From the NCBI GenBank assembly GCA_025655555.1, contig JAHXIQ010000002.1:744001-808000 (forward strand): a DNA stretch of 64,000 nucleotides, in the 5' to 3' direction. A program made the translations under genes and the position numbers. Shown here piece by piece: positions 1 to 64,000 of this stretch; position 1 is the stretch's first letter; each line of letters opens with the position of its first letter. This stretch comes from Candidatus Thiodiazotropha sp. (ex Myrtea sp. 'scaly one' KF741663). Lineage in GTDB: Bacteria; Pseudomonadota; Gammaproteobacteria; Chromatiales; Chromatiaceae. The notes below the pieces were generated by a model, which saw nothing but the letters and a program-made list of their open reading frames with translations, was not told the DNA's origin and made no database searches.

Positions 1-584
1 TAGGGGGGATTGCTGGCGATAAGGTCATACAGGGTGCTTGCCGGCAGGGCTTGGTACCAGTTACCGGCGTAGAAGTTTATGTTGCTCAGATTTAATTGGT
101 CCGCATTGTTTTCTGCGACCCGCAGGGCGTTCTCCGAATAGTCACAGGCATGGATTCTCGCATCCGGCCTTTCACTGCCCAGCGCGACGGCGATTGCGCC
201 GCTGCCGGTGCCGAGGTCTGCAATCATCGGTTGCTCAACGGTCTCCAGATGCAGGAGCGATATCTCCACCAATAGTTCTGTCTCCGGCCTCGGGATCAGT
301 GTGTCAGGTGTAACGTTGAGCGTTAGCGACCAAAATTCCCGCAGGCCGGTGATATGGGCAATGGGCTCGCCGCTGAGACGCCTTGTTATGAGCGCTTCAT
401 ATTCGGCAAGTTCTGTCGCGGATAGCTCGTTGTCTGGCCAGGCGTAGAGATGGCTACGGGGTTTATCCAGCAGGTGACAGAGCAGCAGAGCGGCTTCCAG
501 ATCTGCGGCGGCGCGCTCAAGTGAAGCAAGTCTCTCTGAAGCTGCCTGTTGTGCCAGACGCAGGGTGATGGGGTTTGCTGACAT
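1..584 (-). CDS. prmC: Peptide chain release factor N5-glutamine methyltransferase PrmC (3' end cut by window)
   Basis: This is the N-terminal 194 residues of PrmC (HemK), which methylates the glutamine of the GGQ motif in release factors RF1 and RF2 using S-adenosylmethionine. The translation starts at ATG 584 (MSANPITLRLAQQ). It shows the N-terminal helical substrate-binding domain (about 1-90), the IPRPETE segment near 97-103 and the SAM-binding loop DLGTGSGAIAVALG at 123-136. The window ends inside the catalytic NPPY motif: N192, P193 and P194 are present, and the next codon starts TA, as expected for Tyr. The gene lies 84 bp downstream of prfA, its substrate gene, in the usual hemA-prfA-prmC order. 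Identification is secure; the C-terminal third lies outside the window. Confidence 0.95.
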   Translation of the reverse strand, partial: MSANPITLRLAQQAASERLASLERAAADLEAALLLCHLLDKPRSHLYAWPDNELSATELAEYEALITRRLSGEPIAHITGLREFWSLTLNVTPDTLIPRPETELLVEISLLHLETVEQPMIADLGTGSGAIAVALGSERPDARIHACDYSENALRVAENNADQLNLSNINFYAGNWYQALPASTLYDLIASNPP

Positions 585-668
585 AGATTTTCAACAATGG
601 CCTATTCAAGGTGCCGGGATAATAAGATCTCTATGTCTCCTCACGATGAGGTGAGGGAGCGATCCGGT

Positions 669-1751
669 TTATTCGTTCTCGCCCATGGCGGCCAATTGCT
701 CTACCTGGTGCTCTCGCAACAGGGGTTCGATAACCTGATCCAATACGCCGGTCATCACCTCATCGAGCTTGTAGAGGGTCAGATTGATGCGGTGATCGGT
801 GATACGGTTCTGCGGGTAATTGTAGGTCCGAATCCGCTCTGAACGGTCGCCGCTACCCACCTGGAGCTTGCGTGAGCTGGCCTGGGCTGTGGTGATCTCA
901 TCCTGTGCCTGAGAGAGTAACTTGGCCTGAAGGAGTGACATGGCCCTGGCCTTGTTTTTGTGCTGGGAACGTTCATCCTGACACTCCACCACGATCCCGC
1001 TGGGCAGATGGGTGATGCGAACTGCCGAGTCGGTCTTGTTGACATGCTGTCCGCCGGCGCCGGATGCGCGATAAGTATCGATGCGCAGATCGCCGCTGTT
1101 GATGTCCACGTCGTCTACCGTTTCCGCCTCCGGCAGGATAGCCACGGTGCAGGCGGAGGTGTGGATGCGGCCTTGTGATTCGGTCTCCGGGACACGTTGA
1201 ACCCGATGCGTGCCCGACTCGAATTTCAGCCGGGAGTAGACTGCATTGCCTGTGATGCGGCAGACCACCTCTTTGTAGCCGCCGTGTTCACCTTGGCTCT
1301 CGCTGATGGTCTCCGTCTGCCAGTGATGAAGCTCGGCATAGCGAAGGTACATACGAAAGAGGTCGCTGGCGAAGAGCGCTGCCTCCGCGCCACCGGTACC
1401 GGCACGAATCTCCAGGAAGATATTGCGCTGGTCGTTGGGATCAGGCGGAATCAGTAGTAGCTGTAGTTCCGGTTCCAGGGCGTCACGTGTTTGCTCGGCC
1501 GCGGTCAATTCCTCTTTGGCGAGGGGAGCCATTTCCGGGTCCCCCATCATCTCCTGAGCGGCCTCAATATCGGATTCGGTATCCATATATCGCCGGAAAG
1601 TCTCTACTACGGGCTCAAGTTGAGCATACTCCTGTCCCAGAGAGCGGAACTGGCGTTGATCGCTCTGGATCTCCGGATCGGCGAGGAGGGCGGTAATCTC
1701 TTCGAAGCGTTCGGCGATATGATCCAGCTTGCCGCGCAGTGATGGCTTCAT
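669..1751 (-). CDS. prfA: Peptide chain release factor 1
   Basis: RF1 recognises UAA and UAG in the ribosomal A site and triggers peptidyl-tRNA hydrolysis. The 360-residue length is standard. The catalytic GGQ lies at 233-235 inside [13 protein letters not shown]. The codon-reading tripeptide is PET at 188-190, in the position of the PxT motif (PAT in E. coli). The start codon at 1749-1751 overlaps the hemA stop in an ATGA arrangement, so the two genes are probably translationally coupled. The downstream gene is prmC, whose product methylates this GGQ glutamine. Confidence 0.98.
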
Positions 1752-3016
1752 GAATTGTTATCGATTTTTTTAAGCTGAAACAAGGTGTTGGCAGCTTCTA
1801 GCAACTCAATCTGGCCATTGAATCCAGCCTGACGAAGTTGGGCGCTGGGAGTATGCAACAGCTTGTTGGTCAACGTGTGGCCCATGAACTGCAGTACCTC
1901 TTCCGGTGATTTGCCCTTGTTTAGTTGCTGCATCGCCTTTTGAATGACTTCGTCACGCAGATTTTCCGCATAGGCGCGGTAGTCCTGTATCAGCTCTACC
2001 GCGTCCAGTGAGCGCAGCCAACCCAGATATTCACCCACATAGTGCTCTATGATCTCTTCAGCCTGCTCTGCCGCCTCTTCTCGTGAGCGCATATTCTCCT
2101 GTATGACCTCATCCAGATCGTCGACGGTGTAGAGATAGATGTCGCTCAGATCGGAGACTTCAGGTTCAATATCCCGGGGTACGGCAATGTCGACCATGAA
2201 AATCGGACGGTGTTTGCGCTCTTTCAGTGCGCTCTCCACGGTACCCTTGCCGAGTACAGGGAGTGGGCTTGCGGTAGAAGAGATAACAATGTCAGCTTCG
2301 GCCAGATGGCTGCTGAGTTCCGTCAGCGCAATGGCAAATCCGTCGAATTGGGCGGCGAGGTTGTGGGCCTTCTCCACTGTACGATTGGCGACGATAATAC
2401 GGCCAATGCCATTTTGACTGAGGTGACGGGCTGCCAGCTCAATGGTTTCACCAGCGCCGATCAGGAGGGCCGTCTGCTCTGACAGTTCGCTGAAGATCTG
2501 TTTGGCCAGGCTGACGGCGGCAAATGCCACCGAAACCGGGCTGTTGCCGATGGCGGTATCGGTACGAATCTGCTTGGCGGCGGAGAACGCATGTTGGAAA
2601 AGCTTGCTCAGGAGCTTGCCGGTAGCGCCGGCATCGGTCGCCGTCTGGAACGCGGCCTTAACCTGCCCCAGGATCTGCGGTTCACCAAGCACCAGGGAGT
2701 CCAGACCGCAGGAGACGCGCAGCAGGTGCTTGATCGCATCATCCCCAAAGTGGCTGTAGAGATAGGGATTGACCCGATCGCTATCAATACCGTGAAACTC
2801 GCTCAACCAGTCAGCGAGGGGCTCGTGATCTTCCTGGCCCAGGCAGCAATAGGCTTCTGTACGATTACAGGTGGAGAGGATTACGGCCTCTTTAACGGCG
2901 GAATGCTCTTTCAGACTGCGCAACGCCCCGGCAATTATATCCGGCCCAAAGGTCAACCGCTCCCGGATCTCGACGGGGGCAGTTTTGTGATTGAGTCCGA
3001 GGGCAAGTATCGACAT
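1748..3016 (-). CDS. hemA: Glutamyl-tRNA reductase
   Basis: This enzyme makes glutamate-1-semialdehyde from Glu-tRNA(Glu) with NADPH, the first committed step of C5-pathway tetrapyrrole synthesis. The product is 422 residues. The nucleophilic cysteine is C50 in [11 protein letters not shown]. The [17 protein letters not shown] signature follows, then the NADPH-binding loop [10 protein letters not shown] and a C-terminal helical dimerisation domain rich in Glu and Arg. It is the first gene of the hemA-prfA-prmC operon and is transcribed away from the 343-bp intergenic region 3017-3359. The sequence before the ATG is only weakly Shine-Dalgarno-like (CTGGAATTC). Confidence 0.98.
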
Positions 3017-3359
3017 GAATTCCAGGCTTGATCAGATGTCAGGGGGGAAATTTTGTTATATCAATGGGTTGAATTCAAGTTTATTCCTGTTATGCGCATA
3101 TTGTTAGGGCTGATGAATGAGTTTTTCGTGGGACAACTTAAGCAAACGTTAAGGGATGGCTTCTAGTATGGTTTTCGCAAGCTATTGATAAAAACAAAAA
3201 ATATTTTTTCAAGTTAAGGTTAACCCCGATTGCTAAACTGTCTAACAGTCTGCTATTAATGTAGGGGCTTTTCCTAAGTGTCTCATTAGAAAAGCTTAAT
3301 TCAATAATATACGGGCGGCCGGTAATAGCCATGGACCGTCCCACTGAGGAGGATCGAAA
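3017..3359. other. Divergent intergenic region between hemA and the LolA-like gene
   Basis: This is a 343-bp AT-rich gap between divergently transcribed genes, so it should hold promoters for both sides. On the plus strand a weak sigma70-like pair, TTGCTA at 3230-3235 and TATTAA at 3254-3259 with 18 bp between, surrounds an inverted repeat ACTGT-CTA-ACAGT that could be an operator. The plus-strand gene has a good ribosome-binding site (GAGGAGGAT) just before 3360. I could not pick a convincing hemA promoter. No convincing small gene is present. Confidence 0.4.
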
Positions 3360-4337
3360 ATGCAGGTGCATAAGTTTGTGTCCGCAGCTGCGGCAGTTGG
3401 TTTTATGTTTTCAGGCCTCGCCGTTGCCGGCGTGTCTAAGGACCTTCCACTACCTACCGGCACCCCTAATGCTGACGAGATTGCTGATCAGGTCTATTTC
3501 GTCAATCATTTCTACGGCGTGAAAAAATACGGCATTACCAACAACAACAAGGACCCGAAAAAGAGCCGCAAGGCCAAGCCTGGCAAGATCACCGTATTGG
3601 TCAACAAGTCCGCAGGCAGTAAGCCGACCACCATTACGCTTGAACGTTATCTCAATAACGAATACAGCGACGGTTCCACCAGCTCTCAGGATATTGCCAT
3701 CTTCCGTTCCGGTAAGTTGAAGGGTACCGGCATGCTGATCACGGATTACCTGGATGACAACAAGAGCCAATCTTACTCCATCTGGCTGCCGGCCCTGCGT
3801 AAGATCCGCCGTTTTGCCGAGCCTGCCCACGATGATGCCTGGGGTGGTACCGATTTCACCTTTGGTGACGTAACCCTGCGCAAACCGATGCATGAGACGC
3901 ATGAGCTGCTTGGTACTGAAACTTTCAATGATTGCCTCGGTGCTATCGAGAAAAGTGCCGCCAAGAATAAATATCTGCCTAACCCGCCTGACGCGGCTTG
4001 CGATCACAAAGGCAAAGAGGTTTATAAGCTGAAGAGTACCACCAAGAAAGAGAACTGGTGGTATGACCACCGCGTCAGCTATGTCGACACCAAGACCTTT
4101 GCCGACTACCGTACGGAGTATTTCAAGGGCGGGGAGAAGGTTAAGGTAATCGACCGCAACTGGGTGAGTCTCGAACAGGACGACCCGCGCGCGCTCTCAT
4201 GGGGTTACTGGTACGGTAAGACTTTCTCCAGCGGTCACGAGACCTGGGCGGTCATTCCACAGGATGTGGTACAGATCAACCAGGATTGGGATTCCGACTT
4301 CTGGTCAGAGAAGACCCTGAGAAAAATCAAACGTTAA
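3360..4337 (+). CDS. Periplasmic LolA-fold (outer membrane lipoprotein-sorting-like) protein
   Basis: This 325-residue exported protein has a Sec signal peptide with hydrophobic core about 7-20 and a predicted cut after AVA near residue 23. The mature part has features of the LolA-like family annotated as outer membrane lipoprotein-sorting protein: segments such as LKGTGMLITDYLDDN and SYSIWLPALRKIRRF, where a hydrophobic half-barrel would bind acyl chains. It is longer than classical LolA (about 200 residues), so it is a relative and not LolA itself. A strong ribosome-binding site precedes ATG 3360. It heads an operon with a DUF1302 outer-membrane protein and an MMPL exporter, which suggests that it carries a lipid or lipid-linked cargo between the exporter and the outer membrane. 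The cargo is unknown; family call from sequence, role inferred. Confidence 0.75.
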   Translation: MQVHKFVSAAAAVGFMFSGLAVAGVSKDLPLPTGTPNADEIADQVYFVNHFYGVKKYGITNNNKDPKKSRKAKPGKITVLVNKSAGSKPTTITLERYLNNEYSDGSTSSQDIAIFRSGKLKGTGMLITDYLDDNKSQSYSIWLPALRKIRRFAEPAHDDAWGGTDFTFGDVTLRKPMHETHELLGTETFNDCLGAIEKSAAKNKYLPNPPDAACDHKGKEVYKLKSTTKKENWWYDHRVSYVDTKTFADYRTEYFKGGEKVKVIDRNWVSLEQDDPRALSWGYWYGKTFSSGHETWAVIPQDVVQINQDWDSDFWSEKTLRKIKR

Positions 4338-4345
4338 AGATAAAT

Positions 4346-4371
4346 GGGGATGCCTGAGAACAGGCATCCCC
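4346..4371 (+). terminator. Perfect hairpin after the LolA-like gene (leaky terminator or mRNA-processing element)
   Basis: An 11-bp perfect stem GGGGATGCCTG / CAGGCATCCCC with tetraloop AGAA starts 8 bp after the stop codon. Six A and then five T follow, so the U-tract is displaced from the stem and termination would be partial. A second hairpin, CTGCCA-CGCTA-TGGCAG at 4385-4401, follows. Both lie inside the operon, before the DUF1302 gene, and may set unequal expression of the first gene relative to the next two. Confidence 0.55.
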
Positions 4372-4474
4372 AAAAAATTTTTGGCTGCCACGCTATGGCA
4401 GTTCACACCACTTCGAATCCGGCATAAAAAATAATTGAGATCCGGTTGTTCGTCGAATCTGGGAGGAATCATTG

Positions 4475-6748
4475 ATGTTCAAACGCAGCAAAATTTATCA
4501 GTCGATACTACTTGCCTTGGTATTACCCGGGGCGGCGGTCGCTGAGGTTGAGATTACCGGGCATTTAAAAAACGAGACCTCGGTATTTACTCGGGATGGT
4601 CAGGTAACGGGTGAAGCCAAGACTATGGTTGATGAAAGGGGCCATGACAGGGGCGATCTGCTGAAGTTTGAAAACTCAGCACGAGTCTTCATGAATGGTG
4701 ACCTGGGTGAGAATGCCACTTGGCACGCGGATCTGAATTTTATTTATGATTCAGAAGGTGCTAACGATGACTATAAGGGGCATAAGCTCTATACCCAGCA
4801 TGACTATCTGAGAGAACTCTATCTCGATACCAATGCATGGGGATGGGATTTTCGCCTGGGTAAGCAACAGGTTGTTTGGGGTACCGCAGATGGCATCAAG
4901 CTTTTGGATATCATTAATCCTACTGATTTCCGTGAGCTGAACCAGAATTCGATGGAAGATTCCCGTATCCCGATCTGGATGATCAATGCGGAGCGGAATA
5001 TTGGTGATAACAGCAATGTTCAACTGATCGTCTCCCAGGTTGAGGAGAACAAAATTCCAGGGTTGAATCCGAATGGAGATGCGGGTCATCCGTTTCTAAT
5101 GAAGGGTGTGGAAGCGATCTCAGGTCGGGTTAATGGTTTTTTTAACGTGGCACCAGCCTTGAGTAATGTGGCAGCTACCTTCAATGGTGCCGCAATGGGA
5201 GGCGCTTTTACCGGTGGTACTGCTCTCCCGTTAGGGTTGAATCTATTTGGGGGGCTCACTGTTGATGGTTTTGCCAGTGGTTCCTGGGATGCTTCTACTC
5301 CTGGCTTGCTTAATCCAGGCACGGGTGCACCTGACGTCACAAACTTCACGAGTTTCCCAGGCTTCTACCTGTTGAATCAGTTTGCACAGTATGGGTTTAC
5401 TGGCCAACCGGGCTTCCCCGCGGGAGTGATCGATCCCAATGGCAACGTTGGTGTCACGAACCTGATGCCGATTACAGGGATAACGCCACTAGATCCGACA
5501 AGCCCCGATACTAGTTGGGTGACTCAAGTCGATTGGGATCCGACCGGTGCCTCATCAGCATTTGAATTGATGCCGCTGGCTACTTTTGCGACATTTAATA
5601 CATTTACAGGTTTTTCAGCCACTGCGCCCACTGGTTTATCTGGTATGAAAACCGAATGGGTTAGAGACTACCCTGACGACAGTGATGTCAATGCAGGTTT
5701 CCGGTTTAAAAATACTTTGGATAATGGGCTAAATTGGTCATTCAACTATTTTCACCACTATAGTGCGAACCCTGATATTGCAATCAGCTATCATAATAGC
5801 GCGGGCCAAAAGTTAACGACCCAATTGGCACCAACTCTCTTTATCGATAGCAATGGCACACCCGGTCCGCAAGCGGATGATACCTTTGTGCCTGATGTTT
5901 CTCAGAGCCTGACCAGGGATCAGGCTCGAGCCAATTGGGATATGGGTATTGCTACGAATGTTCTCTTGCATGATGATGCCGGGAATTATTATGGTGCACT
6001 TGATCCCAGTGCTGTTATGACCGGTTTAGCTGACGGCAATCCCTTCAACGAAGCTCCGGTACCGGGTTTGGGTGCGCCTACCCAACGTTTTACTGAATCG
6101 TTGCATCGGGTGAACAGTATCGGCGCCTCATTGGACTATGGTACCTCTCTCGGTGATATTCCTTTAGTGCTGAGAGGTGAATTTCTTTACGACGAAGGTG
6201 ACAAGCAGCCCGTCGTGGATAGATTTCTGTTAGGCATTGGTGATCTTGAGAATGCATTGAAGATGGAGGATGCCGACTACTTCAAGTATGTGCTGGGTGC
6301 CGACATTACTGTTGCGACCAACTTGCTTGTCAGCGGCCAGTTCATCCAGTTTATGAACCTGGATTATATTGATCAGCAGAGTGCCTGTGCGACTCAGGTG
6401 ACCAGCCCCATTACTGGTGGTCTTATTACAGATTGTTCACGTTATACAGCCGACTTCCCGACCCTGAGTCTCTCCAATCAGTTGATGCAGGGCTACGAGA
6501 ACAAAGAGTTCTACTCACTCTTCTTCTCCAAACCCTTCGGCGCTTCTCAGGAGCATCGCTGGAACAACATCACCATCTACGAAGAGGGCGGCGGCAAGTG
6601 GAACCGTTTCGATGTGGAGTACAGCTTCACCGATACCCTCCTTGGTTCTGCGGAGTGGAATCACTACTGGGGTGATATGGACACCACATTCGGGCAGTTC
6701 GCCGACTCTTCCAATCTGCAGGTGGGCATCAAGTGGCTCATCGAATGA
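4475..6748 (+). CDS. DUF1302 family outer-membrane protein
   Basis: A 757-residue exported protein with a signal peptide (hydrophobic about 9-23, AVA near the cut site). The early segment FRLGKQQVVWGTADGIKL followed by LDIINPTDFRE is the hallmark of the DUF1302 family, whose members are predicted outer-membrane beta-barrels usually encoded beside MMPL exporters and LolA-like proteins. The C-terminal half alternates polar and aromatic strands and ends in a hydrophobic VGIKWLIE segment, compatible with barrel assembly. The region about 210-390 is rich in Gly, Thr, Phe and Pro and may form large extracellular loops or a plug. I chose ATG 4475 because GGGAGGA at 4461-4467 is optimally spaced from it; a TTG directly upstream (4472) is less likely. 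Function is unknown; a lipid channel or receptor is inferred from context. Confidence 0.8.
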   Translation: MFKRSKIYQSILLALVLPGAAVAEVEITGHLKNETSVFTRDGQVTGEAKTMVDERGHDRGDLLKFENSARVFMNGDLGENATWHADLNFIYDSEGANDDYKGHKLYTQHDYLRELYLDTNAWGWDFRLGKQQVVWGTADGIKLLDIINPTDFRELNQNSMEDSRIPIWMINAERNIGDNSNVQLIVSQVEENKIPGLNPNGDAGHPFLMKGVEAISGRVNGFFNVAPALSNVAATFNGAAMGGAFTGGTALPLGLNLFGGLTVDGFASGSWDASTPGLLNPGTGAPDVTNFTSFPGFYLLNQFAQYGFTGQPGFPAGVIDPNGNVGVTNLMPITGITPLDPTSPDTSWVTQVDWDPTGASSAFELMPLATFATFNTFTGFSATAPTGLSGMKTEWVRDYPDDSDVNAGFRFKNTLDNGLNWSFNYFHHYSANPDIAISYHNSAGQKLTTQLAPTLFIDSNGTPGPQADDTFVPDVSQSLTRDQARANWDMGIATNVLLHDDAGNYYGALDPSAVMTGLADGNPFNEAPVPGLGAPTQRFTESLHRVNSIGASLDYGTSLGDIPLVLRGEFLYDEGDKQPVVDRFLLGIGDLENALKMEDADYFKYVLGADITVATNLLVSGQFIQFMNLDYIDQQSACATQVTSPITGGLITDCSRYTADFPTLSLSNQLMQGYENKEFYSLFFSKPFGASQEHRWNNITIYEEGGGKWNRFDVEYSFTDTLLGSAEWNHYWGDMDTTFGQFADSSNLQVGIKWLIE

Positions 6749-6780
6749 TGCCGTAGCTAAGACCTTTTACAGAAGGAGGC

Positions 6781-6812
6781 GGCAGGGGCCAGGCGTATGT
6801 CTGGCCCCTGCC
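6781..6812 (+). promoter_or_regulatory. 12-bp perfect GC-rich hairpin between the DUF1302 and MMPL genes
   Basis: The arms GGCAGGGGCCAG (6781-6792) and CTGGCCCCTGCC (6801-6812) pair perfectly around an 8-nt loop. No U-run follows, so it is not an intrinsic terminator. It lies in the 97-bp gap between two operon genes and may protect the upstream mRNA from 3' exonucleases or serve as a processing site. Confidence 0.55.
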
Positions 6813-6845
6813 AAGACTGTCGACGATAATAATAGGGTTTAAAGC

Positions 6846-9665
6846 ATGAGCGCTTCCGCATCCAACCAATCCCACAACAATCAATGGGCTGAGCGTTACG
6901 CAGAATTTGTGATCAAGTTCCGCTGGCCGTTGATGTTGATTCTGCTGGTGGTCACCATTGTGGCTGCGTTACAGGTCAAGAATCTGGACATGCGTAACGA
7001 TCCGGATACGCTGCTGCCACCCACCAACCGCTATGTGGCCACCAACCTCTATGCCGAGCACAATTTCGGTATGGGTAACCTGATGGTCTTTGCCCTGCGT
7101 ATTAATGAGGGTGATGTCTATAAGAACTGGTTCGTCAACAAGGTACAGGAGATCCATAATCGCCTGGTTGCATTGCCTACTGCGCGTGAATCCAACTTTA
7201 TCGATATTGCGGCGAAGAAGATCAAGTTCATGGGCGCCGACGATAACGGCTTGGTTTTCAAACGACTGATCCCTACCGAGGGTATCAGTGAGGATGCCGA
7301 CAAAGCGGCGGATCAACTGGCTTTTCTTAAAGAAGGTATCGAGAACAATCCAGTCATTGGGCCCATGCTGGTTGGTTTCGAAGATCCTCAGGGCAATAAG
7401 TGCGAGCTCACCGAAAAGGATGAAAAGAACTGTACCGCGAAATCGCTCTACATCATCGGTGATTACACCGACGAGGTGAAAGAGATCTACCTGCCCTGGG
7501 TGCGCGAAATACGTGCCATGATGGATGAGTACGGGCAGGATGACCGCTTCGAGGTGTTGGTTGCAGGAGAGCCCTACTTCCTGGCCTGGATGCTGGCTGA
7601 TCTGGTCAATAAATGGTGGCTCTTTGTTATCTCGTTTGCCATCGTCATCGCAGCACTCTGGTTTGAATTTCGCAACTGGCGTGGTTCGCTGTTCCCGATT
7701 CTCGGTGTCAGCGCAACAATCATTCTGACCTTGGGCCTCATGGGATTTTCTGCTTTCAAGCTGACGACCATGATGGTTCTGACGCCCATGTTGTTGTTGG
7801 CGATCGGTATCGGTCACTCGGTACAGGTTACCCGGCGATTTATGCAGGAGCAGGCCGCTTCAGGTGACTGTGAGTCTGCGGCGAAGGTGGCTATCTCCCA
7901 TACCATCGTTCCGGCAACACTCTCCATCATCACCGATATGGTGGGTTTTGCGACTTTGGCCACGGTGGATATCTCATTCTATAAAGCCTATGCCTACTTC
8001 GGTATGTTCGGCATGCTGACGCTGCTGTTTACTACCACGACATTGATTCCCTTATTGATGATGACCTTCCCCTGCAATAAAGCTGAGATGGGTGAGGGGC
8101 ATGAGAATGCCTGGGAATCCAAAGTGGGGGGGGTCATATCAGGAATGCTGACGGGTCCCGGTAAATTCATACCCATCGCAATTGTGTTGGTGATTATTGC
8201 CTGGTCTACCTACTACACAGAGATCGGTCGCGGTGTATCGAGCCTGATGGCAGGAGAGGCCGGCCGGGATGACCCGGAGGTGGCTCGGATACAGGATGAG
8301 TTCGATATCATGCCGGGTGCCGAGAAGGGAATTAACTACTCCAGGGCTGCGTTTAAAGAGAAATCGATTACTATCCAGCACATCGAGCGTCTCAACCAGA
8401 TCATGCCGGGTGTTATTTCCGTGTCCATACCCATTCGCGGCAAGGAACCGGTACCTGAGCTCTGTGTGGAAACCTACTTTCCCGAGGATATCTACGACAT
8501 AGAAGATCCTGACGAAAAGGCGCTTCAATGCCAAAAAGCCAAGAAAGAGTTGGGTTGCTGGGACCCTGATCCCTGCGGAGCCCAGGGTATCTTTAATCAA
8601 GCTGAGGTGCTGGCCGATATCGAAGCATTGGAAGAGTGGATGCGTGCTCACCCGTTTATCGGCTTTACCGGATCGTATGCCCAGTATATCCGTTTGGTGA
8701 ATATGCTCTTGACTGCGGAGCCGGGTGAACAGCCGGATATCAAGGACCTCTATATTCCCACTTCTAAAAAGCTGCGTTCCCTCGACGCTGAGGACGACCG
8801 GAGCGGTGATGATATCGTCCAGCTCTACAACGGTCTGTTGGAGACGATGACGGAAGAGGGTGACATGGACTCCTTCGTGATGAAGAACTGGAACGAGGGT
8901 GTGGTGATGGGATTCATCAATACCATGGACCCGATTGAGACTCACCAGGTCACTATGGATATCCAGCAGTACATCGAGGATCACAAGAACGATCCCGGTT
9001 TCCGACAGGTTAACTTTGGTCTGCGCTCAGGGCCGGAGACCAATCTAGCCGGTGATACCGATGCACTCTCCATGGAGGGTCCCGGTTATGTCAGGCCTGC
9101 GATGGGTGGTTTTCTCGGCGCAACTGAGGCAACCCGCGAGGTGGCAGTGGATAATTGGCTGACAGGACCCTTACTGACAGCCGCAGCCGTGTTCGTCATC
9201 GCTACATTGATCTTCCGCTCATTTGCTGTTTCCTCCATTCTGATGGTGCTGCTGTTTATTACCCTGTATGCACAGTATGGATTGGGCGGCTACATGACCG
9301 TGGTTAAAAATTGGTCCGGCACTTTGGCGTTCCATCTGCAAGTGGCCCTGAGTATCGCTATGGGCTTGGGTATCGACTACGGCATCTACATGATGTCGCG
9401 TTTGAAAGAAGAGATGCAGAATACCCAGGGAGATTGGCAGGCTTCGTTGATCAATACCCTGAATACCACAGGTTCGGCTGTCATTATCTCGGTGATTGTG
9501 CTGCTCGGTTGTTTCGTGCCGCTACTGAACACCGACCTCGCCAATACTTGGGGATTGGGTATCTACATCAGTCAGGCGTTGTTGATTGATGTGGTGACCG
9601 CGTTGACTATTCTTCCCATGATGGTTGCCTGGCTGAAACCCAAGTTTGTTTTTGGGGATTACTAG
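6846..9665 (+). CDS. RND superfamily (MMPL type) exporter
   Basis: A 939-residue inner-membrane transporter with the duplicated RND layout. TM1 is at about 28-44, followed by a periplasmic domain, a five-helix bundle from about 257 to 458, a second large periplasmic domain (about 459-770) and a final helical bundle with GLGIDYGIYMMSRLKEEM near its end. The first bundle has the matching GIGHSVQVTRRF. Relatives include the hopanoid and lipid exporters HpnN and MmpL, energised by the proton-motive force. The second periplasmic loop has a cluster of cysteines (CVETYF, LQCQKAKKELGCW, DPCGAQG, about residues 539-580) and the first has a CELTEKDEKNC pair, suggesting disulfides. It is the last gene of the LolA-like/DUF1302/MMPL operon and is followed by a clear terminator. 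Substrate unknown, probably a lipid. Confidence 0.88.
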   Translation: MSASASNQSHNNQWAERYAEFVIKFRWPLMLILLVVTIVAALQVKNLDMRNDPDTLLPPTNRYVATNLYAEHNFGMGNLMVFALRINEGDVYKNWFVNKVQEIHNRLVALPTARESNFIDIAAKKIKFMGADDNGLVFKRLIPTEGISEDADKAADQLAFLKEGIENNPVIGPMLVGFEDPQGNKCELTEKDEKNCTAKSLYIIGDYTDEVKEIYLPWVREIRAMMDEYGQDDRFEVLVAGEPYFLAWMLADLVNKWWLFVISFAIVIAALWFEFRNWRGSLFPILGVSATIILTLGLMGFSAFKLTTMMVLTPMLLLAIGIGHSVQVTRRFMQEQAASGDCESAAKVAISHTIVPATLSIITDMVGFATLATVDISFYKAYAYFGMFGMLTLLFTTTTLIPLLMMTFPCNKAEMGEGHENAWESKVGGVISGMLTGPGKFIPIAIVLVIIAWSTYYTEIGRGVSSLMAGEAGRDDPEVARIQDEFDIMPGAEKGINYSRAAFKEKSITIQHIERLNQIMPGVISVSIPIRGKEPVPELCVETYFPEDIYDIEDPDEKALQCQKAKKELGCWDPDPCGAQGIFNQAEVLADIEALEEWMRAHPFIGFTGSYAQYIRLVNMLLTAEPGEQPDIKDLYIPTSKKLRSLDAEDDRSGDDIVQLYNGLLETMTEEGDMDSFVMKNWNEGVVMGFINTMDPIETHQVTMDIQQYIEDHKNDPGFRQVNFGLRSGPETNLAGDTDALSMEGPGYVRPAMGGFLGATEATREVAVDNWLTGPLLTAAAVFVIATLIFRSFAVSSILMVLLFITLYAQYGLGGYMTVVKNWSGTLAFHLQVALSIAMGLGIDYGIYMMSRLKEEMQNTQGDWQASLINTLNTTGSAVIISVIVLLGCFVPLLNTDLANTWGLGIYISQALLIDVVTALTILPMMVAWLKPKFVFGDY

Positions 9666-9692
9666 GGCTGACAGTTAACCTCGCGATGAATC

Positions 9693-9717
9693 AAGCCGGC
9701 CTGGAGCCGGCTTTTTT
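9693..9717 (+). terminator. Intrinsic terminator of the MMPL operon
   Basis: An 8-bp stem AAGCCGGC / GCCGGCTT with loop CTGGA is followed by TTTT, 28 bp after the MMPL stop codon and between two converging operons. The other strand lacks a long U-tract (TTGATT), so it should act mainly on the plus strand. Confidence 0.85.
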
Positions 9718-9746
9718 CTGTCACACGAAATCTGCAAACTATCTGA

Positions 9747-10574
9747 TCAGGAACGCCTGCGGTTTTTCTTTGATGGTTTACGGATCCGGCGCCAGCGGAT
9801 TAACCGTTTGATCATGAATTGCACCCTCTCTCCAAATGGCATGTTCTGAACAGGACAATCACTGTAGATGGAAGTGGGTGTTTTCGGGATAGTGCTCCAC
9901 TCATCGACAATCTGGCCGTCGGCCAGTTTAATCAGTCGGCTTGCCGCTTCTTTCACATCCGGATCATGAGATGAGATAAGAAATGTCGTCCCCAGGCGTT
10001 GATTGAGATCCTGCATCAGATGGATCAGGTTGCGACCCGTCTGGGTATCGAGATTGGCAGTGGGTTCGTCTGCTAGAATGATTTTTGGATCAGAGGCAAG
10101 CGCACGGGCAATGGCAACCCGCTGTTGTTGTCCGCCGGAGAGCTGGTCCGGTCTCCGATAGCCCAGGTGTTCGATTTCGACCTCTCGCAACCAATGATTG
10201 GCAATCTCCAGACTCTCTTCCTTGCTCTTGCCCTGTAATTGGCAAACATAGGCGATATTTTCCCGGGCGCTGAAAACTCGAATCAGGTTGTAGGCCTGGA
10301 ATACAAAACCGATGTTGTGCAGCCGAAAACGGGTGCGCTGGTCCTGTGTCATTTCAAGAATGTTTTGGCCGAATACCTCGACGCTGCCGCTGTCAGCCGA
10401 CTCCAGAGCGCCGATAATATTGAGTAGCGTGCTTTTTCCTGAACCGGAGCGACCTGCGAGAACCGCGAACTCTCCCTGTTTGATATCGAGATTGATGCCG
10501 TGCAGTGCCGGGTGTGGCATGGTGCCTACCCAGTAGCATTTATGCAGGTCATGTGTCTTGATGATGCTAGTCAT
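9747..10574 (-). CDS. ABC transporter ATP-binding protein, LolD/MacB type
   Basis: A 275-residue ATPase that would power the two FtsX-type permeases encoded upstream. Walker A is GRSGSGKST (41-49), the signature [11 protein letters not shown] starts at 145, Walker B is IILADE (165-170), the D-loop TANLD follows, and the switch histidine is H203 in ISSHD. The [10 protein letters not shown]-loop is typical of the MacB/LolD family, whose members drive periplasmic conformational work instead of moving solute through the membrane. About 45 residues extend beyond the usual LolD end and finish in a very basic tail ([16 protein letters not shown]). It is the last gene of the minus-strand operon, 20 bp after the second permease. 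Confidence 0.92.
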
Positions 10575-10594
10575 GGATGATCTTTCCGGCCCGT

Positions 10595-11845
10595 CTATTG
10601 GATGCGCAACGCTTGGCTGAGTGAGAGACGGGTGGCTTTCCAGGCAGGATAGACACCGGCCAGTAGGGCCGCTACCAATGTTGTGCCAAGTATACGGATC
10701 GCCGAATCGGTCGTCAGGTCCGGATAGATCACTGGGTTCATATAGAAAAATTGAAAGGCATTTGCATATCCTGAGAGGTCGATGCCGGATCCTGAAAGCG
10801 AGTAGACCAGCAGACTGCCCGCCAAATAGCCGAGGCTGGCGCCGATAAAGATCAAGAGTACGGCCTCTAAGAGTAGCATGGAAAATATCTGAAATCGGGT
10901 GGTGCCGATTGCCACGATGACGCCAAGCTCCTTATGTCTTTCATGAAGTGAGATCAGCATGGTATTGAGTATCTCCACCAGTACCAGGATCACCACCACA
11001 AGGATAATCACCAGGCCGTAGGCATCACTGAATTCCAGCCACTGCCGTACCATTGGGTCGAGTTCCTGCCAGGGCATGATTTCGTAGGTCTGGTCAGAGA
11101 GTTGTTGAGCAAAAAGGCGGACGACCAAGTCCGTATTTTCATGTCGATCAGCGCGTACAACGATATCGGTAATGGATTGGCCCATCTTAAGCCAGACTTG
11201 GGCGGTGTTGAGCGGGATCAGGGCGAGGGTACGGTCTATCTGAGGTGCGCCTGTTTCGAGAATTCCACGCAGATAGAAAACTTCGGAGACCATCTCGCCC
11301 GCAGGGCGCTGGGCCATCAAGATTACGCGGTCTCCCAGGCTGGCACCGATGGTATCGGCCACTGTCGCACCGAGTAGCAGGTCCTGTGACATGCCTGGCC
11401 TGAGCCAGGTTCCCTTGGTGACATGTTCATGAATCGACGTGACCCAGGTCTCCTGCTCCGAATCGGTGGCCATAATTTGAATACCGGCGCTGCCACCGCC
11501 CACAGAGGCCAGTCCCGAGGTACGGATACGTTGGGTCCAGCCGAGGATCTCCGGGTAACTCTGCATCAGCCGGGTTACTTCTTCCGGGTCGGTGATTCTG
11601 TCACGCAGGTTCTGTGAGGCTTCGAAGCCTTTCGCATGAATCTGCGCATGCCCTGTATAGCTGAGGATGAAGTTGGTTTTCATCTGACTCAGCCAACCGT
11701 CATTGAGTGCGCTCAGGAGGGTCAACACCGCAATGCCGAAGATCATGGTCAATAGTGTGATGGTGGTGCGGCGTTGGTTGCGCATCAGATTGCGCACGGC
11801 AAGCAGCAGATAGGTCATCAGTCCCAGTCGAGTGCTCTCAGCCAT
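10595..11845 (-). CDS. FtsX/LolE-type ABC permease (second of pair)
   Basis: A 416-residue permease with the MacB/LolC layout: an N-terminal helix after LLLAVRNLMRNQRRT, a periplasmic MacB-like domain of about 220 residues, then three C-terminal helices (LVIILVVVILVLVEILNTML, a LLLEAVLLIFIGASLGYL segment, and a last one before LLAGVYPAWKATRLSLSQ). The end motif PAWKATRLxxxQALR is typical of the family. Its start overlaps the end of the first permease gene by 8 bp. With the ATPase it should form a heterotrimeric LolCDE-like complex. The partner LolA-fold protein encoded in the same operon makes lipoprotein or lipid release the likely job; substrate not proven. Confidence 0.88.
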   Translation of the reverse strand: MAESTRLGLMTYLLLAVRNLMRNQRRTTITLLTMIFGIAVLTLLSALNDGWLSQMKTNFILSYTGHAQIHAKGFEASQNLRDRITDPEEVTRLMQSYPEILGWTQRIRTSGLASVGGGSAGIQIMATDSEQETWVTSIHEHVTKGTWLRPGMSQDLLLGATVADTIGASLGDRVILMAQRPAGEMVSEVFYLRGILETGAPQIDRTLALIPLNTAQVWLKMGQSITDIVVRADRHENTDLVVRLFAQQLSDQTYEIMPWQELDPMVRQWLEFSDAYGLVIILVVVILVLVEILNTMLISLHERHKELGVIVAIGTTRFQIFSMLLLEAVLLIFIGASLGYLAGSLLVYSLSGSGIDLSGYANAFQFFYMNPVIYPDLTTDSAIRILGTTLVAALLAGVYPAWKATRLSLSQALRIQ

Positions 11846-13082
11846 TACGAATGGCCTCCGCCGGTTGCAGAAGACTGGCGCGCCAAGCCGGGTAGAGACC
11901 GGCTGCCACTGAAGCGATCAAGATGGCGCTGATGGTGATGCCCAGGCGGTCAAGCTCTAGCTGTGGGTAGATCAGCGGGTCCACATAAAAGCGTGAGGTT
12001 GAACCGAGTAGGATAGAGAGATCGATACCGGTGACTCCAGTGAGGAGGACCGTGATCAAGCCCAGGATCAAGCCGGTGATGGTGCCGAGGATACCGATGA
12101 AGAGCGCCTCGGTGATCAGCAGCGCAGCCACTTCCTGCCGGGTTGTACCGATGGCCATGAAAACACCGAACTCCCGCGTTCGTTCGAGCATGGAGAGCAG
12201 CAGTGTGTTGAGTTCTCCTGCCACCACGATAAACAGCACCACACCGATGAAGAGATACAGGAAACCATTGTGTAGCGTGACCCACTCTTTCATGACTGGA
12301 AACATGACATGCCAGGGCATAATTTCCAAGGACTCATCCAGTAACTGGGCTTTCAGCGCTGAAACTGATTTATCAATGCTCTTCTGTGGAATGTTGATGG
12401 CAAAGGTCGTGACCTGGCCTGGCATATCGACCATCTCCTGCAGCGTCTCCAGGCTGGTTAACGCCATACCGCGATCGAGTCCCATTTCACCACTGGTGAT
12501 GATGCCGATGAGGGTGAAGGACTCTGCCACCATTACACCATAACGGTCGTAGCCGACAATGATGACTTGGTCGCCCAGTTTGACCCTGAGATTATTGGCT
12601 GTGGTGGCACCAAGGATCAGTGAGTAGCTGTCTTCAGGTTGAAGAAAGCGGCCGATGCCGATGCGTTTTTCCAGCTCTGTGACCCGGGGCTCCGTGATAG
12701 GGTCCATGCCGATCAACATCACACCTTCAGTGGTTTCGTCTGATGCTGCGAGACCGAAAGATTCCAGGCGCCTGCTAAAGTCATTTAAGCCGTTTTTCTC
12801 CAACACCTCTGTCACTTTTTGCGGATTTCGAATATATCCCGAAAGCTCAGGCTGCTGGAAAAATCCCTCGTGATGGATCTGCACTGAACCGATAATGGCT
12901 CTCTGAAAATTACCCAGCATGTTCTGGTGCAGTCCCTCGTTGAAACTCCAGAGAAAGATCAATGAGGCAAGGCCCACGGCAATGGCGCCGACAGTCAGCA
13001 GGGTTCTCGGCAGATGCCCGAGGAGATTTCGCAGCGCTACTGCCAATGTCATCCGATTGATTGGGTGGCGTGACGCAGGCAT
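11838..13082 (-). CDS. FtsX/LolC-type ABC permease (first of pair)
   Basis: A 414-residue permease, paralogous to the next gene. It has an N-terminal helix at about 27-47 after ALRNLLGHLPRTLLTV, a periplasmic domain, and three C-terminal helices (including YLFIGVVLFIVVAGELNTLL and ALFIGILGTITGLILGL) ending in GLYPAWRASLLQPAEAIR. It lies 12 bp downstream of a LolA-fold protein gene and overlaps the second permease by 8 bp. Two non-identical permeases with one ATPase mirror LolC, LolE and LolD. The genes are not called lolCDE because they sit with a non-canonical LolA relative and a complete canonical set could exist elsewhere. Confidence 0.88.
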   Translation of the reverse strand: MPASRHPINRMTLAVALRNLLGHLPRTLLTVGAIAVGLASLIFLWSFNEGLHQNMLGNFQRAIIGSVQIHHEGFFQQPELSGYIRNPQKVTEVLEKNGLNDFSRRLESFGLAASDETTEGVMLIGMDPITEPRVTELEKRIGIGRFLQPEDSYSLILGATTANNLRVKLGDQVIIVGYDRYGVMVAESFTLIGIITSGEMGLDRGMALTSLETLQEMVDMPGQVTTFAINIPQKSIDKSVSALKAQLLDESLEIMPWHVMFPVMKEWVTLHNGFLYLFIGVVLFIVVAGELNTLLLSMLERTREFGVFMAIGTTRQEVAALLITEALFIGILGTITGLILGLITVLLTGVTGIDLSILLGSTSRFYVDPLIYPQLELDRLGITISAILIASVAAGLYPAWRASLLQPAEAIRNG

Positions 13083-13094
13083 AAACGAGTCTGA

Positions 13095-13856
13095 CTAGGG
13101 CTTAGGTTTGGCACCCCTGACTTCAGGGGTAAAGAGAGAGTCTTTGAAACTGGCGTTGAATTCAATGGCTGTCAGGGTAATGACGGTCCGCTTACCTTCA
13201 CTGTCCAGTGGCCTCATGGTCCAGCGTGTGGGAATGACTCGCCCATCCATCTCTTGAAAGCGGTCGAATACCATGTGGCGGTTGGCCCTTGTTTTACAGT
13301 GGTATTCGAGCTCCAGAGGCATGCCGTCGGCCCGAATACGCTGTAGCAATTTCTTCCAGGTCACAGTTGCGGTCGGAGAAGGAATTGATTCGATGGTGAT
13401 AATGGCCTGATCACCTTCGCCTTCACGCTCGATGATCCGGTGGCTGTAATCATCGATCAGCGAGTCGGTTTCCAACAGGTCCTGGTTGTTGAAGTCGGAA
13501 CCCATCCAAGGATCCTGCATCATGGCAGGAGAGATATTAATCCGGCGTTTCAGCTTGGGCAGGTACATGGAGAGCGTATTGTCGACTTTGAGAAACACTG
13601 TGCCTTTGGTTTTGCGGGGAGAGAGAATTTCCATGCGGAATCGGTTGTCACGCATGTCATCATGGCTGCGAAATGTCATGCTGCGCTGCCAGTCGGGACG
13701 GATGATGTCGACCCGGTACTCGGCAACAGTTGCATCCGAGCGCATCAGTGCCTCGCTATTGCGCAGTAATTCGATAGCTTCCGGCTCGCTGGGTCCCGCC
13801 AGGGCATTGGCAGCCAGCAGTGTCAGCAGATAGAGTGCCTTGTGAAACAGTGACAT
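13095..13856 (-). CDS. Periplasmic LolA-fold (outer membrane lipoprotein-sorting-like) protein, second copy
   Basis: A 253-residue exported protein starting at ATG 13856, which gives a clean signal peptide (MSLFHKALYLLTLLAANALA). An upstream TTG at 13880 would spoil the signal peptide and has no ribosome-binding site. The mature chain has the LolA-like pattern: RSHDDMRDNRFRMEIL, then TKGTVFLKVDNTLSMYLP and LKRRINISPAMMQDPWMGSD, a segment typical of the lipoprotein-sorting family found beside ABC/FtsX or MMPL exporters. It is the first gene of the operon with two FtsX permeases and an ATPase, 12 bp before the first permease, and so is a likely periplasmic acceptor for what that complex releases. 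It is distinct from the 325-residue LolA-like protein at 3360. Confidence 0.78.
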   Translation of the reverse strand: MSLFHKALYLLTLLAANALAGPSEPEAIELLRNSEALMRSDATVAEYRVDIIRPDWQRSMTFRSHDDMRDNRFRMEILSPRKTKGTVFLKVDNTLSMYLPKLKRRINISPAMMQDPWMGSDFNNQDLLETDSLIDDYSHRIIEREGEGDQAIITIESIPSPTATVTWKKLLQRIRADGMPLELEYHCKTRANRHMVFDRFQEMDGRVIPTRWTMRPLDSEGKRTVITLTAIEFNASFKDSLFTPEVRGAKPKP

Positions 13857-14042
13857 GAGTAAATTGTGCTCCAGTCTCAAATAACTGAGTGATATATTTA
13901 GATTATAAGCATTTCATAATATATAGCCAACGGAATGGCTGGGTTTGTGACCCCATACGCCTGAATTCCCGGTGATTGGATCGATGGGATATGGGAGAAA
14001 ATCCAGAAATGATGGTTGCTGAAAGGGTTTGCGGAATTGTCT

Positions 14043-14627
14043 TTAGCGGCGGGTATGGAGTTGATTCATGGCTTGCTGAAGGCGTCCGGAAATCACATCT
14101 TCCATGCAATCTATGGCACGGTCTATGCCGTCCATGATCGCTTCACGTTCCACCTTAGATGGCCGGCCGAGTACAAAGTCTACCCCCGGACCTCGCCGGT
14201 TGGGTTGGTCGATGCCGATTCTCAAGCGATGAAATTCCCGGCTGCCCAGTGCGCTCATGATATCTCGCAGGCCATTGTGTCCGGCGTGTCCACCACCGGT
14301 TTTCAGGCGAATCTCGCCTGAGAGCAGATCCAATTCGTCATGGGCAACGAGGATTTCCTCCGGTGTAATGCGGAAATAGTTGGCCAGACTGGAAACGGAT
14401 TGGCCACTGCGGTTCATGAAGGTTGTTGGTTTTAATAGCCGGCATTCCTGACTATGGATCAATAGCTTACAGATTTGTCCGTGGTGTCTGGATTCGGTCT
14501 TGAAGAGCTGGTTGTGGCGTTGTGCGAGGCGGTCGACAAACCAAAAGCCGGTATTGTGTCGGGTCGCCTCGTAATCGTTGCCCGGGTTGCCCAGGCCGAC
14601 GATGAGTTTGATGGGGGGGGTAGTCAT
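14043..14627 (-). CDS. pth: Peptidyl-tRNA hydrolase
   Basis: This 194-residue enzyme releases tRNA from prematurely dropped peptidyl-tRNA. All key residues are present, offset by four from E. coli: N14, catalytic H24 (ATRHNTGFW), N72 (TTFMNRSG), D97 (VAHDELDL) and N118 (GGHAGHNGLRD). The gene lies 47 bp downstream of rplY, a common gammaproteobacterial pairing. The ychF gene that often follows pth is missing; the LolA-like/ABC operon follows instead. Confidence 0.98.
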   Translation of the reverse strand: MTTPPIKLIVGLGNPGNDYEATRHNTGFWFVDRLAQRHNQLFKTESRHHGQICKLLIHSQECRLLKPTTFMNRSGQSVSSLANYFRITPEEILVAHDELDLLSGEIRLKTGGGHAGHNGLRDIMSALGSREFHRLRIGIDQPNRRGPGVDFVLGRPSKVEREAIMDGIDRAIDCMEDVISGRLQQAMNQLHTRR

Positions 14628-14674
14628 GACGAAGGGGGCAACGGGAGGGCCGCTGCCCTCCCACTGCTAGAGGA

Positions 14675-15328
14675 TTATTCGGTCCCTTCCTCTCCGGTTT
14701 CAGCTTCACCTTCACCTGCCGCTTCGCTTTCCCCTTCCATTTCTTCCTCTTCACTTCTGTGAGCGGTGTGGATGGTGAGCACGATGGGGTCTTCAGCACT
14801 ATCGCTGGCAGCCAGTTCGACACCTGCAGGCAGCGTCAGCTCGGAAGCGTGAATGATGGCACCCATCTCCAGGCTGGACATGTCGATCTCAATGAACTCC
14901 GGCAGATCTTTAGGTAGACAGCTGATCTCCACGTCAGCCATGACGTGACTGGCTTGTCCTCCAGACTTGATGCCGGGACAGGTCTCTTCGTTGGTGAAGT
15001 GGATAGGCACATGCAGACGGATCTTCTCGTCAGCCTGCACGCGCTGGAAATCCACGTGCAGAATGAAGGGCTTGGCCGGATGACGCTGCAGATCTTTGAT
15101 GACCACGGTCTCAGGTTTGTCATCCAGTTTCAGTGTCAGCAGGCTGGAGTAGAAAGCCTCGTTTTGCAGTGCATGGATCATCTCATGGTGTAAGAGGCTG
15201 ATCATGGTTGGCTCTTTGTGAGCACCATAGACGATGCCCGGTACCTGACCGGAACGACGCAGGCGGCGGCTCGCACCTTTCCCTGTATCGATCCGAGACT
15301 GGGCAATAACTTCAAAATTGGCAGACAT
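14675..15328 (-). CDS. rplY: 50S ribosomal protein L25, long CTC form
   Basis: L25 binds loop E of 5S rRNA in the 50S central protuberance. The 217-residue product is the two-domain TL5/CTC form: an N-terminal 5S-binding barrel (about 1-90, ending HVDFQRV) and a C-terminal CTC domain with LPKDLPEFIEIDMSSLEMG and LTLPAGVEL. It ends in an acidic tail rich in Glu and Gly. A good ribosome-binding site (ACGGGAGATCGTC) precedes the ATG. The gene has its own promoter and a leader hairpin, and runs with pth. Confidence 0.97.
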   Translation of the reverse strand: MSANFEVIAQSRIDTGKGASRRLRRSGQVPGIVYGAHKEPTMISLLHHEMIHALQNEAFYSSLLTLKLDDKPETVVIKDLQRHPAKPFILHVDFQRVQADEKIRLHVPIHFTNEETCPGIKSGGQASHVMADVEISCLPKDLPEFIEIDMSSLEMGAIIHASELTLPAGVELAASDSAEDPIVLTIHTAHRSEEEEMEGESEAAGEGEAETGEEGTE

Positions 15329-15368
15329 GACGATCTCCCGTTAACTAATTGATTCGATTTAAGGAAAC

Positions 15369-15390
15369 GTCGCTTCGCGACCAAAGCGAC
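15369..15390 (-). promoter_or_regulatory. Leader hairpin upstream of rplY
   Basis: In the predicted 5' leader of rplY a perfect 7-bp stem GTCGCTT / AAGCGAC closes an 8-nt loop. It lies between the proposed transcription start (about 15415) and the start codon and could be an autoregulatory site for L25. Structure seen; role inferred. Confidence 0.4.
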
Positions 15391-15423
15391 GCACATACCG
15401 CTGAGAATGTGAGCGGACGCGCG

Positions 15424-15452
15424 ATTCTATCAGGATCTGGTTTTTTTTCCAG
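15424..15452 (-). promoter_or_regulatory. Predicted sigma70 promoter of rplY-pth
   Basis: On the minus strand, CTGGAA (15447-15452) and TAGAAT (15424-15429) are 17 bp apart. The -10 is followed by a GC-rich discriminator, CGCGCGTCCGC, as in growth-rate and stringently controlled ribosomal promoters. Confidence 0.6.
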
Positions 15453-15548
15453 TTCTGGATGGCTCTTTTCTATAAAGCAGCCTCGATTTGGGTGAATTGC
15501 TGTGAAAAACCACTTTTTTTGTAAATTATGAAACGATGTGGAGGCAGA

Positions 15549-16823
15549 TTAAACGAATGACGGGTAATCTGCCGGATAGGGCGCCCTTGCCACACCACTC
15601 TCCACTGCAGCCCTTGCAACAGCAGCAGATACACGGGACCTGAGTCGTGGGTCGAGTGGTTTCGGGATGATGTAATCGGGGCCAAAAGCCAGTTCTGTAA
15701 GGTCATAGGCTTCCAATACATCCTGGGGTGCTGGTTCATGAGTCAGGTCTTTGAGAGCGTGAACCGCAGCAATCTGCATATCTTCGTTAATGCGTGAGGC
15801 CCTTACATCCAGTGCGCCACGAAAGATGAATGGAAATCCCAGCACATTGTTGACCTGATTGGGATAGTCGCTACGACCGGTGGCCATGATGACATCATCA
15901 CGCACACTGGCCACAACTTTTGGACGGATCTCGGGGACCGGGTTGGAAAGGGCGAAGACAATAGGATTGGGCGCCATGCTGGCCAGCATTTCCCGACTGA
16001 CCAGGTTGGGGCCTGAAACGCCGATAAAGATATCGCAGTCCGCCATGGCATCTTCCAAGGTGCGTTTCTCAGTATCTGCTGCAACACCCCACTTGAAGGG
16101 ATTCAGGTCCTTGCGTTGGGTATGGATAATACCGCCGCGATCCACCACGAAGATATTGTTACGATGAGCCCCCATGCTGGTGAGCAGGCGGACGATGGCG
16201 ATACCCGCAGCGCCGGCACCCAGAATGGTGACTTTGGCGTCTTCCAGCGTTTTGCCCTGAAGTTCCAGCGCATTAATCAATCCCGCTGCGGCAATGATGG
16301 CGGTACCGTGTTGGTCGTCATGAAAGACCGGTATGTCGAGTTGTTCGATCAGGGACTGTTCGATTTCAAAGCAGTGGGGGGCAGCTATGTCCTCCAGATT
16401 GATACCGCCAAAAGTGGGGGCGATGCGCATGACGGTCTCGATGAACTCCTGAGGCCGCTTGGCATTCACTTCGATATCGAAGACATCGATGTCGGCAAAG
16501 TGTTTGAACAGCACCCCCTTACCTTCCATGACGGGTTTACTCGCCAGTGGACCCACATTGCCCAGGCCGAGGACAGCGCTGCCGTCGGTAATCACTGCCA
16601 CAAGGTTACCCTTGGCGGTATATCGGTAGGCGCTCTCCGGATCTTCGTGGATCTTGCGCACCGGCTCTGCAACACCGGGTGTGTAGGCCAGGGAGAGGTC
16701 GCGCTGGGTCTTGTTGGGCTTGGTTACATGGATCGCGATCTTTCCGGGTTGGGGTTGCTCATGGTATTCGAGGGCGGCTAGATTGATCTCGGCATCGAGT
16801 TCTTCGTCATGGCGATCAGTCAT
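15549..16823 (-). CDS. NAD(P)-dependent malic enzyme, short single-domain form
   Basis: Oxidatively decarboxylates malate to pyruvate. I chose ATG 16823 ([13 protein letters not shown], 424 residues) because GTGGAG lies just upstream; a longer TTG start at 16892 adds a Cys- and Arg-rich leader unlike the family. Visible motifs are the [12 protein letters not shown] segment, [20 protein letters not shown], the metal-binding [11 protein letters not shown], the Rossmann loop [15 protein letters not shown] and the late SNPVPEI. The phosphotransacetylase-like domain of long MaeB proteins is absent. It lies about 100 bp downstream of prs and ends 220 bp before rplY. Cofactor preference cannot be read from the sequence. 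Confidence 0.95.
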
Positions 16824-16922
16824 GGATGTCTCCACGCATCTGGCGTATTTAGGAAGGTGAATGGGATACGAGCGGGCGCAGGATGCACGCAAAGCGTCAG
16901 GACGTACTGGAATGTCAGTAGC

Positions 16923-17876
16923 TTAGTCGATAAAGAGGGAGCTGACTGATTCTTCGTTACTGATGCGCCTCATGGTCTCTGCCAGCAGTTCAGCGATACT
17001 CACTTGACGGATATTCGAACATTGCCGGGCCTCGTCAGAGAGGGGAATGGTGTTGGTTACCACCAGCTCGTCCAGTTGTGAATTGCTCAGGTTGGTGACA
17101 GCGGGGCCTGAGAGTACCGGGTGGGTACAGTAGGCCAATACTTTCGCGGCGCCATGCTCTTTTAGTGCGGCTGCGGCCTGGCAGAGTGTACCGGCGGTGT
17201 CTACCAGGTCGTCGATCAAAACACAGCTGCGCCCTTCCACTTTGCCGATGATGTTCATCACCTTGGCCTCGTTGGGGCGGGGGCGTCGTTTATCGATAAT
17301 CGCGAGTTCCGCATCATCCAGGCGTTTGGCCAAAGCCCGGGCGCGGACGACACCGCCGACGTCAGGAGAGACAACGACGATGTCCGGGTGCTTCTGGCGC
17401 CATACATCACCCAATAAAATCGGTGAGGCATAGACGTTATCGACTGGGATATCGAAGAAGCCTTGAATCTGATCCGCATGCAGGTCCACCGTAAGAACAC
17501 GATCGGCACCCGCCGTGGCGATCATCTTGGCGGCAAGGCGTGCCGTAATCGGCACTCGTGCCGAGCGGGGACGGCGATCCTGGCGTGCATAACCGAAATA
17601 GGGGATGACTGCGGTGATACGCTTGGCTGATGACCAGCGCATGGCATCAATCATCACCAGCAGTTCCATCAGGTTTTCATTGGTGGGCGCCGACGTAGGC
17701 TGAACGATGAAAACGTCCCGTCCGCGTACATTTTCATGGATCTCCGCCATCACCTCACCATCGCTGAAGCGACCGACTTGCATCTTGCCGAGTGGGAGGT
17801 TCATATGGGTAGCGATTTCGCGGGTCAGTTCCGGATTGGCGTTACCGGAGAAGACCATCATGGCAGTGGCGGGCAC
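16923..17876 (-). CDS. prs: Ribose-phosphate pyrophosphokinase (PRPP synthase)
   Basis: Makes PRPP from ribose 5-phosphate and ATP for purine, pyrimidine, His, Trp and NAD synthesis. The product is 317 residues, a normal class I length. Motifs include the flexible-loop segment YARQDRR, the metal-binding [11 protein letters not shown] and the PRPP loop [12 protein letters not shown]. The start is GTG at 17876, with AGGGGA upstream; an in-frame ATG five codons later lacks a ribosome-binding site. The gene follows ispE and tRNA-Gln, a conserved gammaproteobacterial order. Its product also supplies NadC, encoded at 61927. Confidence 0.97.
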
Positions 17877-17915
17877 GATCTGTATCCCCTATATCATGGG
17901 TGGACGGCTATAAAA

Positions 17916-17990
17916 TGGCTGGGGCGGTAGGATTCGAACCTACGTATGCCGGGATCAAAACCCGGTGCCTGGCCGCTTGGCGACGCCCCA
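17916..17990 (-). tRNA. tRNA-Gln (anticodon UUG)
   Basis: A 75-nt tRNA with encoded CCA. The acceptor stem TGGGGCG / CGCCCCA, anticodon loop TTTTGAT with anticodon TTG, and T-arm GTTCGAATC are all clear. It sits between ispE and prs, where tRNA-Gln is conserved, and is probably processed from their common transcript. Confidence 0.97.
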
Positions 17991-17993
17991 AAT

Positions 17994-18842
17994 TTAGTGC
18001 TCATCGTGCTGGAGTCTTTCCAGCAGCGGGGAGCGATTGATGCCCCGCGCAACAAAACCTTCAAGCTCTGCCGGCAGCTGCTGATGAGCTGCCCTGGCAT
18101 GTTGTTCATCGGCAAAGGCGGCGAACACGCAGGCGCCGGTGCCGGTTAGTCGGGCGGCGGCAAACTGGTTCAGCCAGTCCAATGCCTCGGCCACCTTGGG
18201 GTAGCGTCGGCGAACCACGGGCAGGCAGTCATTGCGGCTGTCGCCCTCAAGAAAGTCGCGTATTTTGATCCCGGGTGAGTGGCGTGTCAAATCAGGTTGG
18301 CTAAAGATTTCTGCAGTAGAGACATGACAGTCAGGAATCAGAACCAGATACCAGGCGGTAGGTGGATCAATATCGACAAATTTATCACCGACACCTTCGG
18401 CCCAGGCGGCCTGTCCATGTATGAAAATTGGTACATCAGCACCCAATTGCAGGCCTATCGATTGCAGTTCGTGGCTTTCCAGGCCGCAACCCCATAGTTG
18501 GTTGAGGGCGACAAGGGTGGTCGCGGCGTCGGAGCTTCCACCGCCGAGTCCTCCCCCCATAGGCAAATGTTTACGGAGCTCAATGGTGGCGCCGATTTTA
18601 CAGCCACTCCTTTGTTGCAGGGCTATTGCGGCCTGGTAGCAGAGGTCTGATGTGGCCGGTACGCCGTCGATCGGATTATCAAGATGAATTTGGCCGTCGT
18701 CACGCAGATGAAAATCTAACTCATCACCTGTATCGAGGAACTGAAAGACTGTCTGCAGGGTGTGGTAGCCATCGGGTCTTCTACCCGTGATGCGCAGCAT
18801 CAGGTTCAGTTTGGCCGGCGCTGGCCAGGTCAGGTCCGACAT
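17994..18842 (-). CDS. ispE: 4-(cytidine 5'-diphospho)-2-C-methyl-D-erythritol kinase
   Basis: GHMP kinase of the MEP isoprenoid pathway, 282 residues. The N-terminal PAPAKLNLMLRITGRRPDGYH, here shown as PAKLNL and RPDGYH, is diagnostic. The ATP loop is GGGLGGGSSDAA and the C-terminal GHMP motif is LTGTGACVFAAF. It ends 4 bp before the mature tRNA-Gln 5' end on the same strand and begins 6 bp after the stop of the TPR lipoprotein gene. In related bacteria lolB lies between those two genes; here there is no room for it. Confidence 0.98.
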   Translation of the reverse strand: MSDLTWPAPAKLNLMLRITGRRPDGYHTLQTVFQFLDTGDELDFHLRDDGQIHLDNPIDGVPATSDLCYQAAIALQQRSGCKIGATIELRKHLPMGGGLGGGSSDAATTLVALNQLWGCGLESHELQSIGLQLGADVPIFIHGQAAWAEGVGDKFVDIDPPTAWYLVLIPDCHVSTAEIFSQPDLTRHSPGIKIRDFLEGDSRNDCLPVVRRRYPKVAEALDWLNQFAAARLTGTGACVFAAFADEQHARAAHQQLPAELEGFVARGINRSPLLERLQHDEH

Positions 18843-18848
18843 CCGGCT

Positions 18849-20582
18849 TCAGTTATCCACACCCAGTCTCTGCATGACAGGCTTGATGAAACGATTCTTC
18901 GGTTCTCTGTCGTTGGCCGATTTCCAGATTGCCTTGGCCTGCTCCCGCTCTCCCAGCTGCCACAACACTTCACCCAAGTGGGACGCGATCTCAGCATCCG
19001 GACTGAGTGTCGCAGCTTTCTGCAGATAGTCGCGTGCCATCTGTAGGTTGCCCATGCGAAACTCGACCCAGCCCAAACTGTCGAGAATGGCAGGATTATC
19101 GGGCTTCATGCTAAGCGCCCGTTCGATGTAGGCCTTGGCTTCTTCCAGCCGGTCTGTTTTGTCTGCCAGTGTATAACCCAAAGCATTCAGCGCGTCTGCA
19201 TGGTCGGGTTGTGTGGCGAGGATCTTGCGCAAGTCCTGCTCGAGCAGGTCCACACGATTCATGTCGGCAGCATTCAGGCCTCGTGCATAGAGCAGTTCGG
19301 TGTTGTCCTCGAACAGTTCCATCGCTTTGGTATAGACTTCGTGAGCGGCCTCAAATTGAAGGTTGTCCCGCAGGAGTTCTGCCTCGATCATGTAGAATTT
19401 GAGGTGATGATGCGACTGATTGACGCGTAGCCTTTGCAGCGTTTCCCGGGCCTCGTCAAGGCTGCCGCTGTCAGCCAGTATCTTAGCGATGCGGACCTGA
19501 GCGTCTGGTTGCTTGTCTCCCTCCACGCGGCTGTACCAGTCAAGGGCAGTTTCCCATTGCTTCTGCTCTTCAGAGATCACGCCAAGATAGTAACTGGCTT
19601 CATTGCCGCGCTGGCGCTTTTCCACAAGTTTTTTCAGATGGCTTTTCGCCTCATCCAGCCTCTCGAGCTGTATTGACAGGATGCCCAGGGCATAAAGCGT
19701 GTCTGGGTTTTCTGGTTGTTGACGGTGGAGAATCTGGTACTGAGCAAGGGCCGGCTCCGCTTCATTGAGATCCACCAAAGTTCGTGCATAAGCATTGCGT
19801 AGCGTTAGGTTGTCGGGGGATTCCTCGACCGTTTGTGCAAGGAAATTGAGTCCGGCCTCTTTTTTGTTTGAGGCTATCAATGCATGTGCCTTGAGTATCA
19901 GGGCATTCGTAGCTTTAGGTTTGAAGCGTAGTGAGCGATCGACGTACTCCCCGGCGAGTTGCATCTGTTTCGCTCTGCTGGCAGTCAATGCCAAAGCATA
20001 GAGGGCGTCAGGATCCTCGCTTTCAGCTGGAATCAATTGCTGCATAATCGCTAGGGACTGAGGTGCTGAAGCCGCCTTTTCGGTGATGGCAGCTGCCTGC
20101 AGATAACCGGATTGTCCCTGCGCATTGGCAATCTCAACCACGCGTTGAAGATGACGGATAGTGGCTGGCAGGTCCTGTAAACGAGTATTTAGAATGGCAG
20201 ATATCTGATGTGCCTTAAGGGAGTTTGGGGCGATTTCGATCCATAGCTTTGCGGCTTTGAGTGCCTGTTGTGGCTGATTGGCCTGCAGACCCAGGCCGGT
20301 GGCTCTTTCGGCAGATTTTGCATTGCGTGTTTCGATGGCGGCTTTGTATGCATAGTCAAACGCCAGGCTGGAATCACCCCGTTGGGCTGCAATTTCACCG
20401 GCAAGGGTGTTATAGATGAGCGCAGGTGTGGCGCCATTCACTTGCTTCTTGGGGGCTTGTTGCTGATCAGGAACGGTTTTGCTGGACAAATCTTTGTCAG
20501 GTACGTGGTTAATCGTAGGCGATGCGCAGCCATGAAGAAAAATGCCGAGTACAGCCAGGGTGTATAGAGGGGTTATTTTCAT
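18849..20582 (-). CDS. TPR-repeat lipoprotein
   Basis: A 577-residue predicted lipoprotein: signal peptide with lipobox LHGC and lipidated C19, followed by Ala-Ser, which favours outer-membrane sorting. The rest is an array of tetratricopeptide repeats; typical units are DTLYALGILSIQLERLDEAK and NPAILDSLGWVEFRMGNLQM, and the last units (ALNALGYTLADKTDRLEEAK) are the best conserved. Orthologues occur just upstream of lolB-ispE in many gammaproteobacteria, and a role in envelope assembly is suspected. It starts the ispE-tRNA-Gln-prs transcription unit. No catalytic motif was seen. Confidence 0.9.
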   Translation of the reverse strand: MKITPLYTLAVLGIFLHGCASPTINHVPDKDLSSKTVPDQQQAPKKQVNGATPALIYNTLAGEIAAQRGDSSLAFDYAYKAAIETRNAKSAERATGLGLQANQPQQALKAAKLWIEIAPNSLKAHQISAILNTRLQDLPATIRHLQRVVEIANAQGQSGYLQAAAITEKAASAPQSLAIMQQLIPAESEDPDALYALALTASRAKQMQLAGEYVDRSLRFKPKATNALILKAHALIASNKKEAGLNFLAQTVEESPDNLTLRNAYARTLVDLNEAEPALAQYQILHRQQPENPDTLYALGILSIQLERLDEAKSHLKKLVEKRQRGNEASYYLGVISEEQKQWETALDWYSRVEGDKQPDAQVRIAKILADSGSLDEARETLQRLRVNQSHHHLKFYMIEAELLRDNLQFEAAHEVYTKAMELFEDNTELLYARGLNAADMNRVDLLEQDLRKILATQPDHADALNALGYTLADKTDRLEEAKAYIERALSMKPDNPAILDSLGWVEFRMGNLQMARDYLQKAATLSPDAEIASHLGEVLWQLGEREQAKAIWKSANDREPKNRFIKPVMQRLGVDN

Positions 20583-20746
20583 CGAGTTGCTTGTGATATT
20601 TCAGTGTGGGTCTAGTAAAGAGGTAAATGGCCGGAGCTGCAAGCCCTGATAGCTAGATTTGCATTCCATAACATGAGATTTGAAGGTGGTGGTTTGGCTC
20701 TTTTGGTGGCTCAAGGGTTAGACAGGAAATTGTTGATGTTGTTGTA

Positions 20747-20775
20747 TTGACTTTGGCGGGGTGAGGCGTCAGAAT
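20747..20775 (+). promoter_or_regulatory. Predicted sigma70 promoter of the tRNA-tuf operon
   Basis: TTGACT (20747-20752) and CAGAAT (20770-20775) are 17 bp apart, and a GC-rich discriminator (GCCCGGC) follows, as is usual for stringently controlled tRNA promoters. The expected start is about 20782, 9 nt before tRNA-Tyr. Confidence 0.7.
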
Positions 20776-20790
20776 GCCCGGCTCTCGCTA

Positions 20791-20875
20791 GGAGGGGTTC
20801 CCGAGTGGCCAAAGGGATCAGACTGTAAATCTGACGGCTCCGCCTTCGGAGGTTCGAATCCTCCCCCCTCCACCA
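20791..20875 (+). tRNA. tRNA-Tyr (anticodon GUA)
   Basis: An 85-nt class II tRNA with a long variable arm. Acceptor GGAGGGG / CCCCTCC, anticodon loop CTGTAAA, T-arm GTTCGAATC and encoded CCA are clear. First tRNA of the tyr-gly-thr-tuf transcript. Confidence 0.97.
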
Positions 20876-21109
20876 GGTGAAGTTGGGAAAACGGTCGGAT
20901 TGATCGTTTGTCCCGATATAACCTCCGCGCTGTTCAGCGGAGGAGGAAGCGAACCAATATGAGGTTCGACGATGCCGCTACAGACGGCATCGAACGTTGC
21001 GCAAGGCGCGGCGGCCCGGAGGGCGGATGGCAGTAGGCCGGGAGTTATTCCCCCCTCCCTAGTATAGAAGTTGTTAGCGGTTGTGGTGAGCGATGCGTCG
21101 CTTGGCAGC
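20876..21109 (+). other. Long structured spacer between tRNA-Tyr and tRNA-Gly
   Basis: This 234-bp spacer is unusually long for a tRNA operon, where gaps are commonly tens of bases. It contains a 7-bp stem CCTCCGC / GCGGAGG (20922-20943), and GTTCGA(CGA)TGCCG / CGGCATCGAAC (20964-20995), an 11-bp stem with a three-base bulge. A G/C-rich tract ends in CCCCCCTCCC near 21050-21060. The words GAGGTTCGA (20961-20969) and CCCCCCTCC match the T-arm and acceptor end of the preceding tRNA-Tyr, so part of the spacer may derive from a decayed tRNA duplication. No tRNA or open frame was recognised. Confidence 0.5.
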
Positions 21110-21183
21110 GCGGGTGTAGTTCAATGGTAGAACTTCAGCCTTCCAAGCTGAATACGTGGGTTCGATTCCCATCACCCGCTCCA
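21110..21183 (+). tRNA. tRNA-Gly (anticodon UCC)
   Basis: A 74-nt tRNA with acceptor GCGGGTG / CACCCGC, anticodon loop CTTCCAA, T-arm GTTCGATTC and encoded CCA. Second tRNA of the tuf operon. Confidence 0.97.
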
Positions 21184-21305
21184 AAATTTACACACTATAT
21201 AAATGTAGTGTGGTGTGGCGGCGGTCTTGTAAGAGTATGGCTGCCGTTTATTGTGATCCCAGTGGGCATGTCCCTGAGGGGGACAAGGGATTAAAGGCGA
21301 ATTTT

Positions 21306-21381
21306 GCCCAGATAGCTCAGTTGGTAGAGCACACCCTTGGTAAGGGTGAGGTCGGCAGTTCAAATCTGCTTCTGGGCTCCA
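21306..21381 (+). tRNA. tRNA-Thr (anticodon GGU)
   Basis: A 76-nt tRNA with acceptor GCCCAGA / TCTGGGC, anticodon loop CTTGGTA, T-arm GTTCAAATC and encoded CCA. It lies 65 bp before tuf, as in the E. coli thrT-tufB pair. Confidence 0.97.
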
Positions 21382-21446
21382 TTTGACAACGGCGTGCGGA
21401 AGCGCGTGAATTTATCTTTATACAATAGAGCACCTGGAGAATACTC

Positions 21447-22637
<1,191 letters not shown>

Positions 22638-22654
22638 TCGAGAGATAGAGTGTG

Positions 22655-22693
22655 CGGGGCGCGGTCTTGGATCGCTCCCCGTTTTTAACTTTT
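22655..22693 (+). terminator. Intrinsic terminator after tuf copy 1
   Basis: The stem CGGGGCGCG / CGCTCCCCG (one mismatch) with a 9-nt loop is followed by TTTTTAACTTTTT. The U-rich end touches the first base of tRNA-Trp at 22695. It lies 18 bp after the tuf stop. Read-through or a promoter inside tuf must feed the genes beyond. Confidence 0.8.
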
Positions 22694-22694
22694 T

Positions 22695-22770
22695 AGGCCA
22701 ATAGCTCAATTGGTAGAGCAGCGGTCTCCAAAACCGCAGGTTGGGGGTTCGATTCCCTCTTGGCCTGCCA
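22695..22770 (+). tRNA. tRNA-Trp (anticodon CCA)
   Basis: A 76-nt tRNA with acceptor AGGCCAA / TTGGCCT, anticodon loop CTCCAAA, T-arm GTTCGATTC and encoded CCA. It sits between tuf and secE, as in many gammaproteobacteria. It begins one base after the terminator U-tract of tuf. Confidence 0.97.
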
Positions 22771-22791
22771 TTTTTTCGGCATGCAGAATAT

Positions 22792-23166
22792 ATGAGTGCG
22801 AATACCCAGGTTGAGGCATCCGGCTTCGATACCGTCAAGCTAATACTGGCGGTGGCGATTGTTGTGGGTGCAATTCTCGGCTTCTACTTTTTAGATGCCT
22901 ATTCGCAGTTGCTGCGAGTCCTTGGGCTGCTGGCTCTGGTTGGTCTGGCAACCTTTATCGTCTATCAGACGGCGGTGGGCCGGACAGTATGGGATTTTGC
23001 CTCTGCAGCGAAAGTAGAGGTGCGCAAGGTGGTTTGGCCGGGTCGTCAGGAAACGGTTCAAACCACATTGATCGTTTTTGTCATGGTGCTGGTCATGGGT
23101 ATTGTGCTGTGGTTGTTCGATATGATGCTGGGTGCGATTCTCAAGGCCCTGACCGGAACGGGCTAA
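22792..23166 (+). CDS. secE: Preprotein translocase subunit SecE
   Basis: SecE clamps SecY in the inner-membrane Sec channel. The product is 124 residues with three predicted helices: about 17-35, 40-57 and a C-terminal one near 90-115. The conserved amphipathic segment EVRKVVWPGRQETVQTT precedes the last helix. ATG 22792 was chosen; the frame stays open upstream but runs into tRNA-Trp. There is no clear Shine-Dalgarno sequence before it. nusG follows 9 bp later. Confidence 0.96.
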   Translation: MSANTQVEASGFDTVKLILAVAIVVGAILGFYFLDAYSQLLRVLGLLALVGLATFIVYQTAVGRTVWDFASAAKVEVRKVVWPGRQETVQTTLIVFVMVLVMGIVLWLFDMMLGAILKALTGTG

Positions 23167-23175
23167 GGAGGCAGT

Positions 23176-23709
23176 ATGGCAATGCGTTGGTATGTGGTGC
23201 ACGCCTATTCCGGCTTCGAGTCGCAGGTTCAGCGGTCGCTGACAGAGCGCATCGAGCGTTATGGCATGCAGGATAAGTTTGGCGAGATCCTGGTTCCTAC
23301 TGAGGAAGTTGTGGAGATGCGTGCCGGTCAGCAGCGTCGTAGCGAACGGAAATTTTTCCCGGGTTATGTGCTGGTACAGATGGATATGACCGACGATACC
23401 TGGCATCTGGTCAAGGATGTGCCGAAGGTGATGGGTTTTATCGGCGGTACCGGTGACCGCCCGGCGCCGATCTCGGACAAAGAGGCGGAGGCTATCCTGC
23501 ATCGCATGCAGGAGGGTGTCGAGAAGCCGCGTCCGAAGGTGTTGTTTGAGCCGGGAGAGGTGGTGCGAGTCGTCGATGGTCCGTTCAATGACTTTACTGG
23601 CGTGGTCGAAGAAGTCGACTACGACAAGAGTCGTTTGAAAGTATCGGTGCTTATTTTTGGTCGCTCCACTCCTGTGGACCTGGAATTTGCACAAGTGGAG
23701 AAGGGCTAG
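23176..23709 (+). CDS. nusG: Transcription termination/antitermination protein NusG
   Basis: NusG binds RNA polymerase and links it to Rho or to ribosomal S10. The product is 177 residues: an N-terminal NGN domain beginning [12 protein letters not shown], with [12 protein letters not shown] in it, and a C-terminal KOW domain ([20 protein letters not shown]). TAAGGAGGC gives a near-perfect ribosome-binding site. Second gene of the secE-nusG pair. Confidence 0.98.
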
Positions 23710-23810
23710 CGCCTGGAACGAAAATTTGGGTATTGGGTCTATTGCGTTGCGCCGGTGATGAGCTGCCCGGTAAAACTGACAACCCATACGCATCAGCTCA
23801 ATAATTGAAT

Positions 23811-23848
23811 CGGGGAGCTGCGGTGAGAGTCCGCAGCGTCAGCACCCG
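23811..23848 (+). promoter_or_regulatory. Putative L1-binding operator in the rplK leader
   Basis: In the 153-bp gap before rplK, an inner stem GCTGCGG / CCGCAGC with loop TGAGAGT is enclosed by CGGG / CCCG, leaving an asymmetric internal loop. L1 represses rplKA by binding a two-helix element of this kind in the rplK leader of E. coli. The fold is visible; equivalence to the L1 site is inferred. Confidence 0.4.
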
Positions 23849-23862
23849 ACTGAGAGGTATAC

Positions 23863-24297
23863 ATGGCTAAGAAGATAATGGCTTACATCAAGCTTCAGGT
23901 GAAGGCTGGTGAAGCTAATCCAAGTCCTCCTGTTGGTCCTGCGTTGGGCCAGCACGGTGTAAATATCATGGAGTTCTGCAAGGCGTTCAATGCCAAGACC
24001 CAGAGCGTAGAGAAGGGTCTGCCGATTCCTGTGGTGATTACCGTCTACAGTGATCGCTCTTTCACCTTTATTACTAAGACGCCGCCGGCTTCCGTATTGC
24101 TGAAAAAAGCGATGGGTTTGCCGAAGGGAAGCGCCACGCCGAACACTGTCAAGGTTGGCACGGTGACCCGTGCGCAGCTGGAAGAGATTGCCAACATTAA
24201 GATGCCTGACCTCACTGCAGCGGATATGGATGCAGCGGTTCGTACCATTGCTGGCAGCGCCCGGCAGATGGGGCTCGATGTTGAGGGGGTGGAGTAA
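23863..24297 (+). CDS. rplK: 50S ribosomal protein L11
   Basis: L11 forms the GTPase-associated centre with 23S rRNA and is needed for RelA activation. The product is 144 residues. The N-terminal [20 protein letters not shown] segment with its proline-rich switch is diagnostic, and the rRNA-binding C-terminal domain ends near [12 protein letters not shown]. First gene of rplKA, 3 bp before rplA. Confidence 0.98.
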
Positions 24298-24300
24298 GTC

Positions 24301-24996
24301 ATGGCTAAATTGAGCAAGCGTGCAAAAGTCATTCGTGAAAAGGTTGAGTCCGGTAAGTCCTATGCGGCCGAAGAGGCCTTCGGTCTGCTGAAAGAAATAT
24401 CTTCCGTTAAGTTTGCCGAGTCTGTGGATGTCAGTATCAATCTTGGGGTCGACGCCAAGAAGTCGGACCAAGTGGTTCGCGGTGCTTCGGTATTGCCGCA
24501 TGGTATTGGCAAAACAGTGCGGGTCGCGGTCTTTGCCCAGGGCGCGAACGCAGATGCTGCCAAAGAGGCAGGAGCCGATATCATCGGTTTCGAGGATTTG
24601 GCCGAAGAGATCAAAGGCGGCAAGATGGATTTTGATGTTGTTGTCGCCTCTCCCGATGCCATGAGAGTGGTTGGTCAGCTGGGGCAAATTCTCGGTCCTC
24701 GTGGACTGATGCCGAACCCAAAAGTGGGGACCGTGACGCCAAACGTGGCGGAAGCCGTGCAGAACGCCAAGGCTGGACAGGTGCGTTATCGTACCGACAA
24801 GGCGGGCATCATTCATTGCGCGATCGGCAAGATTGATTTTGAGCCGCAGAAGCTGAAAGAAAATCTGGAATCTCTGTTGGCGGCTCTGGTGAAGGCCAAA
24901 CCCAGTTCCGCGAAGGGTGTCTATCTGAAAAAGGTGACAGTCTCTTCTACTATGGGTCCAGGACTGGTTTTGGATCAGTCGTCTTTAGCTGTTTGA
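24301..24996 (+). CDS. rplA: 50S ribosomal protein L1
   Basis: L1 forms the mobile stalk at the E site and is the translational repressor of its own operon. The product is 231 residues. Motifs are the N-terminal [13 protein letters not shown], the [20 protein letters not shown] segment and [15 protein letters not shown] in the second domain. It ends 251 bp before rplJ, with the L10 leader between. Confidence 0.98.
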
Positions 24997-25247
24997 TTGT
25001 AAGTGCGTGTCGATTACGGCTTGGCCGTAGTCGGGATGCTTTAGTGAACTTTGGGGTGCCGGTTTTCCGGTGCTGTCAAAGACCGCAGGCGCGTGGTTGA
25101 CATGCTTAATGATTGCCTGCGCAGATAGTGCACCCCCAGTCAGGATTTTTCCTGGTGATGGTGCGCGTTATGGTGTGACACTTTTAGGTGTCACGGTGTG
25201 TTGTTGGGCGACTTGCAAGTCTTCCCATTATCAGGAGGTAACGAGTT
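24997..25247 (+). ncRNA. Ribosomal protein L10 leader (rplJ 5' UTR)
   Basis: A 251-bp gap with no gene lies before rplJ, where the L10 leader RNA binds the L10-(L12)4 complex to repress rplJL. It has a long-range stem CGCAGGC (25084-25090) with GCCTGCG (25115-25121), and a perfect GTGACAC / GTGTCAC hairpin (25175-25194). A TTGACA at 25097 has no good -10. Position and structure support the call; I could not test the covariance model. Confidence 0.65.
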
Positions 25248-25775
25248 TTGGCACTCAACCTTGAGCAAAAGAAAACCATCGTTGCCGAAGTCAGTGACGT
25301 AGCCAGCAGTGCGCTTTCCGCGGTTGCCGCTGAGTACAGGGGATTGACTGTCGAGGAGATGACAGCGTTGCGTCGTGAAGCGCGCAACAATGGCGTCTAC
25401 CTGCGTGTAGTCAAAAATTCCCTGGCCAGGCGTGCCGTGGAAGATACCGAGTTTGCCTGCATGCAGGAAGGGATGACGGGTCCTTTGATCCTCGCCTTTT
25501 CGCAGGAAGATCCGGGAGCTGCCGCCCGCGTTATTAAGGACTTTGCCAAGGAGCATAAGCTTCTCGAAGTCAGAATGGTGTCTATTGGCGGTAAGATGCT
25601 TGCCCCCAATGAGATCGACGTTCTGGCCAAGCTGCCGACCTATGATCAAGCAATCAGCATGCTGATGGCTTTGATGAAGGCACCGGTAGAGAAGCTGGCT
25701 CGCACCATGAACGAGGTGCCCGGCAAGCTGGTCCGGACTGTGGCTGCGATCAAGGACGCCAAAGAGGCGGCCTGA
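25248..25775 (+). CDS. rplJ: 50S ribosomal protein L10
   Basis: L10 anchors L7/L12 dimers to the ribosomal stalk. The product is 175 residues beginning MALNLEQKKTIVAEV, as in other gammaproteobacteria. The start codon is TTG at 25248, supported by AGGAGGT nine bases upstream and by homology. A TTG start plus the leader suggests tight translational control. rplL follows 51 bp later. Confidence 0.97.
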   Translation: MALNLEQKKTIVAEVSDVASSALSAVAAEYRGLTVEEMTALRREARNNGVYLRVVKNSLARRAVEDTEFACMQEGMTGPLILAFSQEDPGAAARVIKDFAKEHKLLEVRMVSIGGKMLAPNEIDVLAKLPTYDQAISMLMALMKAPVEKLARTMNEVPGKLVRTVAAIKDAKEAA

Positions 25776-25826
25776 TCGGCTTTACCTATATCTATATCGT
25801 GCTAATCAATTTATTGGAGTTTAACA

Positions 25827-26204
25827 ATGGCCGTTTCTAAAGAAGAGATCCTCGAGGCGATTGCTGAAATGTCTGTGATGGACGTTGTCGGTTTGATCGA
25901 GGCAATGGAAGAGAAGTTTGGTGTCAGTGCCGCAGCTGCCGTAGCAGCCGCACCTGCCGCTGCCGGTGGCGCTGAGGCTGCCGCTGAAGAGAAGACCGAG
26001 TTCGACGTGGTGCTGGCCGAGATCGGTGGCAACAAGATTGCCGTCATCAAAGCTGTTCGTGCTATCACCGGTTTAGGTCTGAAAGAAGCCAAGGAAGCTG
26101 TTGAAGGTGCACCGACCACTTTGAAGGAAGGTGTTAGCAAGGATGAGGCCGAAGAGGTCAAGAAGCAGTTGGAAGAGGCAGGCGCCAAAGCTGAGATCAA
26201 ATAA
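25827..26204 (+). CDS. rplL: 50S ribosomal protein L7/L12
   Basis: The multicopy stalk protein recruits translational GTPases. The product is 125 residues: an N-terminal dimerisation domain ([19 protein letters not shown]), an Ala-rich hinge (about 35-52) and the globular C-terminal domain with [21 protein letters not shown] ribosome-binding site lies in TTGGAGT. An attenuator-like hairpin separates it from rpoB. Confidence 0.98.
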
Positions 26205-26240
26205 GATTCTCTGCTCTACGTCTGTAAACAGGCGGAATTG

Positions 26241-26270
26241 GGGCTGGTGGCTTTACGCTGCCGGCCCTTT
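26241..26270 (+). terminator. Attenuator-like hairpin between rplL and rpoB
   Basis: An 11-bp stem with G-U wobbles, GGGCTGGTGGC (26241-26251) with GCTGCCGGCCC (26257-26267), has loop TTTAC and is followed by TTTCCC. The short U-tract suggests partial termination. E. coli has an attenuator at the same place that lowers rpoBC expression relative to rplJL. A second hairpin, CCGGGT / ACCCGG, spans 26283-26306. The whole 216-bp gap has no gene. Confidence 0.6.
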
Positions 26271-26420
26271 CCCGCTTGTTGTCCGGGTACGATAGATAGC
26301 ACCCGGCGTTAGGTTCCCTGAGCCAAAAATCAGGAATGAGATCGATGCGGTTGATGTTCCCAGCGGGATGTTGAGACCGACACCGTAACCACAAAGCCAA
26401 CGACACTGAGGGATGGCAGC

Positions 26421-29400
26421 ATGGCCTATTCTTTCACCGAAAAAAAGCGTATCCGCAAAGACTTCGGCAAACGTCCCAGCATTCTGGAAGTTCCGTTTCT
26501 TCTGGCGACTCAGATCGATTCTTATCGGGATTTTCTGCAGGATGGCGTCGCGCCGAATGAGCGTCAGGACGTCGGTCTGCATGCGGCCTTTAAATCGGTT
26601 ATGCCGATTACCAGTTATTCCGGGAATGCAGTCCTCGAATATGTGAATTACAAACTGGGCGAACCCGTTTTTGACGTACGCGAATGCCAACTGCGCGGCA
26701 CTACCTACGCTGCACCTCTGCGCGTTTTAGTGCGACTGGTGATCTACGATAAAGAGGCACCGGCGGGTTCCAAGGTTGTAAAGGATATCCGTGAGCAGGA
26801 AGTCTACATGGGCGAACTGCCCTTGATGACCGATACCGGCACCTTTGTGATTAACGGTACCGAGCGTGTCATCGTTTCACAACTGCATCGCTCCCCAGGT
26901 GTCTTTTTTGATCATGATCGGGGTAAGACGCACTCTTCGGGCAAGTTATTGTTTTCTGCCCGAGTGATCCCCTACCGTGGTTCCTGGCTCGATTTCGAAT
27001 TTGACCCCAAAGACAATGTCTTTGTCCGTATAGATCGTCGCCGCAAGCTGCCGGCCACCATTCTTTTACGCGCTTTGGGTTTCGATGCTGAGCAGATTAT
27101 CGAAATGTTCTTCGAAACCGATACCTTCAGTCTGACCAAGCGGACATTGAAGGTTGATCTCGTGCCGGAACGTCTGCGTGGCGAGACCGTGACTTTTGAT
27201 ATCAAAACGGGAGATCAGGTTATCGTTGAGGCGGGTCGCCGGATTACTGCCCGTCATATCCGTGAGCTGGAAAAGGCCGGTGTTAAAAAGCTGGATGTCC
27301 CTCGGGATTTTATCGTTGGCAAAGTGCTGGCTCACAACGTGGTCGACAAAGAGACCGGTGAGCTGATCGCTGAGGCCAATGCCGAGCTGACTGAAGAGAT
27401 ATTCGATGTTTTGGTTGAAAAGGGCGTAAAAAAGCTCAATACCCTCTTCACCAATGACCTGGATCATGGATCGTTTCTGTCAGAGACGCTGCGCATAGAC
27501 TCCACTTCCAATGAGCTAGAGGCTCAGGTTGAGATCTATCGCATGATGCGTCCCGGTGAGCCACCGACCAAAGAGGCTGCACAGAACCTCTTCAATAATC
27601 TGTTTTTCACATCCGACCGATATGATCTTTCGGCCGTCGGTCGCATGAAGTTCAATCGTCGTCTCAGTAGAGAGGATGAAGTGGGCGAGGGCGTGCTCTC
27701 CAAAGAGGATATCGTCGATGTTCTGAGAGAATTGATCGATATCCGTAACGGCAACGGTGTGGTAGATGATATCGACCATCTCGGCAATCGCCGCATTCGT
27801 TGTGTGGGTGAGATGGCGGAGAACCAGTTCCGTGTCGGACTGGTCCGTGTCGAGCGTGCCGTGAAGGAACGTCTGACCCAGGCGGAGTCCGAAGGACTGA
27901 TGCCACAGGAGATGATCAACGCCAAGCCGGTTTCTGCCGCTATCAAAGAGTTCTTTGGCTCCAGTCAGCTGTCACAGTTCATGGATCAGAACAACCCATT
28001 GTCGGAAGTGACTCACAAGCGTCGTGTGTCCGCATTGGGCCCGGGTGGTTTGGCGCGTGAACGCGCCGGCTTCGAAGTGCGCGATGTTCATCCTACCCAC
28101 TACGGCCGGGTTTGCCCGATTGAAACCCCTGAGGGACCGAACATCGGGTTGATCAACTCGCTTGCGGTCTACGCACGCACCAATAGGTACGGATTTCTTG
28201 AAACCCCTTACCGTAAAGTTGTTGATGGCAAGGTTACCGATCAGATCGACTATCTGTCAGCTATCGAAGAGGGACGTTTTGTAATCGCTCAGGCCAATGC
28301 GCAGTTGGATGCGAAGGGTAAGTTGACTGATGAACTGGTCTCTTCCCGTTTCCAGAATGAATTCACCTTGTCCACACCGGACAAAGTCCAGTACATGGAC
28401 GTATCGCCCAAGCAGATCGTCTCTGTTGCGGCAGCGTTAATCCCGTTCCTGGAACATGATGATGCGAACCGCGCCCTCATGGGGTCCAACATGCAGCGCC
28501 AGGCGGTGCCTGTGCTGCGTGCCGAAAAGCCGCTGGTAGGTACCGGTATCGAGCGCGTGGTGGCAGTCGACTCCGGTGTGACTGTTGTCTCCACGCGTGG
28601 CGGAGAAATCGAATCGGTCGATGCAGCGAGAATTGTGGTGCGGGTTAACGACGATGAGACCGAGGCGGGCGAGCCGGGTGTCGATATCTATAACCTGACC
28701 AAATACACGCGTTCCAATCAGAACACCTGTATCAATCAGCGGCCACTGGTGAATGTGGGCGATCAGATTGCACGGGGTGACGTGCTGGCCGATGGTCCCT
28801 CGACCGATATGGGCGAATTGGCATTGGGGCAGAATCTCCGTGTCGCTTTTATGCCCTGGAATGGTTACAACTTCGAGGATTCGATCCTCATCTCCGAGCG
28901 CGTAGTGGAGGAGGATCGTTTCACCTCCATTCATATCGAAGAGATGACCTGCATGGCCCGTGATACCAAACTGGGTCCTGAGGAGATCACCGGCGATATC
29001 CCGAACGTGGGTGAGGCGGCGCTCTCGAAATTGGATGAGTCGGGTATCGTCTATATCGGTGCTGAAGTGCACGAGGGCGACATTCTGGTGGGTAAGGTCA
29101 CGCCCAAGGGTGAGTCACAGCTGACGCCTGAGGAGAAGTTGCTGCGTGCCATCTTCGGTGAGAAAGCATCCGATGTGAAAGACACCTCACTGCGTGTCTC
29201 CTCCGGCATGGTCGGTACGGTTATCGACGTTCAGGTCTTCACCCGTGATGGTGTCGAGAAGGATGCCCGTGCGCTGCAGATCGAACAGGTCGAATTGGAT
29301 CGGGTACGCAAAGACTTGGATGACCAGCTGCGAATCATGGAAGACGATACCTTTAACCGTATCGAGAAGATGCTGTTGGGTAAGCTGGTTGACGGTGGTC

Positions 29401-30497
29401 CTAACCATATCAAAGCAGGAACCAAGGTCACCAAAGGGTACCTCACTGAAATCGAGCGCGATAAGTGGCTGGAGATACGCCTGCGCAATGAGGATGCAGC
29501 CGCCCAGTTGGAGACGATTGCCGAGCAGATCAAGGCTCAGCGTGAAGACTTCCGTAATAAATACGAGGAGAAGAAACGCAAGCTGACAGCCGGTGATGAT
29601 CTGGCCCCTGGTGTGCTGAAGATGGTCAAGTGCTATGTGGCCGTTAAGCGCCGGGTACAACCTGGTGACAAAATGGCCGGGCGCCACGGTAACAAGGGTG
29701 TTATCTCCACCATCGTACCGGTCGAGGATATGCCGTTCGATGAGCATGGCGAGCCAGTGGATATTGTGCTGAACCCTCTTGGCGTACCTTCCCGAATGAA
29801 TGTCGGCCAGGTGCTGGAAACCCATCTGGGTTTTGCCGCCAAGGGTGTCGGGCGTCGTATTGGTGCGATGCTTGAAGAGCAGGTGAAGATGGCTGAACTG
29901 AGGAAGTTCCTCAATAAGGTCTACAACACCAGCGGTAAGAAGGAAGATATAGGTTCCATGACCGATGAAGAGGTTGTGGCCATGTGTAACAACCTGCGCG
30001 GTGGTGTGCCCATGGCGACACCGGTTTTCGATGGAGCGCATGAGACCGAAGTCAAACAGATGCTGGAACTGGCAGGATTGCCAGAGAGTGGACAGTGCAA
30101 GCTGTTCGATGGCCGAACCGGCGAGTCCTTCGAGCGCGACGTCACGGTTGGTTATATGTACATGCTTAAGCTCAACCATCTGGTCGATGACAAGATGCAT
30201 GCGCGTTCAACCGGTCCATACAGCTTGGTTACCCAGCAACCCCTGGGTGGTAAGGCGCAGTTTGGTGGGCAACGCTTTGGTGAGATGGAGGTCTGGGCGC
30301 TGGAGGCTTACGGTGCCGCCTATACCTTGCAAGAAATGCTTACCGTCAAGTCGGACGACGTCAATGGCCGCACCCGGATGTATAAAAACATCGTGGATGG
30401 CAACCATCAGATGGAGGCAGGTATGCCCGAGTCGTTCAACGTGCTGGTTAAAGAGATTCGTTCTCTGGCCATCAATATCGAATTGGAACAGGACTGA
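26421..30497 (+). CDS. rpoB: DNA-directed RNA polymerase subunit beta
   Basis: Catalytic-core subunit of 1,358 residues, about 16 longer than in E. coli. The rifampicin pocket reads [15 protein letters not shown] from residue 515, with D522, H532 and S537 as in sensitive strains (D516, H526 and S531 of E. coli). Other landmarks are [13 protein letters not shown] and the C-terminal [20 protein letters not shown]. It starts at ATG 26421 after GAGGGATGGCAGC and is cotranscribed with rpoC 42 bp downstream. Confidence 0.99.
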
Positions 30498-30539
30498 GGC
30501 ACTGACTCAGGTCAGTAACCGAATGCAGGAGAGACGATC

Positions 30540-33500
30540 TTGAAAGATCTACTGAATATTCTTAAGCAGCAGGGTCAGACTGAAGACTTCGACGCCATCC
30601 GTATTGGCTTGGCGTCGCCGGACATGATCCGTTCCTGGTCCTATGGCGAAGTAAAGAAGCCGGAGACCATCAACTATCGTACCTTCAAGCCGGAACGTGA
30701 CGGTCTGTTCTGCGCCAAGATCTTTGGCCCGGTCAGCGACTACGAGTGTCTTTGCGGCAAGTACAAGCGTCTAAAACATCGCGGTGTAGTGTGTGAGAAG
30801 TGTGGTGTCGAAGTGACGCTGGCTAAAGTGCGCCGTGAACGTATGGGCCACATCGAGTTGGCCAGTCCGGTAGCGCATATCTGGTTCCTCAAATCGCTGC
30901 CGTCACGTATCGGTCTCCTGATGGATATGACCCTGCGCGATATTGAGCGGGTGCTCTATTTCGAGTCCTTCGTGGTTGTCGATCCCGGTATGACACCGCT
31001 TGAGCGCGGTCAGTTGTTGACCGACGAACAGTATCTCGATGCCATCGAAGAGAATGGTGACGAATTCGATGCCCGTATGGGCGCCGAAGCGGTCTATGAG
31101 CTGCTGAAGACGATTGATATCCCGGAAGAGGTCAAACGTCTGCGAGAGGATATCCAGGGTACCAACTCCGAGACCAAGATCAAGAAATTCACCAAGCGCT
31201 TGAAGTTGCTGGAATCTCTGCTGGATTCCGGTAATCGCCCCGAGTGGATGGTGATGACCGTACTACCGGTATTACCGCCCGAGTTGCGTCCGCTGGTCCC
31301 CTTGGATGGTGGTCGTTTTGCAACTTCCGATCTTAACGACCTCTATCGTCGGGTGATCAACCGTAATAATCGTCTGAAACGCCTGCTCGATCTCAATGCA
31401 CCCGATATCATCGTGCGGAACGAGAAGCGTATGCTGCAGGAATCGGTCGATGCCCTGTTGGATAATGGCCGTCGCGGCCGTGCCATCACCGGCACCAACC
31501 GCCGTCCGCTGAAATCCCTTGCCGACATGATCAAGGGTAAGCAGGGCCGCTTCCGTCAGAACCTGCTCGGTAAGCGTGTCGATTATTCCGGTCGTTCGGT
31601 TATCGTGGTGGGTCCGACTCTCAAGTTGCACCAGTGTGGTCTGCCCAAGCGTATGGCACTGGAGCTGTTCAAGCCCTTTATCTTCAGCAAACTGCAATTA
31701 CGCGGCCTGGCCACTACCATCAAAGCGGCAAAGAAGCTGGTCGAGCGCGGTACCGGTGATGTGTGGGATATCCTCGAAGAGGTCATCCGCGAGCATCCCG
31801 TGATGCTCAATCGTGCACCCACCCTGCATCGTCTCGGCATCCAGGCCTTCGAGCCTGTGCTGATCGAAGGTAAGGCAATCCAGCTTCATCCGCTGGTTTG
31901 TACTGCGTTCAACGCGGACTTCGATGGCGACCAGATGGCGGTCCATGTACCGCTCTCTCTGGAGGCGCAGTTGGAAGCACGCAGCCTGATGATGTCGACC
32001 AACAATATTCTTTCGCCTGCCAATGGCGACCCCATCATCGTGCCTTCTCAGGATGTGGTATTGGGTCTCTATTTCATGACCCGTGAGCGGGTCAATGCGA
32101 AAGGCGAGGGTATGGTCTTTGCAGATCCAGACGAGGCCAAACGTGCCTATGAGGCTGGGAAAGCGGACCTTCAGGCGAGAGTAAAAGTTCGCCTGCGCGA
32201 AGTGGTGCAGGATGAGAGTGGCGAAAGAACAGAAGCCACAAAGATCATCGATACCACGATCGGACGTACGATCGTCTTTTCCATCGTGCCGGAAGGTCTC
32301 CCGTTCGAGAGTGTGGACCAGCCCATGGGTAAAAAGCAGATCTCGAATCTGATCAATGCCTGCTATCGCCAGCTGGGATTGAAGGACACGGTAATCTTTG
32401 CCGATCAGCTGATGTATATGGGTTTTCGCTACGCCACTCGAGCAGCTGTCTCCTTCTGCTCAAACGACATGGTCGTCCCTGAAGAGAAAGGCGATATCCT
32501 GTCTCGCGCTGAGGCCGAGGTTAAGGAGATCGAGAATCAGTATACCTCCGGGTTGGTGACCAACGGCGAACGTTACAACAAGGTGGTCGATATCTGGTCT
32601 CATACTAACGACCAGGTAGCGAAGGCGATGATGGGCAAGCTGGGTAAGGAGAAAGTGGCTGACCGCGAAGGAAAAGAAGTAGAGCAGGACTCCTTTAACT
32701 CAGTCTACATGATGGCCGATTCCGGTGCTCGTGGATCAGCGGCGCAGATTCGCCAGCTGGCAGGTATGCGTGGCCTGATGGCCAAACCAGATGGCTCCAT
32801 TATCGAAACGCCTATCACGGCTAACTTCCGAGAAGGTCTTGACGTACTGCAGTACTTCATCTCCACGCATGGTGCTCGTAAGGGTCTGGCGGATACGGCG
32901 TTGAAGACCGCTAACTCAGGTTATCTGACCCGACGTCTGGTTGATGTGGCTCAGGACATGGTGGTACTCGAGGAGGATTGCGGTACCGACGGAGGTCTGC
33001 TGATGCAGCCGATCATCGAAGGTGGTGACGTGGTCACGCCTCTGCGTGAGCGCATCCTCGGACGGGTTACCGCGGAGAACGTTTTACGTCCCAGTACTGA
33101 CGAGATAGTCTGCGAAGCAGGCACCCTGCTGGACGAGGCCTGGGTAGAAAAGCTCGAAGTTGCTGGTGTCGACCATATGATGGTGAGATCCGCGATTACC
33201 TGTAAGGCCAAAGTGGGTGCTTGCGCCAAATGCTACGGTCGTGACTTGGCTCGTGGTCATGAGGTCAATATGGGCGAATCGGTCGGCGTCATTGCAGCGC
33301 AGTCCATTGGTGAGCCCGGCACTCAGCTGACTATGCGGACGTTCCACATTGGTGGCGCCGCCTCCCGTTCCGCTGCGATCAATAACATACAGGTCAAGGC
33401 GGCAGGGATCGTCAAGCTGCACAACATCAAGACTGTCAAGCATGCTGCAGGACACTTGGTGGCCACATCACGTTCCGGTGAGCTGACAATTGTTGATGAC

Positions 33501-34754
33501 GTGGGCCGTGAACGTGAGCGGTACAAGCTGCCATATGGTGCCGTTCTGCATGTAGAGGATGGAACCGCAGTTGAGGGTGGACAGATCGTCGCCAACTGGG
33601 ATCCTCACACCCATCCGGTCATCACCGAAGTGGATGGTGTACTTCGATTCGTGGATTTTGTCGACGGCGTGACCGTACAGAAGAAGACCGATGAAGTCAC
33701 TGGGCTCAGCTCCCTTGAGGTTATTGATCCGAAACAGCGTCCGCCAGCTGGCAAAGATATTCGTCCGATGGTCAAGCTGGTTGACGAAAAAGGCAAAGAT
33801 CTCAATATTGCAGGCACCGATATTCCTGCTCACTACTATCTACCGGCAAATGCGGTGGTCAGTGTTCAGGATGGTGCGGATGTTGTTGTGGGCGACGTGC
33901 TAGCGCGTATTCCGCAAGAGTCCTCTAAGACCCGTGATATCACCGGTGGTTTGCCACGGGTGGCGGATCTCTTCGAGGCACGTAAACCAAAAGATCCCGC
34001 TATCCTGGCCGAGGCGACGGGTACGGTCAGCTTTGGTAAGGACACCAAGGGTAAGCAGCGTTTGATCATCACTGATGCGGATGGCGAACAGCATGAGGAG
34101 TTGATTCCTAAGTGGCGCCACGTGAACGTGTTCGAAGGTGAGCAGGTGGTGAAGGGCGAAATGATCTCTGATGGAGAGCTCAATCCGCACGACATCCTGC
34201 GTCTGAAAGGCGTGACTGACTTGGCCGAGTATCTGGTCAAAGAGATCCAGGACGTTTATCGCCTGCAGGGTGTAAAAATCAACGACAAGCACATCGAGGT
34301 TATCATCCGGCAGATGTTGCGTAAGATCGAGATCACTCAGCCGGGAGACAGCAAATTCCTGAAGGGTGAGCAGATTGAGAAGTCCGCGTTGCTGGAAGAG
34401 ACTGAGAAGTTGGCGGCGGAGGGTAAGCATTCTGCGCTCTATGTGCCGTTGTTGCTCGGTATTACCAAGGCATCCCTGGCCACAGAGTCATTTATCTCTG
34501 CAGCTTCCTTCCAGGAGACCACCCGAGTCCTCACAGAGGCAGCGGTCCGCGGTCTCGGCGACCGACTGAACGGTTTAAAAGAAAACGTAATCGTCGGACG
34601 TCTGATTCCGGCCGGTACTGGACTCTCGTACCATACCGAGCGCCGTCGACGGCGTCAGGAAGAGCTCATGGAACCTGAGGGTAAACCTGAGCTCGTGGTC
34701 GAAGAGGTTGAGCAGGCCTTCAAAGAGGCGCTGAATACCCCTGAAGCTGAGTGA
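30540..34754 (+). CDS. rpoC: DNA-directed RNA polymerase subunit beta'
   Basis: The 1,404-residue subunit carries the active-site Mg-binding motif NADFDGD at 458-464 (D460, D462, D464) and the zinc site C70, C72, C85, C88. The bridge-helix and trigger-loop region includes [16 protein letters not shown]. The start codon is TTG at 30540, supported by CAGGAGAGACG upstream and the conserved MKDLL N-terminus (E. coli uses GTG). Last gene of the rplKAJL-rpoBC run. Confidence 0.99.
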
Positions 34755-34783
34755 TCATTTAGGGACAAGGCTGCTACAGTCCC

Positions 34784-34812
34784 TTGACAAGCGAATAGAG
34801 CAAGCATAGAAT
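34784..34812 (+). promoter_or_regulatory. Strong sigma70 promoter of the str superoperon
   Basis: TTGACA (34784-34789) and TAGAAT (34807-34812) are separated by exactly 17 bp, with a GCGCGCTC discriminator after the -10 as in stringently controlled promoters. It lies 30 bp after the rpoC stop and 206 bp before rpsL. Expected transcription start is about 34819. Confidence 0.85.
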
Positions 34813-34824
34813 GCGCGCTCTTTA

Positions 34825-34850
34825 GACAGGCCGGCCCATGCCGGCCTGTC
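34825..34850 (+). terminator. 11-bp perfect hairpin at the start of the rpsL leader
   Basis: GACAGGCCGGC (34825-34835) pairs perfectly with GCCGGCCTGTC (34840-34850) around CCAT, and GTTTCTG follows. The hairpin would begin about 6 nt into the str transcript. It could terminate rpoC read-through, or it could be a 5'-end stabiliser or attenuator of the str mRNA. The U-tract is poor, so the terminator role is uncertain. Confidence 0.55.
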
Positions 34851-35017
34851 GTTTCTGATACTCATAACGGCGGCTAAGCCGTTGTTGGGTAAAGTTATTT
34901 TTAGCCAGAGAAATCGGGCCGTCCTAGTGCGAAGCACGACTAAAAGGACAGTCATCGCTTTCTTCGGTGTTTTTTTGCTTCACCGCAAACAGTCAGCGTC
35001 CCTGGAGACGGAGTTAG

Positions 35018-35392
35018 ATGGCGACAATTAACCAGCTGGTGCGAAAGCCCAGGAAACGTAAAGCCCAGAAGAGTAATGTGCCAGCCCTAGAGGCTTGTCC
35101 GCAGCGCCGAGGCGTTTGCACGCGTGTCTATACCACGACACCAAAAAAGCCAAACTCAGCCTTGCGTAAAGTGGCGCGTGTTCGCCTGACCAACGGTTAT
35201 GAGGTCACCAGCTATATCGGTGGTGAGGGGCATAATCTCCAGGAGCACTCGGTTGTGCTGATTCGTGGTGGACGTGTGAAGGATTTACCTGGTGTTCGCT
35301 ACCACACGGTGCGTGGCAGTCTGGATACGTCGGGTGTAGAGAAGCGCCGTCAGGGCCGCTCCAAATACGGTGCCAAACGACCGAAAGGTTAG
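35018..35392 (+). CDS. rpsL: 30S ribosomal protein S12
   Basis: S12 controls decoding accuracy at the A site. The product is 124 residues, with [11 protein letters not shown] (K43 and K44) and [13 protein letters not shown] (K88, P91) unchanged, so no known streptomycin-resistance substitution is present. Good ribosome-binding site (GGAGACGGAGTT). First gene of the str operon, with a long 5' leader of about 200 nt. Confidence 0.99.
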
Positions 35393-35427
35393 TGGTTACG
35401 CAGTACAAGATTTACTTACAGGGTTGA

Positions 35428-35907
<480 letters not shown>

Positions 35908-35956
35908 GCGACCTAATAACTCTTTTAATTTAGCTCTTTAAAAACAGGTTTGTAAC

Positions 35957-38053
35957 GTGGCACGGAAAACTCCTATCGAGCGCTATCGCAATATCGGCAT
36001 CATGGCGCACATCGATGCTGGTAAAACGACGACGACTGAGCGTGTGCTCTACTACACGGGTGTGTCTCACAAGATTGGTGAGGTGCACGACGGTGCGGCT
36101 ACCATGGATTGGATGGAGCAGGAGCAGGAGCGTGGTATTACTATCACCTCGGCTGCCACGACCTGTTTCTGGAGCGGTATGGGGCAACAGTTCCCTGAGC
36201 ACCGCTTTAATATCATTGATACCCCCGGACATGTGGACTTTACCATTGAGGTAGAGCGTTCTCTGCGTGTACTGGATGGCGCGGTCTTCGTGCTGTGTGC
36301 GGTGGGTGGTGTCGAACCCCAGTCTGAGACAGTCTGGCGTCAGGCCAACAAATACAATGTTCCTCGTATGGCGTTCGTCAATAAGATGGATCGTATGGGG
36401 GCGGACTTCTTTCGCGTAGTGGGTCATCTTAAGGATCGTCTTGGTGCCAATGCGGTGCCGATCCAGGTGCCAGTAGGTGCCGAAGAAGGCTTCAAGGGCG
36501 TTATCGACCTTATTAAAATGAAGTCCATCGTCTGGAGCGAAGAGAATATGGGTGCTCAGTTCGAGTACGCCGATATTCCGGCAGACCTTCAGGATACTTG
36601 CGACGAATGGCGCGAGCATATGGTTGAGGCTGCAGCAGAAGGCAACGACGAGTTGATGGAAAAGTATCTGGAAGAGGGTGATCTTTCAGAGGAAGAGATC
36701 CTCGAGGGTTTGCGTCAACGTACCCTGCGTTTGGAGATTGTGCCGGTTACCTGTGGTTCTGCATTCAAGAATAAGGGCGTGCAGGCGGTTCTCGATAAGA
36801 TTATCGAGGTCATGCCCTCGCCTGTCGATGTGCCTGCGATCAGCGGTATTCTGGATGATGCGGATGGAACCGAAGAAGAGCGTCCTTCGGATGACAATGC
36901 ACCCTTTGCTGCATTGGCGTTCAAAGTTGCGACTGACCCCTTTGTCGGTACCTTGACCTTCTTCCGTGTTTACTCCGGCGTGTTGAGGTCAGGTGACTCT
37001 GTCTACAATCCGGTCAAGGGTAAGAAAGAACGTGTCGGGCGTATTTTGCAGATGCATTCCAACTCTCGCGAAGAGATCAAAGAAGTATTGGCCGGCGATA
37101 TTGCTGCTGCGGTAGGTCTCAAGGATGTCACTACGGGTGACACACTGTGTGCTCTGGACAAGCCGATTACTCTGGAGCGAATGGAGTTCCCTGAGCCGGT
37201 TATCTCCGTCGCGGTAGAGCCTAAGACTAAGAGTGACCAGGAGAAGATGGGTATTGCGCTTTCCAAGTTGGCGCAGGAGGATCCCTCATTCCGCGTCGCT
37301 TCTGATGAAGAGTCAGGTCAGACGATTATCTCTGGCATGGGTGAGCTGCATCTCGATATCATCGTCGACCGTATGCGTCGCGAGTTCAGTGTGGAAGCCA
37401 ACGTAGGTGCTCCCCAGGTGGCCTATCGCGAGACCATCCGTAAGTCCATTGAGCAGGAAGGTAAGTTTGTACGTCAGTCGGGTGGTCGTGGTCAGTTTGG
37501 TCATGTCTATCTGCGTATAGAGCCGCAAGAGGCAGGCACGGGCTACGAGTTCGTCAATCAGATCGTTGGTGGTGCTGTGCCGCGTGAATATATACCTGCG
37601 GTCGACAAGGGCGTGCAGGAATCCATGGGCAACGGTGTTATCGCCGGCTACCCTATGGTCGATGTCAAGGTTACCCTCTATGACGGTTCTTATCATGACG
37701 TTGACTCCAGTGAAATGGCTTTCAAGATTGCGGGTTCCATGTGTTTCAAAGAGGGTGCCCGTAACGCCAAACCGGTACTCCTGGAGCCGATGATGAAGGT
37801 AGAGGTCATCACTCCGGAAGAGTACATGGGTGATGTGATGGGTGATCTCAATAGTCGCCGCGGTATTGTTCAGGGTATGGATGACACCCCGGCTGGCAGG
37901 CAGATCAAGGCCGAAGTACCGCTGTCCGCAATGTTTGGTTATGCAACCGATCTGCGCTCTGCGACGCAAGGCCGCGCCAACTACAGCATGGAATTTGCTA
38001 AATATTCAGAGGTGCCGGCCAGCATAGCCGACGCCATTATCAAGAAACAATAA
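35957..38053 (+). CDS. fusA: Elongation factor G
   Basis: The GTPase that translocates tRNA and mRNA, 698 residues. G1 is [16 protein letters not shown]3 is DTPGHVDF and G4 is [10 protein letters not shown]. Domain IV carries [17 protein letters not shown]. The start is GTG at 35957, with only a weak ribosome-binding site (ACAGGTTTGTAAC). tuf copy 2 follows 20 bp later. Confidence 0.99.
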
Positions 38054-38073
38054 TCGGGTATAGGGGTAGCACT

Positions 38074-39264
<1,191 letters not shown>

Positions 39265-39270
39265 GAGATA

Positions 39271-39582
39271 ATGGCTAACCAGAGAATTCGAATTCGTCTG
39301 AAAGCGTTTGATCATCGTCTGATCGATCAATCCGCACGAGAAATCGTGGAAACCGCCAAGCGCACTGGTGCGCAGGTGCGTGGCCCGATTCCGCTGCCGA
39401 CAAAAAATGAGCGTTTCACCATACTCATCTCTCCGCATGTCAATAAAGATGCGCGGGATCAGTATGAGATTCGTACCCACAAACGCCTGTTGGATATCGT
39501 AGAGCCAACAGATAAGACAGTGGATGCGTTAATGAAGCTCGATTTGGCTGCCGGCGTGGACGTGCAGATCAAACTGAACTGA
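39271..39582 (+). CDS. rpsJ: 30S ribosomal protein S10
   Basis: S10 sits in the 30S head and doubles as NusE, the NusG-bound antitermination partner. The product is 103 residues; [18 protein letters not shown] at the start and [15 protein letters not shown] in the loop are diagnostic. Head of the S10 gene set, 6 bp after tuf and 10 bp before rplC. Confidence 0.99.
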
Positions 39583-39592
39583 GGTTAAGAAG

Positions 39593-40243
39593 ATGGCGAT
39601 TGGAATAGTCGGCCGAAAGGCAGGAATGACCCGGGTCTTCACCGATGAGGGTGTTTCGGTTCCTGTTACTGTTATTGAGGTTGCGCCTAACCTTGTTGCG
39701 CAACTCAAACGTGAAGAGAGTGATGGTTATCTGTCTGTTCAGATAACTTCCGGCTCGCGCAAAACTTCTCGTGTAAGTAAGCCGGAGACCGGGCACTTTG
39801 CCAAAGCGGGTGTGGAAGCGGGTCGCGGGCTCTGGGAGTTTCGTGCAGAAGCTGCAGACCTTGAGGGTGTCGAGGTTGGTAGTGAAATTAAAATTGATCG
39901 CTTTGAGGCGGGTCAGTTAGTCGATGTGCGGGGACGTACCCAGGGTAAGGGTTTTCAGGGTGGTGTGAAGCGTCATAACTTTCGAATGCAGGACGCAACC
40001 CATGGCAACTCGCTGTCTCATCGCGCACCAGGTTCCATCGGCCAATGCCAGACTCCGGGCCGGGTATTCAAAGGCAAGAAAATGGCCGGGCATATGGGCG
40101 CAGCACAGCGTTGTCAGCAGAATCTCGAAGTGGTTCGCGTTGATACTGAGCGTAATCTGCTGCTGGTCAAGGGTGCTGTTCCTGGCTCGAAGGGTGGTGA
40201 TGTAATCGTCACGCCAGCCGTGAAGATGAAGAATAAAGGGTGA
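39593..40243 (+). CDS. rplC: 50S ribosomal protein L3
   Basis: An early 50S assembly protein near the peptidyl-transferase centre. The product is 216 residues, starting [15 protein letters not shown]. The internal loop reaching the catalytic centre includes [16 protein letters not shown]; its glutamine, in [18 protein letters not shown], is the site methylated by PrmB in E. coli. It ends 5 bp before the rplD ATG. Confidence 0.99.
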
Positions 40244-40248
40244 CTTTT

Positions 40249-40860
40249 ATGGATCTCAATGTACAAACAGCTGTAGGTGCACAGACACTTCAAGTGTCCG
40301 ATGAGGTCTTTGGTGCTGACTTTAAGGAGGCACTGATTCATCAGGTGGTGACAGCTCACATGGCTGCAGCACGTGCAGGTACCAAGGCACAGAAGAACCG
40401 GGCTGCCGTTCGCGGTGGTGGTGCGAAACCTTTTCGTCAAAAAGGCACAGGTCGTGCACGTGCAGGTACCAGCAGGAGTCCGATCTGGCGTAGTGGTGGT
40501 GTGAATTTCGCGGCCAGTCCGCGTAACTTTGCACAGAAGGTCAATCGCAAGATGTTTCGAGGCGCGATTCGCTCCATCCTCTCTGAGTTGAATCGTCAGG
40601 AGCGTCTTATCGTTGTCGATGAGATCAATATCTCAGCACCGAAGACCAAAGAATTGCTTGCAAAGCTGAAAGGCTTGGATCTGAGTGATGTGCTGATTGT
40701 GGCGGTCAATCCGGACGAAAATCTCTATCTTGCAGCACGTAACTTATACGGTGTAGATGTCTGTGAGGTTAATGAAATCGATCCGGTGAGCCTGGTTGCC
40801 TATGAAAAAGTCATGGTCACTGAAGGCGCGGTGAAAAAACTTGAGGAGCGCTTGGCATGA
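40249..40860 (+). CDS. rplD: 50S ribosomal protein L4
   Basis: L4 lines the exit tunnel and in E. coli represses the S10 operon. The product is 203 residues from ATG 40249 ([12 protein letters not shown]), which has GGGTG upstream; an in-frame GTG at 40240 overlaps the rplC stop and is less likely. The tunnel loop contains [19 protein letters not shown]. The stop overlaps the rplW start by 4 bp. Confidence 0.97.
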
Positions 40861-41153
40861 ATAACGAACGTCTCATGAAAGTGCTGCTCAGCCCATTGGT
40901 ATCAGAGAAAAGCAGTGTTATTGCCGATGCCAATCAACAGTACACCTTTCGCGTTGCCACGGATGCAACCAAGCGGGAAATAGCCAAGGCCGTCGAAAAG
41001 CTTTTCGAGGTTCAGGTTGACTCCGTACAAGTCGTCAATGTGAAGGGTAAGCAGAAGCGTTTCGGTAATATCCAAGGTAAACGCTCTGACTGGAAGAAAG
41101 CATACGTTCGTCTTAAGCCTGGTAGCGAAATTGATTTCGCAGCTGGCGCATAA
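40857..41153 (+). CDS. rplW: 50S ribosomal protein L23
   Basis: L23 lies at the tunnel exit and docks trigger factor and SRP. The product is 98 residues; [15 protein letters not shown] and the loop [11 protein letters not shown] are typical. Its ATG overlaps the rplD stop (ATGA), so the two are coupled. Confidence 0.98.
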
Positions 41154-41176
41154 GCAATTAAAACAGGATTGGGATT

Positions 41177-42004
41177 ATGGCAGTCGTAAAATCTAAACCG
41201 ACCTCTGCAGGCCGCAGATTTGTGGTCAAGGTTGTCAATGCCGACCTGCATAAGGGCGAGCCTCATGGTCCGCTGCTGGCAAAAAAGAGCAAGTCAGGTG
41301 GTCGTAACAACAACGGTCGTATCACGACACGGCATCGTGGCGGTGGTCACAAGCAGCGCTATCGTGTAATCGATTTCAAGCGTAACAAGGAAGGTATTCC
41401 TGCAGTTGTCGAGCGCCTTGAGTACGATCCTAACAGGACGGCTCATATTGCACTGATTCGCTATGCGGATGGTGAGCGTTCTTACATCATCGCACCTAGC
41501 AATCTACACGCAGGTGACAAGATCGAGTCCGGTAGTGGAGCGCCTATCAAAACAGGCAACTGCCTGCCGTTAAGAAATATCCCTATGGGATCTGTCGTGC
41601 ATTGTATTGAAATGAAACCTGGCAAAGGTGCGCAGATGGCGCGCTCAGCTGGTGCATCTGTTCAGTTGGTTGCCCGTGAAGGTGAGCATGCCACTCTGCG
41701 ATTACGCTCCGGCGAGATGCGCAAAGTGCCTGCAGACTGCCGGGCAGTCATCGGTGAGGTTTCAAATTCCGAGCACAATCTTCGCTCTCTGGGTAAAGCC
41801 GGTGCAACACGCTGGAAGGGTATTCGCCCAACCGTGCGAGGTGTTGCAATGAATCCGGTTGATCACCCGCATGGTGGTGGTGAAGGTCGTACATCTGGTG
41901 GTCGCCATCCGGTCTCTCCATGGGGGACGCCGACCAAGGGTTATAAGACCCGTACTAACAAGCGTACGAACAAAATGATCGTACGTCGTCGAAATCGTAA
42001 ATAA
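41177..42004 (+). CDS. rplB: 50S ribosomal protein L2
   Basis: A core 50S protein needed for subunit joining and peptidyl transfer. The product is 275 residues. The C-terminal [18 protein letters not shown] contains the conserved functional histidine, and the extreme end is a basic RRNRK tail. It lies 23 bp after rplW. Confidence 0.99.
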
Positions 42005-42023
42005 ATGATTAGGGGTTAGAGTC

Positions 42024-42296
42024 GTGCCACGTTCAATCAGAAAAGGGCCATTTATCGACCACCATCTTGCTAAGAAAGTGGATGATGCTGTAGCTCAGAA
42101 CAACAAACGACCGATCAAGACTTGGTCGCGTAGATCAGTCGTTTTGCCGGAAATGGTAGGTCTGACCATTGCGGTACACAATGGTAAACAGCATGTCCCA
42201 GTACTGATCTCAGAGAACATGGTCGGACATAAATTGGGCGAATTCGCACAGACTCGAACCTATCGTGGTCACGCTGCGGATAGAAAGTCCAAGTAG
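42024..42296 (+). CDS. rpsS: 30S ribosomal protein S19
   Basis: A head protein that forms the bridge with S13. The product is 90 residues beginning [18 protein letters not shown]. The start codon is GTG at 42024 after AGGGGTTAGAGTC. It lies 8 bp before rplV. Confidence 0.98.
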
Positions 42297-42304
42297 AGGA
42301 TTAG

Positions 42305-42640
42305 ATGATGCAGACAACAGCTAAATTGCGTCATGCCCGCATCGCAGCTCAGAAAGGGCGATTGGTGGCAGACCAGATTCGTGGCTTACCTGTAGAGCAG
42401 GCGTTAAATATTCTTGCCTTCAGCAAGAAAAAAGGTGCCGTGCTGGTTAAAAAGGTACTTGAATCAGCCATTGCCAATGCCGAGCATAATGAAGGTGCTG
42501 ATATCGATGAGCTGAAAGTGTCCGCCGTCAGCGTAGACGAAGGGCCTACCATGAAGCGCATACGTGCTCGGGCTAAAGGCCGTGCATCCCGGATTCTAAA
42601 GCGAACCAGTCACATCAATGTGACTGTCGCAGATAAGTAA
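42305..42640 (+). CDS. rplV: 50S ribosomal protein L22
   Basis: L22 lines the exit tunnel with its long beta hairpin. The product is 111 residues with [20 protein letters not shown] and the hairpin [20 protein letters not shown]. Two ATG codons are adjacent (42305 and 42308); either gives the same protein apart from one Met. No macrolide-resistance deletion is seen in the hairpin. Confidence 0.98.
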
Positions 42641-42658
42641 CAGGCAAGAGAGGCCGAA

Positions 42659-43354
42659 ATGGGTCAGAAAGTACATCCAACTGGTATACGACTCGGTATC
42701 GTTAAAGACTGGACGTCTAAGTGGTATGCAGATTCAAAGCATTATGCGGATCTGCTGAATAACGATCTCGAAGTGCGTGAGTTTCTGAAAAAGCGTCTGT
42801 CACAGGCCTCAGTCAGTCGTATTCAGATTGATCGCCCAGCCAATAACGCACACATCACGGTTCATACTGCCCGCCCAGGTTTGGTGATCGGTAAGAAAGG
42901 TGAGGATATCGATGCGTTGAGGGCTGAGGTCTCTAGCATGATGGGCATTCCTGTCCACATGAGCATTGAAGAGATCCGCAAGCCTGAGCTTGACGCCCAG
43001 CTTGTCGCTGAAGGCATTGCTCAGCAACTGGAACGTCGTGTCATGTTCAGACGTGCCATGAAACGTTCTGTTCAAAACGCCATGCGTCTGGGTGCTGGTG
43101 GCATCAAGGTAAATATCGGCGGCCGTTTGAATGGTGCTGAAATCGCGCGTTCGGAATGGTATCGCGAGGGTCGTGTTCCCCTGCATACACTGCGTGCCGA
43201 TATCGATTACGGATTCGCAGAAGCCAACACGACATACGGCATTATTGGCGTAAAAGTTTGGGTCTTTAAAGGCGAAGTCTTTGGGGATCGCGAAGAAGTG
43301 GAAGCCGAGCCTAAGCCTAAAACTAAGGCTGCGCCGGCGGGAAAGAGGTCGTAA
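42659..43354 (+). CDS. rpsC: 30S ribosomal protein S3
   Basis: S3 forms part of the mRNA entry channel. The product is 231 residues. It begins [17 protein letters not shown], and the KH domain includes [17 protein letters not shown]. The C-terminal end is lysine-rich ([13 protein letters not shown]). It ends 3 bp before rplP. Confidence 0.99.
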
Positions 43355-43357
43355 GTC

Positions 43358-43771
43358 ATGTTGCAACCAAAACGAACAAAATTTCGCAAGCAGCATAAGG
43401 GACGTAATCGCGGATTAGCCTTTGCGGGTAGCGATGTCTCTTTTGGCGAGTTCGGATTGAAGTCTACGGGTCGAGGGCGAATTACAGCCCGTCAGATAGA
43501 GTCCGCTCGTCGTGCAATAACTCGACACGTCAAACGTGGTGGGAAAATCTGGATCCGTGTTTTTCCCGACAAGCCTATTACCAAAAAGCCCTTGGAAGTT
43601 CGTCAGGGTAAAGGTAAGGGTAATGTTGAGTACTGGGTGGCGCAGATTCAGCCCGGACGAATGCTGTATGAGATTGAAGGTATATCCGAAGAACTGGCGC
43701 GTGAAGCATTCGCTCTTGCTTCAGCGAAGCTGCCTGTCTCCACCACCTTTGTGAAGCGGACGGTGATGTAA
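43358..43771 (+). CDS. rplP: 50S ribosomal protein L16
   Basis: A late 50S assembly protein near the A site. The product is 137 residues with [19 protein letters not shown] at the start and the conserved [16 protein letters not shown]. The arginine hydroxylated in E. coli (R81) lies in [16 protein letters not shown]. Its stop overlaps the rpmC start by one base. Confidence 0.98.
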
Positions 43772-43971
43772 TGAAAGCAACAGAATTACGTCAAAAATCA
43801 CAGGATGAACTGAACACGACTCTTGATGAGTTGCTGAAAGAGCAGTTCAACCTGCGCATGCAGCGTGGAACCGGTCAATTATCACGTCCATCCCGCATGA
43901 ATGAAGTGCGAAAAGATATTGCGCGCATAAAAACTCTTATGAACGAAAAACAGTTGGGTGATGCATCATGA
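43771..43971 (+). CDS. rpmC: 50S ribosomal protein L29
   Basis: A small tunnel-exit protein of 66 residues with [19 protein letters not shown] and [18 protein letters not shown]. Its ATG shares the last base of the rplP stop (TAATG), and its stop overlaps rpsQ by 4 bp, so all three are coupled. Confidence 0.98.
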
Positions 43972-44228
43972 GTGAACAGGAATCCAACAACCGTACACTG
44001 GTGGGTCAGGTGACCAGCGATTCGATGGACAAATCGATCACGGTTTCTGTTGAGCGCCGTGTAAAGCATCCTGTCTATGGAAAGTTTTTACGTCGTTCCA
44101 CCAAGGTTCATGCGCATGATGAGACAAACGAGTGTCACATTGGCGATACCGTGATGGTAGAGCAGTGCCGGCCGCTGTCTAAAACCAAGACATGGCGTTT
44201 GGTGAAAGTGCTGGAGCGTGCTAGCTGA
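43968..44228 (+). CDS. rpsQ: 30S ribosomal protein S17
   Basis: A primary 16S rRNA-binding protein of 86 residues. [20 protein letters not shown] and the C-terminal [17 protein letters not shown] are diagnostic. Last gene of the S10 set; rplN of the spc set follows 53 bp later. Confidence 0.98.
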
Positions 44229-44281
44229 CATTTATTGTCAAGCAGGCGACCAATCTAACTATTTGGAATTAGGGCAATACC

Positions 44282-44650
44282 ATGATTCAGATGCAGACCA
44301 ACCTCAGTGTGGCTGACAACAGCGGCGCTAAGCGCGTTCAGTGCATAAAAGTGCTTGGTGGTTCTCATCGCCGCTATGCGGGTATCGGAGACATTGTAAA
44401 AGTCAGTGTTAAAGATGCCATCCCACGCGGTAAAGTTAAAAAAGGCGATGTTTACAACGCTGTCGTTGTGCGCACGAAAAAGGGTGTACGTCGTCCGGAT
44501 GGCTCCGTTATTCGTTTTGATTCGAATGCAGCAGTATTACTCAATAATACACTGCAGCCGATCGGAACACGTATTTTCGGCCCTGTTACCCGTGAATTAA
44601 GGAGTGAGCGTTTTATGAAAATTATTTCGCTGGCTCCAGAAGTTTTGTGA
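44282..44650 (+). CDS. rplN: 50S ribosomal protein L14
   Basis: L14 lies at the subunit interface and binds the silencing factor RsfS. The product is 122 residues; [19 protein letters not shown] is diagnostic and sets the start at ATG 44282. The 53-bp gap before it is the S10-spc junction; no promoter was recognised there. Confidence 0.99.
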
Positions 44651-44660
44651 GGCAACATAA

Positions 44661-44981
44661 ATGGCAAACAAGATAAAGAAGGGTGACGAGGTAGTCGTCA
44701 TTGCAGGTAAAGACAAGGGAAAGCGTGGAAGCGTTACCCGGATCCTGGATAATGATCGCCTGGTTGTCGAAAACGTCAATATGGCAAAAAAGCATACCAA
44801 GCCTAACCCTAACAAGGGTGAGCCAGGTGGTATTCTTGATAAAGAAATGCCACTGCACATTTCCAATGTGGCCCTCTACAATCCGACCACTGACAAGGGC
44901 GATCGGGTAGGCTTTAAAATTCTTGAAGACGGCAAGAAGGTTCGAGTGTTCAAATCGAATCAAGAAGTCGTTGATATCTAA
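44661..44981 (+). CDS. rplX: 50S ribosomal protein L24
   Basis: An assembly initiator of the 50S subunit with a KOW domain. The product is 106 residues; [19 protein letters not shown] carries the KOW motif. It lies 10 bp after rplN and 13 bp before rplE. Confidence 0.98.
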
Positions 44982-44994
44982 GGCGTGATAAGAC

Positions 44995-45534
44995 ATGGCT
45001 AGGTTACAGCAACACTACAAAGAGACGGTTGTCCAGGATCTTATGGACAAGTTTCAGTTTAAGAGCGTCATGCAAGTGCCAAAAATCACTAAAATCACCT
45101 TGAATATGGGTGTTGGTGAGGCAATCGGTGACAAGAAGGTTCTCGAATTTGCGGTCAATGACATGCAAAAGATTGCAGGCCAAAAAGTGGTTATCACCCA
45201 TGCCCGTAAGTCTATTGCTGGCTTCAAGGTCAGAGAGGGATGGCCCATAGGCTGTAAGGTGACGCTTCGTAGAGAGCAGATGTACGAATTTCTAGATCGT
45301 CTTATCAGCGTTGCCATTCCACGTATACGAGATTTTCGTGGTATGAGTGCGAAAGCATTTGATGGTCGTGGAAACTACTCAATGGGCGTCAAAGAACAGA
45401 TCATTTTCCCGGAAATCGATTACGACAAGATTGATGCGCTGCGTGGTATGGATATCACAATTACCACTACAGCAAAGAATGATGAGGAAGGTCGCGCCCT
45501 CCTTGAAGCCTTTAAATTCCCTTTCAAGAACTGA
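44995..45534 (+). CDS. rplE: 50S ribosomal protein L5
   Basis: L5 binds 5S rRNA in the central protuberance. The product is 179 residues, with [16 protein letters not shown] and [20 protein letters not shown]. In E. coli the rplE start region is the S8 repressor site; I did not test the structure here. Confidence 0.99.
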
Positions 45535-45542
45535 GTTCAGAT

Positions 45543-45848
45543 ATGGCTAAAAAGAGCATGATCGCACGTGAAACAAAGCGTGCAAAAACAGCAAACCGCT
45601 TCGCCGCCAAACGCGAAGCCCTTAAGGCTGTGATCAAAAACCCGAACAGCAGCTTCGAAGAGATCGAAAAAGCAACGCTGATGATGCAGAAACTGCCGAG
45701 GGACGCCAGTCCTGCAAGAAAGCATAATCGCTGCAGAGTGACAGGTCGTCCCCATGGTTACTATCGTAAGTTCGGTCTTTGCCGCAACAAGTTGCGAGAA
45801 GCAGCCATGCGTGGTGACGTGCCAGGTCTTGTAAAAGCAAGCTGGTAA
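45543..45848 (+). CDS. rpsN: 30S ribosomal protein S14, zinc-free type
   Basis: A head protein of 101 residues. This is the long, zinc-independent form (no CxxC pairs), ending [20 protein letters not shown] and [19 protein letters not shown] 94-bp gap with a terminator-like hairpin follows, interrupting an otherwise tightly packed operon. Confidence 0.98.
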
Positions 45849-45868
45849 CAGTATAATTTCGCGCTTTT

Positions 45869-45896
45869 CCGGGCTCAAGTGGCCCGGTTTTGCTAT
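45869..45896 (+). terminator. Terminator-like hairpin between rpsN and rpsH
   Basis: CCGGGC (45869-45874) pairs with GCCCGG (45882-45887) around TCAAGTG, followed by TTTTGCTATTTTT. It lies in the 94-bp gap within the spc set, where neighbouring gaps are under 20 bp. It may cause partial termination or be a regulatory site. A complete stop is unlikely because essential genes lie downstream, unless a further promoter exists. Confidence 0.6.
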
Positions 45897-45942
45897 TTTT
45901 GGTATCGCGTCGTAAAGGCGGGCTGACCTTAGGAGCTCATCA

Positions 45943-46338
45943 ATGAGTATGTCGGATCCCATCGCGGATATGCTTACACGCATCCGTAACGGACAAGCAG
46001 CTAAAAAGACAATCGTCGAGCTGCCATCATCCAAGCAGAAGCTGGCAATCGCCAACCTCTTGAAAAAAGAGGGTTTTCTCCAGGAAGTAAATGTAAGTGA
46101 CAAGGCGGGTAAACCGACCTTGGTACTGGAATTACGTTATTTTCAGGGTCGACCTGTTATTGACTTGATTAAACGGGTAAGCCGTCCTGGTTTGCGCGTA
46201 TACAAGGGCACGGATGAGCTGCCTAAGGTTCGTGATGGTCTCGGAGTTGCGATCATATCCACCTCAAAGGGTGTGATGACGGACCGGGCTGCTCGGGATA
46301 TCGGACAGGGCGGTGAAGTCGTCGCCTTCGTCGCGTAA
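45943..46338 (+). CDS. rpsH: 30S ribosomal protein S8
   Basis: A central-domain assembly protein and, in E. coli, the repressor of the spc operon. The product is 131 residues starting [18 protein letters not shown]. The first ATG (45943) is better spaced from TAGGAG than the ATG two codons later. The conserved end reads [20 protein letters not shown]. Confidence 0.98.
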
Positions 46339-46350
46339 GGGGGATTCGAA

Positions 46351-46884
46351 ATGTCACGTGTAGCAAAGAACCCTATTACATTGCCATCTGGTGTCACTAT
46401 CAAGAGAGATGGCCAGTCAGTTGCGATCAAAGGCCCTAAAGGCGAGTTGGGTATGGCTATTCATCCTTCCATTGAGCTCAATGAGGAGAATAGCACTCTT
46501 ACCATTAAGCCGTTGGCTGAAGACAAACAGTCCTGGGCCATGGCCGGCACCATGCGAGCGCTTGTCAACAATATGGTGACAGGTGTCACGCAGGGTTTTG
46601 AACGAAAGCTTCAGCTTGTTGGTGTTGGGTATCGTGCTCAAGCTGGCGGTAAGGCGCTTAATCTAAATCTGGGTTTTTCACATCCCATTGATTATCCGGT
46701 ACCAGAAGGAATTAGTATTGCAACTCCCTCTGCCACCGAGATTGTTATCTCAGGAAGTGACAAGCAGCGCGTTGGTCAGGTGGCCGCAGAGATCCGCGCA
46801 TATCGTCCGCCAGAGCCCTATAAGGGTAAAGGTGTTCGCTACGCAGATGAGCAGGTTGTGCGCAAAGAAGCCAAGAAGAAATAG
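46351..46884 (+). CDS. rplF: 50S ribosomal protein L6
   Basis: L6 lies near the sarcin-ricin loop. The product is 177 residues with [15 protein letters not shown] at the start and the C-terminal domain motif [17 protein letters not shown]. It lies 12 bp after rpsH and 8 bp before rplR. Confidence 0.99.
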
Positions 46885-46892
46885 GTATTACG

Positions 46893-47249
46893 ATGGACAA
46901 GAAAGAATCACGTATACGTCGCGGTCGACGCACTCGGGCCAAGATTCGCGAACTGGGTGTGCACAGACTTTCTGTGTATCGTACTCCACGTCACATCTAC
47001 GCACAGGTTATCAGTGCGGATGGCTCGAAGGTACTGGCTAGCGCCTCGACCCTGGACAAGGCTGTACGAGGAGAGATCAATGGCGCGACTGGCAACGCCA
47101 GCGCAGCATCCGTTGTAGGCAAGTTTATTGCTGAACGTGCAAAAACTGCCGGTGTCGAAAGTGTTGCTTTCGATCGCTCAGGCTTCCGTTTCCACGGGCG
47201 TGTCAAAGCGCTTGCCGATGCCGCGCGTGAAGCCGGTCTTCAATTCTAA
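46893..47249 (+). CDS. rplR: 50S ribosomal protein L18
   Basis: A 5S rRNA-binding protein of 118 residues. The basic N-terminus [20 protein letters not shown] and the ending [19 protein letters not shown], with its FDRSGF lead-in, are diagnostic. Confidence 0.98.
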
Positions 47250-47260
47250 AGGTCAGGAAT

Positions 47261-47767
47261 ATGGCAAATTTTAATGCAAAGCCTGAAGGTGACGAGCTAC
47301 TTGAAAAGCTCATCAATGTAAACCGGGTTGCAAAGGTGGTTAAAGGTGGCCGTCAATTTGGCTTCTCTGCACTGACAGTGGTTGGTGATGGAAAAGGTCG
47401 GGTTGGCTTCGGTACTGGTAAGGCGCGCGAAGTACCGATTGCCATTCAAAAGGCAATGGAGACCGCTCGCAAGAACATGGTCGATGTGAAGTTGTCCGGT
47501 TCTACTCTGCAGTACCCACTCGTTGGAAGACATGGTGCTGCTAAGGTCTACATGCAGCCAGCCTCAGAAGGTACCGGTATTATCGCCGGTGGCGCCATGC
47601 GCGCTGTCTTCGAGGTGCTGGGTGTGCATAACGTTTTGGCCAAGTGCATCGGTACAAATAATCCTATCAACGTAGTACGCGCCACAATTGATGGCTTGAA
47701 TAATATGACAGACGCTGAGTCTGTTGCGCTGAAGCGTGGTAAAACTGTTGAAGAGATTCAGGGGTAA
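47261..47767 (+). CDS. rpsE: 30S ribosomal protein S5
   Basis: S5 helps form the mRNA entry channel and affects fidelity. The product is 168 residues with [16 protein letters not shown]-type N-terminal sequence ([19 protein letters not shown]) and [19 protein letters not shown]. The spectinomycin loop (VKGGRQ) is wild type. It lies 3 bp before rpmD. Confidence 0.99.
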
Positions 47768-47770
47768 GAC

Positions 47771-47959
47771 ATGGCTGGAAAAAAAATGATCCAAGTCACC
47801 CTGGTGCGTAGTGTGAGTGGTCGCCTTAAGAGTCACAAAGCTTGTGTACATGGCCTTGGCTTACGGCGAATGCACCAGACTGTTGAAGTAGAAGATACAC
47901 CTTGTACTCGAGGTATGGTTAACAAGGTCAACTACATGGTCAAGGTCGAGGAGGCCTAA
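47771..47959 (+). CDS. rpmD: 50S ribosomal protein L30
   Basis: A small 50S protein of 62 residues. [19 protein letters not shown] and [18 protein letters not shown] are typical. It is packed between rpsE and rplO with gaps of 3 and 1 bp. Confidence 0.98.
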
Positions 47960-47960
47960 C

Positions 47961-48392
47961 ATGCGACTAAATACATTACAGCCTGCCCCAGGCAGTAAGT
48001 CAGATCGTAAGCGCGTTGGTCGCGGGATCGGTAGTGGACTGGGAAAAACAGCCGGCCGTGGACACAAAGGCCAAAAGTCACGCTCGGGTGGCTTTCATAA
48101 AGTAGGCTTTGAGGGCGGGCAGATGCCGCTTCAGCGCCGCTTACCTAAAGTCGGATTCGTGTCTCAGGTCTCTTTGGTGACTGCTGAGGTTCGTTTGAGT
48201 GAACTCAGTAAAGTCGAAGGTGACGAAATTACTCTTGAGATGCTGAAAAAGGCAGGCGTGATCGTCAAGTCGGCCAAGCACGCAAAAGTCTTTGCCTCTG
48301 GCAGTGTTGATCGCGCAGTCAAGGTTATTGGCCTGCGTGTCAGCAAGGGTGCAAAAGCAGCCATTGAAGCTGCCGGTGGTTCGGTAGAATAA
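47961..48392 (+). CDS. rplO: 50S ribosomal protein L15
   Basis: A late assembly protein of 143 residues. The glycine-rich N-terminal region [20 protein letters not shown] is diagnostic, followed by [17 protein letters not shown]. secY begins 2 bp after it. Confidence 0.99.
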
Positions 48393-48394
48393 TC

Positions 48395-49747
48395 ATGGCC
48401 AGTAAAGGCGCTGCAACGATGGGAGCACTGAGCGGCATGGGCCGACTGACCGAATTGCGTCAGCGACTGCTGTTCGTTGCTGGTGCGTTACTGGTTTTTC
48501 GTATCGGTACTTTTATCCCCGTTCCCGGTGTGAACCCTGTTGCGCTAGCGGCACTATTCGAGCAGGCGCAAGGCTCCATTCTAGACATGTTCAACATGTT
48601 TTCTGGCGGAGCGCTGGAACGTGCCAGCCTATTTGCGCTTGGTATCATGCCATACATCTCTGCATCCATTATTATGCAGCTGATGTCTGCGGTGGTGCCC
48701 ACGCTTGAGCAATTGAAAAAAGAGGGTGAGGCTGGTCGTAGAAAGATAACCCAGTACACCCGTTATGGCACTGTTGTGCTGGCCACTTTCCAGGCTGTAG
48801 GCATCTCGATTGCCCTGCAAAGCCAGACGGTTGGTGGAGAAACTGTGGTTATAAACCAGGGTATTGGTTTTATAGTCACGGCTACCGTTTCACTGGTGAC
48901 CGGAACCATGTTTCTTATGTGGTTGGGTGAGCAGATTACAGAGCGGGGTATCGGTAACGGTATCTCCATGATTATCTTCGCCGGCATAGTTGCAGGTTTA
49001 CCTGCGGCAATTGGTGGTACGTTGGAACTGGCTCGAACCGGCGAAATGAATGCACTGACCATTCTCTTGTTGTTTGTCCTTGCCATTGCAGTGACTGGTT
49101 TTGTCGTTTTTGTCGAAAGAGGGCAACGACGAATCACCATCAACTATGCAAAGCGTCAACAAGGCAGAAAGATGCTGGCGGCTCAGAGCACTCACCTGCC
49201 TTTGAAGCTTAATATGGCTGGTGTAATTCCGCCGATTTTTGCATCGAGTATCATCCTTTTTCCTGCTACCCTCGGGCAGTTTTTTGGTAATACGGAAGGT
49301 ACAAGATGGATTCAAGATATCTTTTCAAAGTTATCGCCTGGCGAACCTGTTTACGTGATGGCTTACGCTGCCGCGATTATTTTCTTCTGTTTCTTTTATA
49401 CGGCGTTAGTATTCAACTCACGCGAGACTGCTGACAACCTGAAACGATCTGGTGCTTTTATCCCAGGAATTCGCCCAGGTGAGCAGACTGCCAAGTATAT
49501 CGATGGAGTCATGTCTCGGCTGACTCTGGCAGGTGCCATTTACATCACATTGGTCTGCCTGCTGCCGGAATTTCTTATCGTCGGTTGGAATGTGCCCTTC
49601 TATTTCGGTGGTACATCGCTACTTATTATCGTAGTGGTAGTTATGGATTTCATGGCTCAGGTGCAGGCGCATCTGATGTCACATCAATACGAAGGCTTGA
49701 TGAAGAAGGCTAATCTCAAAGGCAGTGGTGCCGGATTGATACGCTAA
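48395..49747 (+). CDS. secY: Preprotein translocase subunit SecY
   Basis: Channel subunit of the Sec translocon, 450 residues with ten predicted membrane helices. It begins after [20 protein letters not shown], with the plug region [14 protein letters not shown] and the conserved cytoplasmic loop [14 protein letters not shown]-type sequence ([18 protein letters not shown]). It pairs with SecE, encoded at 22792. It is the last membrane protein of the spc set; rpmJ follows 36 bp later. Confidence 0.99.
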
Positions 49748-49783
49748 TCAAGCCTGATTAAGACAACGACTGGAGTTGATTTC

Positions 49784-49897
49784 ATGAAAGTGCGTGCATC
49801 AGTAAAAAAGATCTGCCGCAATTGCAAGATCGTACGTCGTAACGGCGTTGTTCGAGTGATTTGCAAAGAAGGCCGTCATAAGCAGCGCCAGGGCTGA
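49784..49897 (+). CDS. rpmJ: 50S ribosomal protein L36, zinc-binding type
   Basis: A 37-residue protein, [15 protein letters not shown] and onward to [11 protein letters not shown]11, C14, C27 and H32 form the zinc ribbon, so this is the zinc-containing paralogue. ATG 49784 has TGGAGT upstream. It links the spc and alpha sets. Confidence 0.97.
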
Positions 49898-50005
49898 GTG
49901 TCGAAAAATTTTATTCGCTGCGTCTTGATAGAGGACGCTGCGTAGAGTAATATTGCGCGTTTCCCTTCGGTGGGATGCCGCCAGGGTTGTTCAGGAGACT
50001 AGAAA
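49898..50005 (+). promoter_or_regulatory. Leader region of the alpha gene set
   Basis: The 108-bp gap before rpsM carries a hairpin GCGTC / GACGC (49920-49938) and a second short CCC-TTCGG-TGGG stem. In E. coli the alpha-operon leader folds into a pseudoknot bound by S4 just before rpsM. Position fits; the pseudoknot itself was not worked out. Confidence 0.35.
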
Positions 50006-50362
50006 ATGGCTCGAATTGCAGGGGTCAACATTCCGGACCGTAAACATGCTGTCATCGCTTTGACTTCGATTTACGGAATCGGCCGCACACGTGCCAACGA
50101 TATCTGTAAAGAGGCAGGCATCGAACCGCAGGTCAAGATACAGGAGTTGAGTGAAGACCAGATCGAATCGATTCGGTCAATCATCGCTCGCTACACGCTG
50201 GAGGGTGATCTGCGTCGTGAGATCTCCATGAATATCAAGCGCTTGATGGACCTTGGTTGTAATCGCGGTATCCGACATCGTCGTGGTCTTCCACTTCGTG
50301 GTCAGCGTACGCGGACGAATGCACGTACCCGTAAGGGACCACGTCGCCCGATCAAGCGTTAA
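50006..50362 (+). CDS. rpsM: 30S ribosomal protein S13
   Basis: A head protein contacting the 50S through bridges, 118 residues. [19 protein letters not shown] and the C-terminal [19 protein letters not shown] are diagnostic. First gene of the alpha set. Confidence 0.99.
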
Positions 50363-50398
50363 TTGAACATATAATTTTCGAATCTGTAGGTACAGAAG

Positions 50399-50788
50399 AT
50401 GGCAAAACCCAGTAGCCGTGCCAAGAAGAAGGTAAAAAAGAGCGTAACCGATGGTGTTGCGCATATTCATGCTTCCTTCAACAACACAATCATCACTATC
50501 AGTGACCGCCAAGGCAATGCACTTGCATGGGCGACCTCTGGTGGTTCAGGATTTCGCGGATCACGGAAGAGTACCCCTTTTGCGGCTCAGGTAGCTGCAG
50601 ACCGTGTAGGACAGATGGTTAAGGAATACGGCGTAAAAAATCTGGACGTCAACGTAAAAGGCCCAGGTCCTGGACGTGAATCTGCCGTACGTGCGCTTAA
50701 CAATGCTGGTTTTAAAATCACCAGCATCTCAGATGTTACGCCGATCCCACATAATGGCTGTCGTCCGCCCAAAAAGCGCCGCGTCTAA
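50399..50788 (+). CDS. rpsK: 30S ribosomal protein S11
   Basis: A platform protein near the Shine-Dalgarno helix, 129 residues. [19 protein letters not shown] and the basic end [15 protein letters not shown] are diagnostic. Confidence 0.99.
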
Positions 50789-50804
50789 TTTCTGGAGTTA
50801 AATC

Positions 50805-51425
50805 ATGGCTAGGTATATCGGACCAAAATGCAAACTGAGCCGGAGAGAAGGCACAGACCTTTTTCTCAAGAGCCGCGTTAGGTCACTCGATTCCAAGTGT
50901 AATATGGAGAAGGTACCGGGTCAGGCGGGTGATCGTCGACGCCGTGTCTCTGATTACGGTTTACAGCTGCGTGAGAAGCAGAAAGTACGCCGTATCTATG
51001 GTGTGATGGAAAAGCAATTCCGGAATTATTACAAGGCCGCTGCTCAGGGCAAAGGTGCTACGGGTGAGAACCTGTTACAACTACTTGAAATGCGCCTCGA
51101 TAATATCGTATATCGCATGGGTTTTGGCTCAACGCGTGCAGAAGCGCGTCAGTTGGTGAGCCACAAAGCCATCGAAGTGAATGGAAAAATAGTCAATATA
51201 CCCTCCTTTAATGTAAAGGCAGAGGACGAAGTTTCTATTCGCGAAAAAGCGAAAAAACAGCTGAGGATTCAGGGAGCACTCGAGTTACAAGGCCAATATG
51301 GTTTTGTCGACTGGGTTGAGGTGGATCCCAAATCGATGAAAGGTAAGCTGAAACGCGTACCTGATCGTTCAGATCTTTCCGCAGAAATCAACGAACAGCT
51401 GGTCGTCGAGCTCTACTCCAAGTAG
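50805..51425 (+). CDS. rpsD: 30S ribosomal protein S4
   Basis: The 30S assembly initiator and alpha-operon repressor in E. coli. The product is 206 residues with [19 protein letters not shown] at the start and the S4 RNA-binding domain including [20 protein letters not shown]. No zinc cysteines in the N-terminal part. rpoA follows 24 bp later. Confidence 0.99.
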
Positions 51426-51449
51426 TAGACACTGACGAGAGGAAAATAC

Positions 51450-52448
51450 ATGACCGAAAGCGTTACGGAGTTTCTCAAACCTCGCATCGTGAATGTTCAG
51501 CAGATCACAGGCACTCGTGCAAAGGTGACGCTTGAACCGCTTGAGAGAGGATTTGGACATACCTTGGGTAATGCCTTGAGACGCATTCTGCTCTCATCGA
51601 TGCCGGGTAGTGCAATCACTGAAGTTGAGATTGCTGACGTGCTTCATGAGTACACCACGATGGAAGGTGTGCAGGAAGACGTACTCGATGTGCTGCTGAA
51701 TCTTAAACAGGTTGCGATTGTCATGCATACACGTGACGAGGCCACTTTAAGATTACAGAAAAAAGGACCTGGGCAGGTGCTGGCAAGTGATATCACCATC
51801 GACCACGATGTTGAGATTGCCAATCCTGATCATGTTATTGCAACCTTGACGAAGTCAGGTGAGATTAACATGACACTGAATGTGAGACGTGGGCGTGGCT
51901 ATCAGCCTGCCGCCGTACGTCAGAGTTCAGCCGGTGATGATCGCCCTATCGGTATGTTGCAGGTTGATGCATCTTTCAGTCCTGTACGCAACGTGGCCTA
52001 TGCTGTTGAGTCGGCACGTGTGGAGCAGAATACGGATCTGGATCGGCTGGTCATCGAGCTTGAGACTAACGGTACCATTGATCCTGAAGAGGCGATCAGA
52101 AGGTCAGCAAATATTCTTCGTGATCAGCTCTCGGTTTTTGTTGATCTCGAAGCCGAAGCTGCAGAGTCAGTGGCAGAGCCAGAAGAGCCTGCGATTGATC
52201 CGATACTGCTGCGGCCTGTCGACGATCTCGAGCTGACAGTGCGTTCAGCCAACTGCCTCAAAGCAGAAAATATTTTCTTGATCGGTGACCTGATTCAGCG
52301 CACCGAAGTCGAGTTGCTGAAAACCCCTAACCTGGGTAAGAAGTCACTCACAGAGATCAAGGACGTGTTGGCCCGTCGCGGGCTTTCGCTAGGCATGCGT
52401 CTCGAGCGCTGGCCACCAGAGAATATAGAAGAGCAACTGGCACACTAG
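51450..52448 (+). CDS. rpoA: DNA-directed RNA polymerase subunit alpha
   Basis: The 332-residue assembly subunit. The N-terminal domain has [20 protein letters not shown]. The C-terminal domain that binds UP elements and activators has [20 protein letters not shown] and [20 protein letters not shown]. The linker is acidic ([13 protein letters not shown]). It is followed by rplQ after 46 bp. Confidence 0.99.
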
Positions 52449-52494
52449 TTGTTTCTGGACACTAAACACACTTTGAATTTAGGAAAGTCGACCC

Positions 52495-52899
52495 ATGCGT
52501 CATCGCAAATCAGGACGGCAGTTAAACCGTAACAGCAGTCACCGCAGTGCCATGTTTAAGAATATGGCGGTCTCTTTGATTAAACATGAATTGATCAAGA
52601 CCACTGTGCCCAAAGCAAAAGAACTGCGTCGGGTAGCTGAGCCGCTTATCACCATGTCAAAAAATGACAGTGTTGCAAAACGCCGTTTGGCATTCTCACG
52701 CTTGCGCGATAAAGCAGCGGTTGGAAAACTCTTTGCTGAGCTAGGCCCCAGGTATAAGTCCCGTCAGGGCGGCTATCTCCGCATCCTTAAATGCGGCTAT
52801 CGTCCTGGTGATCAGGCGCCTATGGCATATGTCGAACTGGTTGATCGACCAATTGAAGATATTGCCGAGGAGAGTGAAGAGGCTGAAAGCGAAGAATAA
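52495..52899 (+). CDS. rplQ: 50S ribosomal protein L17
   Basis: A tunnel-exit surface protein of 134 residues. [20 protein letters not shown] is diagnostic, with the [18 protein letters not shown] acidic tail. Last gene of the ribosomal superoperon, with a strong terminator behind it. Confidence 0.98.
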
Positions 52900-52936
52900 C
52901 CTCGTTCATCGTCTCTGCTCTTTTTGAGTAAAAAAG

Positions 52937-52962
52937 CCGGACCTTAGGTCCGGTTTTTTTTT
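52937..52962 (+). terminator. Strong intrinsic terminator of the ribosomal superoperon
   Basis: CCGGACC (52937-52943) and GGTCCGG (52947-52953) form a perfect stem with loop TTA, followed by nine T. Five A lie before the stem on the other side, so it should also stop the convergent cytochrome gene. Confidence 0.95.
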
Positions 52963-53070
52963 ACCCAAAAAAGGGCAATCAGCTTTCCATATGAGCTATG
53001 TGGTGGCTCAATGTATTTAAATAACACTAAATTATGGATAGTGATTGGGTAAATCACTGACCAATTATCA

Positions 53071-53733
53071 TTATTTTTTTAGTGTCTTAATTAGGTTGTT
53101 GAGTGGGACAGACTGTTCGGCCGTATTTTTATTCTGATCAGCTTCAGTCAATTCAAACTGCCGGTATCCATTGACCATGCCAGAAATGTCACCACCTTTT
53201 CCTGAAAGGTCGTGTGCGAAGACTGCGGGGATATGTAGAATGGAAAATGTCAGGATAATTATGTAACTCAATTGATGCAGATCCAGCATGCTGATACCGC
53301 CAATAACTACTACATCGTTCAGCAATAGCAGGCCACTGATTGCGACTAAAACCAGAACAAAGAACAGTATCAAGTAGATTGGACCCCATAAAGGATTATG
53401 GCTGTACCATTTGGGTAATGGCGCTTTTCCAAGCGTGAGGTAGAAGCGTATTACCTGCCAGCTTTGTAAAAGTCGATGCATGTTCGGTTCGCAATCTGAA
53501 AGAAGATCCGTTCCTTTGCCGAAAAAAAGCAGATAAAGACGGAGCACCAGAGCAGGCAGCAATAGACCACCAAGTAGGTAGTGAAGGTCGCTGACGAGGT
53601 GTGATAACCCGGTATCTATACTCATCAGCCAGCCGGTGGCTATCAGGCCTATTGTGCAGAGGGTAAGCAGCCAGTGAGAGAGTCTGAGCCAGCGACTCCA
53701 GACCAGTACGCGGGTTACTGTGTTAGCTTGCAT
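53071..53733 (-). CDS. Di-haem b-type cytochrome (cytochrome b561 / hydrogenase cytochrome b type)
   Basis: A 220-residue inner-membrane protein with four predicted helices: about 17-37, 45-68, 115-137 and 150-172. Histidines at the expected haem positions occur in the first helix (LRLSHWLLT), the second (SDLHYLLGG) and the fourth (ILHIPAVFAHD). This matches bacterial b561-like cytochromes that pass electrons between quinones and periplasmic redox proteins. It stands alone, without a hydrogenase or dehydrogenase subunit, so its partner is unknown. A ribosome-binding site AAAAGGAT precedes the ATG. It converges on rplQ. Confidence 0.8.
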   Translation of the reverse strand: MQANTVTRVLVWSRWLRLSHWLLTLCTIGLIATGWLMSIDTGLSHLVSDLHYLLGGLLLPALVLRLYLLFFGKGTDLLSDCEPNMHRLLQSWQVIRFYLTLGKAPLPKWYSHNPLWGPIYLILFFVLVLVAISGLLLLNDVVVIGGISMLDLHQLSYIIILTFSILHIPAVFAHDLSGKGGDISGMVNGYRQFELTEADQNKNTAEQSVPLNNLIKTLKK

Positions 53734-53852
53734 GTTACTATCCTTTTTACTTGGGAGAATAATGGCTCCCGTATACGAAAACCACCCAGATTTAGTAAGC
53801 GTTCATAGTAATGAGTCTATCTTTTTTTCTTCTTTATGATTGAGATCCATAA

Positions 53853-54410
53853 ATGCTCAGACAGAGAAAAAGCAAACGTGAACGACGTGAAGCCAGGGAT
53901 CAGGCGCTACTTCGATATACCAAGCAGCGGCAAAGAAACCTGTTGGCCAATCCGGGATGTCATGAATTCATTGTTGTTCTTGATCATATGAAGGCTGGGT
54001 TCAATGTTGCAAAGATATTTCGCAGTGCAGAGGTATTTGGGGCCCGTGAAGTTCATCTCATTGATATCGGTCCATTCGACCCTGCCGCTGGAAAAGGGGG
54101 GTTCAAGAAAGTCCCGGCACGATTCTTCAAATGTTTTGCTGAAAGCTATGCTGATTTGGTAGACAGAGGATATGAGGTTTTTACGCTGAATGCGGAATGT
54201 GAGCACGTGCTGACAACAAGTGTGTTACCCGCTAAGTCGGCCTTTGTCTTGGGTCATGAGGAATGGGGGCACAGCTTTCAGCCGGAGGATTTCCCGGATA
54301 TCAGTTGTCTTTCGATCCCGCAATTTGGTCAGATAGAGAGCCTGAACGTCTCTGTGGCTGCTTCGGTGGTGATGTATGAATATGTCAGACAGGTGGTAGA
54401 TGGGGTGTGA
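53853..54410 (+). CDS. TrmH/SpoU family RNA 2'-O-methyltransferase
   Basis: A 185-residue SPOUT enzyme expected to methylate the 2'-OH of a tRNA or rRNA nucleotide with SAM. Motif 1 is FNVAKIFRSAEVFGA, motif 2 is FVLGHEEWGHS and motif 3 is LSIPQFGQIESLNVSVAAS, which forms the knotted cofactor site. A basic N-terminal extension (RQRKSKRERREARDQ) may bind RNA. It is divergent from the cytochrome gene, with a 119-bp gap. The target nucleotide cannot be read from the sequence; motif 3 is like TrmH/TrmL. Confidence 0.88.
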   Translation: MLRQRKSKRERREARDQALLRYTKQRQRNLLANPGCHEFIVVLDHMKAGFNVAKIFRSAEVFGAREVHLIDIGPFDPAAGKGGFKKVPARFFKCFAESYADLVDRGYEVFTLNAECEHVLTTSVLPAKSAFVLGHEEWGHSFQPEDFPDISCLSIPQFGQIESLNVSVAASVVMYEYVRQVVDGV

Positions 54411-54782
54411 GGCTTCAACCTGAGATTGCATCAGATTATTCCTCACAAACAATCCATACGGCGCAATCTGTGGCTAATAGTGAATCTTGAATCTCTCTGT
54501 GATGATTAATGAGAGAATGATGCCTGCAGCTGCAGGTATTAGAAGTAGCCAGATCATGGTTCGTCTCCTCATTGTGTCATGAAGGCGTCCATTCCAGAAG
54601 GTCAGCTTGTTATCAAGCGTTATTAATCAATATATAGGGTATTCTGGGCAATAAAGTCCTTTTTAAACTGTGATGGCTGTCTCACTAATCGCTAGAAAGT
54701 CATTTTTATCCCAAAAAAGATAGGACTGGGAGGATTTCGGTATCTATCGGATATCGAAGGATAAGCCGCTTTTTCTCGGGCG
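54411..54782. other. Intergenic region between the TrmH-like gene and ampE
   Basis: A 372-bp gap. It holds the putative 27-codon minus-strand frame at 54474-54557, listed separately. The remainder is AT-rich. No terminator with a clear U-tract was found for either flanking gene. Confidence 0.4.
54474..54557 (-). CDS. Putative 27-residue membrane protein
   Basis: A short frame with a strong ribosome-binding site (GAGGAGACG, well spaced from ATG 54557). The product begins MIWLLLIPAAAG, continues IILSLIITERF and ends IHY: one hydrophobic helix of about 20 residues with a basic end, like other small single-pass bacterial proteins. It lies downstream of ampE on the same strand, separated by about 225 bp. 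No family is recognised. The good ribosome-binding site and helix-like composition are the only support. Confidence 0.4.
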   Translation of the reverse strand: MIWLLLIPAAAGIILSLIITERFKIHY

Positions 54783-55670
54783 CTAGAATATCCCCGTGAA
54801 GGTAAGCACGGCGATGATGACCAAAAAAACCACCAGAGAACGCCATATGAGGGCCATTGCGGATTGTGGCAAGTGGCTGTAATCCTGCAGGGCTTCATTC
54901 GATTCGTCGAGCAGAGTGTTGAGCCGCATAGCTCCCCCGCCAGTACAGATGAGTGTGCCACTGTTGCTGTCACTGAATTCATCAAAGCGCCGACCCTGGA
55001 AGCTTCTCCAGCCGTAGAGCGCATCCTCAAAGCTGCCGGCGATGGCATAACAGACAGCGGTTACTCTGGCGGGCAGCCAGTCCAGGATGACAACCAGTTG
55101 TTTTGCATTGAGGTAGAAATCCAAGTCGCGGTTGGCATATTCCAGCTGCGGTAATCGAGTGGATAGGCGGTAGAGTAAAGCGCCCATGGGGCCAAGCAGC
55201 AAAAACCAGAAAAGTACCGCAAAGATTCTCTGGTTGGCCTGAAAAAGTGTGCCCTCAGCCACTGCCTGGGAAAGTGCGGGTTCGCTGGTCGGCGGCTCAT
55301 CGCCGATGATCTCCCGTGCAATCTCTTTGATAGATTCGTCGTCACCATCTTCGACAGCCCTGGTATAGGCATCGATCTGACTGTCGAGGTCGTCAGGGCC
55401 TAATGTGTAGAGCAGGACCAGGCCGGCGAATATCACCCCCAGTAGACCAAACATCGTGTTTGCAAATAGCTGTTGAGCTATTCCGGCTAACAGTAGAGGG
55501 GGGAGCAGTAGTGTCACAACCCTCATGATTCCCTGGCGCATCCACGCGGCACTATCTTGCTGTGCAAGCCACTGGCTAAAGCGATCCAGCCAGCGCATTT
55601 GCCGCAGGTGCTGATGATCGAGTAAAAAACGTTCTGCTATCAGGCAGATAAGAATAACCATGAGACTCAT
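54783..55670 (-). CDS. ampE: AmpE-like inner-membrane protein
   Basis: A 295-residue membrane protein of the AmpE/CobD-like family, in E. coli encoded beside ampD and linked to beta-lactamase signalling. Predicted helices are at the N-terminus (SLMVILICLIAERFLL), about 48-68, 70-90, 150-170 and near the C-terminus (LVVFLVIIAVLTFTGIF). The soluble acidic loop TRAVEDGDDESIKEIAREI and the late WRSFQGRRFDEFSDSNSG segment fit the family. It follows ampD by 96 bp on the same strand. Confidence 0.85.
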   Translation of the reverse strand: MSLMVILICLIAERFLLDHQHLRQMRWLDRFSQWLAQQDSAAWMRQGIMRVVTLLLPPLLLAGIAQQLFANTMFGLLGVIFAGLVLLYTLGPDDLDSQIDAYTRAVEDGDDESIKEIAREIIGDEPPTSEPALSQAVAEGTLFQANQRIFAVLFWFLLLGPMGALLYRLSTRLPQLEYANRDLDFYLNAKQLVVILDWLPARVTAVCYAIAGSFEDALYGWRSFQGRRFDEFSDSNSGTLICTGGGAMRLNTLLDESNEALQDYSHLPQSAMALIWRSLVVFLVIIAVLTFTGIF

Positions 55671-55766
55671 CGGGTAAGTGTCGGGTAAATGGTGAAAACT
55701 TTCAAGCCGATCGTGACTGATTCGAACCTGTAATTAAGTTGGATGCGGATATCTAGCAATTTTGCT

Positions 55767-56333
55767 CTACACTGCGCTGGATGAGTCGCTTTCTAAGGAT
55801 GCAATGTAACGAGGCCAGTCAAACAAGGGGCCCGGGTCCGTTTTGCGGTCAGGGGCGATGGAAGCATGGCTGGTAATCCGGGTTCTATCGATAGCCGGAT
55901 AGTGAGTGATAATCGTTTGCGTTGTCTGGGCCAGTGTAGCGTACTGATCATCAGTGAAGGGCATATCGTCAGATCCTTCCAGTTCTATGCCGATTGAGAA
56001 GTCGTTACATTGCTCACGACCACAGTAGCTTGAGATGCCTGCATGCCAGGCGCGTTGATTGAGAGGGACATATTGAATCAGTTGACCATCGCGACGTATC
56101 AATACGTGGCAGGATACCTTCAGCTTGTGTATCTCCCGGAAATAGGGGTGGGCATCGGGATCGAGGCGATTCATAAAAAGATCCTCGATCCAGGGACCGC
56201 CGAACTCCCCTGGTGGCAGACTGATACTATGTATCACCAATAGGTCGATTTGTGAGCTGGCAGGACGGTCATCCCTGTTTTCGCACAGGTGGAGTTCGGC
56301 CTCGTCGAGCAGGATGTCCCGCTGTTGAGTCAA
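55767..56333 (-). CDS. ampD: 1,6-anhydro-N-acetylmuramyl-L-alanine amidase AmpD
   Basis: Cytoplasmic zinc amidase that removes the stem peptide from anhydromuropeptides in peptidoglycan recycling. The 188-residue product has all zinc ligands: H35 (LLVIHSIS), H156 (RITSHASIAP) and D166 (RKTDPGP). E116-region IGIELEG and the SCHVLIRRDG motif are also present. There is no signal peptide, so it is the cytoplasmic AmpD. Its start overlaps the CBS gene stop by 4 bp, which ties cell-wall recycling to the CBS/PII/DUF1538 operon. ampC and ampR are not in the window. Confidence 0.96.
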   Translation of the reverse strand: MTQQRDILLDEAELHLCENRDDRPASSQIDLLVIHSISLPPGEFGGPWIEDLFMNRLDPDAHPYFREIHKLKVSCHVLIRRDGQLIQYVPLNQRAWHAGISSYCGREQCNDFSIGIELEGSDDMPFTDDQYATLAQTTQTIITHYPAIDRTRITSHASIAPDRKTDPGPLFDWPRYIASLESDSSSAV

Positions 56334-56746
56334 GCTGTCTGCCGCTTGCGTTTGAGGCCCTTGAGGACCATGTCGGTATAGCTGACGATCCCCACTACCT
56401 CGCCATTTTCAACTACCGGCGCCCGTGAAAGGTCAAAGCGGCTGAAAATCCTGGCGCAGTAGCGAATGTCCATATCCGGCGATACTGTGAAAGCGGGTTT
56501 GGTCATGATTTCATAGATGTTGACCCTTTCAGGTGCCCGGTCGACTGCCAGTACTTGGCGGGCAATATCAGACAGCATGACCAAACCAAACTCATCATCC
56601 GGATTGCGTTTCTTCACAATGAGACATTTTGTCTCCACATGAAGCATGTTTTTTCCCAATGCGGTCTCCACGGTATCCATACCGTCGACCATGTCGAAAT
56701 CGGGTTTCATGACATCCCTGACCCGAATCACTTGTTCTTCGCTCAT
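56330..56746 (-). CDS. CBS-pair protein
   Basis: A 138-residue soluble protein made of two CBS domains, which usually bind adenine nucleotides as energy sensors. The first CBS is at about 6-70 (VRDVMKPDFDMVDGMDTVE, then GLVMLSDIARQ), the second at about 78-132 (EIMTKPAFTVSPDMDI, then VVGIVSYTDMVLKGL). Its ATG overlaps the PII-like stop by 4 bp and its stop overlaps ampD by 4 bp. No effector domain is fused, so it probably acts on a partner, most simply the DUF1538 membrane proteins. Confidence 0.88.
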   Translation of the reverse strand: MSEEQVIRVRDVMKPDFDMVDGMDTVETALGKNMLHVETKCLIVKKRNPDDEFGLVMLSDIARQVLAVDRAPERVNIYEIMTKPAFTVSPDMDIRYCARIFSRFDLSRAPVVENGEVVGIVSYTDMVLKGLKRKRQTA

Positions 56747-57093
56747 AACTCCTCCTCAATGACCTGTGAGAGTGTCTGGATCTGGTGACTGACACCTACC
56801 GCATCCTCGATGTCGATCTGAAAGGCGATGCCGCTGCCAGGCTGCTCATCAAAATGGCCGGCCTCGGCTATCTCTTCCAGTATCGTACGGCAGAGATGCT
56901 CCTCCACCAGCAGCATGAGCACGTCTCGCTGGGTCTCCAGTGTCAGTCCGAAAAAGGTTTTCGACTGTTGTACGCCTTCGCCCCTGGCTTGGTTTATAAT
57001 TGTTGAACCGGTGGCGCCTGCGGCTCGGGCGGCCTCCAAAACCTTCTCGGTGGTACTGTCCTCCACCAGGGCGATGATGAGTTTAAAGTGCAT
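56743..57093 (-). CDS. Divergent PII-like signal protein
   Basis: A 116-residue protein with the PII ferredoxin-like fold pattern (KLIIALVEDSTTEKVLEAAR at the start). The T-loop area INQARGEGVQQSKTFF lacks the uridylylated tyrosine context of GlnB/GlnK, and the usual TGxxGDGKI B-loop is replaced by EQPGSGIAFQI. It is thus PII-like, not a standard nitrogen regulator, and its ligand is open. It lies 18 bp after the second DUF1538 gene and overlaps the CBS gene. PII-like trimers commonly plug or gate a membrane protein encoded next door, as SbtB and GlnK do, so DUF1538 is the likely target. Confidence 0.8.
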   Translation of the reverse strand: MHFKLIIALVEDSTTEKVLEAARAAGATGSTIINQARGEGVQQSKTFFGLTLETQRDVLMLLVEEHLCRTILEEIAEAGHFDEQPGSGIAFQIDIEDAVGVSHQIQTLSQVIEEEL

Positions 57094-57111
57094 GGTTTGT
57101 ACCTCGAAAAG

Positions 57112-57882
57112 TCATCGATTACGCTTATTAGATCGCCATTCGCTCAATTGTGCATAAGCCATGACGGACATAATGGGAAACAGGCTGGCAAAGGCTATCA
57201 GGCCAAAGCCGTCCAATAAGGGATTCCGACCGGGGATATTGCTCGATAGCCCTAGACCGAGAGCAGCGACCAGGGGTACGGTAACGGTGGATGTGGTGAC
57301 ACCACCGGAGTCGTAAGCCAGTGCAATGATGGTGCGGGGTGCATATAGAGTTTGCACGATCACCACAACGTAGCCGGTCATGATGTACCAATGCAGTGGG
57401 GTGCCACTGATGATGCGGTAACTGCCGATGGCAATCCCTACTGCGACACCGATGGCTACCGCAATACGTAACCCCCACTGGCTGATCGCGCCACCTGAGA
57501 CCTGGTTGGCCTTGATCGTCACGGCAATCAACGATGGTTCGGCAATAGTTGTGGAAAAACCGATGCTGGCGGCAAACAGATAGACCCATAAGTAGTGATG
57601 CCACTCCACTTCCTGCATATTTGGGCTGATGCCTAGAAACTCCGGTGAGGTGAGCTGGGAAGCCATCAGTTTTCCCAGAGGGAAGAGCGCAAGATCCAGT
57701 CCCTCAAGAAACAGCACAAGCCCTAACAGCACCATAAGGAGGCCGATCAAAACCTCTTTTGGGTTTTTCAACGGCCGTCTGAGTACCAAAAACTGGAAAC
57801 CGAAGAGAATACCGGCAATGGGCAGTACATCGAGCAATGTACCGGTCAGGACCTGAAGAAAATGCGTCAGCAGATCATTCAT
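57112..57882 (-). CDS. DUF1538 family membrane protein, second of tandem pair
   Basis: A 256-residue polytopic membrane protein with about seven hydrophobic segments. Conserved features are [29 protein letters not shown], then [26 protein letters not shown], and [20 protein letters not shown]. The two TT-containing motifs (TTIAEP and [10 protein letters not shown]) sit in matching halves and may reflect an internal duplication with re-entrant loops, as in some transporters. Its ATG overlaps the first DUF1538 stop by 4 bp. Function of the family is unknown; transport is inferred. Confidence 0.85.
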
Positions 57883-58610
57883 AGCAGGATGCCGTAACCC
57901 ATGACAAAGATCATCGGAGTGAGGGAGGCGAATGCAATCAGCCCGAAACCATCGATCATGGGGTTACGTCCCTTAATACTCGATGCCAGCCCCACCCCCA
58001 GTGCGGTGACTAACGGAACGGTGATGGTTGATGTGGTGACTCCGCCAGAATCGTACGCGATACCGATGATCTCTTCCGGGGCGAGGGCGGTCATGAGCAC
58101 AACGCCCAGATACCCACTGATGATCAGATATTGTACAGGCCACCCCTTGATAATACGCAGGACACCCAGCACGATGGCGAACCCCACCGAGACGGCCACT
58201 GTGTAGCGAAGGCCGTTTGCGTAACTATCTTCAGATTGCTGATTGTCTTCAATCATGCCCCCAGTTGCTGCGATTTTCGCTGCTTCTTCGGCGATTTTGA
58301 TTAACGCGGGTTCTGCTACCGTGGTTCCGAATCCGAGTGCAAAAGCAAACAACAGCAGCCAATTCAGGCTACCCTTGCGAGCGAAATCCCAAGCCATGCT
58401 TTCGCCAAGTGGAAATAGTGCCAGATTCAACCCCTGGATGAAGAGGCTCAGGCCCAGGACGACGAGTAGCGTGCCAACCAGCAGTACGCCCAAATTGGGT
58501 ATGGGTTGTTGTAGTATGAAGATCTGAAAAAAACCAATGACAGCGACAATCGGCGTTAGGTCACGGAGGCTATCCAGAAGGGATGCGGCGAAGTGCCTGA
58601 GCAAGCGCAT
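57879..58610 (-). CDS. DUF1538 family membrane protein, first of tandem pair
   Basis: A 243-residue paralogue of the next gene: [49 protein letters not shown] and [20 protein letters not shown] match it position by position. Between the TTVAEP motif and the next helix it has an extra hydrophilic insert (about 25 residues around [13 protein letters not shown]). ATG 58610 ([12 protein letters not shown]) begins the conserved part; an upstream in-frame start at 58724 adds a Cys-rich segment unlike the family. No clear Shine-Dalgarno sequence, so the start is uncertain. First gene of the operon running to ampE. Confidence 0.83.
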
Positions 58611-58724
58611 GTTATGATAGTGATTATTATCTATTTGGACGCCGCAAACGATACAGCACTTGCTGTACGACATGCAACGGTAGTGGGGTAGCCTGATTGT
58701 CTGTTCTGTGTAACCCCCATACAT

Positions 58725-59137
58725 AGTTTATCAGTGACAATGGTTAACCCGGCAACCTAATTAGGTGCTGCTGGGTTGAAATCACGGGAAGTTAGCTGCC
58801 CCGGGGTTGTCTAAGGTGGTGCAACTTAGTCATTTTGTTCTTGAGAATGACATTCCATTGACGACCAAGGACTTGGGAAATGCCCTACTCAAGCGGATAT
58901 TAAGGTGTGTTAACATCTTGCTATGCTTGATATTTGTTGAAAGCTCAGAGTCTTAGTGCTAGTTTTTAGGTACGGCTTCGCACATGGAAAGCGTGGACGC
59001 GTTTCCCTGTCCCTGGCTTTTGTGAGGGTTTTCTCAGTCATTGATGGCAGAGTGTCATACCTTAATACATAGGTGCGGGTAGGTGATTCTGGTTGCATCG
59101 GAACATATGTGCGGCGGTTTTTTAAAAGTGTCTACAA
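58725..59137. other. Divergent intergenic region before the DUF1631 gene
   Basis: A 413-bp gap between divergent genes (527 bp if the first DUF1538 gene starts at 58610). A plausible plus-strand sigma70 promoter, TTGAAA (58937-58942), 17 bp, TAGTTT (58960-58965), is listed separately. A short minus-strand frame of 62 codons at 58910-59098 has no supporting features. No other element was recognised. Confidence 0.4.
58937..58965 (+). promoter_or_regulatory. Candidate sigma70 promoter for the DUF1631 gene
   Basis: TTGAAA and TAGTTT are spaced by 17 bp, about 170 bp before the start codon. The -10 matches TATAAT only partly. Confidence 0.35.
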
Positions 59138-61477
59138 ATGCCAGGTCAAGACAACATAATTACTTTCGGCTCAGCAGTGCCTCGTCGAAGCAACATCTCT
59201 CTTGATGTCAATGGGCGTCGGATTGCGGCTGAGTGCCGTAAACTGATTGCTCTGACCCTCCCAAAGTTAATGGGCGGCCTGTTCGAAAATCTCGATGATG
59301 CACTCTACGAGATGGCCAATAAGTCTGATAGCAATACGCTGCAGAATGTCTACTTCGATTCCATGCGCGAGCTGCGCAAGCAACGAAATAACATTGATCG
59401 CTCGTTCAATCAGGAGATATTGCGGATTTATGATCGCTTCTGGGAGACGGGTGAGGTCAGCGTTTCTCAACCCAGCCTCGATGAGCTAAGCCGAGATACT
59501 GAGATGGCGTTGCTCGACGATGAGGAGCTTGAGGACTCTCTTGCCATCACCAATATGGTCTCCAAGGCAGAGAACCGCTTCACCCGTGAGCTTTATGCTA
59601 TGGGCCAGCGATTTGCCTACATCATCGGTGGTGGACGCATTGATGAACGTTTTGCACAACAGTCACCATTATCGCCAGCGGTCCTTTGTGGCGCCTTTCA
59701 AGTCGCGATGAGTAGTGTGCCGGTCGAGTTGCCGGTCAAGCTGGTTGTCTACAAGCTATTCGATCGGCACATCATGCATTTCATTGGCGGGCTGTATGAC
59801 GAAATCAACATCCTGCTGGGTCAAGCGGGTGTTATTCCCAAGCTGACACCAAAAGTCCGACGTAACCCGGTTTCACCTGCAATGGTGCGTGGGGATGGAG
59901 GGGAAAGCCAACTGGCAGGAGAATCTTCCTATCTGGCAGATCCAGCAAGTCAATCGGCATATACCACCCCAACACAGGCCGCCGATGTCCAAGGTGAGGT
60001 GTTTGCGGCTTTGCAGCAGTTACTGGGTGTCAGGCGTACTCGGGTTCCCGATGGGATGACTGCTTCCAGTCTGATGGTCACTGCCCCGGTAGGTACAGTG
60101 CCGGTGATCGATACCGGAGAGTTGCTGGGTGCGCTAAATGCGATTCAGCAGTCCAATGTGGTGATGTTGCCTCAGGGGCGCCGTGTCACACAGGCCTTAA
60201 GCCCCGATCAGATGCGTGCGCAGCTGGTCAGTGATCTGCAGATTGCTTCCGATGGTCATGTCACTCGGGCACTGGGCGATGCTGACAATGACACTATTGA
60301 TGTCATCTCCATGCTGTTCGAATTTATCCTGGACGACTATAGCCTGCCGGATGCCATGAAGGCGCTCATCAGTCGTCTCCAGATACCGATGCTCAAAGTC
60401 GCCATCATCGACAAGAGCTTTTTCAGTAAGAAAGTGCACCCTGCCCGACGTCTGCTCAATTCGCTGGCACAGGCTGCCGTGGGTTGGAATGATACGGGTG
60501 ACAGGGCAAATGATGTTCTCTACATAAAAATAGAGTCTATCGTAAAACGGGTGCTGAACGATTTCCAGGATGATCCTGCGCTCTTCTCCGAGTTGGACGA
60601 TGAGTTCAGTGCCTGGTGGCAACAGGAGCAACGCGGGGCGCAGATTGCCGAGCAGCGCACCAATCAGGTGACTCGGGGCAAGGAGCAGCTCAGATCAGCA
60701 AAACAGACTGTTGTTTCCGAGTTAAACAAGCGGCTGGATTCACAACAGGTGCTACCTGAAGCCGTAATGGCTTTGTTGGAGGATGGCTGGAAGGACGTAC
60801 TCTTGTTGAACTATCTGCGTCAGGGCGCTGACAGTAAGGAGTGGCGGGAGTCTCTAGAGATTGTCGATCGCCTATTGTGGAGCGTTCAACCTAAGTCTGA
60901 CTATGCAGAGCGTCAGCAACTACTGCGAGGAATACCGGAACTGTTGAGGAATTTGAGAGAGCGACTCAACAGCATCTCGTTCGATCAGCACAAGATGGCG
61001 CGTCTGTTTAAAGAGTTGCAAAACTGCCATATAGGATGCCTCAGGGGCGGTGATCCGAATCTCATGGGTGGTGCGGGTACCAATCCTTCTGTATCCCATG
61101 AAGTGCATTTTCCCGATAGTCAGATTGTGTCCGCTGACAGCACCATGCGTCAGGCGGCTGATGACGCTGTCGATGAACACGATGAGTTCTCCTTGCAGGC
61201 AGGCGATTTGGAAATCGGTACCTGGTTGGAGATGCAGGATGGCTCGGTAAAGAACCGGGTCAAACTCTCCTGGAAAAGCAAGGTGACCGATACCTACATC
61301 TTCGTCAATCGCAAGGGTATGAAGGCGATGGAATTGACCACTGCCGGTCTGGCGAAGCGCTTTCGCGATGAGACGGCCAAACTGGTAGAGGTATCCGACA
61401 CACCGATCATTGATCGTGCGCTGGATGCCATGCTCACCGCATTGAAGAATACGGCTGCTTCCACTGCTTCGGCCTGA
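59138..61477 (+). CDS. DUF1631 family protein
   Basis: A 779-residue soluble protein with no signal peptide or membrane helix. It has the layout of DUF1631 proteins: a helical N-terminal part (TLPKLMGGLFENLDDALYEM), a middle part with VISMLFEFILDDYSLPDAMK and LISRLQIPMLKVAIIDKSFF, then HPARRLLNSLAQAAVGW. It ends in a small beta-rich domain (about 690-760) with LEIGTWLEMQDGSVKNRVKL, KVTDTYIFVNRKGMKAMEL. That last domain resembles PilZ-type barrels, but no RxxxR motif was seen, so c-di-GMP binding is not claimed. No good ribosome-binding site precedes ATG 59138. Function unknown. Confidence 0.85.
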   Translation: MPGQDNIITFGSAVPRRSNISLDVNGRRIAAECRKLIALTLPKLMGGLFENLDDALYEMANKSDSNTLQNVYFDSMRELRKQRNNIDRSFNQEILRIYDRFWETGEVSVSQPSLDELSRDTEMALLDDEELEDSLAITNMVSKAENRFTRELYAMGQRFAYIIGGGRIDERFAQQSPLSPAVLCGAFQVAMSSVPVELPVKLVVYKLFDRHIMHFIGGLYDEINILLGQAGVIPKLTPKVRRNPVSPAMVRGDGGESQLAGESSYLADPASQSAYTTPTQAADVQGEVFAALQQLLGVRRTRVPDGMTASSLMVTAPVGTVPVIDTGELLGALNAIQQSNVVMLPQGRRVTQALSPDQMRAQLVSDLQIASDGHVTRALGDADNDTIDVISMLFEFILDDYSLPDAMKALISRLQIPMLKVAIIDKSFFSKKVHPARRLLNSLAQAAVGWNDTGDRANDVLYIKIESIVKRVLNDFQDDPALFSELDDEFSAWWQQEQRGAQIAEQRTNQVTRGKEQLRSAKQTVVSELNKRLDSQQVLPEAVMALLEDGWKDVLLLNYLRQGADSKEWRESLEIVDRLLWSVQPKSDYAERQQLLRGIPELLRNLRERLNSISFDQHKMARLFKELQNCHIGCLRGGDPNLMGGAGTNPSVSHEVHFPDSQIVSADSTMRQAADDAVDEHDEFSLQAGDLEIGTWLEMQDGSVKNRVKLSWKSKVTDTYIFVNRKGMKAMELTTAGLAKRFRDETAKLVEVSDTPIIDRALDAMLTALKNTAASTASA

Positions 61478-61489
61478 TCAATCGCTGCA

Positions 61490-61517
61490 TTGACACCTGT
61501 CTGATCCCAATTAAACT
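61490..61517 (+). promoter_or_regulatory. Candidate sigma70 promoter of FKBP-nadC
   Basis: TTGACA (61490-61495) and TAAACT (61512-61517) are 16 bp apart, just after the DUF1631 stop and 65 bp before the FKBP start codon. Confidence 0.5.
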
Positions 61518-61582
61518 GCAGACTTTCCAAGTCAAGCGCAAACAGGCGCCTGTGGCTGACACGCCCTATGAGGAGTTCTTCA

Positions 61583-61930
61583 ATGAGTGAGAAAATGACT
61601 GATTCCGGTCTTAAGTATGAGGATTTGAGTGAAGGTGATGGAGAGCAAGCCGCCGCCGGCCAGCGTGTTACCGTTCACTATACCGGCTGGTTAGTGGAGG
61701 GAGAAAAATTTGATTCTTCGCTGGATCGCAACCAGCCTTTTGACTTCACGCTGGGAAAGGGCATGGTGATTCGTGGCTGGGATGAAGGCGTTGCCGGGAT
61801 GAAAGTCGGTGGGAAACGTCGCCTCACCATTCCACCCCAGCTGGGATATGGTGCAAGAGGTGCCGGAGGCGTCATCCCACCGAATGCCACTCTTGTGTTC
61901 GAAGTGGAATTGCTCGCAGTTTCGGGATGA
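61583..61930 (+). CDS. FKBP-type peptidyl-prolyl cis-trans isomerase, single domain
   Basis: A 115-residue cytoplasmic FKBP. Active-site residues are visible: [40 protein letters not shown] and [20 protein letters not shown], which together build the FK506 and proline pocket. ATG 61583 (MSEKMTDSG) follows GAGGAG; a start 15 bp upstream lacks it. The stop overlaps the nadC ATG by 4 bp, so the two genes are coupled, though no functional link is known. Confidence 0.95.
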
Positions 61931-62766
61931 ATGACTCGCCCATTCCAGCTCACCTGCAGCGACAGGTGAAGCAGGCGTTAGAGGAAGATCTTGGCAGTGG
62001 TGACCTTACCGCTGGACTGATTTCCGAGAGCGCCCGGGCAGAGGTTGAGATTGTCTGCCGGGAATCTGCGGTACTTTGCGGTACGGCTTGGTTCGATGAA
62101 GTGTTTCGGCAGCTGGATGATGAAGTGGTGATCCAGTGGCAGGCAAAGGATGGTGATCGTCTGGTACCCGCTCAAGTCATTTGTACCTTGCAGGGCCAGA
62201 CCCGTGCTCTGCTGAGTGGAGAGAGGACTGCGCTGAATTATCTACAGACGCTTTCAGGCACAGCTACGCTGGCACGACGCTACGCAGATATTGTGGCAGA
62301 TACAGGTGCAACAATTCTCGATACCCGCAAGACCATTCCGGGTCTTCGTCTGCAGCAAAAATATGCAGTCAGTTGTGGTGGTTGTGAAAACCATCGCATC
62401 GGGCTATACGATGCGGTTTTGATCAAGGAAAACCACATCCATGCGGCCGGTTCGATTCAAGCTGCGTTACAGATGGCAATGGACACCGTTCCGGCAGGCA
62501 TCAGTATTGAGATTGAAGTGGAATCACTTTCTCAGTTGGAGCAGGCGCTTGAGTCAGGTGCAAAACGTGTGTTACTCGATAACTTCGATCTGGATGCGCT
62601 TCGGGCAGCAGTGAAGTTGAATGCCGGTCGAGCCAGACTGGAGGCCTCCGGCAACGTCAACCTGCAAACGGTTCGCGCCATTGCCGAGACGGGCGTGGAT
62701 GATATCTCCGTTGGGGCTCTGACCAAGGACATCAAGGCCGTTGATCTCTCAATGTTGTTCGTATAA
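61927..62766 (+). CDS. nadC: Nicotinate-nucleotide pyrophosphorylase (carboxylating)
   Basis: Quinolinate phosphoribosyltransferase of de novo NAD synthesis, using PRPP. The product is 279 residues with [17 protein letters not shown], the signature [37 protein letters not shown], and the end [19 protein letters not shown]. Start and stop codons overlap the FKBP gene as ATGA. nadA and nadB are not in the window. Confidence 0.97.
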
Positions 62767-62834
62767 CCCGGGTCTGAAAACAGGGAATATGGCTTGATTC
62801 TCAGGGTTATGGGGCGATAGTGCGAAGAGAGGTG

Positions 62835-63071
62835 TCAGGCACGCTCATCAATCAGCGTACCCAGGACATCGTCTGCAGCCTGCAGGGCTTTGACTGACGC
62901 CTTGGTTTGATTTGCGTGAACTTTCATTTCGACCATTGCGCGGGAGAGATCGGTGGGCTTGGCCTGTTGGGTCTGCTGGGTACTCGCTATCTCGGATGCG
63001 ACACGACGCATTCCCTGAAATCCCTTCTGGATTCCCAGTAGCGACGGTCCCATGATCGAATTAATGGCCAT
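62835..63071 (-). CDS. Small flagellar axial-like protein
   Basis: A 78-residue protein whose ends look like those of flagellar rod, hook and hook-associated proteins: the N-terminal part NSIMGPSLLGIQKGFQGMRR with VASEIAS, and the C-terminal part VEMKVHANQTKASVKALQAA followed by DDVLGTLID. These are the two helices that form the coiled-coil core of axial proteins, here joined by a short TQQTQQAKP linker with no middle domain. A sigma28 promoter lies directly upstream. It is isolated from other flagellar genes in this window. It may be an export or assembly helper, or a relic; family call from pattern, role unknown. Confidence 0.65.
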   Translation of the reverse strand: MAINSIMGPSLLGIQKGFQGMRRVASEIASTQQTQQAKPTDLSRAMVEMKVHANQTKASVKALQAADDVLGTLIDERA

Positions 63072-63113
63072 ACTGCGCCCTTCTTTTATCTAAATCGAGT
63101 CTCTCTAACCGGG

Positions 63114-63140
63114 TTGTTGGCAGAGCAGGTAGATACTTTA
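63114..63140 (-). promoter_or_regulatory. Near-consensus sigma28 (FliA) promoter
   Basis: On the minus strand TAAAGTAT (63133-63140), 11 bp, GCCAACAA (63114-63121). The sigma28 consensus is TAAAGTTT-N11-GCCGATAA, so spacing is exact and 13 of 16 bases match. It lies about 43 bp before the start of the small axial-like protein. Confidence 0.75.
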
Positions 63141-63196
63141 ATCGATTAGGTCTTGGGTGTGCGTTCGTTCCCGAATTTCATGAATAGGGTTCCTGA

Positions 63197-64000
63197 TCAG
63201 CTCCACTCATGCTTGGGCGGGAAGACCATTCGCATGCCGGAAAAATGGAAATGGTCCGAAGGATTTGCCCAGTGACGGAAACTCGATCTGCGAATCACCC
63301 GCTGTGTATGCATGCTGGCGCCACGCAGAATGGTCTTTTTAGCAACGCCGGCCTGTGGTTCTTCGGGAAAGGGCTGGAATTCCGGGTAGGTGTGAAAGGA
63401 TGTACTACACCACTCCCAGACACGCCCTGTCTGCTGTAGCACACCACTCCTGGCGGCGACCTCCCATTGATATTCGTGCTGCAGCACAGCGCCTTCATAT
63501 TCAGACCCAAGTTGGCTTGCCCACTGTGTGTAAGCCTCAGCTTCAAAACGGTTAATGCCCGCAACAGGTTCATCGGCCGGTAGATCACTATTGCCATTGA
63601 TGGCTGACTCATACCAGTTACCGCTTGGATCCTGGCGCCAATACTCCGGGTGGCTGGTGCTGTTTTCTTGCAGCCAGTGTCGGCCTTCATCACTCCAGAG
63701 TGATGCGTTTTCATAACCGCTGGCCTGCATGAAGGCAAGATACTGAGCATTGCTGACGGGTGTGAGCGCTATGCGATAGCTGCTTAGCTCAACGGCCTGG
63801 GGTGGCAGTTCATTGTCATAGGCCTTGGGTTCATCTCGCGCGCCAATTCGATAGTGTCCCTGAGAGATCTCGCGGGTTTGCCAGACGGGCTCTGCCGCTA
63901 CCAGGGGGTGGGTGCAGATATGGCCGGTATCCTGATTATTGAGGCTGCGCTGGTTCAGCACCTCAAGCATGGATTCGTAGATTTTTGCCTGTTCCTGTAA
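63197..64000 (-). CDS. FGE-sulfatase (SUMF1/EgtB-type) domain protein, 5' end cut by window
   Basis: The C-terminal 267 residues of a protein whose frame stays open to the window edge (upstream residues LQEQAKIYESMLEVLNQ), so the start is missing. It carries the formylglycine-generating-enzyme fold: GHYRIGARDEPKAYDNELP, FEAEAYTQWASQLGSEY, RVWEWCSTSFHTYPEF, TILRGASMHTQRVIRRSSFR and HFSGMRMVFP. Iron-dependent sulfoxide synthases of the EgtB/OvoA/SenA group have the same C-terminal half behind a DinB-like N-terminal domain, and the absent N-terminus would hold the metal-binding His residues. The exact reaction (ergothioneine-like synthesis or other) cannot be decided here. Confidence 0.78.
   Translation of the reverse strand, partial: LQEQAKIYESMLEVLNQRSLNNQDTGHICTHPLVAAEPVWQTREISQGHYRIGARDEPKAYDNELPPQAVELSSYRIALTPVSNAQYLAFMQASGYENASLWSDEGRHWLQENSTSHPEYWRQDPSGNWYESAINGNSDLPADEPVAGINRFEAEAYTQWASQLGSEYEGAVLQHEYQWEVAARSGVLQQTGRVWEWCSTSFHTYPEFQPFPEEPQAGVAKKTILRGASMHTQRVIRRSSFRHWANPSDHFHFSGMRMVFPPKHEWS

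Follow-up and report, generated by a model that had tools for sequence, protein, structure and literature searches.

PII proteins are best known for their part in nitrogen and carbon uptake. In the GlnK-AmtB and SbtB-SbtA systems, as at the locus described here, a PII-fold protein is encoded beside a membrane transporter (PMC10710835, PMC13249358). SbtA is inhibited by AMP-bound SbtB according to the text of one review (PMC10710835), and the hallmark of SbtB is given as a C-terminal CGPxGC redox loop (PMC13249358). On the transporter side, UmpAB of Halomonas zhaodongensis is described as a heterodimeric Na+(Li+,K+)/H+ antiporter, encoded by ORF3 and ORF4 of a 4.2-kb clone that carries one truncated and three intact ORFs (PMC5484666).

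We analyzed a 64,000-nucleotide stretch of Candidatus Thiodiazotropha sp. DNA (the window) in which six genes follow one another on the minus strand. An umpA-like DUF1538 gene (58610-57879, 243 amino acids) and an umpB-like DUF1538 gene (57882-57112, 256 amino acids) share an ATGA overlap. After an 18-bp gap comes a gene for a PII-like protein of the ump type (57093-56743, 116 amino acids), joined by another ATGA overlap to a stand-alone CBS pair (56746-56330, 138 amino acids). A TTGA overlap leads into ampD, encoding 1,6-anhydro-MurNAc-L-alanine amidase (56333-55767, 188 amino acids, TTG start), and a 96-bp gap separates ampD from an ampE-like gene of the CobD/CbiB superfamily (55670-54783, 295 amino acids). 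The first-pass annotation gave these six genes in the same order, which stands; the ATGA it placed at the ampD junction does not, as the sequence reads TTGA there. Promoter-like and terminator-like sites at the locus fell within the shuffle range, and Rfam gave zero matches there up to E 1.

The transporter subunits and the bounds of the module

Both membrane proteins belong to DUF1538, with PF07556 scores of 228.5 (UmpA) and 232.3 bits (UmpB) against a Pfam gathering cut-off of 22.6 bits. The two are 50% identical to each other (alignment A5), and like Halomonas UmpAB they are homologous subunits encoded by adjacent genes with overlapping ends. Their best NCBIfam matches are UmpA (NF041627, 379 bits) and UmpB (NF041628, 353 bits), each under its equivalog cut-off (490 and 500 bits, respectively), which sets them apart from the Halomonas pair and speaks against the antiporter assignment. 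The 500-bit cut-off of NF041628 was also missed by all 20 further UmpB proteins from the phylum sample and was exceeded in none of 369 genomes of the class. DUF1538 had been called a family of unknown function in the earlier annotation; this was wrong, as a UmpAB homologue has characterised antiport activity (PMC5484666). By analogy, the kind of transporter found in the window has been characterised before: it is a putative Na+(Li+,K+)/H+ antiporter, the exchange having been shown only for the Halomonas homologue. The terms PII, P-II and CBS never occur in the main text of that report (PMC5484666), unlike the gene set of the window.

An AlphaFold2 model of UmpB (pLDDT 90.7) had no match at E <= 0.001 in a viral structure library or among PDB structures; the missing PDB counterpart makes the DUF1538 family a target for structure work. 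UmpB was modelled alone because a mixed alignment (A4) placed UmpB rows on the UmpA half, and an attempt with the fused protein was dropped. Natural UmpA-UmpB fusions do occur; we inspected one (L128), and fused forms are also found in other families.

AmpD itself is clearly identified (NF008758, 273.9 bits; equivalog cut-off 143), and the ampE-like product matches PF17113 (55 bits, cut-off 21) and PF03186 (65 bits). The first-pass annotation had tied the output of the operon to muropeptide recycling. In favor of such coupling through AmpD and AmpE, the window has the TTGA overlap between the CBS gene and ampD, and ampD lies downstream of the module in 19 of 80 named loci. However, none of the 60 phylum-sample loci has ampD at that place, and where ampD is present, nadC and/or DUF1631 lies divergently upstream in 18 of 19 loci, versus 1 of 61 loci without ampD. 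In E. coli K-12, nadC and ampDE are directly divergent with nothing in between. Because of the nadC/DUF1631 association, we read the ampDE link as synteny; the two genes are probably bystanders by accident of gene order, and coupling to muropeptide recycling is highly improbable. The unit is umpA-umpB-PII-CBS, and ampD and ampE are co-directional genes outside this module.

Conservation of the PII and CBS partners

The four-gene order is not due to chance, since most sampled relatives repeat it. In 56 of 60 Pseudomonadota sample loci, a PII gene comes immediately after umpAB (a script found 54 of these, and L045 and L062 complete the count). The same holds for 79 of 80 named loci and all four plasmid loci, so that PII adjoins umpAB in 139 of 144 loci overall. 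A CBS gene is present in 40 of the 60 (39 from the script and, in addition, L045), in 78 of the 80 and in none of the four plasmid loci. Thus, the suggestion that this neighborhood is kept in distant genomes was borne out, with the PII gene as the steadier partner of umpAB and the CBS gene as an optional addition. Three of the plasmid loci are clostridial and make up the evidence beyond Pseudomonadota; UmpAB is fused in them, and PII is still the downstream neighbor. Scans of viral contigs for relatives in more phyla found none. The relative closest to the characterised UmpB model (NF041628, 470 bits) likewise has PII and CBS downstream. The PII and CBS genes share a 4-bp stop/start overlap in 72 of the 80 named loci. 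At one locus with PII (L157), the contig stops 468 bp past umpB, so CBS cannot be judged. Fusion of PII and CBS in one reading frame, considered as proof of contact, was dropped, as none was present in 145 loci.

Ump pairs without an adjacent PII gene number 4 of the 60 sampled loci (L066, L067, L068, L070) and 1 of the 80 named loci (L129), an observation that counts against gating. The genomes of L066, L067 and L068 carry an ump-type PII on another contig, an additional ump copy in that of L070 does have a neighboring PII, and at L129 an unrelated ORF follows umpAB before the contig ends. At the genome level (n = 398), DUF1538 and ump-type PII occurred together in 120 genomes, DUF1538 only in 6 (G172, G218, G236, G245, G272, G281), ump-type PII only in 5 (G022, G117, G129, G145, G181) and neither in 267; these are raw counts that ignore kinship, and 20 of the 125 genomes with PII were counted on weak matches (best E 1e-13 to 1e-17).

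Some ump-type PII genes sit beside other genes, so other targets are possible. In L183 and L184, a gene for malic enzyme/phosphotransacetylase precedes PII and CBS; elsewhere PII lies next to ETF-ubiquinone oxidoreductase (L188, L197, L198), Dus (L187, L189) or an amino-acid kinase (L182). PII and CBS might accordingly be co-transcribed with umpAB and act on other proteins, such as central-carbon or electron-transfer enzymes, to which they would report the ionic or energy state. We consider this unlikely: such loci are few beside the 139 of 144 with umpAB directly upstream of PII, and the PII neighbor is kept even in the three clostridial loci with fused UmpAB.

Features of the two putative sensor proteins

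The PII-like protein is a member of the PII superfamily (PF00543, 48.2 bits; cut-off 25). Its single-chain AlphaFold2 model (pLDDT 78, with residues 37–45 below 50) has the ferredoxin-like fold and matches PII structures at a Foldseek probability of 1.00; GlnK and SbtB are among the fold matches. Fold matches to CPII (5d4o) and TTHA0516 (2cz4) are about as strong as those to GlnK and SbtB; TTHA0516 also matches by sequence, whereas CPII is not among the sequence matches named. In canonical GlnB/GlnK, K58, K90, R101 and R103 serve ATP and 2-oxoglutarate binding, and Y51 is the uridylylation site. The window protein has none of these five residues, although the alignment is uncertain in the T-loop, which is shorter than in GlnK and SbtB; it is therefore not a canonical nitrogen-type PII. 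This departure from the nitrogen-regulator pattern, pointed out in the first-pass annotation, is shared across 71 ump-type PII sequences: K90 is found in none, K58 is deleted in all and R101 is glycine in all. T29 (71 of 71) is kept, as are the loop glycines G35 (71), G37 (68), G87 (64) and G89 (70). Nor is the protein an SbtB, as it lacks the C-terminal cysteine loop, has its sole cysteine in the stretch LCRTILEE and is encoded next to UmpB, with no SbtA.

The CBS protein (PF00571, 66 bits; cut-off 24) sets the window operon apart from GlnK-AmtB and SbtB-SbtA. Its best solved relative is cyanobacterial CBS-CP12 (5nmu; 71 bits with the single sequence, 127.8 bits with a profile), which aligns over residues 6–130 of the 138 and has a CP12 domain that the window protein lacks. 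CBS-CP12 binds AMP, and adenylate-binding CBS proteins carry a G-h-h-T/S-x-x-D ribose motif in each CBS. Among 49 sequences, the first CBS retains G54 (49) and D60 (43), but at position 57 eight sequences have T and 34 have L, M, V or R, so at least 34 of 49 are without the usual ribose-motif T/S, which counts against the reading favored below. The second CBS has G119 in 49, S or T122 in 38 and D125 in 29.

Both sensors might instead bind cyclic di-AMP. In Gram-positive bacteria, the PII-like PstA/DarA and the CBS protein CbpB are c-di-AMP receptors that pair the same two folds and have a target related to potassium, and the CbpB model NF041630 gave a weak match (E 0.015). However, a search of the window's genome for the diadenylate cyclase domain (PF02457) gave 0 matches, while 11 of 14 control genomes were positive. 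With that domain absent, c-di-AMP was rejected as the ligand for this host and is hardly credible there.

A second ligand proposal is that PII senses a non-adenylate, for instance bicarbonate or an ion, through which Na+/H+ exchange would be linked to CO2 or pH. The absence of K90 and R101 would fit this, as would the presence among the fold matches of CPII bound to ADP, AMP and bicarbonate; a published model of optimal pH also has DUF1538 among its 20 top Pfam features (PMC13255231). Yet the fold matches cannot tell CPII from GlnK or SbtB, and the partner CBS is closest to an AMP binder. We think a non-adenylate ligand quite unlikely.

A proposed sensor-gated antiporter

The reading we favor, and regard as reasonably probable, is that UmpAB is a cation/proton antiporter whose activity is gated by a PII protein dedicated to it and often also by an adenylate-type CBS sensor. 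The PII-like protein, presumably a trimer, would use its short T-loop (ARGEG...TFFGL) to dock on UmpAB from the cytoplasmic side and keep the antiporter inactive, in the manner of GlnK with AmtB and of SbtB with SbtA. A small ligand would set the state of PII; it is probably a low-phosphate nucleotide (AMP or ADP), given that the loop glycines remain while K90 and R101, which grip phosphate, have been lost. Where present, the CBS pair may work alongside PII as another adenylate-type sensor. Such control would probably serve to stop proton-consuming ion exchange when cell energy is short. Gene order, conservation, co-occurrence, residue changes and predicted folds come from our analysis, and transport from the report on the homologue (PMC5484666). 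The two-subunit DUF1538 transporter with its own PII and CBS proteins, as first annotated, is upheld by this conservation, with the kind of transporter corrected to an antiporter and the muropeptide output removed.

Unlike AmtB and SbtA, the window transporter is of the cation/proton antiporter type and has no PDB counterpart at E <= 0.001. In the review text, PII use seems restricted to transporters able to act as trimers (PMC10710835), and UmpAB is described as a heterodimer (PMC5484666), a point against gating. The Halomonas clone was active with its three intact ORFs and thus did not require an intact gene for PII or CBS, as would be predicted of regulators; gating, if true, would fit this activity from a clone without PII or CBS neighbors (PMC5484666).

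Antiport by a DUF1538 homologue was already known, and a PII-type sensor, often with CBS, is encoded beside umpAB in nearly all sampled relatives. We found no report in the open-licence literature that couples UmpAB to PII or CBS. We lean toward the broader view that DUF1538 transporters are PII-gated as a rule in at least two bacterial phyla. They would then be the first family of cation/proton antiporters to have a PII regulator dedicated to it. Their fold is unmatched in the PDB, the ligand site of their PII would have been rebuilt as phosphate-binding residues were lost, and many Pseudomonadota would add a co-translated CBS sensor. If true, the role of PII proteins would extend to setting the balance of sodium, potassium and pH in bacteria of marine, symbiotic and gut settings, and UmpAB would be an ion pump carrying its own metabolic brake.

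Gene order and probable transporter identity

On the minus strand, the window carries the paralogous DUF1538 (PF07556) genes umpA (58610-57879) and umpB (57882-57112), a PII-like gene (57093-56743), a stand-alone CBS pair gene (56746-56330), ampD (56333-55767, TTG start) and ampE (55670-54783), all with Pfam and NCBIfam family matches. A DUF1631 gene (59138-61477) and nadC (61927 onward, named by reading) lie upstream, divergent from umpA. The first-pass annotation described the junctions from umpA to ampD as ATGA overlaps or an 18-bp gap. The overlaps at umpA-umpB and PII-CBS and the gap at umpB-PII are as described, but the CBS-ampD junction is TTGA, given the TTG start; ampD and ampE are separated by 96 bp. 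The source genome has DUF1538 matches only in these two genes and three PII matches, namely the ump-type PII of this operon and two canonical ones, one of which adjoins an amtB-like gene (names by reading). Among the matches listed, the closest named relatives by UmpB are from Candidatus Thiodiazotropha, at 82-87% identity. For the AmpE-like product (54783-55670), CobD/CbiB models outscore AmpE models in both Pfam (65 vs 55 bits) and NCBIfam (137 vs 112 bits, both below the NCBIfam cut-offs).

Antiport by a DUF1538 pair, UmpAB of Halomonas zhaodongensis, is already known. According to the portions of PMC5484666 that we consulted, the two proteins pair up as a heterodimer in E. coli membranes, swapping Na+, Li+ and K+ for H+, so the initial description of DUF1538 as a family of unknown function does not hold. 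The main text of that paper mentions neither PII, P-II nor CBS, and a search limited to open-licence literature gave no report coupling DUF1538 or UmpAB with PII or CBS. The best NCBIfam matches of the window proteins are the UmpA and UmpB models (379 and 353 bits). Since these scores do not reach the equivalog cut-offs (490 and 500), UmpAB-type antiport is graded as likely, rather than established, from sequence.

The predicted UmpB model is confident (pLDDT 90.7, pTM 0.83), and its helices are broken in two places, near residues 114-115 and near 199-200. Seven charged residues (D18, E115, R139, R156, D191, R219 and D224) are invariant in 40/40 UmpA and UmpB rows, and E115 sits in the first break. 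A Foldseek search of 350,542 PDB chains gave no match at E <= 0.001, and the top query-normalised TM-score was 0.23 among the 50 rows listed. UmpB may provisionally be called a new fold, as judged by this one aligner.

Fused forms were also seen. In L128, a locus from a gammaproteobacterial MAG, a natural UmpA-UmpB fusion (3101-4774, ~558 aa with the start assumed) nonetheless has PII and CBS after it. A divergent fused DUF1538 form adjoins ump-type PII in L190-L196, loci chosen for their PII match; it spans 567-601 aa in six, with a shorter frame in L194.

PII and CBS genes beside umpAB

PII is the steadiest companion of umpAB. We compared a phylum sample of 60 Pseudomonadota loci (one per genome, different families favoured), drawn from the best-scoring matches listed and under-representing divergent DUF1538 forms, with a named set that consists of near relatives because only the best 80 of at least 588 UmpB relatives were kept. 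In the phylum sample, a PII profile match directly follows umpAB in 56/60 loci (54 by script, plus L045 and L062 from the same printout, missed because a second ump copy comes next), and CBS accompanies umpAB-PII in 40/60 (39 by script, plus L045). The named set gave PII in 79/80, CBS in 78/80 and ampD in 19/80, and the plasmid loci (4 fetched of 7 records found) gave PII in 4/4 and CBS in 0/4. Three of the plasmid loci are from Clostridia, each with a fused DUF1538 of ~500 aa; two of these have a tandem PII, both halves of the gene matching. The DUF1538-DUF1538-PII neighbourhood noted at first pass is thus kept beyond this host, with or without ampD. The PII and CBS genes share 4 bp in 72/80 named and 32/60 phylum-sample loci, and no adjacent pair occurs in 3/80 and 21/60, respectively. 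PII and CBS also lie downstream in the relative that comes closest to the characterised UmpB model, at 470 bits.

At the genome level, DUF1538 is present in 126 of 398 Pseudomonadota genomes and the ump-type PII profile (E 1e-12) in 125. Both occur in 120, DUF1538 only in 6, PII only in 5 and neither in 267, for a Fisher value of 4e-87 that takes no account of shared ancestry. Of the 125 PII genomes, 20 depend on weak matches (best E 1e-13 to 1e-17); in all six of these that were fetched (L190-L195), PII adjoins a divergent DUF1538 gene.

Two loci, L069 (8309-10913) and L070, have two CNNM/CorC genes with CBS domains directly upstream of umpA (Pfam was run on L069 only), which perhaps stand in for the small CBS protein.

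Ump-type PII also occurs beside other genes. In L183 (by reading) and L184 (Pfam), PII-CBS comes directly after, and is co-directional with, a malic enzyme/phosphotransacetylase gene; in both genomes the ump pair lies on a different contig. An ETF-ubiquinone oxidoreductase gene follows PII in L188, L198 (Pfam) and L197 (by reading), and similar ORFs, again by reading, lie behind the ump operon in L053, L055 and L063. Dus adjoins PII in L187 and L189; the latter has a sigma-54 response regulator further on, resembling a dus-ntrBC operon. In L182 (5900-8015), from a genome with no DUF1538 match, PII is divergent from a gene for an amino-acid kinase, which by reading resembles ArgB.

Putative ligand sites

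We compared 71 ump-type PIIs with GlnB and GlnK of the source genome. T29 and G35 are kept in all 71, G37 in 68, G87 in 64 and G89 in 70. The departure from the nitrogen-regulator pattern noticed at first pass is borne out: in 71/71, K90 is replaced by I, V, L or M, R101 by G, and K58 is lost within a 5-residue deletion that shortens the T-loop. R103 is variable and Y51 occurs in at most 4/71; the T-loop alignment behind the K58 and Y51 calls is uncertain. In nitrogen-type PII, K58, K90, R101 and R103 serve ATP/2-oxoglutarate binding and Y51 is the uridylylation site. A T-loop motif, TF[FLM]GL, is found in 61/71. The pattern fits a putative nucleotide site with a looser grip on phosphates. The predicted PII model (pLDDT 78, T-loop unreliable) matches the folds of GlnK, SbtB, TTHA0516 and CPII about equally well.

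The nearest solved relative of the CBS pair is CBS-CP12 (127.8 bits by profile, 71 bits alone), which binds AMP; the ribose motif is partially conserved. The source genome gave no diadenylate cyclase match, and this speaks against c-di-AMP being the signal in this host.

The ampDE neighbourhood and proposed gating

The first-pass annotation tied transporter output to muropeptide recycling through ampD-ampE. Gene-order inheritance accounts better for the arrangement. In E. coli K-12, ampD-ampE is divergent from nadC. Across the 80 named loci, with the window gene as the nadC query, we found opposite-strand nadC and/or DUF1631 in 18/19 loci with ampD (L137 has neither), versus nadC in 1/61 (L156) and DUF1631 in 0/61 without it. 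The ump operon occupies the old nadC/ampD gap in one set of lineages, and ampDE is probably a bystander.

According to a review (PMC10710835, consulted in part), PII proteins inhibit AmtB, SbtA and some ABC importers, SbtB acting in its AMP-bound state; the PII rows seen in its table include no cation/proton antiporter. The cloned fragment that gave UmpAB activity in E. coli held one truncated ORF plus three complete ones, among them umpAB as ORF3-4 (consulted portions of PMC5484666), so PII and CBS would be dispensable for transport, like inhibitors. Against a brake on UmpAB, the same PII type also stands beside malic enzyme, ETF-QO, Dus and amino-acid kinase genes, and PII-regulated transporters appear, from the portions of PMC10710835 consulted, to be ones able to act as trimers. 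On the inhibited-transporter precedents and the dispensability of PII and CBS, we propose that PII would restrain UmpAB according to the energy state of the cell and that CBS would be a second sensor beside it.
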